Source: a virus
IMG/VR virus record: IMGVR_UViG_3300021964_000198
Location: 1-37,148 of that record
DNA length: 37,148 nucleotides
Direction: 5' to 3' (one strand)
The notes beneath the pieces are model-generated. The model was not told the origin of the DNA, made no database searches, and worked only from the letters and a program-made list of their open reading frames with translations. A program made the position numbers and the translations under genes. This document shows positions 1 to 37,148 of the stretch, piece after piece. Every line of letters begins with the position of its first letter. Within the stretch, counting starts at the first letter, position 1.

Positions 1-458
1 ATGTCTTTGTAACGCATAGGATCTGTTGCAATGCCTACTTCAATCTCAGTATCAGTGTTAACATTGGCATGTAAAAAGTCAATCCAACGCTCTAAGTAGC
101 CAATGTCTTGCTCTAAGAAGGTTGTAGTAAACGCAAGTATTGGAGAGTTTTCATTTATCATAGCCAGCAAGTCAGGATCTTGCATTACTTGATAAAAGTT
201 TTCACTACTTAGGCAGTCTGTTGGTCCTATTAGTACTTCATCTACTAATATGCCTTTGTCAGTTATGCGTTTTACAAACTCTCGGCACTGTTTTAAGTGG
301 TTGTCTTCAGGTGCATTGCCTCTACGGTGTACAAAGCAGCCCGGACAAGCGTGTACACACCCGTCTAACACGTCTAACTGTATTTTTACGGCACTAACCG
401 GCTTGGTTTGTGTTTCTGTTGTTAGCTCGTAGTACAAGTTGTTCTTAATGACTGGCAT
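1..458 (-). CDS. Radical SAM enzyme C (third paralogue), C-terminal part beyond the window
   Basis: The reading frame is open from an ATG at 458 to the left edge (152 residues seen). It has the radical SAM 4Fe-4S motif CVHACPGCF, with Cys at residues 34, 38 and 41 (CxxxCxxC), and IGPTD at 77-81, placed as in the two genes upstream. Radical SAM enzymes use this cluster to cleave S-adenosylmethionine and start radical chemistry; the substrate is unknown here. The start overlaps the end of the preceding radical SAM gene by 14 bp and has a good ribosome site, AAGGAG, seven bases before the ATG, so it belongs to the same transcript. The C-terminal half lies outside the window, so I cannot tell whether it has the extra Cys cluster seen in the other two. 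It is too different in context from NrdG or QueE to be called either. Radical SAM call sure; role inferred. Confidence 0.85.
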   Translation of the reverse strand, partial: MPVIKNNLYYELTTETQTKPVSAVKIQLDVLDGCVHACPGCFVHRRGNAPEDNHLKQCREFVKRITDKGILVDEVLIGPTDCLSSENFYQVMQDPDLLAMINENSPILAFTTTFLEQDIGYLERWIDFLHANVNTDTEIEVGIATDPMRYKD

Positions 459-1473
459 TTAGGTACTCCTTGGGCAACACACACTCGGTTAACCCTCTGT
501 CTTGCATGTAAAACAATACATTACGCTCTGCACAGCTCATTAAATGAGGACAACTCGCACATTCTTGAGTATGTTCAGCATATGCAAGGTTGCGAGACAA
601 GAAATCGTCACTGTTTATGTTTTGTACTTCAAAGTTTGGTGTGCGTTGTAGTATAGCATCGTACAAAAACGGGTTCATATACAGTTTACCATTGTAAAAG
701 CTGTAGTTAGAGCATCCATAGCCATTAAACTGTGCGTCAAACATAGTATACAGGCTTTTGTACTCGAGGTCAATCTTTTGTTTGCTTAGTTCTTCAATAA
801 ACATGGGCAAATATTTACTTACTTTGCCTCTACTGTTACGGTCGTTAAGGAAACTTGGTAGTATGACTACAGGAGCATTAAAATCTTCCATGGTCATATC
901 ACACAGTTGGTTGTAATCAACACGATCAAATATGCCCGGGTAGTAGTTTACCCTAAACTGCACACTACCTTGTTTAAACAGTTCAAGTTTGCGACACATA
1001 TCTTCAACATCGCCACGCAAGTAACGCTCAATGTCAAGCACTATCTTAAAGTCTATATCAGGTGTACGATTTAAGCCTTCGTAAAGGCTCCAAATCTTGT
1101 TGTGTTTAGCAAGTATTATGTTGTAGTCTTGTAGTAGCGTTGAGTTAAAACTTAATGCTGCAATGTTGTACAATCGTTTCATACTAGGATGCTCCATCAA
1201 CTCCCAAAAGTTTTCAGCATCAAATATATCAGTAGGTCCTATCACAACATCGTCGGGTGTGTAAGCACTAGATTCTAGTATATCGCACAGAGTTGTTAAA
1301 TGATCAGCACTGGTTAAGTTTTTGCGTGGGATAAAACAGCCAGGACATTGTTGACTACAGCCGTGTAATATATCAGCATGAACTTCAACCCTAAGAAAGT
1401 TATTATCCCTAGGGCTTACACCTTCAACGTAGTTATTAAATCCAGATGGAGTTGCGTTTAAGTTAACGAGCAT
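445..1473 (-). CDS. Radical SAM enzyme B with SPASM/twitch-like C-terminal Cys cluster
   Basis: A protein of 342 residues. The N-terminal part has CSQQCPGCF with Cys at 39, 43 and 46, the CxxxCxxC motif that holds the SAM-cleaving 4Fe-4S cluster. IGPTD follows at 78-82, a motif shared with both neighbours and probably specific to this group. Near the C-terminus Cys 305, 308, 314 and 331 form CxxCx5Cx16C, like the auxiliary-cluster region of SPASM or twitch radical SAM enzymes, which often modify peptides. The gene starts inside the last 11 bp of the enzyme upstream, so the two are probably translationally coupled; its own ribosome site is weak. The length fits a single-domain peptide-modifying enzyme. 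Fold and cofactor are well supported; that it acts on the CHxS proteins at 4415-5175 is inferred from position only. Confidence 0.9.
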   Translation of the reverse strand: MLVNLNATPSGFNNYVEGVSPRDNNFLRVEVHADILHGCSQQCPGCFIPRKNLTSADHLTTLCDILESSAYTPDDVVIGPTDIFDAENFWELMEHPSMKRLYNIAALSFNSTLLQDYNIILAKHNKIWSLYEGLNRTPDIDFKIVLDIERYLRGDVEDMCRKLELFKQGSVQFRVNYYPGIFDRVDYNQLCDMTMEDFNAPVVILPSFLNDRNSRGKVSKYLPMFIEELSKQKIDLEYKSLYTMFDAQFNGYGCSNYSFYNGKLYMNPFLYDAILQRTPNFEVQNINSDDFLSRNLAYAEHTQECASCPHLMSCAERNVLFYMQDRGLTECVLPKEYLNASH

Positions 1474-2644
1474 TGACGATTTTCAAGGCATCGTCATTCC
1501 ATTGCTCTGTGCTGTCAATAAACGGATTGTACATTTCAAGTACTTCTAGCGGCATCAGGCACTCATGCATATTCATAGCGTCTTGTGCTTGGAATATTAG
1601 TCTGTTTGCACATGCTACAGCATACTTACAATCAGCACAATCCTTAACAGTGGAAGACTTTGCCAAGCCTTTTGCTATTAGTTGATCCCTCTTCGCTAAG
1701 ATTTCTTCAAAACTTAGACCTGTTACTTCTAGTTCCTTGTGCTGTGTAAAGAACGCTTGTTCGTGTAGCATAACATTTAGGAATACACGAGGTGCGTCAA
1801 AGCCAGGAATAATAGTTAGCCCTATAAAGTTCATTGAGTTACAGTACAAGTTAGCCATACTCATTGTAACATCAGTATAGTTGTCTTGATCTACTACTTC
1901 TTTTAAGAAGTTATTCCATGCTACTAGATTCTTACGCTGGTGTAATACACTTGGTGCTCTAGAGAACGCAGGGTTCATTTCTAGAATAGTTTCGTAATCT
2001 TCAAGAATCTTGTATAGCAGTTTGTTGTAGTTTTCTTTGGTTAGATGTTTTTGCATAACATTACTTGCTTGTAATGTCCAACTCCAGTCAATGTTTTTAG
2101 GAGTTTCATTTGCAAAGAACTCTAGTTTTGCTTTTATGTCTTTGAAATATTCTTCATCATTAAGTATACGGTCAACATCACCTACTGGCATAATAAACTC
2201 AATGATCATTTCATCTCTGTATTTTGCAGGATCGTCAAGTATTGAAAATACTTCACGTAGTCTTTCCATGCTTACATCGTCTATTTTGCTAGGTGTAGCA
2301 ATACGTGCTTTTGTATGCTCACGCATGATGTCCTGTATAATAGGATTATTAAGAATATTGTCTGTGTTATTTGCCGAGAAAAGATCAGTCGGACCAATAA
2401 CAAACTCACGTAGGTTAAGTCCAGTGCGTGTTACACCATCTGCAAGTTCTTTTGCAGTTGTTAACATTTGATCCATTGTTGCAACGTCTTGTGTTTTATT
2501 AACAAAACACCCTAAACAACCATGATTACAACCAGTAAGCCCTTCAAAGTTAATCAGTACATCAAACTTTGTGGCTTGGCTAGGTGGTAGACTCTCAGGT
2601 CCACTGTATCTCATCTGCTTGCAATATGATTGTTGCATTGTCAT
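1463..2644 (-). CDS. Radical SAM enzyme A with SPASM/twitch-like C-terminal Cys cluster
   Basis: A protein of 393 residues, first of three tandem radical SAM genes. It has CNHGCLGCF with Cys at 39, 43 and 46, at the same positions as in the next gene, then IGPTD at 83-87. The C-terminal Cys 336, 339, 345 and 362 make CxxCx5Cx16C with the same spacing as enzyme B, and both have a Pro-x-Glu shortly after the last Cys. The rest of the sequence is diverged, so this is an old duplication. The ATG at 2644 shares one base with the stop of the upstream gene (TAATG), which suggests coupled translation; a second ATG two codons on is an alternative start. It probably carries one SAM-cleaving cluster and at least one auxiliary cluster. 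The substrate is unknown; nearby Cys-rich proteins are the obvious candidates. Confidence 0.9.
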   Translation of the reverse strand: MTMQQSYCKQMRYSGPESLPPSQATKFDVLINFEGLTGCNHGCLGCFVNKTQDVATMDQMLTTAKELADGVTRTGLNLREFVIGPTDLFSANNTDNILNNPIIQDIMREHTKARIATPSKIDDVSMERLREVFSILDDPAKYRDEMIIEFIMPVGDVDRILNDEEYFKDIKAKLEFFANETPKNIDWSWTLQASNVMQKHLTKENYNKLLYKILEDYETILEMNPAFSRAPSVLHQRKNLVAWNNFLKEVVDQDNYTDVTMSMANLYCNSMNFIGLTIIPGFDAPRVFLNVMLHEQAFFTQHKELEVTGLSFEEILAKRDQLIAKGLAKSSTVKDCADCKYAVACANRLIFQAQDAMNMHECLMPLEVLEMYNPFIDSTEQWNDDALKIVNAR

Positions 2645-3351
2645 TATGCTTCTTCCTCGTCAAATAGTTCTAACATATTAGTTGCAACACCGTATCTTAG
2701 AAGTGTATTATACAAATCGTTTCCTTGGTACTTACTTGCATCGTTAAATATTCTTGCATTTAACTGGTTAGTTGGCCAAGGACCGTTTAAGTGCCCTAAT
2801 AAGTATAAAAGATCTTGAGCGTATGTTGCTATGTATACAATATTTAGTCCAACTTCGGTATCGTTATCAACATGTTCTAAATCTTCTGGTATAAGTTCTT
2901 TATATTTGTCAGAATATTTACTTGCTTGTTCTAAACAAAAAAGCGTAACATGATTTAACTTATCAAGAAGATCGTCAAATAGATCTCCGTGCTCTGCAAG
3001 ATATTGATCAATCATTTCATCTGACCAAAGACTATTAAGTGCGATATCTATTTGGTTGTATTCGTAATCTAGTTTTCTTTTTGCAATCAGTGCTATTATT
3101 CTAGAAATAATCGGACTTTCTACCATAAAGTTACACTTAATGTATTCGTTTAAAAGATCTGCATCAACTGTATCAAACTGAACTTTAAAGTTTGTATTAG
3201 CAATATAAACTAATATGTGTTTTACAGACAGTACTTTTTTACTTTCTTCATAGTTAACATTTAACGTAAAATCTTCACTATCTGCTTTGATTTTATAAAT
3301 CTCTGCTAGATCGGTTGGGTTTAACGGTAATGTATAGCTTTGTTGGGTCAT
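2644..3351 (-). CDS. Unknown 235-aa protein of the radical SAM cassette
   Basis: I do not recognise this protein. I place the start at 3351 (MTQQSYTLPLN), because AGGAG lies five bases before that ATG and overlaps the upstream stop codon (caggagTAA). A longer frame to 3438 would run back into the upstream gene. The protein is acidic, probably mostly helical, has no membrane segment, few Cys and ends in a run of acidic residues. It sits two bases behind the 353-aa gene and shares one base with radical SAM enzyme A, so the three are made together. It could be a substrate-binding partner, a chaperone or a virion protein; nothing in the sequence decides between these. The coding call is strong from the spacing and ribosome site, the function is open. 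Confidence 0.8.
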   Translation of the reverse strand: MTQQSYTLPLNPTDLAEIYKIKADSEDFTLNVNYEESKKVLSVKHILVYIANTNFKVQFDTVDADLLNEYIKCNFMVESPIISRIIALIAKRKLDYEYNQIDIALNSLWSDEMIDQYLAEHGDLFDDLLDKLNHVTLFCLEQASKYSDKYKELIPEDLEHVDNDTEVGLNIVYIATYAQDLLYLLGHLNGPWPTNQLNARIFNDASKYQGNDLYNTLLRYGVATNMLELFDEEEA

Positions 3352-3353
3352 GA

Positions 3354-4415
3354 TTACTCCTGTACTAATGGTTTTACTTTGAACAACAAGTAAGGAATAC
3401 GACTCTTGCGCTTGTAGAAAAACTCTACCTCGCTCCACGCATCTCTAAGTGCTTCATTACTTGCAAAGTTGAATCCACCCTCTGCTATTTGTACCACAAT
3501 AGGAATAGTTTTAGAAAACTCTTTGTATACTTCTTCATATTCCCATTCTTCGTGATTATTAATAAGAGACATCAGCTCTTGATTATTGCCCACTGCATTC
3601 CAAAAATCACGCATTACATATAATGCTTGCATTCTGTTAGTATTTTGGAATGTATCTTTAACAAACTGTACTTTATCCCATTCATTGTTACCGTTAGCAT
3701 TAAACCAGTCAATAATACCGTTAATAACACTAATATAACCGATTTTAGTTTGTAGCATAGCAATAACTTCAAAAATCATTTTATCACTATGGATAGTAAA
3801 CTTTTCTCTTAAGTGTGCAGTAGTTGTTTCGTTGATTTCAGCATATGTATCATTTTCATTATACTTGTCGTTAATAAAGAAAAGAATATCATACCCCCAA
3901 TGCTTGCTCGAAGCATTTGGAATGCTATAAAAATCATTATTTGCAAATACATCTTCTACTGCTGCGTTTATTTCATTTTCAGTAAAAGTTGCTTCAGTTG
4001 CGTATGTAATATCTCTTAGAGTGACTAGGGAAAGAAAGTCTTTTGTTATTTGTTTAACATCTTTAGAAGTAGTAGTTTGTAACAACGAAGCAGTATATTT
4101 TGCATATATTTTTAAAAACTCTTCGGGATCTTCAAACAACAAATACTCTTTAGTGCTACTGTTTAAATATTCCCAAGAATCAATATCACTGTAGTTTGCA
4201 AAACTTATCATGTTGCTTACATTTGCTAACGGGTAGTCAGCAGTTATTGCGTCTGTATATGTTTGCTCAACCGGACTATGCCCGTCTGGCATGACTATTT
4301 TAATAGTCCTTGTTTGTCCTCCAGTCCACGGACTTTCACTGATTGCCGACAGCATTGCAGTCGAGCGTCCTATATATTTTTTATTACTAATATAGTAAAA
4401 ACTTTCACCTATCAT
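3354..4415 (-). CDS. Unknown 353-aa protein of the radical SAM cassette
   Basis: I do not recognise this protein. It starts at an ATG that shares one base with the stop of the second CHxS protein (TAATG); the purine-rich codons of that protein's GRR end (aaggggaaga) act as its ribosome site. The N-terminus, MIGESFYYISNKKYIGR, resembles short phage virion or head-tail proteins in style only. The remainder is rich in Asn, Glu, Phe and Tyr, looks mixed helical and soluble, and has no signal peptide, membrane span or Cys cluster. It lies between the putative substrates and the modifying enzymes, which makes it a candidate accessory factor or carrier of the CHxS proteins. An unrelated structural role in the tail fibre is equally possible. 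The coding call is firm; the function is not known. Confidence 0.8.
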   Translation of the reverse strand: MIGESFYYISNKKYIGRSTAMLSAISESPWTGGQTRTIKIVMPDGHSPVEQTYTDAITADYPLANVSNMISFANYSDIDSWEYLNSSTKEYLLFEDPEEFLKIYAKYTASLLQTTTSKDVKQITKDFLSLVTLRDITYATEATFTENEINAAVEDVFANNDFYSIPNASSKHWGYDILFFINDKYNENDTYAEINETTTAHLREKFTIHSDKMIFEVIAMLQTKIGYISVINGIIDWFNANGNNEWDKVQFVKDTFQNTNRMQALYVMRDFWNAVGNNQELMSLINNHEEWEYEEVYKEFSKTIPIVVQIAEGGFNFASNEALRDAWSEVEFFYKRKSRIPYLLFKVKPLVQE

Positions 4416-4801
4416 TATCTTCTTCCCCTTGATCCGTGGCAGCTATAGTGGCAGCTTGCGTGACATATTCTAAAGTCAAAATACAAGTTGTCAATACGAT
4501 TTTCAACTGTATTTACAGTTCTTGACAATGCATTTGTAGCAAAGTTTTGTATTTCACTTGCATAGACTTTTAAATCATCGCCAATGTTGCTCGGCAAGTC
4601 TGCTGTGCTATATGTACCAGAACCTGCATTTACATATTGGAACCTAGCATTGCCATATGCTGTTCCTCCAGTTACACCTACACCAGATCGTCCAAGATAA
4701 ACTGCTGCTGCAATATTAATAGTTTTATCAAATGTTCTCAGTCTGAGATAAGCATTTGCTAGATATGTTGATCTTAACTGTGCGTTAGTTTGTCCAGCCA
4801 T
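4415..4801 (-). CDS. CHxS-tail protein 2, candidate modified or metal-binding peptide/virion protein
   Basis: A protein of 128 residues, paralogue of the gene just upstream. It aligns with that copy without gaps around FDKTINIAAAVY (FDRTINVAATVY in the other) and again at GTAYGNARFQYVNA. A probable helix leads into the C-terminal tail CHASCHYSCHGSRGRR, which is three CHxS units followed by a basic end. The body is clearly more diverged than the tail. Seven of the eight codon differences between the two tails are silent, which shows selection on the protein. The start shares a base with the upstream stop (TAATG), with GAGG inside the preceding GRR codons as ribosome site. Small size, a conserved Cys/His tail and radical SAM neighbours suggest a precursor-like substrate. 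It could instead be a fibre-tip protein holding metal ions through the tail. Confidence 0.85.
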   Translation of the reverse strand: MAGQTNAQLRSTYLANAYLRLRTFDKTINIAAAVYLGRSGVGVTGGTAYGNARFQYVNAGSGTYSTADLPSNIGDDLKVYASEIQNFATNALSRTVNTVENRIDNLYFDFRICHASCHYSCHGSRGRR

Positions 4802-5175
4802 TATCTTCTACCTCTCGAACCGTGACAGCTATAATGGCAGCTAGTATGACATATTTGAAAGTTAAAATATCTGTTTGTCAGTCTGCCTTCTATCAAATCT
4901 ACTGTCCTTTGTATAGCATTTAATGCTTGATCAACCATATGCTGTGCATCAACTAGCGTTGTATTAGGATATACTTGACTATTATAGTCGCTGTTTGGAG
5001 CATTTACATACTCAAAACGAGTATTACCGTAAGCAGTACCTGCATTGTAGCCGCCATAGTTTTGATTAGTATAAACTGTAGCAGCTACATTTATTGTACG
5101 GTCAAAACCGCGCAGCTGGGCTCCGGCTTGGCCAGTAAAATAATCCCTTGCTGATGCACGAGTCATATTCCCCAT
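4801..5175 (-). CDS. CHxS-tail protein 1, candidate modified or metal-binding peptide/virion protein
   Basis: A protein of 124 residues that begins three bases after the giant fibre gene. The ATG at 5175 makes it collinear with its paralogue (Phe24-Asp25 in both); an ATG three codons later has GGGG before it and is an alternative start. The parts are a short N-terminus, FDRTINVAATVY, a Gly/Asn/Tyr-rich stretch, GTAYGNTRFEYVNA, an amphipathic helix near residues 75-100 and the tail CHTSCHYSCHGSRGRR. The tail has three Cys and three His in an exact four-residue register, which is unusual for a cytosolic phage protein. The position suggests it is made in step with the tail fibre. I infer it is either a radical SAM substrate or a metal-stapled tip or adaptor. 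I saw no matching tail in the rest of the window. Confidence 0.85.
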   Translation of the reverse strand: MGNMTRASARDYFTGQAGAQLRGFDRTINVAATVYTNQNYGGYNAGTAYGNTRFEYVNAPNSDYNSQVYPNTTLVDAQHMVDQALNAIQRTVDLIEGRLTNRYFNFQICHTSCHYSCHGSRGRR

Positions 5176-5178
5176 ATC

Positions 5179-8100
5179 TTAAACTTTCACCTCAACTACG
5201 CTTTCGCCGTCTTCAATAGCAACACCTATTAATCTTGTATATTCACTAATAGTACTTAGCTCATCTACAGCACAACCTGCACCGTCCTGATCAGCAATAA
5301 TGTACTGACCTTTCTTGGCAGAACCGTTGATCTTAACAGGAACACGACCTTTTAGTGCAACAAATGGCCACATAGGATCATCTCTGTTGTCATCGTTTTG
5401 ATTCATCATCAAACCTGGTTGTGTTGATACAACGCCTGCTAGTTTCATGCCTTCTTTGTATAGTGTAACTTCTTTGTCGCCGCCTATACCTAGTACTGTA
5501 CCTGGAGCATATACTGCATCTGCTTCGTATTTCTCTGCTAAGTCAGCCCAGTTAGCACTTGCAGCAGTACCTTGGTACACACCGCTGTTATCAACGTATG
5601 AAACATCTGTTCCGTCTCGTCTAAACTGAACAACACGATCGGAGTTTGCACCCGATGCTATGTAGAATCTGTTAGCGTGATATTCAATCTTACCAACATC
5701 ATTACCTGGGTTACCAGTCCATTGTTCGTTAGCGTTTTCGTAGAATCTCCAACCTGGTGATACACCGTCGTTGTTGTAGCTACGTAGTGCCCAGTTGCCA
5801 TCTTCGTTTAGGAAGCCCTGTGATACATCATCTGCATATAGTCTACCGTAAATAGTGTTTGCACTGTTTGCTAGTGATACTTCACATGATCCACTGTTTG
5901 CACTGCGCATATGGATTCTGTTAGTAGCTTGTGGATAAATGTGCCATCCAGCGTAGTTGCCACCTTCCCAGTAAATACCCGAGTTACTTTCAATGCGTAC
6001 CCAGTTATCAACATACAGTTCGCCTGCAATGTTTGCACCGTTGGAACGTGTTTGAACTTTCCACGCACCATTGTACATCATTTCAGTTTGAGCGTTGTGT
6101 ACACCGTAGAACAACCATTCGTTATCTACATCGTTATAGATACCAGTTCCACTTCCGCCATCATGCATAAACACTGCACGACCGTCAATGCTAAAGCCTT
6201 CCCAGTTACCATAACCACTACCGCTAATCTGAATCGAACCGTAGTTTCCTGTTGGCTCTCTCAAGTAACGTGTAGTTTGGTTACCTACTGCAATAAACTG
6301 TTTAACAACTAGTCGACCATCTGTTGTAAGTGACATAGCACCCGCTGCTACACCGTCACTTTCATGTCTCCATTTCCAACCACGGTCTGTATCATTGTTC
6401 ATTGTAAAGGTCATTGCATAGTCATTCAACCAACCCATTGTTTGGCCACTATGCATGCCTATTGAGTATGAACTACTGTTCCACACACGTAGTTTATCGT
6501 AGCTGTCGCCGCCATAACCGTCAATAAAACCAATGTTGTAACGTGTACCACTTGCAAACAAGTCTGGGAATGTACCAGCGTTTAGATTACTTGCATTACG
6601 GAAGAACCCGCTGTCTTGACCGTCTAGTAAGTCAGCATCTAGTCCGCTACCGCTACCGTCGTTACCAGCATGCCATACTTTAAATGCACTTGCTCCACGT
6701 GACCAACCACCGTATGCTAGATCGTTTGTACTACCATCTAAACCAAAGTGTGCTGCATAGTCACCACCAATGTGGAATGTCATGAATGCATCATTTGCAT
6801 TTGCGCCATTTCCTTGGTATAGCTGTAGTGTGTTAACTTCGCCAGTGTTTTGAATAGTTGTTGCTGGTAGTGAGATTGTAAATACACCACCACTAAACGA
6901 AGCACCAGTATCAACACGTAGGAAGCTGTCTGCATGCAATCCGTCTAGCAAGTCTGCGTTTAAGCCTGAGCCGTCACCGTCGTTGTCAGCAGTCCAAATA
7001 GCACCACCGTTAATGTAACCTGTTGTAGCATTAAAGCTACCGTTAACATCTAAGTTGTATGTGCCGCTTGGATCTTTGTTAATACCAACTTTGCCATCGC
7101 CTCTAGCACTGAATACAATATTACCGTTAGTTTGACTTACGTCATTGTTAACACGGAAGAATGTAGTTGCTGCACTGTTGTTTGAGTTAGTATCAAGTCT
7201 TACGTTAACGTTGTGATAAGAGTTAATACTAATATCATCACCTGCGCCCCATGTTTCGCCACGTGAGCTAATACCATGGTTTACATAACCACCTAAGTTT
7301 CCGTAGTTACCATCCCAGTCAAAGCTAATAGCGTGTACTTTAGCAAGTTCGCCTGTTGTGCCACCGCTTGAAATAAAGCGTCTGTTAGTGTCAATAACTT
7401 CTACACCACTTACGTTGTAGCTGTTACCATCAATAGCACCAGTTAGTGTAAGTTCAGCAGCAACTAAGTTACCACCAACATACAAGTTCTTACCAAAGCT
7501 ACCACCACCGTCTACACGTAGAGCACCTGTTGTAGTACTTGTTGATTGGTCTGCACTGTTAACGTGCAAGTAACCACTTGATGCACCAATGTCAATAGCA
7601 GTTGCAGCACCACCAATGTTAAGTGTTGTTGCAGTAGTGTTTAATAAGTCAAACGCTGCTTGATTAGTGTTTAAGCTAGTTGCATTTACATTTACTGTTT
7701 TGTTTAAATCAACAGATGTACCATCAAACTGTGCAACCAGTGAGCTAGTTTGAATGCCACTTCCTGATCCAATATTTTCTGAACCATAAATGTCAACTCT
7801 TGCGCCAGCGCCTGAACCTGTACCAGGTCCTGGTTTTAGTTCTAACACAGAACCGTTAACGTTAAACTGACCAGTAATAGGTCCTTTAACACCAACTGTT
7901 GCAGTTTGTCTAGATCCTTGTGATCCTCTACCAAACTCTAGTTTATGACTGTGTGCATCAGTACCACTAACTTCTACACGATTGATTTGTGTATTCGAAG
8001 TACTACCCGAAGTACCTGGGCTACCTGTATCAATAAATACCGAACCTGGAACACCACTACCAGTACTTGCACCACCTTGTATTGTTAAGTCTGGACCTTG

Positions 8101-11100
8101 CTTGTTAGTACCTAGTGCATTTGTTGCTTTAACAATAGCATCAACTGGTTGTGTTTCAACTTGGTCACCGCCAACAATAAGTGTCTTGTTACGAATACGC
8201 ATTTCACCAGTTTTGTCAGCACCAATAGTAACTGCTGTTGCAGCTCTACCAATGCTTAGTGATGTAACTGTGTTATCATAAACAGTAGCACTTGTTTTAG
8301 TTGTTTTGATATCTCCGCCTTCAACAGTAAAGTCTCCGTCGATGGTTAAGTTACCTATTGAATCGAGCACCATACGTTCTGCTGAGAAACCTGCTGACAT
8401 CAAGTTAAACTTGAAGCTAAAGTCTTCTGAGCCAAATGTTACGTCAGATGCAACAGCATCAATAGTACCGCCGACTTCTCTGTTGTTGTTTGCAGTTTCT
8501 ACTTGGAACTGCATACCAACACCAATACCTACTGCTGGTGTGTTAGACACATCGTGGCGTATTTCGAGTGGTCTTGAAACTCCAAAGTTGTTAGTATCTT
8601 CTACGAATGGAGCAACATCATTTGACCAACTTGGATTACCTAGTTCGTCAACAACCATAACAGCACCTTGGCTACCAATCGGTAGTCTGTTTAGTGTTGT
8701 TGGGCCAGTTGCATAAATCATATCGCCTGAGATATATTGATCTAACGCTGTACCGCCGCGTGTTACCGGAACTGGATTTAATAAGTTACCTGGATCTAGG
8801 AAGTACTGGCTATCAAGTCCGTCTAGTGTACCTGCATCAAGTACGCCTGCTTTTAGTTCTACTTCGCCTGCGTTAACATTAAACTGTGCTTTACTAAATG
8901 CTGCAACACCGACGTTTGTAAAACTTTGGTTACCTAAGCTGTCATCAGTTCTGTCAATATCAAACTGGACATCTTTATAGTAATAGTTTTGTCCACCGCT
9001 AGTGTAGAAGCTACCAGTCATGTTTAACGGAGAGTTAAGTGCAGTACGTGTAGTTCTTGTAGCAAGATCCCAACTGCTATCACCTTTCAAGTAAGTGTCA
9101 CTGTTTGCTGTGCCAACTGACGCAAGTCTTGAAGTACTAATAACACCCGATACAATGTTACTTGCATCTACGTTTGCACTACCAGTTAGTGCCCAGTTAG
9201 CAGTATTTTTACTTGATGTGTTAACTTCTCCGTATATTGTAATGTTTTGGTGTATAAAGTCTGCACTTCCGCTACCAGTTTGTACAAAGTTAATAGCACC
9301 CTGTGTTACACCGTTAACACTTTGTATAGCGTCTTGTTGGAACTCGTGTACTGAGAAAGTATTTTGACTTACTGTCCCTGCATAGTAGTAAGAACCTGAT
9401 GCCATTCCAGTTGGAGGGTTAGAACTTACAAAACGGAATGCTTGTCCATTTGTAAAGCCGTGATCTTGAGCATAAATGCGATCTTTACGTGTATCAACAT
9501 TGTTAATAATAAGTGCATGTGTGCCAGTTGAACTCGAAGTAAATGTTACTTTTTGTCCTGGTTCTAGATCGTATCTGTTATAAAGCTCAATAGTGTTTGC
9601 GTCAATAACTTTTACAAAGTAACTTTCGCCTTGTAGCAATCCGCCGATTGGAGTGTTTGGCGAGCTTGCATAGTTAACAACATCGCCATCATCAAATATA
9701 TGACTGTTGATTTCGATAGTCGATGTAGGATAATCAACATTACCGCCATTTCCAATAGTGTCTGCGTTAAACGCTGTTAGTGTTGTATTACCTAGTGCAA
9801 CTGTAGTTACATCTGCATTTGTATCTTCAGTGTAATCATTTGAAGTTGTAGTAGCAATAAACTTACCTGCTAACAAATCAACATAAACACGGTTGTCAAC
9901 ACTACTAATACTAGTTTGGAAGTCTTGTGTGTTTTGACCGCCTAAGTTTGCTGTTGCAGCACTTACAATGTTACCTTGTACATACCCAGAGCCACCTCTA
10001 GTTAAGTCAATGTTAGTAACTTGTCCGTTAGTAACTGTAATGTCAGCAATAGCACCGCTGCCGCTTCCTGTTATATTAGTTAGCGGAACGTTTCTATATG
10101 TTAAAGAACCTGTGCTAGGAACATAGCCTGCACCTGTGCTAATATTAGCAAGATCAACTGCAAGGGCAACACCTTCAACTTGATCAGTAACAACACCTTG
10201 TGTTCTTGAGTTAGCTGCTGTAATAGTTGTTCCATTAGTAAAGATAGCACCTGTAGGTAGATATCTCAAGTACTGGCTATCACTATCTTGAATCATTGTG
10301 TACTGAATATCACGTGTTTCAGTAGAGCCACTATTAGTAATATAAGTTGTAGTATTTTGGCCATTTACATTTAGTGTGTTAGCACTAATATTATTACTAA
10401 ACGTTCCGACAATGTTTGCAATATAAACTGTTGCTGCGCCGCCGTTGTCTTCATCAACAATACCAGTTGCGCCGCTGTTTAGTTCTACAATAATATCATC
10501 TTCATTAAATGTAGCAGGAGCACTCAATGTAAACAGTGTACGTGAGTAACGCTCTTGTGCAATATCGCCTTGTAGTGGTTCTTGTGGCGGAATATCATCA
10601 GTTAAATCATATCTGCCGTATTTTAGATCAGTTGTAAACAAGCTAAAGTTACGTGTTGCAGGAATAATATCTGAGTTTAACAAACCTTGTGCGTTCATTT
10701 GCGGAACAGCACCACTAACTGAGTTAGTAGATACGTTCTTGTCAATAAAGTCGCCTAGTCTGTTTGCTAAGAAGCTACGCTGTGCTAACTGTGTTGTCAA
10801 ACGTGTATCAGTTGCGCCGCCTGGTTCGTTATCACCTAGTCCTGGATCAGTTGAAATCGCTTCAATAACAACATCCGAAACTGCAAGTTTCAGTGCTGAT
10901 AGTTCGCCAACTGTAACTGTGTTCTTAAATGTAATGTTACCAGTTCTGTTTTCTGCAACAATGAAGTCACCAACTTTAAAGTCACCAAGTTCGTTAGTAC
11001 CTGAAGAGTAAACTCGTCCTGGTAAGTCACTAAACTGTTCGTATTCTTCTCTTGTAATACCGCCGTTCTGTGGTAGAGCGTTATAGTCTGTACCTGAACC

Positions 11101-14100
11101 TGCGTATTCCCAAGTGTGTGATGAACTGTTAACAATACTTGGTCTGTGGAAACGTATATATGTTCCTTGCAGGTTACCAGTATTAGTTAGTACACCGCCA
11201 ACAATAGTTGGATCAATAGTAAACTCTGCTGTAAACAAGTCTGTTCTAGATGTAAATCCAGTTACAGGAATGTTTGACTGCGGAATAGCACTACTATCAC
11301 TGTCGATTATTGAAGTAGCATCAAAGAAGATTCTAGTCAACTGTCCGCTGTTTTCTGCCTTTTCTACAGAAACAGTAAGTTGTCGAGTTACTGCATCATA
11401 TGTGTAAACGTAGGCTTTGTTTCTATAAATGCCAGTAGTTGCTTCAATCAAGTCACCTGGTTCAAAGTTGTATGTTCCAGCTGCAAGAGTTAGTACTTGA
11501 TACTTATTGTGTGTTTGTTTATTACCATCACCGTCTAAGATGATTTCATCAATAAAGAACTCTTCAGTTTGAGTTTCTAAATAATGATCTCCTGTTGATG
11601 CTGCGATTATGTCTGCAACAAATCCTCTTGAATCATCTTGATAAAGTCTAATAATGTCTGCTGTCAGTACTTCTACATAGTATTGACCTTGGTCAGCAAG
11701 TCCATTAATCTCGTTGTTGCCGTTTCTACGATATGTTACTGCGTCACCTGTTACAAGCCCGTGTCCTGGAATAGTAATAGTGTTAGCATCTAAGTCAAGA
11801 TTACCTTCTGCGTATACAGGATAGTTAGTGCCACTAAACGTCATTTCAGTAAGAGTTACATTATCACTTACTGACGGAAGTGCAGTTACTTCGATCGCCA
11901 ACGCACCGCTAGTATTATCGTATGTTGCACTAATAACATTTGCAGGACTTCCTGCGCCGTTGATGTCAACAGTACCGCCCGAAACATATGATCCTAAACT
12001 TAGTCCTGCGGCAATCTGTACAGTAAATGTTGTAGCACCAACTGCTGCAACAGTGTACGTATCTGCATCACCGTATAGTGTACCTACTTCTCCTGAGTTA
12101 AAGTAGATTAGGTTTGGAATAGTTTTAAAGTTGTTAGTAATGTCGTTTGCTAAGTTGTTAAACTCGTCATCGTCGTACAATCTGATAACAAACTGGTTGA
12201 TCGGAGTACGTTTAGTACCAACAGTAATAAGTTTTTGTTGTGATGCTTGAGCACCAACTTCAGCAATAACACCACGGTCAAACACAAAGCTGTTTGCAGA
12301 GTAACCTGACGAACGTAGTGCGTATAGACCAAAGTTAGTTGCAGAGTTAGTAACAGAAAGGTAAGCACCTGACTGACACCAACAACCGTTGCCAAGGAAG
12401 ATTTGGAAACAGGAAACGATCTGTGCATAAGCATCGTTAGTTAGACGCCAACCAGTACCACCAAATGATAGCATAGTATATGCGTTTGCAACCATTGACT
12501 TACCTTGTTCAGGTGTTTCACCAAATACTGGATTTTCTGCTTCAATAGCAAAACGTGGAATGTTTGGTGTAATAACTTTCGAACCATCTACTAAACAACC
12601 ACTTAGTCCTAGGAACGAAATAATAGATACGTTCTGCACATACGGTGACTGTGTAATAAGTGGACGATCCCTTAGTCCAATATATCCTGTACGATCAACA
12701 CCTTCGTCAAACGGGTCGTCAAATGCTGTACAGAATCTACCAGTAAAGCTAGGCACGTTAAATGCATCTAGACCATCTTTAAATGTAATACCTAACAAGT
12801 AACAACCGTTACGTACACGGAAAATATCTTGGTTAGCATTTAGTGGACGAATAATAGTTGTACGCAAGTTGTCGCCAACAACGGATACATAGTCTGGAAT
12901 AATAACTGGGTTATCTTCTTTGTATTCACCAGTTGATACCATAATAGTTGTGTATGCAATGTTAAATGCACCTTCAACTTCTGTTGGAATGTTTGGCGAA
13001 AGAGGACCGTTTTCAATAATATCAATAATAGTATTGAACTCAGATTCAACAATACCAAGTATTGCACCGTCAACGGATTTAGTTTGATCTGTAATCTGTC
13101 CAACTTGATTTTGATACAGTCTAGTATTAACAATATTTTGTAGTACATTGTCTACAAGTGTTTGGAAATATCTATTAGCAATAACAGTCTGGAACTCTTG
13201 TCCTTGGATTACGCTAGTAGTACCAATGTAGTATGCTTTACCTGCTTCAATAGCACGTTCGTTACCACCGTAGATTAAATCGTATTGGATAGCGTCAATG
13301 AACAATCCAACGTCTCTACGACAGAATGAAACATCATATGTAAAGTTAGTAAAGTATGTGTTAATATAGCTAACAACTTCAGCTTGTATAAACGTTCTGT
13401 TAAGTGCAATCAAGTCTGCTGCATTTAGCACTGTTTGATTAGTACTTGGAACAATACCATTTCTAAATACTACAATACCTGCACTTGCACTTGCACCGTC
13501 AACAACAATGTCTTCAATAAGTGCGCCAAGGTCTGCAATCTTAGTAATAGCTGCTACACTACCTGGATTTAACGTGTCTGTAACTTGTGCTGCACCTGTT
13601 TGCCAACTAATAATATCATAGTTTTCAACAACTTGTTGAGCAAGTCTAACAGCATGCATAATGCCGTCTAGTGTTTGCACTAACTGACGTTGTAGTGTAA
13701 ATGCACTGCTTTGCTTAAAGTATGCAATCGCCGCTGCAACAGTGTTTGAAGTTCCGCCCCATGTTAAATCAAAGTTAATAGCATCAAGTATATAACCTAC
13801 ATCACGTTTACAAGTTGTCTGATTGTATCCAGTTGAGAAGTTAATCCAACTTGCATCGACATATGCAACTACTTCTTTTTGTATGAATGTTTTGTTAGAT
13901 GTAATCAGTGCGCCTGCATCAAGAATGTCTTGATCAGTAGTTAATGCACCGTTAGCAGTAACGTTAATGTACTGACTCTGTCCGTCATCAACGACATCAA
14001 TAATAATATCAGCAAGTGCGCCAATAGTGTTTGCACTTGTAACATCACCCGGATTTGCACCGTCAAATACTTGCGGAGTTGATGAATATGTTGTGTCAAC

Positions 14101-16941
14101 AGTTACGTTACGAACAACTTTTTGTGCTAGATCTTTTAAGTGATTTAGACCAGCAAGTGTTTCTGTACGCTGACCACTTACTACAATAGCTGCTGCTTGT
14201 CTGTAATATGCAACTGCGGCTGCAATACTGTTTGTGTTACCGCCGTGTGTTAAGTCATATGCAATAGCATCAATGATTAGTTCAACGTCTCGACGACATG
14301 AGTTTTGATCATAAGTTAGTCCAGGATACAGATCATTAATATATCCTAGTACTTCTTCTTGTATAAATGCAGTGTTTGCTTGTATTAGTGCTTCTGCATT
14401 TAACGCTCCTGTACTAGTAGTTTTTGTAAAGCTGTTAGTTGTACCAAGTCCGTTGCTTAGAATAGTTAAAATAGTGTTTGCTCTATTGTAAACTAACTCT
14501 GCTACTGTGTTAGTGCTTGGATTTGCAGGATCAAGAGTTTGTGTAAATGTACTTTGGAAAAGATTTGAAACACTGTTTTGTATAACAACGTTTGCTAGTA
14601 AATCTCTTGTGTACTCAACAGCATCTATTGTAGGCTGTAACTGTGCTTGAAGAACTCCAATAGCATCGCCCGTAATCTCGCCTGTACCAGTAGTTACGTT
14701 GTTGTAGTAACTAATACCTGCAAAAATACTTTCAGCATCGCCGCCGTGTTCGATATCGTATTTAACAGCGTCAATAAGTAGTCCTACATCGCGCTCGCAT
14801 TTAACAGGGTCGTATGTAAAGTTACCAAAGTTTTCTCTAATAAACGCAACTGTTTCAGCCTGAATAAACTCTTTGTTAGCAGCAAGTATAGCGTTTGCGT
14901 TTATTACATCTTGTACTACACTAGGAACAGAGTTGTTCGGGTCAATGTTTAGACCAAGAGGAGTACTGTCGCCATCAGTGATAATATCATCTATTACTGT
15001 TTGCAACCCTGAAATAATAGTCTGGGTTGCGGAATCGCCTGGATTATTAGTGTCAGTAAACTGAGCAAAAACACTTTGATAGCTTGTAGCAGGTGCTTGG
15101 TTAACAATAACTAGTTTTGCTAAGTCGATTGCGTAGTTAATACCATCAAGTGTTTCAGTTAGCTGACTGTTTAGTGTATTGCTTGCACTGTACTGATAGT
15201 ATGCTAGTGCTGCTTGAATGCTTTCGTTATTACCACCGTGTGTAACATCATAGCGAATAGCATCAAGTATTAGCTCTACATCTCTACGACATTTGTTTTG
15301 GTCATATGTAAATGCAGGATATGTTGCAGTCAAGTAACCTATAACTTCTTCTTTAATAAAGTCAGTGTTTTGAGTAATAAGTGTATCTGAGTTTAGTTTG
15401 CCAGTGTCGGTAGTTAGCGCACCGTTAGCAGTACCAATACCGGTGTTCAACAAACCGTATGTTATACTAAAGTTATTATAAACTGCTGTTGCTTCAAGTG
15501 ATGTACCAGGCGTTAATGTTGTATCTTGTACTACGTCTGTTTGATACAAATAGTCAACAGTTTCACCTAGAACAACTTTTTGCGCAATACGTCTTGCATA
15601 ATCAATACCAGCAAGAGTTTGAAATCTTTGATCAGCACGTAGAGTTGACGCAGTTGCATTTAGATATGCAACACCTGCGTAGTGTGATTCTGCATTACCG
15701 CTATAAAGTAAATCATAGTTTGCAGCATCAAGTATTAGTCCAGTATCACGTGAACACTTAGCTTCGTCAAAGTTAAATCCGCTATATTTTTGATTTAGGA
15801 ATGCAATAACTTCTTCTTGAATAAATGTTTTGTTGTTATCAATAAGTGTTTCTGCATTTAAGAAACCTGTGTCTTGTGTTTTAGTTTCGTTAGGCGAATC
15901 ACCAACACCGTCAACGTAGTAATCTACAACTTTTTGTCCAAGTGCGCTTACTGTTGCTGCTTCTGCAGATGTTGCTGTTTTAGTACCATCAAACTGCTGT
16001 GCTACTTGTGCCTGCGTTGTGTCTGTAACAGTAGTGTTAGTAACTACTGCTGCTGCAATCTCTTGGGCTCTACGAAGTCCGTATTCTGTTGCAACATTTT
16101 GTGCTTGTTTTACTAAAGCTGAACTTTCAAGTGCATAAAATGCACCAGCTACGCTTGTAGCTGCATCACCGCCGTATCGTAAATCGTTTTCAATCGCATC
16201 AACAATGAGTCCAACGTCTCTTTCACACTTTGCTTGATCGTAAGTAATGTTAAATGCGTTTGAGCTAAATGCAACAACTTCGTCTTGTAAAAAGTCTCTG
16301 TTAACTTCTAATAAGTCTTTAGCATTGTATGCTGATTGACCTGGATCAACAACTGGAGTAAAGATACCATCTGATGCAATCTGTGCAGCACGTTTAATAG
16401 TTTTAACTGGTTGCAAACGTCCGTCATTTGTATCGTCACCGTATTCGGCACTTACATAGATTCTGTTGCCACCTAATGAACCTGGGTCGCTCCATTTAGT
16501 TTGTCCAAATCCTAAGTTTTGTAATATTTGACCTTTACGTGCATCAGAGTCGGGAAGAATAATATCGTATGACTCTTCTAGTTCAGAAGGTGCTTTAATA
16601 TTTACTGAGCTGTCGCCAAACTGACTTAGTTCTTTTAGTTTAATAGATCCTTGATCGTCTATTTCTAAGTCATCAGAAACATAAACTTTTGTTCCGTCTA
16701 CACGTAGCTTTTCAATACCATCAACTTCCATAGTAACAACACCGTTACCTTGATCGTTGACAACAACTCGTGTATCGCCTTTTTCTATTTGTTGTGTTAC
16801 ATCTTTAATAGTGCCATCGGACGTTTTAATAAACATCTTACCATCAGCTGTGTTTATTGCGATCTCGCCTAAGTCTAGCTGTGTTGATGTTGGTTCTTGT
16901 CCACTAACATTATTTCTTTTGTGTAATATTTTGTTTGCCAT
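5179..16941 (-). CDS. Giant 3920-aa tail-fibre-like structural protein
   Basis: One uninterrupted frame of 3920 codons. The N-terminus (KRNNVSGQEPTSTQLDLGEIAINTADGKMFIK split over residues 8-39) is the attachment-type sequence common to phage fibres. At 160-190 a beta-helix style entry (IYVSAEYGDDTNDG, then KTIKRAA) is followed by seven repeats of about 161 residues (about 205-1315). The beta-helix then resumes near 1320 (MVSTGEYKEDNPVIIPDYVSVVG). The second half has many short fibre repeats, including TTGALRVDGG and several LDADLLDG units near 2900-3100. The C-terminus (WADLAEKYEADAVYAPGTVLG onwards in pieces) resembles the end domain of other marine phage fibres. A late promoter and a GGGAAG ribosome site precede the start. 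It is probably a host-binding or distal tail structure. Identity as a structural fibre is strong; the exact part is not known. Confidence 0.9.
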   Translation of the reverse strand: MANKILHKRNNVSGQEPTSTQLDLGEIAINTADGKMFIKTSDGTIKDVTQQIEKGDTRVVVNDQGNGVVTMEVDGIEKLRVDGTKVYVSDDLEIDDQGSIKLKELSQFGDSSVNIKAPSELEESYDIILPDSDARKGQILQNLGFGQTKWSDPGSLGGNRIYVSAEYGDDTNDGRLQPVKTIKRAAQIASDGIFTPVVDPGQSAYNAKDLLEVNRDFLQDEVVAFSSNAFNITYDQAKCERDVGLIVDAIENDLRYGGDAATSVAGAFYALESSALVKQAQNVATEYGLRRAQEIAAAVVTNTTVTDTTQAQVAQQFDGTKTATSAEAATVSALGQKVVDYYVDGVGDSPNETKTQDTGFLNAETLIDNNKTFIQEEVIAFLNQKYSGFNFDEAKCSRDTGLILDAANYDLLYSGNAESHYAGVAYLNATASTLRADQRFQTLAGIDYARRIAQKVVLGETVDYLYQTDVVQDTTLTPGTSLEATAVYNNFSITYGLLNTGIGTANGALTTDTGKLNSDTLITQNTDFIKEEVIGYLTATYPAFTYDQNKCRRDVELILDAIRYDVTHGGNNESIQAALAYYQYSASNTLNSQLTETLDGINYAIDLAKLVIVNQAPATSYQSVFAQFTDTNNPGDSATQTIISGLQTVIDDIITDGDSTPLGLNIDPNNSVPSVVQDVINANAILAANKEFIQAETVAFIRENFGNFTYDPVKCERDVGLLIDAVKYDIEHGGDAESIFAGISYYNNVTTGTGEITGDAIGVLQAQLQPTIDAVEYTRDLLANVVIQNSVSNLFQSTFTQTLDPANPSTNTVAELVYNRANTILTILSNGLGTTNSFTKTTSTGALNAEALIQANTAFIQEEVLGYINDLYPGLTYDQNSCRRDVELIIDAIAYDLTHGGNTNSIAAAVAYYRQAAAIVVSGQRTETLAGLNHLKDLAQKVVRNVTVDTTYSSTPQVFDGANPGDVTSANTIGALADIIIDVVDDGQSQYINVTANGALTTDQDILDAGALITSNKTFIQKEVVAYVDASWINFSTGYNQTTCKRDVGYILDAINFDLTWGGTSNTVAAAIAYFKQSSAFTLQRQLVQTLDGIMHAVRLAQQVVENYDIISWQTGAAQVTDTLNPGSVAAITKIADLGALIEDIVVDGASASAGIVVFRNGIVPSTNQTVLNAADLIALNRTFIQAEVVSYINTYFTNFTYDVSFCRRDVGLFIDAIQYDLIYGGNERAIEAGKAYYIGTTSVIQGQEFQTVIANRYFQTLVDNVLQNIVNTRLYQNQVGQITDQTKSVDGAILGIVESEFNTIIDIIENGPLSPNIPTEVEGAFNIAYTTIMVSTGEYKEDNPVIIPDYVSVVGDNLRTTIIRPLNANQDIFRVRNGCYLLGITFKDGLDAFNVPSFTGRFCTAFDDPFDEGVDRTGYIGLRDRPLITQSPYVQNVSIISFLGLSGCLVDGSKVITPNIPRFAIEAENPVFGETPEQGKSMVANAYTMLSFGGTGWRLTNDAYAQIVSCFQIFLGNGCWCQSGAYLSVTNSATNFGLYALRSSGYSANSFVFDRGVIAEVGAQASQQKLITVGTKRTPINQFVIRLYDDDEFNNLANDITNNFKTIPNLIYFNSGEVGTLYGDADTYTVAAVGATTFTVQIAAGLSLGSYVSGGTVDINGAGSPANVISATYDNTSGALAIEVTALPSVSDNVTLTEMTFSGTNYPVYAEGNLDLDANTITIPGHGLVTGDAVTYRRNGNNEINGLADQGQYYVEVLTADIIRLYQDDSRGFVADIIAASTGDHYLETQTEEFFIDEIILDGDGNKQTHNKYQVLTLAAGTYNFEPGDLIEATTGIYRNKAYVYTYDAVTRQLTVSVEKAENSGQLTRIFFDATSIIDSDSSAIPQSNIPVTGFTSRTDLFTAEFTIDPTIVGGVLTNTGNLQGTYIRFHRPSIVNSSSHTWEYAGSGTDYNALPQNGGITREEYEQFSDLPGRVYSSGTNELGDFKVGDFIVAENRTGNITFKNTVTVGELSALKLAVSDVVIEAISTDPGLGDNEPGGATDTRLTTQLAQRSFLANRLGDFIDKNVSTNSVSGAVPQMNAQGLLNSDIIPATRNFSLFTTDLKYGRYDLTDDIPPQEPLQGDIAQERYSRTLFTLSAPATFNEDDIIVELNSGATGIVDEDNGGAATVYIANIVGTFSNNISANTLNVNGQNTTTYITNSGSTETRDIQYTMIQDSDSQYLRYLPTGAIFTNGTTITAANSRTQGVVTDQVEGVALAVDLANISTGAGYVPSTGSLTYRNVPLTNITGSGSGAIADITVTNGQVTNIDLTRGGSGYVQGNIVSAATANLGGQNTQDFQTSISSVDNRVYVDLLAGKFIATTTSNDYTEDTNADVTTVALGNTTLTAFNADTIGNGGNVDYPTSTIEINSHIFDDGDVVNYASSPNTPIGGLLQGESYFVKVIDANTIELYNRYDLEPGQKVTFTSSSTGTHALIINNVDTRKDRIYAQDHGFTNGQAFRFVSSNPPTGMASGSYYYAGTVSQNTFSVHEFQQDAIQSVNGVTQGAINFVQTGSGSADFIHQNITIYGEVNTSSKNTANWALTGSANVDASNIVSGVISTSRLASVGTANSDTYLKGDSSWDLATRTTRTALNSPLNMTGSFYTSGGQNYYYKDVQFDIDRTDDSLGNQSFTNVGVAAFSKAQFNVNAGEVELKAGVLDAGTLDGLDSQYFLDPGNLLNPVPVTRGGTALDQYISGDMIYATGPTTLNRLPIGSQGAVMVVDELGNPSWSNDVAPFVEDTNNFGVSRPLEIRHDVSNTPAVGIGVGMQFQVETANNNREVGGTIDAVASDVTFGSEDFSFKFNLMSAGFSAERMVLDSIGNLTIDGDFTVEGGDIKTTKTSATVYDNTVTSLSIGRAATAVTIGADKTGEMRIRNKTLIVGGDQVETQPVDAIVKATNALGTNKQGPDLTIQGGASTGSGVPGSVFIDTGSPGTSGSTSNTQINRVEVSGTDAHSHKLEFGRGSQGSRQTATVGVKGPITGQFNVNGSVLELKPGPGTGSGAGARVDIYGSENIGSGSGIQTSSLVAQFDGTSVDLNKTVNVNATSLNTNQAAFDLLNTTATTLNIGGAATAIDIGASSGYLHVNSADQSTSTTTGALRVDGGGSFGKNLYVGGNLVAAELTLTGAIDGNSYNVSGVEVIDTNRRFISSGGTTGELAKVHAISFDWDGNYGNLGGYVNHGISSRGETWGAGDDISINSYHNVNVRLDTNSNNSAATTFFRVNNDVSQTNGNIVFSARGDGKVGINKDPSGTYNLDVNGSFNATTGYINGGAIWTADNDGDGSGLNADLLDGLHADSFLRVDTGASFSGGVFTISLPATTIQNTGEVNTLQLYQGNGANANDAFMTFHIGGDYAAHFGLDGSTNDLAYGGWSRGASAFKVWHAGNDGSGSGLDADLLDGQDSGFFRNASNLNAGTFPDLFASGTRYNIGFIDGYGGDSYDKLRVWNSSSYSIGMHSGQTMGWLNDYAMTFTMNNDTDRGWKWRHESDGVAAGAMSLTTDGRLVVKQFIAVGNQTTRYLREPTGNYGSIQISGSGYGNWEGFSIDGRAVFMHDGGSGTGIYNDVDNEWLFYGVHNAQTEMMYNGAWKVQTRSNGANIAGELYVDNWVRIESNSGIYWEGGNYAGWHIYPQATNRIHMRSANSGSCEVSLANSANTIYGRLYADDVSQGFLNEDGNWALRSYNNDGVSPGWRFYENANEQWTGNPGNDVGKIEYHANRFYIASGANSDRVVQFRRDGTDVSYVDNSGVYQGTAASANWADLAEKYEADAVYAPGTVLGIGGDKEVTLYKEGMKLAGVVSTQPGLMMNQNDDNRDDPMWPFVALKGRVPVKINGSAKKGQYIIADQDGAGCAVDELSTISEYTRLIGVAIEDGESVVEVKV
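12997..16329 (-). repeat. Seven tandem ~161-residue repeats inside the giant fibre protein
   Basis: Each unit has a pattern of the type LIxxNKxFIQxEVxAF, then YDQxKCxRDVGLIxDAIxYD, then GGN and a helical end with a Q-rich and LAGIxYA-like part. The conserved Cys falls at residue 239 in the first unit and at about 1207 in the seventh, giving a mean step near 161 residues. Each unit has one such Cys. The units are diverged, so this is an old expansion and not a recent slippage event. Limits are approximate. The repeats interrupt what is a continuous beta-helix entry in the 1500-aa fibre protein upstream. Confidence 0.85.
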
Positions 16942-16976
16942 TAGGTTACTTCCCAGTTACGATATATCTTCTACAT

Positions 16977-16984
16977 GTATTTAT
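16977..16984 (-). promoter_or_regulatory. T4-type late promoter for the giant fibre gene
   Basis: The minus strand reads ATAAATAC, close to the T4 late consensus TATAAATA. It lies about 36 bases before the ATG of the giant fibre gene in a 67-bp gap, the only gap in this stretch that could hold a promoter. The same core occurs at five other gene starts in the window. It would drive the fibre gene and the cassette behind it. Confidence 0.65.
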
Positions 16985-17008
16985 TTCTTTGAGAAGGATA
17001 CGGATTTT

Positions 17009-20000
17009 TTAGAAAGTTCCACCGTCGATTGTAAAGTTGTTTATATAACTTAAATCGATCCCAGAGCCTTCAATGTCCTGACCAACATAAATGTCTCTAC
17101 CAACACCCATGCCGCCTTCTACTACCAATGCACCTGTAGTTGTACTTGCTGCTTCAGTAGTTGATTCAACTACTACTTCTTGAGCAACGTTTAGCTTTTC
17201 TTTAATGCCAACGCCGCCTTCGATAACTAGTGCTCCTGTAGTACTATCGGTTGACCCTGTAGTATCTTGTAGTCTTGCGATACCTGCTACATACAAACTC
17301 TTACCAATGCCAACACCGCCTTCAACAACAACTGCACCGCTAGATGTACTTGTTGAATCTACAGTATTTGTAGCATTGATTATTCCGTCTACGTAGATGT
17401 TTTCTGCAACACCGATGCCGCCTTTGAATATTACTCCGCCAGTTAATGAACTAGTGCTTCCGTCTAAGGATTCAAAGACTGTTTGTCCGTTTACTGCACC
17501 AAAGCTAATGCTTATAGCACTGTTAAACGCTCTTAAGAACTGAATATTATCTCTTAATAAATCAAAGTTTTGTTGTGCAGTATTAATACTGCCGCCTTCA
17601 ACTGCTAGGTCGCCAAATACGTTAATATTTTCACCAACACCTAAGCCGCCGCCGATAACAACAGCACCTGAGTTATATGCTAAAGATCCAGCGTTTGAGT
17701 TAAATCTTGTTGTACCAGCTGCATTACCAAAGCTAATATTAGTTGCTTGTCCAAATGCATTAACTGTTGTAGCAGTTGTATTAAATACGTTTTGTGTTGT
17801 CTGACTTCCATACAAGTCTCCCTGTATAAACAGTTCACCTTCAACAGTCATATTACTCATTGATACAACACGACCGTTACCAGCAGCATCTAACTGCAAC
17901 GGCGCATTAGTGTCTAATGTAGTAATACGTGTTCCAAATACACCTATTTGATCAAAGTATACATTTTTTAAGAAATACGAATCTTCAGCAACAGTTAAGA
18001 AATCAGTAAATACTTCAGGTACATTTAAGTTAGCAGTAACGTTTAAAATACCGTCGACTGTTGTGTTACCATTTAACTGCGTTGGAACATTAACAACTAG
18101 TTCGGTGTCATCAAACTGCAAGTTATCACTTGTTTGTATTTCATTTTGAAAATCAATGTATGCTAGTCTGTTTGTTAGTTCACCTGTAACAAACATTCTA
18201 GGAGATGTTACCCAGTTACTTGCATTAAGAACACCAGTAACATTAGTGTCAGCTTCAAGATTAATATTTCCTGTACCGTTAACTAGAATATCAATATCCG
18301 AGTTTGACGCTGTAGTTCTTATAAGGTTGCCTTCGATTCGCAAGTTACCATCAACTAAAATGCCGCCTTGGAAACCTTGGTTGTTTAATCTAGCAAGTTC
18401 AACTCCGCCGCCGTAGAAGTACAGTGTGTTTTCGTTTGCGCCTGGTGAAGTTTCTGGTAAAATATAAGTGTCACCGTCTACGTCTCGAACGCCGCCTAGC
18501 GAGCTCCATGCTACTCCGTTATAACCTTCGTATTGATTAGTATCTGTATTAAAACGAACTTGTCCTACTTCACCAAGAGGTCTAACCCCGTCGCCGCCGA
18601 TTGGAAGTACTAATGCAGATGCGCCTATTATTCTAACTTGTCCAGTTCCTGATGGTGCTATTTCGATATCTGCAGAACTGTTTGTAGTACTGATTCTATT
18701 TTGGAATATTCTAAACTCTTCAGTATTAATAGTTCCAATAAATGCTTCTTTAAACATCGATGTAGTATGACCAATATCATATGCCATGTCTACATCAGGA
18801 ATAATGTCACTTGCATAGTTTGCCGCTGCTAAACTTGTTACAGTAAGTCTTGCGTTTGTAGCATTAATAGTGCCGCCCGGAAGTGTTAAGTCGCCTTCAA
18901 TATGTACACCTTTATTAAAGAAGAACTCGCCTGTTCCGCCTGGAGTTATTTCAAAACGATAGTCAGTGTTTATATCCGTCATCTTCATGACATCGTTTTC
19001 AAATGTAAAGTTATTATTACTAAAACGTGTACTGTTTACTGTAAAGTCATCAAAACTCCACTGTGATATAAGTGTGCCGCCGGCATATATATCAAATCTA
19101 TTATCATTTGAACCAGGTGATACTTCTGGAGTAATATAAGTGTCACCGTCAATATCTTTAACGCCACCTAGTGAACTCCACGCAGTACCTTGATAGCCTT
19201 CAAACTGTTGAATCTGTGTGTTAAAACGTATGCCACCTGTGATTGGTGATGCTCCGCGTTCAGCTGTACTACCTACAGGAACTTTCATAAACGAATAACC
19301 GTTAATGAGAACTCTACCTGCGCCTGCTGGTTCTAGTTCTAAGTCCTGGTTAGTTATTCCTACACTTATTTTGTTATTTTCAATAATAAGGTCATCAACA
19401 ATAATCTTACTACCGTAAATGTCGCCCCATACTGCATCAGGAGCACCTAAGTCCCAAATACCATTAAAATCAGGTGATGGTTGTATATTGCTTTCAACAT
19501 AAGATTTAAATCTAGTAACATGCGGATACGGATCTGCTGGTTGGAAGGGATCTGTTCCTAAGTCAATATTGCCGCGTAATACAATAGGTTCGCCTGTGAT
19601 CTCAACTTGTTGAGTTCCGCTTGCTGCATTAATAGTAATAGTACCTTCGTCGGAGAACAAACTTAATGCATCTAACGAGTCTATTTCAAGTATGTCTGTA
19701 GAACCAATACCGTTGTTAGCAAATGTTAAAAATCCAGTAGTTACTTCAGTAGCAGTAATACTACTCTTATTTCCAGCGCCGTCGTCAAATACAAGGCCAC
19801 CTGCTAATGCACCAAAGTTAAGACCGCCGCCGTCTATTTGTACTTCGCCAGTTTCTTGTGATACATAAAACAAGTCACCTACACGGAAATCACCTAAGTG
19901 ATCTGTAGAAGTGTAACGTACTTTACCGCCATTAAGTTCAACAACTTCGTTAGCTTGTATTGCATCTGATGCACGGTTTGATGTTAGTTTTCCTGCGCCA

Positions 20001-21511
20001 ATGTATCCAAAGTTGTGACTTACTAGTCTTAAACTTACACCCGGACCGTCTGCAATAACACCAGTGTTACCATAAACCATCGCCGAGCCAATCGCACGTA
20101 GTTCTGCACCAAACTCAAACTTTGTAACTTCTACAATGCGTTCTGCTTGTACACCAGAAACTGTACCAATAATCGAACCACCTTGGCCGTATTGCGGTGT
20201 AAAGTCTACACCATCAAGTCCTGTGTATAAGCCTGTAATAGATAATGTTTGTGTTGCAACGTCCCAACTAGATATTTGGAACTGTGCTACTGTTGATCCA
20301 TCTGTTGATGTATAACGTACAGTTTCTCCCGGAATAAAGTTTCCGCCTGTTACGTTTTCTACAATAACATATGTTTGACCTGTGCCGCCCCACCCTTGCT
20401 GACTTGTTGTTGCATGAAACGCAATGTCTGCTAGATATACAAATGAGTTTAAATATTCTATTCTAATACCGTTAGTTGCAACGATTGCTGTCTGTCCCGG
20501 TATAAAGAATGTTACTTCGTTTACAAGGAAGCTAGGTTCGATCGAACTTCTATTAATGTATTGTGCATCTGCTTTTAGACCACGACCTGCGTCTCCTGCA
20601 TCAAAGCCCCAAGGATCGTCAGGCGAGTTAATGCCTAATCTTACACTTGAACCAAAGTTTAGAACAGTAACGTTCATAATGTATGGGCCACGATCAAAAG
20701 TAGATGTTGTTGATTCGTCAAAACAGAACGCATAACCTCTATCGTTAACTGCGTCATATTCCATTTCACGAACTGTTAAATCTTTTACTGTAGCTCCGCC
20801 CCTAAACTGAAAACCGTTTTGAGTACGTGTTGCAGCAGTTGGTTTAATCTGTGTTGAGCGAATGCCTTGACCTGTAATACTTACACCTGGAAAGACAGTT
20901 AGTGGAAATATTTCTTCAAATGTTCCTGCGCCTATCTTGATAGTATCGCCGTTACGTGCAACAACAAGTGCTTGTCTAATAGTACGGAAAGCATCTTGCA
21001 TACTTTCACCAGTGTTACCGTCACTACCATTTACAGTAACCCAAAATGTATTACCTTCTTTCTTGGTAATGTCAACACCGTTTGCATAGATACCAGAAGT
21101 GCCTGCACTATCTAAGTACAGTCCTGTATTTGAATCTAGTGCAGAAATCCCTGTTCTGCCGCCATCGCCGTCGAGTCTTAAGTTGTTAATATCAACAACT
21201 TCGCCTGTAAATGTTGTTGCTGTTTCACCAACAGTAAGCAAGTTGTTAATAACAACGTTACCTGTTCCACTTGCTCTTAGAATAATATCGCCGTTTGAAT
21301 ATTGCGGTTCTAAGATTGTAGTTTGCAAGTTTGTTACGTTTAAAGTATCACTAATAGCAGCACTACCAGCAACGTCAAGTTCTGTTGTAGGCCTTGAACT
21401 CTTTCCTACAGCAAGTTTACTGTCTGAGGTTACTTCGCCGTAGCGATTTATTTTTAATGCTTCGTCTTTTACATTTTTAGATGCAAGTGTTGTGCGCTTT
21501 AAATACTTCAT
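17009..21511 (-). CDS. 1500-aa fibre/structural protein with beta-helix and repeats
   Basis: A repeat-built structural protein. The start has fibre-type sequence (ELDVAGSAAISDTLNV near 45-60). Around 158-220 there is a beta-helix entry (VTVNGSDGNTGESMQDAF, then AGTFEEIFPLTVFPGVSITG) of the kind seen in parallel beta-helix tail proteins. Two copies of a block of roughly 90 residues containing AWSSLGGV, DIDGDTY or DVDGDTY, and SPG occur in the middle, about 230 residues apart. The C-terminus has several copies of a TTGALVVEGGVGIG-type repeat, also present in the giant fibre gene. It starts three bases after the stop of the 110-aa gene, with a weak ribosome site. Together with the giant protein it probably forms long fibres or a distal tail part. 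The assignment to a tail fibre versus another surface structure is inferred. Confidence 0.85.
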   Translation of the reverse strand: MKYLKRTTLASKNVKDEALKINRYGEVTSDSKLAVGKSSRPTTELDVAGSAAISDTLNVTNLQTTILEPQYSNGDIILRASGTGNVVINNLLTVGETATTFTGEVVDINNLRLDGDGGRTGISALDSNTGLYLDSAGTSGIYANGVDITKKEGNTFWVTVNGSDGNTGESMQDAFRTIRQALVVARNGDTIKIGAGTFEEIFPLTVFPGVSITGQGIRSTQIKPTAATRTQNGFQFRGGATVKDLTVREMEYDAVNDRGYAFCFDESTTSTFDRGPYIMNVTVLNFGSSVRLGINSPDDPWGFDAGDAGRGLKADAQYINRSSIEPSFLVNEVTFFIPGQTAIVATNGIRIEYLNSFVYLADIAFHATTSQQGWGGTGQTYVIVENVTGGNFIPGETVRYTSTDGSTVAQFQISSWDVATQTLSITGLYTGLDGVDFTPQYGQGGSIIGTVSGVQAERIVEVTKFEFGAELRAIGSAMVYGNTGVIADGPGVSLRLVSHNFGYIGAGKLTSNRASDAIQANEVVELNGGKVRYTSTDHLGDFRVGDLFYVSQETGEVQIDGGGLNFGALAGGLVFDDGAGNKSSITATEVTTGFLTFANNGIGSTDILEIDSLDALSLFSDEGTITINAASGTQQVEITGEPIVLRGNIDLGTDPFQPADPYPHVTRFKSYVESNIQPSPDFNGIWDLGAPDAVWGDIYGSKIIVDDLIIENNKISVGITNQDLELEPAGAGRVLINGYSFMKVPVGSTAERGASPITGGIRFNTQIQQFEGYQGTAWSSLGGVKDIDGDTYITPEVSPGSNDNRFDIYAGGTLISQWSFDDFTVNSTRFSNNNFTFENDVMKMTDINTDYRFEITPGGTGEFFFNKGVHIEGDLTLPGGTINATNARLTVTSLAAANYASDIIPDVDMAYDIGHTTSMFKEAFIGTINTEEFRIFQNRISTTNSSADIEIAPSGTGQVRIIGASALVLPIGGDGVRPLGEVGQVRFNTDTNQYEGYNGVAWSSLGGVRDVDGDTYILPETSPGANENTLYFYGGGVELARLNNQGFQGGILVDGNLRIEGNLIRTTASNSDIDILVNGTGNINLEADTNVTGVLNASNWVTSPRMFVTGELTNRLAYIDFQNEIQTSDNLQFDDTELVVNVPTQLNGNTTVDGILNVTANLNVPEVFTDFLTVAEDSYFLKNVYFDQIGVFGTRITTLDTNAPLQLDAAGNGRVVSMSNMTVEGELFIQGDLYGSQTTQNVFNTTATTVNAFGQATNISFGNAAGTTRFNSNAGSLAYNSGAVVIGGGLGVGENINVFGDLAVEGGSINTAQQNFDLLRDNIQFLRAFNSAISISFGAVNGQTVFESLDGSTSSLTGGVIFKGGIGVAENIYVDGIINATNTVDSTSTSSGAVVVEGGVGIGKSLYVAGIARLQDTTGSTDSTTGALVIEGGVGIKEKLNVAQEVVVESTTEAASTTTGALVVEGGMGVGRDIYVGQDIEGSGIDLSYINNFTIDGGTF

Positions 21512-21514
21512 TCT

Positions 21515-21847
21515 TTATACTCTCACATAACTAGATGTTACGGTTACTGTGTTTGCTATACTAGCAACTACTTGGATACTATCATTTTCTTCCATAACAA
21601 ACTTTTCAGTATCCAAACTAAAACTTTCGCCTGCAGGTATCTGCAAAGTTTTCATAATAGTATTATTATCTCCAGCAGCATCGCCAGCAGCAACAACATG
21701 TATGTCTACTGTTACGTCTGTGCCAGGGGATGTATTGCACAAGATCATAATAGTGACAGCTATATCATTACCACCGCCGACAGCCTGATCGTTCAACAAT
21801 ACTTCTGTTGCGTTAGTACTCGATATTCTTACATTTTTTATAGCCAT
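21515..21847 (-). CDS. Small beta-rich virion-type protein (110 aa)
   Basis: A protein of 110 residues with alternating hydrophobic residues, many Thr and Val, and no Cys apart from one in the middle (MILCNTSPGTDV). The pattern predicts a small beta-sandwich, such as fibre-associated or capsid decoration proteins have. I do not recognise a family. A TAAGGA ribosome site lies eight bases before the ATG, and the gene sits between two structural genes with gaps of 11 and 3 bases, so it is in the same transcript. A role as a fibre adaptor, trimerisation partner or decoration protein is possible; the sequence does not settle this. Confidence 0.75.
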   Translation of the reverse strand: MAIKNVRISSTNATEVLLNDQAVGGGNDIAVTIMILCNTSPGTDVTVDIHVVAAGDAAGDNNTIMKTLQIPAGESFSLDTEKFVMEENDSIQVVASIANTVTVTSSYVRV

Positions 21848-21858
21848 CTTTTAAATCC

Positions 21859-22941
21859 TTAAAACAACAATCCATAAATGATTGCTTTTCGTCTGCTTGC
21901 TAGTTCGTCTCTACCTTCTGGAGTAGCAGCGTACAAGCCTGTGCCACCACCGCTTACTTCTCCACCATACAACTTAGTTCCAGAATCTGGAGGAGGAAGT
22001 GCAGGTTCGTTTGCGTTTTTTACCATGAATAAGTCGTCAAGTATTCGTATACTACCGGACCCGCTAACTGTTAGTGTAAGATCTGAGTTAGATCCCATAC
22101 TTTCAATCATTGAGCCGCCATCTACTGCTTTTATTCTTACACCTTCTGCATCAACTGCATTATAAAACTCAAAACCATCTTCAAGCGAAGCCCTAAATGC
22201 CGGAACATCGTCGATCTTCATTTCGATTTCACTATTTTGTGTCCAGCTAACACCTTCTTGGCGAACTGTTACAGAAGTTGTAGAGATCGGAGTAAATGTA
22301 ACTTGATCTATAAGTGTACTTGAAATAGTAGGAACACCAGTACTGTTAAGATAATCAATAATCTTCCAGTCAACATAACCTTTGTTAGTAAGGATTTTAT
22401 CATCATCGTTACCAAAGTATCCTGCTGCTCTCGGTTCTATTGATTCAGTATATGATGCACTATCAACTTCAATGGTACCAGATTGCGCAATCCCTTGGAA
22501 TAAAAACTTAGTTCCTTGATCAAGTACAATACTATTGGTTTTAATCGGAACAGGAGTTTCGATTCGTGTTCCGCCTCCAGTAAATGTTTCTTGGAAAAAG
22601 TTAATAACACCGTAGGATTGCGTACCTGTATATGCATCAGTAAATGTTATATCTTCATCGTGTACAATATAAGTGTCAGGAATACCATTACCTCTATTAA
22701 TATGTAATCCTGACTTTCTAAAACTTATAGCACCTTGTGTACCTGGATCACCTTCGTTTAAAGTTATAATAGGGTCTTTAATCGTGGTGATTGTTGACTC
22801 AACTGTAGTAGTAGCACCAGTTACAGTTAAGTTACCATCAACTATTACGTTACCAGTAGCGCCTGGATCCAGCGTGATGTTTCCACCTGGTTGGATTTTT
22901 ACCTTATAGTCGCCATCGGGTACACTAATCAATCTTAACAT
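21859..22941 (-). CDS. Fibre-type structural protein (360 aa)
   Basis: The first 70 residues contain fibre-like beta repeats (GNITLDPGATGNVIVDGN, then TVTGATTTVESTITTIKDP) also used in the larger fibre proteins downstream. The middle is beta-rich and the end (GTGLYAATPEGRDELASRR, then IIYGLLF) looks like a conserved short end domain. No signal peptide or membrane span is seen. AAGGAAAA precedes the ATG by a few bases. As first of a series of three fibre-type genes it may be the base-proximal piece that links the long fibres to the tail, by analogy with T4 where short proximal and hinge proteins join the long ones. That role is inferred from order and sequence style only. Confidence 0.75.
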   Translation of the reverse strand: MLRLISVPDGDYKVKIQPGGNITLDPGATGNVIVDGNLTVTGATTTVESTITTIKDPIITLNEGDPGTQGAISFRKSGLHINRGNGIPDTYIVHDEDITFTDAYTGTQSYGVINFFQETFTGGGTRIETPVPIKTNSIVLDQGTKFLFQGIAQSGTIEVDSASYTESIEPRAAGYFGNDDDKILTNKGYVDWKIIDYLNSTGVPTISSTLIDQVTFTPISTTSVTVRQEGVSWTQNSEIEMKIDDVPAFRASLEDGFEFYNAVDAEGVRIKAVDGGSMIESMGSNSDLTLTVSGSGSIRILDDLFMVKNANEPALPPPDSGTKLYGGEVSGGGTGLYAATPEGRDELASRRKAIIYGLLF

Positions 22942-22970
22942 TACTTTTCCTTATTCAGTAAACTTCTCTC

Positions 22971-23369
22971 TTAAGCGTCTGGCTCAAAGTCGTCTGCGTT
23001 AGTGAACGAAGTATCGTCACCAGCTTCTTCCATTTCAACTGTTGCGCCTGTGCCTGTGAAGTCCCATTTGATTTGAGAGCCGTTATCCATTGTTACTTTG
23101 CGTCCAGCAATCTTTACTACTTGACGTGCAGTACCATTGTCATCTACTGTAATGCTCATTTGTCCTGCTGTTAGTGTTCCTTGTGATGCATCTACTAATG
23201 TGCATAGTGCTTCGTTAGTTCCGTCTGTGCAGACAAACTTTTTAGATCCTTTTTGCTTAACAATCCAGCCGTTTGCTTCGGCTTGTCCTGGTGCAAAATA
23301 TCTTACTTTGATTTCGTTTCCTCCGGCAGTAGGTTCACCGAAGTATCTTTTATTAAGTGGACGTCCCAT
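22971..23369 (-). CDS. Small basic-start virion-type protein MGRPLNKRYFG (132 aa)
   Basis: I choose the ATG at 23369 because AAGGAG lies seven bases before it and the N-terminus MGRPLNKRYFG looks conserved in style with small proteins of marine T4-like phages. An in-frame ATG at 23417 with GAGG before it would add 16 residues and cannot be fully excluded. The protein is predicted beta-rich, with a Cys pair at about 70 and 79 and an acidic end (TSFTNADDFEPDA). It lies behind a late promoter and in front of the fibre genes, after the terminators of the capsid operon. A structural role such as head decoration or fibre support is likely, but I cannot name a family. Confidence 0.75.
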   Translation of the reverse strand: MGRPLNKRYFGEPTAGGNEIKVRYFAPGQAEANGWIVKQKGSKKFVCTDGTNEALCTLVDASQGTLTAGQMSITVDDNGTARQVVKIAGRKVTMDNGSQIKWDFTGTGATVEMEEAGDDTSFTNADDFEPDA

Positions 23370-23452
23370 TGTTTTCTCCTTATGTTGACGTTCTAGGTCT
23401 ACGCGGTGGGTCCGCATAAGTCCTCATCGTAGAGGATATCTCTATGACAAAA

Positions 23453-23460
23453 GTATTTAT
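23453..23460 (-). promoter_or_regulatory. T4-type late promoter for the fibre operon
   Basis: The minus strand reads GGATAAATACTTTTG, with the late core ATAAATAC, 84 bases before the ATG at 23369. It lies just after the terminator hairpins of the capsid operon, so it would start a new late transcript. The leader between promoter and gene has two small hairpins (GCGG/CCGC at 23403-23415 and CCTC/GAGG at 23422-23435). Confidence 0.65.
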
Positions 23461-23493
23461 CCAGAACGACAGAAAGGTGAAACGCACAAAAGG

Positions 23494-23528
23494 AAAAAGC
23501 CCAACACAGTTAAGCATCGGGCTTTTTT
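23494..23528. terminator. Hairpin terminator (second of two after gp23)
   Basis: Nine-base arms aaaaagccc (23494-23502) and gggcttttt (23519-23527) with a 16-base loop. The flanking A and T runs let it work on either strand. On the minus strand it comes after the stronger hairpin at 23539-23564 and probably acts as a backup stop for gp23 transcription. Confidence 0.7.
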
Positions 23529-23535
23529 AAAAGTC

Positions 23536-23564
23536 AAAAAAATAGCACCCGAAGGTGCTATTTT
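23536..23564 (-). terminator. Strong terminator of the capsid operon with a UUCG loop
   Basis: Perfect 11-bp arms at 23539-23549 and 23554-23564. The minus-strand transcript reads GGUGC after a C(UUCG)G loop, the extra-stable tetraloop, and is followed by seven U residues. It lies 21 bases past the gp23 stop codon, where a highly expressed capsid gene needs its end. Confidence 0.9.
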
Positions 23565-23585
23565 CTGTTTTATATAAAATAAAAC

Positions 23586-24758
23586 TTAGCTGAAGCTTAC
23601 GTTAGCTACAGATACTTTTTCAACGTAATCCGCTGCATTACCTAGTGATGATGCAGTGTTGTTTAGTTCAACATAACCGTAACGTGTCATGAAGCTAACA
23701 ACTGGCTCGAAAGTATCTGGGTCTAGTACGACACCGCTTGACATTAGTGGAATGTATGGGCAGTAGAACGCAGCAGCATCAGATTCGCTTGAACCTTTGT
23801 AACCAACAAGCACGTCAGTGTTGTCAGCTGCATAAGTATCAACGTATACTTTCATTGCGTTGTTTAGAGTACCAACAAACTTAGTGTTTGTAGGTGCTTC
23901 GAATGTACCTTCAGTTGTACGAGCGAACGCAGAAGTAGTTGCAGACTGTAGGATAGTTAGCGCAAATGGGCTTACTACCGCAAAGTTACCTGCACCACGA
24001 CGTGTACGCTGAGCAATCTTGTTTGCTTGACGGTTGATTAGAACCGCTAGAGCAGCATGCTCGTCGCCAACGAAAGTAGCAGTACCTGAAACAGCTGACT
24101 GGTCGTATGCTTCAGAAGCAGTACCAGCTAGTGAACGTAGGCTGTTTAGGATTTCTTGGTCAATCTCAGTTGTAATCTCTTGAGCAAGTGCTGCCATGAT
24201 TTCAGCTTCGACGTCAATGCCCTGTTGAGCTTGTGCGTCTTGAGCTGCTTCGAAAGTCCAGCGAGCTGATAGCTTGCGTGATTTCGCTTCAACAGTTTGT
24301 TTCAAGATTTGGATTGACATACGCTTGCCTGCTGCGCCTTCAAGTGAAGCAGTTGAATCTGCTTTACCGTTTGGATCAGCTGCATCATTACCAGCGTAAC
24401 CTTGAGCGATTTTGAATGGGCTTAGAGCCTCTTCGCCTGCTGTTACACCAGTTGCTGAATCAGCATAGCGTACTCTTAGTGTGTGGATTTGACCCACTGG
24501 ACCTGTCATAGGCTGTACACCAACCAACTCATTTGCAATGGTTGTTGGCATAACACGTCTGATGACTGGTAGGATGACTCTGTTTAGAGTCGCAACGTTA
24601 CCGGCAGAAGTGGCACCTGCTGTAGCACTCTCTGAAAGATACTTGCGAGTATTTTCAAGTGTTACAGCCATTACTGACTTACGATTGCCTTCAAGGCCTT
24701 CGAGCAGTGCTGTTTTAGTGTCCTGCCAGCGGCTTTCTAGTAGTTCTGACATTTTCAT
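23586..24758 (-). CDS. gp23: Major capsid protein gp23
   Basis: Main shell protein of the head, assigned by order behind gp20, gp21 and gp22 and by the stretch VGVQPMTGPVGQIHTLRVRYA, shown here in parts at about 79-98 (T4 has GVQPMNSPTGQVFALR). The N-terminal LSE-SATAG at 41-48 fits the LxE cleavage rule of the T4 prohead protease, so a mature start at Ser44 is predicted. The protein has 390 residues, much shorter than T4 gp23 (521), so the T4 insertion domain is probably reduced. Two starts are possible: the ATG at 24758 is three bases from AAGGAG, while the ATG at 24752 has the better spacing of nine. The double terminator follows directly. Confidence 0.93.
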   Translation of the reverse strand: MKMSELLESRWQDTKTALLEGLEGNRKSVMAVTLENTRKYLSESATAGATSAGNVATLNRVILPVIRRVMPTTIANELVGVQPMTGPVGQIHTLRVRYADSATGVTAGEEALSPFKIAQGYAGNDAADPNGKADSTASLEGAAGKRMSIQILKQTVEAKSRKLSARWTFEAAQDAQAQQGIDVEAEIMAALAQEITTEIDQEILNSLRSLAGTASEAYDQSAVSGTATFVGDEHAALAVLINRQANKIAQRTRRGAGNFAVVSPFALTILQSATTSAFARTTEGTFEAPTNTKFVGTLNNAMKVYVDTYAADNTDVLVGYKGSSESDAAAFYCPYIPLMSSGVVLDPDTFEPVVSFMTRYGYVELNNTASSLGNAADYVEKVSVANVSFS

Positions 24759-24765
24759 GTTCTCC

Positions 24766-25863
24766 TTATTTGATTCCCGCTAAACGACGAATGTCAAAGA
24801 CTTCTGCCCCTGATTCGCCCTTTGCACTACTAATACTAGTATTTTCTTTATTGCCTGTGATTTCTTTGCCTTCTGTCAGTGCCTTCTTCTTCGCTGGAGT
24901 TTTACCGTCGATAACTGCCGGTAGGTATTTTTCAAACTGTGCTTGTAAGCGATTAGTTTGAACTGATTCCAGTAAGTCTGTCATGATTTCCTTTTGCTCA
25001 CCGCTAAGTGGGCCTAGGAGCTCGTGAAGCTTTTCTTTTCGCATCATTATGTCTTGAGCTTCAGCGATTTCGCGCTGTTTACTCTCAACCAAAGCAGCTT
25101 TTTCAGTAATAGCTGCTTTCGCTTCTGCAAGTTCTGACTCTTTTTTAGTTAGTACTTTTAGAAGTTTAGCTGTCTCTGATTTCTCATTAAGATAGCTGTT
25201 ATTGTATTCTGATGCAAACGCTTCAAAGATCTTACGACCGAAGTCGTTGCTACGTGCAGAATCGATATCCTCTTTCAGTGTACTAATCTCTTTAGTAAGT
25301 GATTTGTTAACTGTTTCGGCAACGAGAGCTGAACTCTTTTTAACAAAAGTAGATTTTACTTTTGCAAACTGAGCTTTTGCTTCTCTTATCAATCGCACTT
25401 TAGTTTCTGCAAGATCTTTTTTATCTGTATGGAACTCTGCAATCTCCTTAGCTAGAGCTTCTACTACGAACTCTTCTAGTTGACTGTATTTCTCAGCCAT
25501 AACTTTCTGATCTTCGTGTAGCTCTGAAACTTCTTTTGCTAGTGATTCAACAACAAAGCCTTTTAGTAGATCTGCGTTTTTGCGCATTGCTACTCCGTAC
25601 TTTGCTTTTGCTTCAGCTAACTGTTTGCGATCTTCTGCAAACTCAGAAATCTCAGCTTGAAGACGGTCTTCAACTAACTTATCGATAGCTTCTACCATAA
25701 CGCCTTTGTCATGTTCGTATTTTTTAGCAAACTCTTCACGCAGTTCTGTAACTGCTGCTGTTTTTGCTTCTGTAACACGAGCATTCCATGCTTCTTCAAT
25801 CTCCGCTCTTACGTCTTCGGAAATCACGTTGTTCTCAAATAGGTTTTTTAGTGCGTCCAACAT
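24766..25863 (-). CDS. gp22: Prohead core scaffold protein gp22
   Basis: A protein of 365 residues that is almost wholly charged helix and coiled coil, with repeated units such as VEALAKEIAEFHTDKKDLAE and VVESLAKEVSELHEDQK about 35-40 residues apart. This is as expected for the internal scaffold around which the head shell forms and which the protease later digests. It lies between protease gp21 and capsid gp23, the T4 order. GGAG stands six bases before the ATG. The C-terminal part (LLGPLSGEQKEIMTDLLESV) is the less repetitive end, which in T4 is thought to contact the shell. The many Glu residues after Leu or Ile give several possible protease sites. Sure from order and composition. Confidence 0.88.
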   Translation of the reverse strand: MLDALKNLFENNVISEDVRAEIEEAWNARVTEAKTAAVTELREEFAKKYEHDKGVMVEAIDKLVEDRLQAEISEFAEDRKQLAEAKAKYGVAMRKNADLLKGFVVESLAKEVSELHEDQKVMAEKYSQLEEFVVEALAKEIAEFHTDKKDLAETKVRLIREAKAQFAKVKSTFVKKSSALVAETVNKSLTKEISTLKEDIDSARSNDFGRKIFEAFASEYNNSYLNEKSETAKLLKVLTKKESELAEAKAAITEKAALVESKQREIAEAQDIMMRKEKLHELLGPLSGEQKEIMTDLLESVQTNRLQAQFEKYLPAVIDGKTPAKKKALTEGKEITGNKENTSISSAKGESGAEVFDIRRLAGIK

Positions 25864-25877
25864 GTTTTTCTCCTCGT

Positions 25878-26501
25878 TTATCGGAGCCCGTTGATTATAT
25901 TAATCAACTGATTCTTTAGATATTTTTGTGCCTTGGCGTCTTCCCTAAGTTCTTTTGCCATTCCAAATGCCTTATACCCACCCGTGGTATTCATAAGATG
26001 CTCATAAATCGGTGTTGGGTAGGCACCTGGAGCACTTGGTTGAGCGACTACATCAACTGTTATAATCTCAAAGTCGCTTACCTCTCCGGATCCGTCTTCA
26101 CTGACATTTCCGGAACCTCTTGAACTTACACCAAGTTTAACACCGGCCTCTAGCATTGTTTTTACTAGAGACCCCATTGGTGTTGGAATAAGTTTTAGTT
26201 TTCCATAACCGTTTGGGCCATCCATCCACATTTTTGTGATCATATGGCTTACACGATCTAAGTTAACATTAAGACCCTGCGGATGATCTACTTCGCCGAG
26301 AACCGAATATCCTCCTTCAATCTGCTCGTTGAGCGTCTTGACAGCCCTGCCTATTTCATTCACGGGATACACACGCTGATTGGCATTTCTTACACCACCT
26401 TGGATGAAGATGCCGGACATGTGAAGGTCCTTTCCTTCATTAGCAGACTCAACGACCATATTAGCTTGGTCGAACGTCAAGTTCTCTTGGAGTACATTCA
26501 T
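25878..26501 (-). CDS. gp21: Prohead maturation protease gp21
   Basis: Serine protease that cuts scaffold and capsid proteins during head maturation. The catalytic His is in GEVDHP (His73), the Ser in GVSSRGSG (Ser126 or 127), and Asp150 in ITVDVV is a possible third member, the layout of T4-type prohead proteases. The length of 207 residues is close to T4 gp21 (212). The start has AAGGAG nine bases ahead. It sits directly before the scaffold gene. Both the LSE site in gp23 and Glu-rich gp22 are probable substrates. The active-site pattern is intact and there is no sign of truncation. Confidence 0.93.
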   Translation of the reverse strand: MNVLQENLTFDQANMVVESANEGKDLHMSGIFIQGGVRNANQRVYPVNEIGRAVKTLNEQIEGGYSVLGEVDHPQGLNVNLDRVSHMITKMWMDGPNGYGKLKLIPTPMGSLVKTMLEAGVKLGVSSRGSGNVSEDGSGEVSDFEIITVDVVAQPSAPGAYPTPIYEHLMNTTGGYKAFGMAKELREDAKAQKYLKNQLINIINGLR

Positions 26502-26520
26502 CTTTTAAGTCTCCTTTAGC

Positions 26521-27297
26521 TTATGCTTTTGAGTAACCAGGTGCTTTTTTGTTACCTGATGTGTTAACGTTACCAGCATCGTCTACTTTTGGAGTTTCAG
26601 CTTTTCCGCCTTTTTCCTCTGCTGATCCTTTTGCAATATTTGCAGCAGTGCCGCCCATATCGTTTTTACCAGCTACTGGTGATGTTGCTTTGTTGTCTTC
26701 GCCTTTTGGCTCAGCAACTTTTTGTGTGTACTCGTCTAGCTTTTCGCCTTCTACTTCAGCTGATTCAAACTCGAAAGATTCTTCTTCCATGTCGTCTTCA
26801 CCAGCTTCTTCGCCGCCCATATCCATGTCGCTATGCTCTTCTTCGCCAGATTCACCAGCTAGCATTGCTTCAAACTCTTTTGAAAGTTCGTCTAGGGCAT
26901 CTTCGAGGTCTTCAATACGGTCTTCAAGTTCGTCGTCTCCGGCTTCTTCGCCTTCTTCGCCGTCCATATCCATGTCCATATCTGCCTCTTCATCATCGCC
27001 GCCATCCATTTCAATGTCGCCGATCATATCGTCGGAAGGATCACCTTCTTCGATTTCAAACTCGTCTAGTTCTTCGTCTGATTCATCAACTTCTTCATCG
27101 TCTGCTTCGTCAACTACTTCATCTTCGTCTTCTGATGCTTCTTCGATGTCTTCGTCTTCTAGTTCACTTTCTAGAAGTCCTTCATAAATATCTCTTGATT
27201 TTTCCACTACGATTTCGTGGAAAAGTTCTTCTGCTGCTTCGCGGTCCTCATTGATGAGTAGCTCAAGCATTTTTTCAAACTTGGTACGATCAGTCAT
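26521..27297 (-). CDS. Very acidic prohead-core-like protein
   Basis: The start is placed at 27297 (MTDRTKFEKMLELL), where AAGGAG lies before the ATG; the upstream ATG at 27333 has no ribosome site. The first 50 residues form helices (ELLINEDREAAEELFHEIV). Residues about 60-190 are Asp/Glu/Met-rich low complexity, and the end (GKNDMGGTAANIAKGSAEEK and on) is Gly/Ala/Lys-rich. T4 has small acidic prohead core proteins (gp67 and gp68) at this place between gp20 and gp21, and this gene is in the matching position behind its own late promoter. Low complexity makes family assignment uncertain; I infer a core protein that is degraded in maturation. Confidence 0.75.
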   Translation of the reverse strand: MTDRTKFEKMLELLINEDREAAEELFHEIVVEKSRDIYEGLLESELEDEDIEEASEDEDEVVDEADDEEVDESDEELDEFEIEEGDPSDDMIGDIEMDGGDDEEADMDMDMDGEEGEEAGDDELEDRIEDLEDALDELSKEFEAMLAGESGEEEHSDMDMGGEEAGEDDMEEESFEFESAEVEGEKLDEYTQKVAEPKGEDNKATSPVAGKNDMGGTAANIAKGSAEEKGGKAETPKVDDAGNVNTSGNKKAPGYSKA

Positions 27298-27336
27298 TTT
27301 GTGTATCTCCTTTATTTTATACAAGGCTGTCAATAA

Positions 27337-27344
27337 GTATTTAC
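27337..27344 (-). promoter_or_regulatory. T4-type late promoter of the core-protease-capsid genes
   Basis: The minus strand reads GTAAATAC, which shares TAAATAC with the other late sites, 40 bases before the ATG at 27297 in a 65-bp gap. It would drive the acidic core protein, gp21, gp22 and gp23 as one transcript that ends at the terminators near 23540. The first base differs from the T4 consensus. Confidence 0.55.
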
Positions 27345-27362
27345 TATCTATACAATAAAGTA

Positions 27363-27962
27363 CTAAGAAATAGGCTCAAAACGAGCCATTTCTAACTTTT
27401 CGTGCATTTTTTCATATGTGATATTCGAAAAGTTCGGATATCTTAGTAAATCTTTAGGCGTAAACTTGTAATCATCTGTTATTAATCTATAGTATTTAGT
27501 ATTAGGATTATCTCTAACAGTCAGTTGTATCTGCTTAATCCAGTTACCAAAATATGTAGCAGGACTATTAGTTGGTTTATAGTTTGCTGTTCCACTATAG
27601 ATATTATTAATCTTATCGTCATTACTTTCAAAGTCAAACCCAACAATAAAAACAGTATCTGCTTTATTATAACTAGCAAGCCATATTGCTGTTGGACCAC
27701 TGCTCCAACCTAAATGCTTTGCTGTAAAGTTTACTTTGTCAATACCTTTAAATCTTTTGTGTTCTCTAGTGTAAAATGTTGTAGAAAGATGAGCCTTATT
27801 GTCGATTATCTCTTGAACCATAGGCGGATCTACTGCTACTAAGTAGTCAACACTTTCGTCACGATAAATGGCATTACAGCCATACACTTGGCCGTACTGC
27901 TTATAATGTTTTATGTTGAAGTCTTGACGAGATTTGCCGTTACCTAATACAAAAGATATCAT
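27363..27962 (-). CDS. Rossmann-like protein with GNGKSR, capsid-module accessory
   Basis: A protein of 199 residues with an N-terminal hydrophobic strand followed by GNGKSR (7-12), CNAIYRD (29-35) and VDYLVAVDP (38-46). This arrangement recalls the GNGPS start of sialyltransferase-like and DUF115-type proteins, which bind a nucleotide sugar or similar donor. A second strand-turn (TVFIVGFDFES) lies near 100-110. The start shares a base with the upstream stop (TAATG). A glycosyltransferase in a head module would be unusual and might modify a virion protein; it could also be a non-catalytic nucleotide binder. The resemblance is from motif style only, so the function is tentative. Confidence 0.7.
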   Translation of the reverse strand: MISFVLGNGKSRQDFNIKHYKQYGQVYGCNAIYRDESVDYLVAVDPPMVQEIIDNKAHLSTTFYTREHKRFKGIDKVNFTAKHLGWSSGPTAIWLASYNKADTVFIVGFDFESNDDKINNIYSGTANYKPTNSPATYFGNWIKQIQLTVRDNPNTKYYRLITDDYKFTPKDLLRYPNFSNITYEKMHEKLEMARFEPIS

Positions 27963-28201
27963 TACATACCTGGTTGAGCAGGTACACCATACATTTGTCT
28001 AACAAACTCTAGCTCTGCTTCTTTTTCTTGTTCGTGTAAATCAGAAGCTACACGCAGTTGATTAATCTGTTCAAGTGTTAATCTTGTTTTGCGTGTATCA
28101 CTTTTCTTAACCACATCAGAATCGTTTTCAGGTGAATAGCGTCCATCCTGACCCATTTCTAATGTATCTTTATCAAAGTAAAAGAGTTCTCTTAGTATCA
28201 T
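27962..28201 (-). CDS. Small charged protein between gp20 and gp21 (79 aa)
   Basis: I place the start at 28201 (MILRELFYFDKDTLEMGQDG). A longer frame to 28315 overlaps the repeat region at the end of gp20 out of frame and has repetitive, unlikely sequence. The protein is charged, with a helical second half (RLTLEQINQLRVASDLHEQE) and the end PAQPGM. T4 gp67 has the same position and similar size, but I see no real sequence likeness, so I leave the gene unnamed. The ribosome site is weak (AGGA 14 bases before). It shares a base with the next gene. Confidence 0.7.
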   Translation of the reverse strand: MILRELFYFDKDTLEMGQDGRYSPENDSDVVKKSDTRKTRLTLEQINQLRVASDLHEQEKEAELEFVRQMYGVPAQPGM

Positions 28202-28214
28202 AATATTATTTATC

Positions 28215-29951
28215 CTATACTGCCGGTTCACCTGGTGCTGGACCGCCTGCCGGTTCACCTGGTGCTGGACCGCCTGCTTCGCCACCTTCTGGTGCTGCTT
28301 CTGCGCCCGGAGCACTAGTTTCTACTGAACCTAAATCTGCACTAATAGCACCTGCACTAATGCCTGCACTACGTAGTTCGCCACTTGCATCCGTTGGAAG
28401 TTTTAGATTTTCGTCATTCTCTTCGCGCCACAGTCTTTCATTTTCTGCAATCTCTTCGTCGCTTAGACCTAAGAAACGTTGCATTGCAAAACGCTGACTC
28501 ATATAAGGAATCTGTTGTACTTGTGTAAATGTACCAATACGTTGATTGTCTAGTTCACTCTGTCTGTAACTTGCAAAGTTTTTAGGTGGCTGGAATGAAA
28601 CTTCAAAAACACTAGTATCAACGTTTACACCCTTTTGAAGAATATATTGTTTAAACTCTTGATCAAACTTACTTGTAATAAGACTTTGTAAACGCTCACA
28701 GTATGCATTGAAGCGTAGTTCTTGAATGTATGCTGTTCCTACGCGACCGTCATTAAACTGACTTTGTCCGTCATCTGCTGCTGTAGGAAGGTAGCTAGAA
28801 GGTATACGGAGACCGCGAACTAGTTTATTAGTGAAATATTTTAAATCATCTATTTCGCCTAAGTTAGTACCGCCTGGCAGTGTTTCAACTTTTGATCCTC
28901 TACCTTCTGCCGTTTGCGGGAAAAAGTAATCTTCGTTTATAGAAAGTGGGTTGTACGCACTATCGATAACATTCTGTCCACCACCAGTTGCTGAAGGTAT
29001 CCTTCTCTGATGGATTTCATTTTTTACTCTTTCTACAAAACTCATTGCCAAGTGACTTGGCATGTTACCTACGTCTACATAAAATACACGTCTTTCAGGC
29101 GCACGTTGTACACGATAGATAATAATAGCATCTTCAAGAAGTTCTTTTTGTTTATAAACTTTAAAGATGCTTTCAAGCAAGCTATTACCAAACGGATAGT
29201 TGTTATCTAATCCCTCTGAGAGACTTAAATGTACAACATGTTCTGCGTTTACTGCAACTTCTTGTTGTGTAGTTTCAAAACGCGAACCGCTTGATGCATT
29301 GTTAGGTGCGCCGCCTGCCATTCCTCTTGAACTACCTTGAAAGTAACCTTGGTGTCCTGAGCTGGTAGTACCACCCGGGTCAGTATTCAAAGTAGTAGCA
29401 ACTAAACTTTCAAAGTTAATGTTTAAGTCTTTAATAACATACTGCTCCGGTTTTTTGCCTTCGCTTTCATTAACAATGATTTTAGTAACTTTTGCCGGAT
29501 CAACATAAAACCATTTTTTAGTTTCAGGATCTCTAATAAAAAATGCATCGCCGTATTTGAATGTGTTGCGTACAATACGGAAGATGCGGGTATCAAAGTT
29601 TTGCAACTTAGTCCACTGTTGCAAATACTGTTTAAGTATTCTTATTTCCGAGTTAGTTGCTTTTTCTTTAAAGTCAAGTTTAAACGGAGTATTATTTGTA
29701 GTATTCTTTTGCGAACAAAACTCTGCTAAAATATCTAGTGCAGCATTAACTTCACTGTCGCTATCCATAGTTTCATATTGTCCGTAACGTTCTACGCGGT
29801 TTGGTGAACCAGTGTAAACATCTGGTAAGTATGATGAATAGTTAGAACGTGCGGGGCCTGGACGACTAGCATTAGCGCCATTTCCTAAAGGACTATACGT
29901 TCCTTCTTGATTTCCTGTAGGTACAGGTGTAAAATATTTTTTCCAGCTCAT
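28215..29951 (-). CDS. gp20: Portal vertex protein gp20
   Basis: Twelve-fold ring through which DNA enters and leaves the head. Typical portal features are FFIRDPETKKWFYVDPAKV near 137-155 and LPGGTNLGEIDDLKYFTNKL near 355-375, followed by VRGLRIPSSYLP, the tunnel-loop and crown region known from T4 gp20. The length is 578 residues, with the final 50 or so being Pro/Gly/Ala/Glu low complexity that includes a perfect 9-residue repeat (GGPAPGEPA). The start MSWKKYF has a distant AGGA. It lies between the tape-measure-like gene and the core proteins. The tail is an unusual extension and is probably exposed and disordered. Confidence 0.93.
   Translation of the reverse strand: MSWKKYFTPVPTGNQEGTYSPLGNGANASRPGPARSNYSSYLPDVYTGSPNRVERYGQYETMDSDSEVNAALDILAEFCSQKNTTNNTPFKLDFKEKATNSEIRILKQYLQQWTKLQNFDTRIFRIVRNTFKYGDAFFIRDPETKKWFYVDPAKVTKIIVNESEGKKPEQYVIKDLNINFESLVATTLNTDPGGTTSSGHQGYFQGSSRGMAGGAPNNASSGSRFETTQQEVAVNAEHVVHLSLSEGLDNNYPFGNSLLESIFKVYKQKELLEDAIIIYRVQRAPERRVFYVDVGNMPSHLAMSFVERVKNEIHQRRIPSATGGGQNVIDSAYNPLSINEDYFFPQTAEGRGSKVETLPGGTNLGEIDDLKYFTNKLVRGLRIPSSYLPTAADDGQSQFNDGRVGTAYIQELRFNAYCERLQSLITSKFDQEFKQYILQKGVNVDTSVFEVSFQPPKNFASYRQSELDNQRIGTFTQVQQIPYMSQRFAMQRFLGLSDEEIAENERLWREENDENLKLPTDASGELRSAGISAGAISADLGSVETSAPGAEAAPEGGEAGGPAPGEPAGGPAPGEPAV
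28221..28274. repeat. Two tandem 27-bp repeats in the gp20 3' end
   Basis: Identical 27-base units 28221-28247 and 28248-28274, with a short partial third. They encode the GGPAPGEPA repeat of gp20. Identity at every base shows a recent duplication, probably by slippage. Confidence 0.9.
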
Positions 29952-29959
29952 GTTATTAC

Positions 29960-31954
29960 TTATGTCCTATATACGTTTCCGCCGCTTCGTCTGATTTCGC
30001 GTGTGTTATCTCTGTATGCATCAAGAAGTTGATCAAACTTACCATTGAGTTGACCCATCATTACTTCCATTTGCTGCTGCATTTCTGGTGCATTACGTTG
30101 CATTTGACTTGCCATTGCTTGTAGTTGTGGCTCAAACTGTGAAGCCATTTGTTCCATTTGTGGACGCATCTGATCTGCCATTTGTTGCATTTGTGGTCCA
30201 AGTGTTTCTCTTGCTTTAGTTGCCATTTGTTTCATTGTAACAACTAGCGAGTTCATGTTTGGTGTAACAACTTCAGATGTTGGAAGCACTTGACCGCCTT
30301 GGCCTTCACCAACAAGTGTAGGTATACCCCTTTGTAGCATACCACCAAAGAAACGACGTGAGCTAGGTGTGCCAGTTACTTCCCCAGTTTCAGTAAGCTG
30401 TTGGTCATCTGCTAGTCTGTTAGCTTGTCCGGCTGTTTCATCTCGTGTTAAAGGTGCTTGATTGGTATCTAAACCTTCTGTAAGCATACTGCTTACTGCG
30501 GCTGTTATTTCGCTGCCAAGGTTATTAATAGAAGTTACAACCCCTGGAGTTGCTTCTGTAATACTATTACTTAGATTGTTTAATCCAGTTTGTACGCCTC
30601 GAGACTGCAATGCACCTATTAACTGAGTGTTAATAGCAGTGTTAACATTATCAATAGCAGTAGTTAAGCTACTGTATGCATTTGTTAATGCATCTGTTGC
30701 TGGTCCAGGATCAACTCCTGCTTCCGGATCTCCTGCACCAAGGTCTCTGCTTATTCGTTCATTTGCACGTCTGAGCAACTCGATTCTAGCTTCAACCGCA
30801 GTTAATGCTCCGCCGCTTTCTGCAATCAGTGCTTCAGTTTGCATTAAAATATCAGTTTGTCCTGCATACGCATCTTGCAAGTCTTTAACATATCCGCCCG
30901 AAGCGCGAAGTGTTGCAACGTTAGTATTTCTAGCTTCGTTAAGAGCATCAATAGCTATACCTTGCGAAGTTGCCATTTCAGTACGTATTGCACTTAGATC
31001 ATCACCTACGTTAATGTTTCGAATCATTTGTGCTTGTGTTTGTAATGAGTTAATAAACTCAGTACCGTAAATCGCAGCAGCATTTGCACTTTCGCCAGTT
31101 AACGACCCTTGCATTGCCATATCTTCAAATGCTTTCTTAGCTAACGGACCTGCTGCGGCTGCTGCTTGTTGCCCTTCTAAGAATGCTTTTTGTTGATCAG
31201 CGTTAAGTGTACGCAAGTATGCTTGTACTCGACCTTCTCTACGATCTGCTTCCATTTTCTTCATCAGTTCTTTGCGGTTTTCGCCAGTTAACTGAGACAT
31301 TCTATCCATTTCAACTGCAAATCGATATGCTGCTTTGTTACGTGCTGCTGCCGATGACGAACTTTCAAGATATGCTTGTCTGTTAATGCTTGCAAATCTT
31401 ACTAGAGTTTCGTTTATTTCTTCAGTATCGTAACCTAACCTTCTAAGTCCAGCAGCATATTGAGTAGTTTCTGTTCTGAAACTTCTCGAAAAGTCTGTAA
31501 ATGTTTCAAGTGCGTCACCACCTAATCCACCAAATGCTCTAATAAACTTGTTGTTTTCTTCAACGAACTTACCAAACTTATCAAGAGCCATTCCTGCTTC
31601 AACTGCGGATAATGCTGCTCCGCTCATGCCGCCTTCTAATAAGAAACCGGATCTAGCTAGTGACTGGAAGTTTTTAGCTGTTATTTCTGTTGCACTTAAT
31701 AACCCGGCACCTAGTTTTCCAGTTATACTTCCTAAAGCTCCTAGTGCGTTACCTATTCCAGGTACTGATCTACCAAGATTGCCTAGACCATTAGATGCTT
31801 GTTCTAGAGCTTTGCCGTAATCGCTTAGGTTACTACTGTTACTGAGTACTGCTACCCCCAACGTACCAAATGCGCCAGTTAAATCCTGAAGGCCACGATT
31901 AATATTAGATGTATTAATACCGCCGTTATCGTTTGGATCGTTTGTCCCAGACAT
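29960..31954 (-). CDS. Tape-measure-like virion protein (664 aa)
   Basis: Helix-rich, Gln/Ala-rich protein. The N-terminal 110 residues have Gly-rich hydrophobic stretches (LGRSVPGIGNALGALGSITG and GKLGAGLLSATEI near 60-90). A large central helical part contains Ala runs, and the last 100 residues form a Met/Gln heptad pattern (QMQQMADQMRPQMEQMASQF). These features, the length and the closeness to baseplate and tail genes fit a tape-measure or internal tail protein. By the usual 1.5 angstrom per residue rule, 664 residues would span about 100 nm, similar to a T4-type tail; T4 gp29 has 590 residues. It starts at its own late promoter in the divergent region and ends nine bases before gp20. An injected pore-forming role for the Gly-rich part is possible. 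Function inferred. Confidence 0.65.
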   Translation of the reverse strand: MSGTNDPNDNGGINTSNINRGLQDLTGAFGTLGVAVLSNSSNLSDYGKALEQASNGLGNLGRSVPGIGNALGALGSITGKLGAGLLSATEITAKNFQSLARSGFLLEGGMSGAALSAVEAGMALDKFGKFVEENNKFIRAFGGLGGDALETFTDFSRSFRTETTQYAAGLRRLGYDTEEINETLVRFASINRQAYLESSSSAAARNKAAYRFAVEMDRMSQLTGENRKELMKKMEADRREGRVQAYLRTLNADQQKAFLEGQQAAAAAGPLAKKAFEDMAMQGSLTGESANAAAIYGTEFINSLQTQAQMIRNINVGDDLSAIRTEMATSQGIAIDALNEARNTNVATLRASGGYVKDLQDAYAGQTDILMQTEALIAESGGALTAVEARIELLRRANERISRDLGAGDPEAGVDPGPATDALTNAYSSLTTAIDNVNTAINTQLIGALQSRGVQTGLNNLSNSITEATPGVVTSINNLGSEITAAVSSMLTEGLDTNQAPLTRDETAGQANRLADDQQLTETGEVTGTPSSRRFFGGMLQRGIPTLVGEGQGGQVLPTSEVVTPNMNSLVVTMKQMATKARETLGPQMQQMADQMRPQMEQMASQFEPQLQAMASQMQRNAPEMQQQMEVMMGQLNGKFDQLLDAYRDNTREIRRSGGNVYRT

Positions 31955-31997
31955 AAATCTTCCTATTCACTATTAAAATATGCGCACTTTACATCAC

Positions 31998-32005
31998 ATA
32001 AATAC
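31998..32005 (+). promoter_or_regulatory. T4-type late promoter for the gp26-like gene
   Basis: ATAAATAC on the plus strand, 33 bases before the ATG at 32038, followed by TTAGGAGAA as ribosome site. It is seven bases from the oppositely oriented site at 32012-32019, so the two promoters cross. Confidence 0.7.
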
Positions 32006-32011
32006 TTTTAT

Positions 32012-32019
32012 ATATTTAT
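32012..32019 (-). promoter_or_regulatory. T4-type late promoter for the tape-measure/gp20 genes
   Basis: The minus strand reads GGATAAATATA, late core ATAAATA, 58 bases before the ATG at 31954. It lies downstream of the plus-strand promoter start, so both transcripts share about 30 bases in opposite directions and the two polymerases may compete. Confidence 0.65.
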
Positions 32020-32037
32020 CCTTAGGAGAAACACACG

Positions 32038-32856
32038 ATGAGTTCGGTATTGAACAAGTATAAACGCCAGCCAAAAGTCTATATTGACATACCGTCAGAG
32101 TTGCGTTTTGTTCCAGAATCTGCGTACGAAGGTTCATTTAAAGATGTTCCTGTATACAGCATGTCAGGCGCAGACGAACTTATGATGCGTAATCCAGAAG
32201 CATTGCTTAATGGCGAAGCAATCAAAAACTTGATTAAAAGTTGTATTCCAAGTCTTAAAGATCCTGGATCTTTAAGTTTTATCGACTTTGAATATTTGTT
32301 ATTGTCTATTCGCAGTGCAACTTATGGAAACGAATACGAGAGAGTAGCACGTTGCCCAAGTTGCGGTAATGAACACAACTACAGTGTTAACTTATCAGTG
32401 TTAATCGATTCATATTCAAATAAAGATTACAACACAACTGTTATAGTTGATGATCTTAAAATCATTGTACATCCATTGTCTTACAACCAGTGGACTGCTG
32501 TGCAGCAAAAAATATTTGTAGCACAGCGTACAGCATATCAGTCTGCTAGCTTATCTGCTGAAGACAAAGAAGTAGCAGAAAAACAAGCGTATGCACTTCT
32601 TAAAGAGATTTCTGAAGAAACTATTACACTTCAAGTTAAAAAGATTGTTACACCCGAAGGTGAGGAAACTGACCTAGCAACTATTAGAGACTTCCTATTA
32701 AATGGTGATAGAAAATACTTTAATGCAGTTAAACTAAAACTTGAAGATAACGTAGCAACTTGGGAACTTAAACCTATTGACTTAGAATGTAGTGAATGTC
32801 AACACAAGTTCCGAACTCCGTTTACAATGGATGACGCAAGTTTTTTCGGCGGATGA
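32038..32856 (+). CDS. gp26: Baseplate hub protein gp26-like
   Basis: A protein of 272 residues with two CxxC pairs, CPSC at 106-109 and CSEC at 251-254, likely to hold one zinc ion. The start region (VYIDIPSELRFVPE) and the part LLNGEAIKNLIKSCIPSLKD match the general build of T4 baseplate gp26-type proteins of marine phages. T4 gp26 is shorter (208). It acts in building the hub of the baseplate, and in T4 it is needed for hub assembly and is made late. TTAGGAGAA precedes the ATG. The next gene starts inside its stop (ATGA). Together with that gene it forms the only rightward unit in the window. I am fairly sure of the family and less sure of the exact T4 equivalent. Confidence 0.7.
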   Translation: MSSVLNKYKRQPKVYIDIPSELRFVPESAYEGSFKDVPVYSMSGADELMMRNPEALLNGEAIKNLIKSCIPSLKDPGSLSFIDFEYLLLSIRSATYGNEYERVARCPSCGNEHNYSVNLSVLIDSYSNKDYNTTVIVDDLKIIVHPLSYNQWTAVQQKIFVAQRTAYQSASLSAEDKEVAEKQAYALLKEISEETITLQVKKIVTPEGEETDLATIRDFLLNGDRKYFNAVKLKLEDNVATWELKPIDLECSECQHKFRTPFTMDDASFFGG

Positions 32857-33080
32857 TCGCACAACTCCCGGAGTCTGAAATAGCATCTCTACTCGAAAGT
32901 TACGAAAACGTCTCTAAGCAACTTAGAGACAATATGTATCGAATAGTCTGGTACATGCGAGGAGGCGTTTCGTATACTGAAATAATGCATGATGTTGATA
33001 TTGCCGATTACGAAATAATCAATCAAATCATTAAAGAAAACTGGGAAGCCACTAACAAAGCTGGCATGCCTTTAGTCTAG
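32853..33080 (+). CDS. Small helical partner of the gp26-like protein (75 aa)
   Basis: A protein of 75 residues, mostly helical (ESEIASLLESYENVSKQLRD), with a YMRGGVSYTEIMHDVD turn. It starts in a four-base ATGA overlap with the stop of the gp26-like gene, so translation is coupled. Similar small proteins behind the baseplate or tail genes serve as assembly chaperones in many phages, and T4 gp51 has such a role, but I see no clear sequence likeness to gp51. Its stop shares the palindrome CTAG with the stop of the gene on the other strand. Coding is sure from the overlap; the chaperone idea is inference. Confidence 0.7.
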   Translation: MIAQLPESEIASLLESYENVSKQLRDNMYRIVWYMRGGVSYTEIMHDVDIADYEIINQIIKENWEATNKAGMPLV

Positions 33081-34372
33081 TTAAAACTAAATCCTCTATA
33101 TAACTCAGTATTGTTTGCTGGTACAGAACCTGTGCTAGCTGCTGGTGCTCTGCTTTGTGGTCTGTTTTGTTCTGCATTAGGATCCATCGGAGTTAGTACA
33201 CCATCTGCATCTAGCGGTGCTTCTTCTTCAGCAGCATCGCTATCAATAGTTGAATATCTATTAGTAATGTTTTCCCACTCTTTTTCAATCTCAGGACGTA
33301 TTATTTCTGCTGCTTCTTCACTTAGCGCACCAGATATACCATCACCTACTATGCCAGGTACTACATATCCTAAGAACCATACCCACAAACTAGTTAGTGC
33401 TCGTTGACCACTGTCTGTTGTTGCCCACCAGCTAAATCCTATTTGTCCTACTAGCGAAGCAATCCATACAAAAGGCGCGCCTGGGCCAGTTCCAAGACCT
33501 GCAAGTCTCATACCCCAGAATACTGCGTTGATAACTGCTTTTATAGTTTGTGCTACAACTAGTACTGAAGCCCACCAAGTGACTAGTTGTTTTAAAACAT
33601 TCCAACCTTGCTGAACAAAATATGTTAGTAGTTCTTGTAAACAGCCTTGTATGATTTTGTTCCAGTCACCACCGTGTTCAGGATTTTCAGCTTCACGTGC
33701 AATAATCCACACCATGTTATCAACAAAGTCTGCTACTATAAGAACTGGAGCTCCCCATCGTGCTAACCTTTGTAATATTCTAAACCATTTGCTGTTAGCT
33801 CGCCAATCTTTAAGTTCTATACTTGAAGTTAAACGAGAAGCTGACATCATGATATTTCTTATACCAGAACGTTGCCAACGTCTAACTCTTCCTGGAAGTT
33901 TATCATCAGGAACTGCATCAGCTCTAACACCAGACGTTAACGTTCCACTAGAGTTATATGCATTTAATGCACGAGCAGCAGCATCGCGATCTGCAAAGTC
34001 AGCAACAGCAGGACCGTTAACACTTCCGATTGGATACATAACACGAGTTACACGTTTTCCATCTACTCTAAAAGTAGTCATTTGTGCAGGAATATTAGAA
34101 AGTTTATCAATAGTACGTTGAAGTTGTCTATTCGACGGCGGCTCTGCCGTCGGCGCAGAAGGCATTAACTTATTTAAAATAGGAACATTGTCAGTGGCAC
34201 TGAGTATAGCAGCAACAGATGTAGTAGCAACTCCGACTAGTGCAGTAATCTCTAAAGGAACTGCATTAGGGTCATCAGGATCACCTGCTTCATTGAGTTG
34301 TTTTTTCAAGAAATAGTCATCTTCTATTATTTCTTCAATCAAACTTCTTTGTACTATGTCATTGATAATCAT
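33077..34372 (-). CDS. Membrane-active virion-type protein (431 aa)
   Basis: I do not recognise a family. There are hydrophobic segments near 40-59, 205-225, 259-287, 299-317 and 324-344, the last ones Trp-rich (WWASVLVVA and FSWWATTDSG). Hydrophilic parts lie between, and the end is Pro/Asn/Ala-rich (EQNRPQSRAPAASTGSV). There is no signal peptide, which fits a protein carried in the virion and inserted in the host membrane during DNA entry, or a holin-like or host-membrane protein. It has its own late promoter 25 bases before the ATG with AAGGA between, so it is made late like the structural genes. Position beside the baseplate and tape-measure genes supports a virion role. Uncertain. Confidence 0.7.
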   Translation of the reverse strand: MIINDIVQRSLIEEIIEDDYFLKKQLNEAGDPDDPNAVPLEITALVGVATTSVAAILSATDNVPILNKLMPSAPTAEPPSNRQLQRTIDKLSNIPAQMTTFRVDGKRVTRVMYPIGSVNGPAVADFADRDAAARALNAYNSSGTLTSGVRADAVPDDKLPGRVRRWQRSGIRNIMMSASRLTSSIELKDWRANSKWFRILQRLARWGAPVLIVADFVDNMVWIIAREAENPEHGGDWNKIIQGCLQELLTYFVQQGWNVLKQLVTWWASVLVVAQTIKAVINAVFWGMRLAGLGTGPGAPFVWIASLVGQIGFSWWATTDSGQRALTSLWVWFLGYVVPGIVGDGISGALSEEAAEIIRPEIEKEWENITNRYSTIDSDAAEEEAPLDADGVLTPMDPNAEQNRPQSRAPAASTGSVPANNTELYRGFSFN

Positions 34373-34396
34373 ATCTTAGTGATCCTTAACTTTAAT

Positions 34397-34404
34397 GTAT
34401 TTAG
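34397..34404 (-). promoter_or_regulatory. T4-type late promoter for the 431-aa membrane-type gene
   Basis: The minus strand reads CTAAATAC, 25 bases before the ATG at 34372, with AAGGA between. It shares TAAATAC with four other sites in the window. Confidence 0.6.
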
Positions 34405-34414
34405 TTATCTTTAA

Positions 34415-34435
34415 AATATCTACTTCGTAGATATT
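34415..34435. repeat. Perfect 9-bp hairpin AATATCTAC/GTAGATATT
   Basis: Arms 34415-34423 and 34427-34435, loop of three. On the minus strand it is followed by four T residues, so it may be a weak terminator for transcripts arriving from the nuclease and gp46 genes, placed just before the next late promoter. Confidence 0.7.
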
Positions 34436-34493
34436 AGTTATCGCTATCGCTCAAACTAAACACTTCGTTTTTGTATAATAGAAATGATTTAAT

Positions 34494-34534
34494 ATGAAAC
34501 GCATTATTACGTAGTAATAATGTTTAAGTTTCAT
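34494..34534. repeat. Two-level inverted repeat (41 bp)
   Basis: Outer arms atgaaac (34494-34500) and gtttcat (34528-34534); inner arms cattattac (34502-34510) and gtaataatg (34514-34522) with a three-base loop. Both levels are exact, with an asymmetric internal bulge between them. AT-rich and with no gene, it could form a stem-loop in RNA or a cruciform in DNA. Confidence 0.8.
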
Positions 34535-34551
34535 GTAGATTGTTTCAGTCA

Positions 34552-34575
34552 GACGGAACCTGTTACGGTCCCGTC
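34552..34575. repeat. GC-rich hairpin GACGGAACC/GGTCCCGTC
   Basis: Nine-base arms with one A-C mismatch and a six-base loop (34561-34566). It has no T-run after it on either side, so it is not a typical terminator. It adds to the structured character of this non-coding stretch. Confidence 0.65.
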
Positions 34576-34685
34576 ATCTCAAAAAAGTGCTTCATGTGAG
34601 TTCGCCACCAGCCGAGACTTGGAAGTAGGTGTTTGTTATACTGCTACACAATGGGCTCTGACCTTTCCCAACCTACGTCGACATC

Positions 34686-34800
34686 TAATGTGCAATCTTT
34701 TGCACATTATCCTGTATTTTAACAGTTAATGTGCAGATTATTGCACATAATACCCCCCGCTTCGTTCCTAGTGCTAAGGGTTTTTATGTGTAATGTGCAG
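34686..34800. repeat. Five TAATGTGCA-type elements, two of them paired as inverted repeats
   Basis: Forward copies at 34686-34695, 34727-34736 and 34791-34800, inverted copies at 34700-34709 and 34742-34750. The first pair has perfect 10-bp arms around a four-base loop, the second has seven-base arms. Spacing between forward copies is 41 and 64 bases. They could be binding sites of a regulator or replication protein; no known box fits clearly. Confidence 0.75.
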
Positions 34801-34928
34801 TTTTTCGACAGCCAACATTCCATCTACATCAATCAAACGCTCTACTACCGAACGCAGCTCAATGTGTTACGTGTGCTCCTATACGGATGCTTTTTCCACA
34901 GCGGTATTTTCAAACTGGCCCGCCAACC

Positions 34929-35378
34929 TTATGTGTTGGATTGTTTTGCCTTGATGCTATGTTCTAGCAATGCCTTTTTGAGTTTGTCTGATCCGCCTAC
35001 TCTAACATTAATAATGCCATTGTAGTAGTCGTCTGTTTCTAATACTCGACGATCAAACTGTTCTCTTGCCTCAATGTATGACATTTCTGCCCGTGATTTG
35101 CAAAGGTATAGTATTTCTCTTGTGAAGTTTTCTGGGCCTAGTGCAGTGACGTCAGCGTTAAGTCTATCTGAGCTGCCCCAGTAGTCTTTCCAATCGCTTT
35201 CTTTAGTGCTTCTTCTTTTATTTTTCTTGCCTTTAAGTGGAGGTTTAGTTACTTTAAACTTGGCTAGTTTTTTGCCTATATATTTTTGCCCAGTAGTGAG
35301 ATTAGTGATAAGATAAACAAAGCCTTCATACTCGTCTGGTATTGTGTCTACTTGTTTCCCTTGATAAGTCCACTGCAT
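34929..35378 (-). CDS. GIY-YIG-type endonuclease-like protein (149 aa)
   Basis: The GIY-YIG fold is seen as VYL (21-23) and YIG (33-35), spaced as usual, followed by a basic stretch (PPLKGKKNKRRS), WGSS near 67, Arg87 in FTREIL, Glu103 in YIEAREQF and Asn120 in YYNGIIN. These match the conserved Arg, Glu and Asn of the family. Such proteins in T4-like phages are homing-type (Seg) or repair-type nucleases. It has no visible extra DNA-binding domain, so it is a compact version. It stands between the gp46 operon and the long non-coding region; a free-standing homing nuclease next to essential genes is common. The ribosome site is weak. The nuclease class is likely; target and role are unknown. 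Confidence 0.75.
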   Translation of the reverse strand: MQWTYQGKQVDTIPDEYEGFVYLITNLTTGQKYIGKKLAKFKVTKPPLKGKKNKRRSTKESDWKDYWGSSDRLNADVTALGPENFTREILYLCKSRAEMSYIEAREQFDRRVLETDDYYNGIINVRVGGSDKLKKALLEHSIKAKQSNT

Positions 35379-35407
35379 GAATGTACTTAACTTTATGTGC
35401 CTAAGTG

Positions 35408-35611
35408 TTATTCAGATTTGGTTTTTCTAGTTGTGTTGTGTTTGTGATGTATTTCATCAGCACGTTGCTTTGCTAAGTCTCGCATAACACGAAGCCATCT
35501 CCGTACTTCTCTATGAGTACGTACGGAGTTACGAGCTTCAAACTTTTCGTTAGCTTTAAAATATTCTAGATATGCTTGTGTTAGCTTATCGTGCGTGTCG
35601 TCGTCTATCAT
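35408..35611 (-). CDS. Small charged protein behind gp46 (67 aa)
   Basis: A protein of 67 residues, strongly basic and helical (FEARNSVRTHREVRRWLRVM), with an acidic start MIDDDTHD. Its ATG lies in a four-base overlap with the gp46 stop (ATGA), so the two are translated in step. I do not recognise it. Basic charge and the company of a DNA-processing gene suggest DNA or RNA binding, but this is inference. The coding call rests on the overlap and the normal codon makeup. Confidence 0.7.
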   Translation of the reverse strand: MIDDDTHDKLTQAYLEYFKANEKFEARNSVRTHREVRRWLRVMRDLAKQRADEIHHKHNTTRKTKSE

Positions 35612-37148
35612 TCTATAATGTCAATGTCATTCTCGTAGTTTGTAAAACCATTTTCTTTTACAACTCTCATTACATTGTTAACTCTTCCAATAAGTTCGTC
35701 TTTGTGTGAGATTAAGAATACATTTTTCTCCCGTTCGCGGCCCATTTTCTTAAGAACACTTAATGAGTTTTCAACACCTGCTGTGTCCATACCGCTATCA
35801 ATAAGTTCGTCAATAAACAACAAGTTAATACCTTGATACAAGCTCTCCCAAACATCACGGAATGCAAAGCTCAGACCTAAAATAAGTCTGTTACGCTCTC
35901 CGCGAGATAAGTTATCAAAATCTAAGTCTTGTCCTAACTGTGTAATCTCAACATTTAAATCGTTTTGGAATACAACTTGGTGCGGCAAACCTAACTTGTC
36001 AAGATAATAAGTCAGTCTGTTGTTTAAGTATGCTAGGTTTTGATCAATAATCTTCTTACGAATAAAACTATCTTTATTTGTAAGCAGTTTTAACAAAAAC
36101 TCTTGGTGTTCTTTAAATGTAGTCAAGTCATTAACAGGAGACCAATCAATCTCTTGTAATGCTGTGTTTGTTAAATCGTCAATCTGTTGCTGATACGGAT
36201 CAACTTCTTCATGCTTTGCATTAAGACTTTGCTTTAAGCTATCAACATTGTTTCTGTGTTCGTATGCTTCTTTAGCAGTGTCATAAAAAGTATTAGGTTT
36301 GTATGTAAGATCACCGATCTCTTTAAGACCTAACATAACATCGTCTAACTTATCAGCAACTTCTGTTTGATATGCCATTGCATCGTTAAGTTCTTTTGCT
36401 TTTCTTGACTCGATTTCTGCTTTTTTGTCATCATGTAGTGCTTGTCCACATGTATAACAAGTTGCATCGTCAAGATTTGCGATGTCTTTTTCTGCTTTTT
36501 CTACAGACTTAGTGGCACGTAGTAATGCACTCTCTAGTGTGCTTTTTTCTTTATTAAGAGCCATCTTTGCATTGTTTAACTCGTTCCAGTTTTGCAACTC
36601 GTCGTGCTTTTCAAGCTCAGAATCAATGTCTAACTTCTCTAGTTCGTCAATAGCTTTAGACAGTTTTTCTACATCACTGTTCTTTTTAGATTGCCAAGCA
36701 CGTTGAGTTCCGCGAAGACTTTCGATAGTTGTTTCGATCTTAGTGTTAGCAGTTTGGATAGCATCAATCTTTAATGTTTCTTGTGTAATCGCATCTTTAG
36801 TTTGACGAACTTGTTCCTTTAAACTGTCTGCTTTTTCAGACAAGATAGTAATACCAAGTAGCTGTTCGATAATAGCACGTTGATCATTAGTGCGCATTGA
36901 CAAAAACGGCTCGGTATATGTGTTAAGTGCAACAATATGCTTAAACATATCGTGTGACATATCTAATAAGTCGTTGATTGATTCTTGTGTCTTACGACTG
37001 TCACCTTGTGACTCGTCGATCATTTCTTGCTCTTGACCGTTAACATAAAACTTTAACACATTAGGCGAACGCCCTCGTTCAATACGGTAATCGGTTCCGT
37101 TCTTTTCAAAGTGCAATGTAACTAACATGCCTTTGCTGTTAGTTTTGT
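35608..37148 (-). CDS. gp46: Recombination/replication ATPase gp46 (Rad50/SbcC-like), N-terminus beyond the window
   Basis: SMC-like ATPase that with gp47 makes the nuclease complex processing DNA ends for recombination-driven replication. Counting from the Met at 37128, the zinc hook CYTC is at 224-227 inside a long coiled coil (about 95-330), the ABC signature LSRGE at 407-411, Walker B LLFIDE near 436-441 and the switch His in LISH at 475. The frame stays open upstream of that Met to the window edge, and the upstream codons (KTNSKG) line up with T4 gp46 before its VNG stretch, so the Met is internal. The Walker A part is outside the window. It ends in an overlap with the next gene. Confidence 0.95.
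   Translation of the reverse strand, partial: KTNSKGMLVTLHFEKNGTDYRIERGRSPNVLKFYVNGQEQEMIDESQGDSRKTQESINDLLDMSHDMFKHIVALNTYTEPFLSMRTNDQRAIIEQLLGITILSEKADSLKEQVRQTKDAITQETLKIDAIQTANTKIETTIESLRGTQRAWQSKKNSDVEKLSKAIDELEKLDIDSELEKHDELQNWNELNNAKMALNKEKSTLESALLRATKSVEKAEKDIANLDDATCYTCGQALHDDKKAEIESRKAKELNDAMAYQTEVADKLDDVMLGLKEIGDLTYKPNTFYDTAKEAYEHRNNVDSLKQSLNAKHEEVDPYQQQIDDLTNTALQEIDWSPVNDLTTFKEHQEFLLKLLTNKDSFIRKKIIDQNLAYLNNRLTYYLDKLGLPHQVVFQNDLNVEITQLGQDLDFDNLSRGERNRLILGLSFAFRDVWESLYQGINLLFIDELIDSGMDTAGVENSLSVLKKMGREREKNVFLISHKDELIGRVNNVMRVVKENGFTNYENDIDIIE

Follow-up and report, generated by a model that had tools for sequence, protein, structure and literature searches.

In the bacterial His-Xaa-Ser system (HxsA/HxsB/HxsC/HxsD; NCBIfam TIGR03976-TIGR03979), an HxS-containing target is accompanied by more than one radical SAM (rSAM) enzyme, the pair HxsB/HxsC modifying HxS motifs in an HxsA-like protein. 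The rSAM/SPASM maturases of RiPPs, such as PapB (ranthipeptide), CteB (SCIFF), SuiB, DynA, ChlB and EpeE, combine a radical SAM core with SPASM/twitch auxiliary clusters and act on a short peptide with an excised leader, while the anaerobic sulfatase-maturating enzyme (anSME) modifies a Cys or Ser inside a folded protein. In phages, small adhesins such as gp38 of T-even phages are encoded directly downstream of long tail-fibre genes. The PHROG families phrog_35144 (CHxS), phrog_1802 and phrog_31457 (rSAM) and phrog_20767 already hold individual proteins of the kind studied here, but they are catalogued as of unknown function or as 'radical SAM domain'. Literature searches on rSAM genes in connection with jumbo phages, cupins, RiPPs, tail fibres, SPASM domains and virion proteomes, which reached few subscription papers and preprints, found only genome announcements listing 'radical SAM' genes without a function and no described system linking these families.

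The locus examined here lies in IMG/VR virus record IMGVR_UViG_3300021964_000198, of which the whole stretch of 37,148 nucleotides, referred to as the window, was analysed. Two small paralogous proteins with a CHxS-CHxS-CHxS-RGRR C-terminus are encoded between a long tail-fibre-type gene and a set of rSAM genes. The parts are as follows, with families numbered from a clustering of 1353 neighbouring proteins and loci given L numbers.

5179..16941, minus strand: 3920-aa tail-fibre-type protein directly upstream of the cluster (phrog_19602, tail fibre, E 2e-19); its C-terminal domain recurs directly upstream of the cluster in many phages.
4801..5175, minus strand: CHxS-tail protein 1 (124 aa), ending in ICHTSCHYSCHGSRGRR, tail codons at 4804-4854; phrog_35144 (unknown function), E 3e-7.
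4415..4801, minus strand: CHxS-tail protein 2 (128 aa), ending in ICHASCHYSCHGSRGRR, tail codons at 4418-4468; its start codon overlaps the stop of protein 1 by one base; phrog_35144, E 1e-8.
3354..4415, minus strand: 353-aa cluster protein of unknown function (family 14), conserved next to the CHxS pair; no Pfam, NCBIfam, PADLOC or PDB match of significance.
2644..3351, minus strand: 235-aa cluster protein of unknown function (family 15), homologous to family 3 / phrog_20767 found downstream of CHxS genes in other phages (hhalign probability 99%); the ORF was listed as 264 aa from a GTG start at 3438, overlapping the 353-aa gene, but relatives support the ATG at 3351.
1463..2644, minus strand: radical SAM enzyme 1 (393 aa), with the cluster motif CNHGCLGC at residues 39-46 and auxiliary-cluster cysteines 336/339/345/362.
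445..1473, minus strand: radical SAM enzyme 2 (342 aa), with the motif CSQQCPGC and a C-terminal CASCPHLMSC; same family as enzyme 1 (phrog_31457).
3..458, minus strand: start of a third radical SAM enzyme (152 aa, CVHACPGC), cut off by the window edge; the relatives L001-L004 continue with at least three more rSAM genes.

The first-pass annotation had stated that the final 17 codons of the two paralogues differ at eight codons, seven silently and one changing Thr to Ala, and this observation was confirmed to the codon. Nei-Gojobori analysis of the pair gave a pN of 0.024 and a pS of 0.83 for the tail, and a pN of 0.444 and a pS of 0.75 for the body. Synonymous sites are saturated in both parts, so that recent gene conversion of the tail, which had been named in advance as an observation that would overturn the claim, is ruled out. 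The proposed separate comparison of body and tail was made among five orthologous phages, where the summed pN/pS was 0.065 (tail) against 0.222 (body) for paralogue 1, and 0.091 against 0.398 for paralogue 2. The DNA pattern for CHxxCHxxCHxxRxRR occurs exactly twice in the window, with 0 expected from shuffles.

A scan of IMG/VR for CHxxCHxxCHxxRxRR, with all x positions left free, returned at least 120 stretches. Together with four loci found from the window protein, 118 of 124 viral loci hold a protein that ends precisely with the motif. The bodies range from about 120 to 360 aa and fall into 58 clusters at 50% identity; two broad families were aligned and are related by profile (hhalign 99.4%), with the tail contributing much to this match. 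Free variation of the tail in a wider alignment was the other condition set beforehand against the claim, and it was not observed: across the 58 body clusters the three Ser positions are S in 47, 43 and 52 of 58, with Asn as the main alternative, and the Gly before the final RR is present in 52 of 58, although the search pattern left those positions open. C, H and R were fixed by that search, but they are equally invariant in 80 tails found without using the tail. One locus (L040, 8105-8878, minus strand) has a CHxx tail with four instead of three repeats (CHSNCHSNCHSNCHTNRSRR). In GTDB genomes only 16 of 88 pattern matches end a protein; many of the rest are low-complexity, arginine-rich or other-frame translations, so the scan itself shows what chance matches look like, and chance was rejected as the source of the viral tails. 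Named carriers are Burkholderia phages FLC6, FLC8 and SURPRISE13, Pseudomonas phage SNUABM_DT01, Agrobacterium phage Atu_ph07 and Sinorhizobium phage Phosso, which are jumbo phages of at least two unrelated groups (phiKZ-like and T4/Rak2-like).

Clustering of the neighbouring proteins demonstrated a recurrent gene order of fibre, cupin protein, rSAM (family 2), CHxS protein, 240-aa protein, 370-aa protein, and then rSAMs of families 4, 10, 0 and 9 and a 2OG-Fe(II) oxygenase. In the window the order is fibre, CHxS, CHxS, 353 aa, 235 aa and three rSAMs, the 235-aa protein being homologous to the 240-aa family; no cupin or oxygenase was detected in window-type clusters within the sequence seen. 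Equivalence of the 353-aa family 14 with family 8 of other phages was not shown. The two conserved proteins of unknown fold (families 8/14 and 3/15) accompany CHxS genes in most phages and are possibly assembly chaperones or substrate carriers. Sequence searches of the CHxS, 353-aa and 235-aa families against PDB gave nothing convincing. In FLC6 (L008), two genes annotated as dihydrofolate reductase (gp77-gp78, 12783-13996) lie inside the rSAM cluster, an annotation that may be wrong or may point to a cofactor need, and a GIY-YIG nuclease gene, possibly a homing endonuclease, is inserted between fibre-side genes and the cupin (5019-5927).

Of 138 tail loci, 130 show an rSAM by HMM, and the other eight are fragments ending close to the tail. 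All 48 loci with at least 6 kb downstream hold three to nine rSAM genes. To avoid circularity, viral contigs were searched with the family-2 rSAM alignment alone and the sequence following the gene was inspected, with five named-phage loci added. Of 85 loci, 80 have the exact C-terminal motif downstream, whereas the other five end within 245 bases of the rSAM and are thus uninformative, so that the coupling is 80 of 80 informative loci.

The family-2 rSAM, which is adjacent to the tail gene in most phages, matches peptide maturase models (PapB, DynA and others) far below equivalog cut-offs, but passes the NCBIfam SPASM domain cut-off (TIGR04085, 30.2 bits, cut-off 27) and has the complete SPASM cysteine signature, CX9-15GX4C ... 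CX2CX5CX3C ... C, in 78 of 78 enzymes. The window's own family (family 0, phrog_31457, catalogued as of unknown function) is too diverged for Pfam, does not have the full signature and keeps a CX2CX4-6C set only (107 of 109). It does have the CxxxCxxC motif of the radical SAM superfamily in the N-terminal part, with C39, C43 and C46 invariant across 40 sequences and the motif present in 107 of 109 family members as well as in the third, partial copy. For the 393-aa protein, the Pfam Radical_SAM model was not reached and a sequence profile alone found no PDB chain; the two rSAM families represented by alignments A2 and A4 align only weakly by profile (29.7% probability, E 6e-4), so a structure prediction was needed. 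AlphaFold2 on an alignment of 40 gave pLDDT 86.3 and pTM 0.88, and the predicted fold, obtained for this protein only, is the partial TIM barrel of rSAM enzymes, with the best structural matches to anSME (Z 14.4, sequence identity about 11%), ChlB (14.1), SuiB (13.7) and CteB (13.0), all enzymes that modify proteins or peptides, above viperin and MoaA (about 11). The near-invariant C336/C339/C345/C362 together with C39/C43/C46 presumably correspond to one auxiliary cluster and the radical SAM cluster. In contrast, the CHxS body was modelled with only modest confidence (pLDDT 68, pTM 0.45) and gave no credible match in viral or PDB libraries. Structure prediction used window and IMG/VR loci only, without rows from named phage records.

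The gene block sits with fibre and baseplate genes. Fibre families 5/12 lie upstream in 68 of the 91 loci that show any upstream gene, and these fibres, like that of the window, match tail-fibre PHROGs. In the N-terminal half of the window fibre, translated segments of similar pattern (EEVIAFL...FTYD..KC.RDVGLIVDAI..D...GG) recur many times. The Atu_ph07 proteome paper reports that most virion proteins, as defined by mass spectrometry, fall in blocks CDS 31-76, 170-215 and 284-329 (PMC6102473). Gene 170 is the CHxS protein, and the numbering in the paper agrees with RefSeq for the portal (gp198) and prohead core (gp204) proteins. Other outer marks, gp31 (a tail fibre) and gp215 (the major capsid protein), belong to classes that the paper says were detected, so the block edges are probably detected proteins. 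This is an inference from a cluster boundary, made without the supplementary peptide table, and leaves the presence of the CHxS protein in purified particles probable but undecided. Virion mass-spectrometry data also exist for Ralstonia phage RP31 (PMC5468394).

CHxS genes with rSAMs were also found in genomes of the predatory Bacteriovoracaceae, Bdellovibrionaceae and Halobacteriovoraceae, including next to apparently ordinary chromosomal genes as judged from their translations (GalU-like in L187, an ABC-F-type ATPase in L211). A phage-derived origin of these loci is not excluded. Within the class of genome G001, 5 of 129 genomes match. In the Bdellovibrionota loci L139 and L216, a protein near the CHxS gene fuses a type IV pilin N-terminal methylation signal to Peptidase_S74, the chaperone domain of phage fibres, hinting at pilus-anchored phage-fibre-like adhesins in predatory bacteria. 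Bdellovibrio uses S74-bearing trimeric fibres for prey recognition (PMC10769870).

Taken together, the reading favoured here, with reasonable but not full confidence, is that the window carries a phage-encoded, RiPP-like protein-modification cluster. In this view, the two CHxS proteins are precursors whose diverged bodies act as scaffold/leader and direct the enzymes to the C-terminal tail, [VIY]-C-H-x-S-C-H-x-S-C-H-x-S-R-G-R-R, which is the modified core. Several rSAM enzymes with SPASM/twitch-type auxiliary clusters, joined in many relatives by the cupin-domain protein and the 2-oxoglutarate/Fe(II) oxygenase, would act on the three CHxS repeats one after another, the likely products being C-S or C-C cross-links or oxidised side chains on Cys, His and Ser. 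The modified protein would then be built into the virion, most likely at or near the tip of the long tail fibre encoded just upstream, where the hardened or metal-binding peptide would help contact or pierce the host envelope. The analysis itself demonstrates the conservation of the tail, the coupling of the genes, the predicted rSAM fold and the proximity to the fibre, and the virion location has the support of one published proteome; the pairing of enzymes and substrate is strongly supported, but that the tail is the substrate, which bonds are made and the role in attachment are inferred, the last from gene position only. rSAM genes beside a gene do not prove that it is their substrate, no leader-binding RRE domain was recognised, modification was not measured here, and no mass or structure of any tail is known to us. 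The interpretation in the first-pass annotation, that the tail is the functional part, 'like a core peptide or a metal site', is supported, and of its two alternatives the core-peptide or cross-link reading is favoured because of the coupling with peptide-modifying rSAM/SPASM-type enzymes; the enzyme genes, the fibre and the relatives had not been mentioned there.

If this reading is true, phage particles carry enzymatically hardened or metal-binding peptides made by radical chemistry, a layer of virion maturation not described in the literature searched. It would give a function to several large phage protein families of unknown function, add a source of new rSAM enzymes acting on a short repeat substrate that can be moved onto other proteins in the laboratory, and offer a new angle on how large phages and predatory bacteria engage Gram-negative envelopes. 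A more far-reaching version is possible but tentative, namely that hundreds of jumbo and T4-like phages build into their particles, at the tail-fibre tip, a peptide cross-linked by a dedicated multi-enzyme radical SAM pathway (a virion-borne RiPP), and that some predatory Bdellovibrionota use the same module on pilin/fibre-like surface proteins to recognise prey.

The strongest alternative, although unlikely, is an unmodified metal site, in which three Cys and three His per chain bind Zn, Fe or another metal directly, perhaps across a trimeric fibre tip as the HxH motifs of T4 gp37 bind iron, the rSAM genes serving another target. The Cys and His are strictly conserved in register, metal-loaded fibre tips occur in phages and no measurement excludes this; however, it explains neither the near-obligate coupling with three to nine rSAM genes nor the conservation of the Ser and the Gly, and a modified tail could still bind metal. 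Equally unlikely is a secreted or intracellular RiPP, the tail being modified, cut off and acting as a toxin, signal or superinfection-exclusion peptide. The core-like C-terminal tail and the many maturases resemble classical RiPP clusters, but bodies of 125-310 aa are long for leaders, the cluster sits with fibre/baseplate genes, and Atu_ph07 gp170 heads a virion-protein block. No protease or exporter was recognised by Pfam in the neighbourhood proteins scanned; as not every gene of every locus was covered, this does not settle whether a leader is removed. As regards defence, the window proteins matched no PADLOC model, while in locus L054 the rSAMs match pVip weakly (up to 35 bits) and the oxygenase matches a CRISPR-associated '2OG' model (24 bits), matches that fit general rSAM and 2OG-domain similarity and do not decide the matter either way.

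Membership in the His-Xaa-Ser system is refuted. The tail contains three HxS motifs, and family-2 rSAM matches the HxsB model (E 2e-8 to 3e-8) and family-10 the HxsC model (E 6e-8), but the scores of 33.3 and 32.0 bits lie far below the curated cut-offs of 370 and 267.9, and other rSAM models score as well or better. CHxS proteins match no NCBIfam model, and the CHxS and neighbour proteins of the window and of L054 and L122 gave no HxsA or HxsD match. The locus further differs in its four-residue CHxS repeats with invariant Cys and RxRR end, its phage structural setting and its three to nine rSAM genes. Covalent haem attachment, suggested by the CxxxCH spacing found twice in each tail, is very unlikely, as there is no canonical CxxCH, no cytochrome maturation genes were seen in the cluster, and the invariant RxRR end and the Ser would be unexplained.

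With respect to the RiPP maturases, the best sequence and structural matches of the rSAM enzymes are to this group, but all sequence matches fall below equivalog cut-offs, and the presumed substrate is the C-terminus of a large, probably virion-borne protein. The comparison with anSME rests on structure, no sulfatase being involved and the tail having three repeats. The small adhesins encoded after long fibre genes share the gene position only; sequence similarity to them was neither tested nor seen, and the rSAM cluster is new. On the favoured reading the locus works like an rSAM-RiPP system, but it is not a member of any named RiPP family tested. Near the other end of the window, a 149-aa ORF (34929-35378) translates to a sequence that looks like a GIY-YIG-type nuclease (VYLITNLTTGQKYIGKK).
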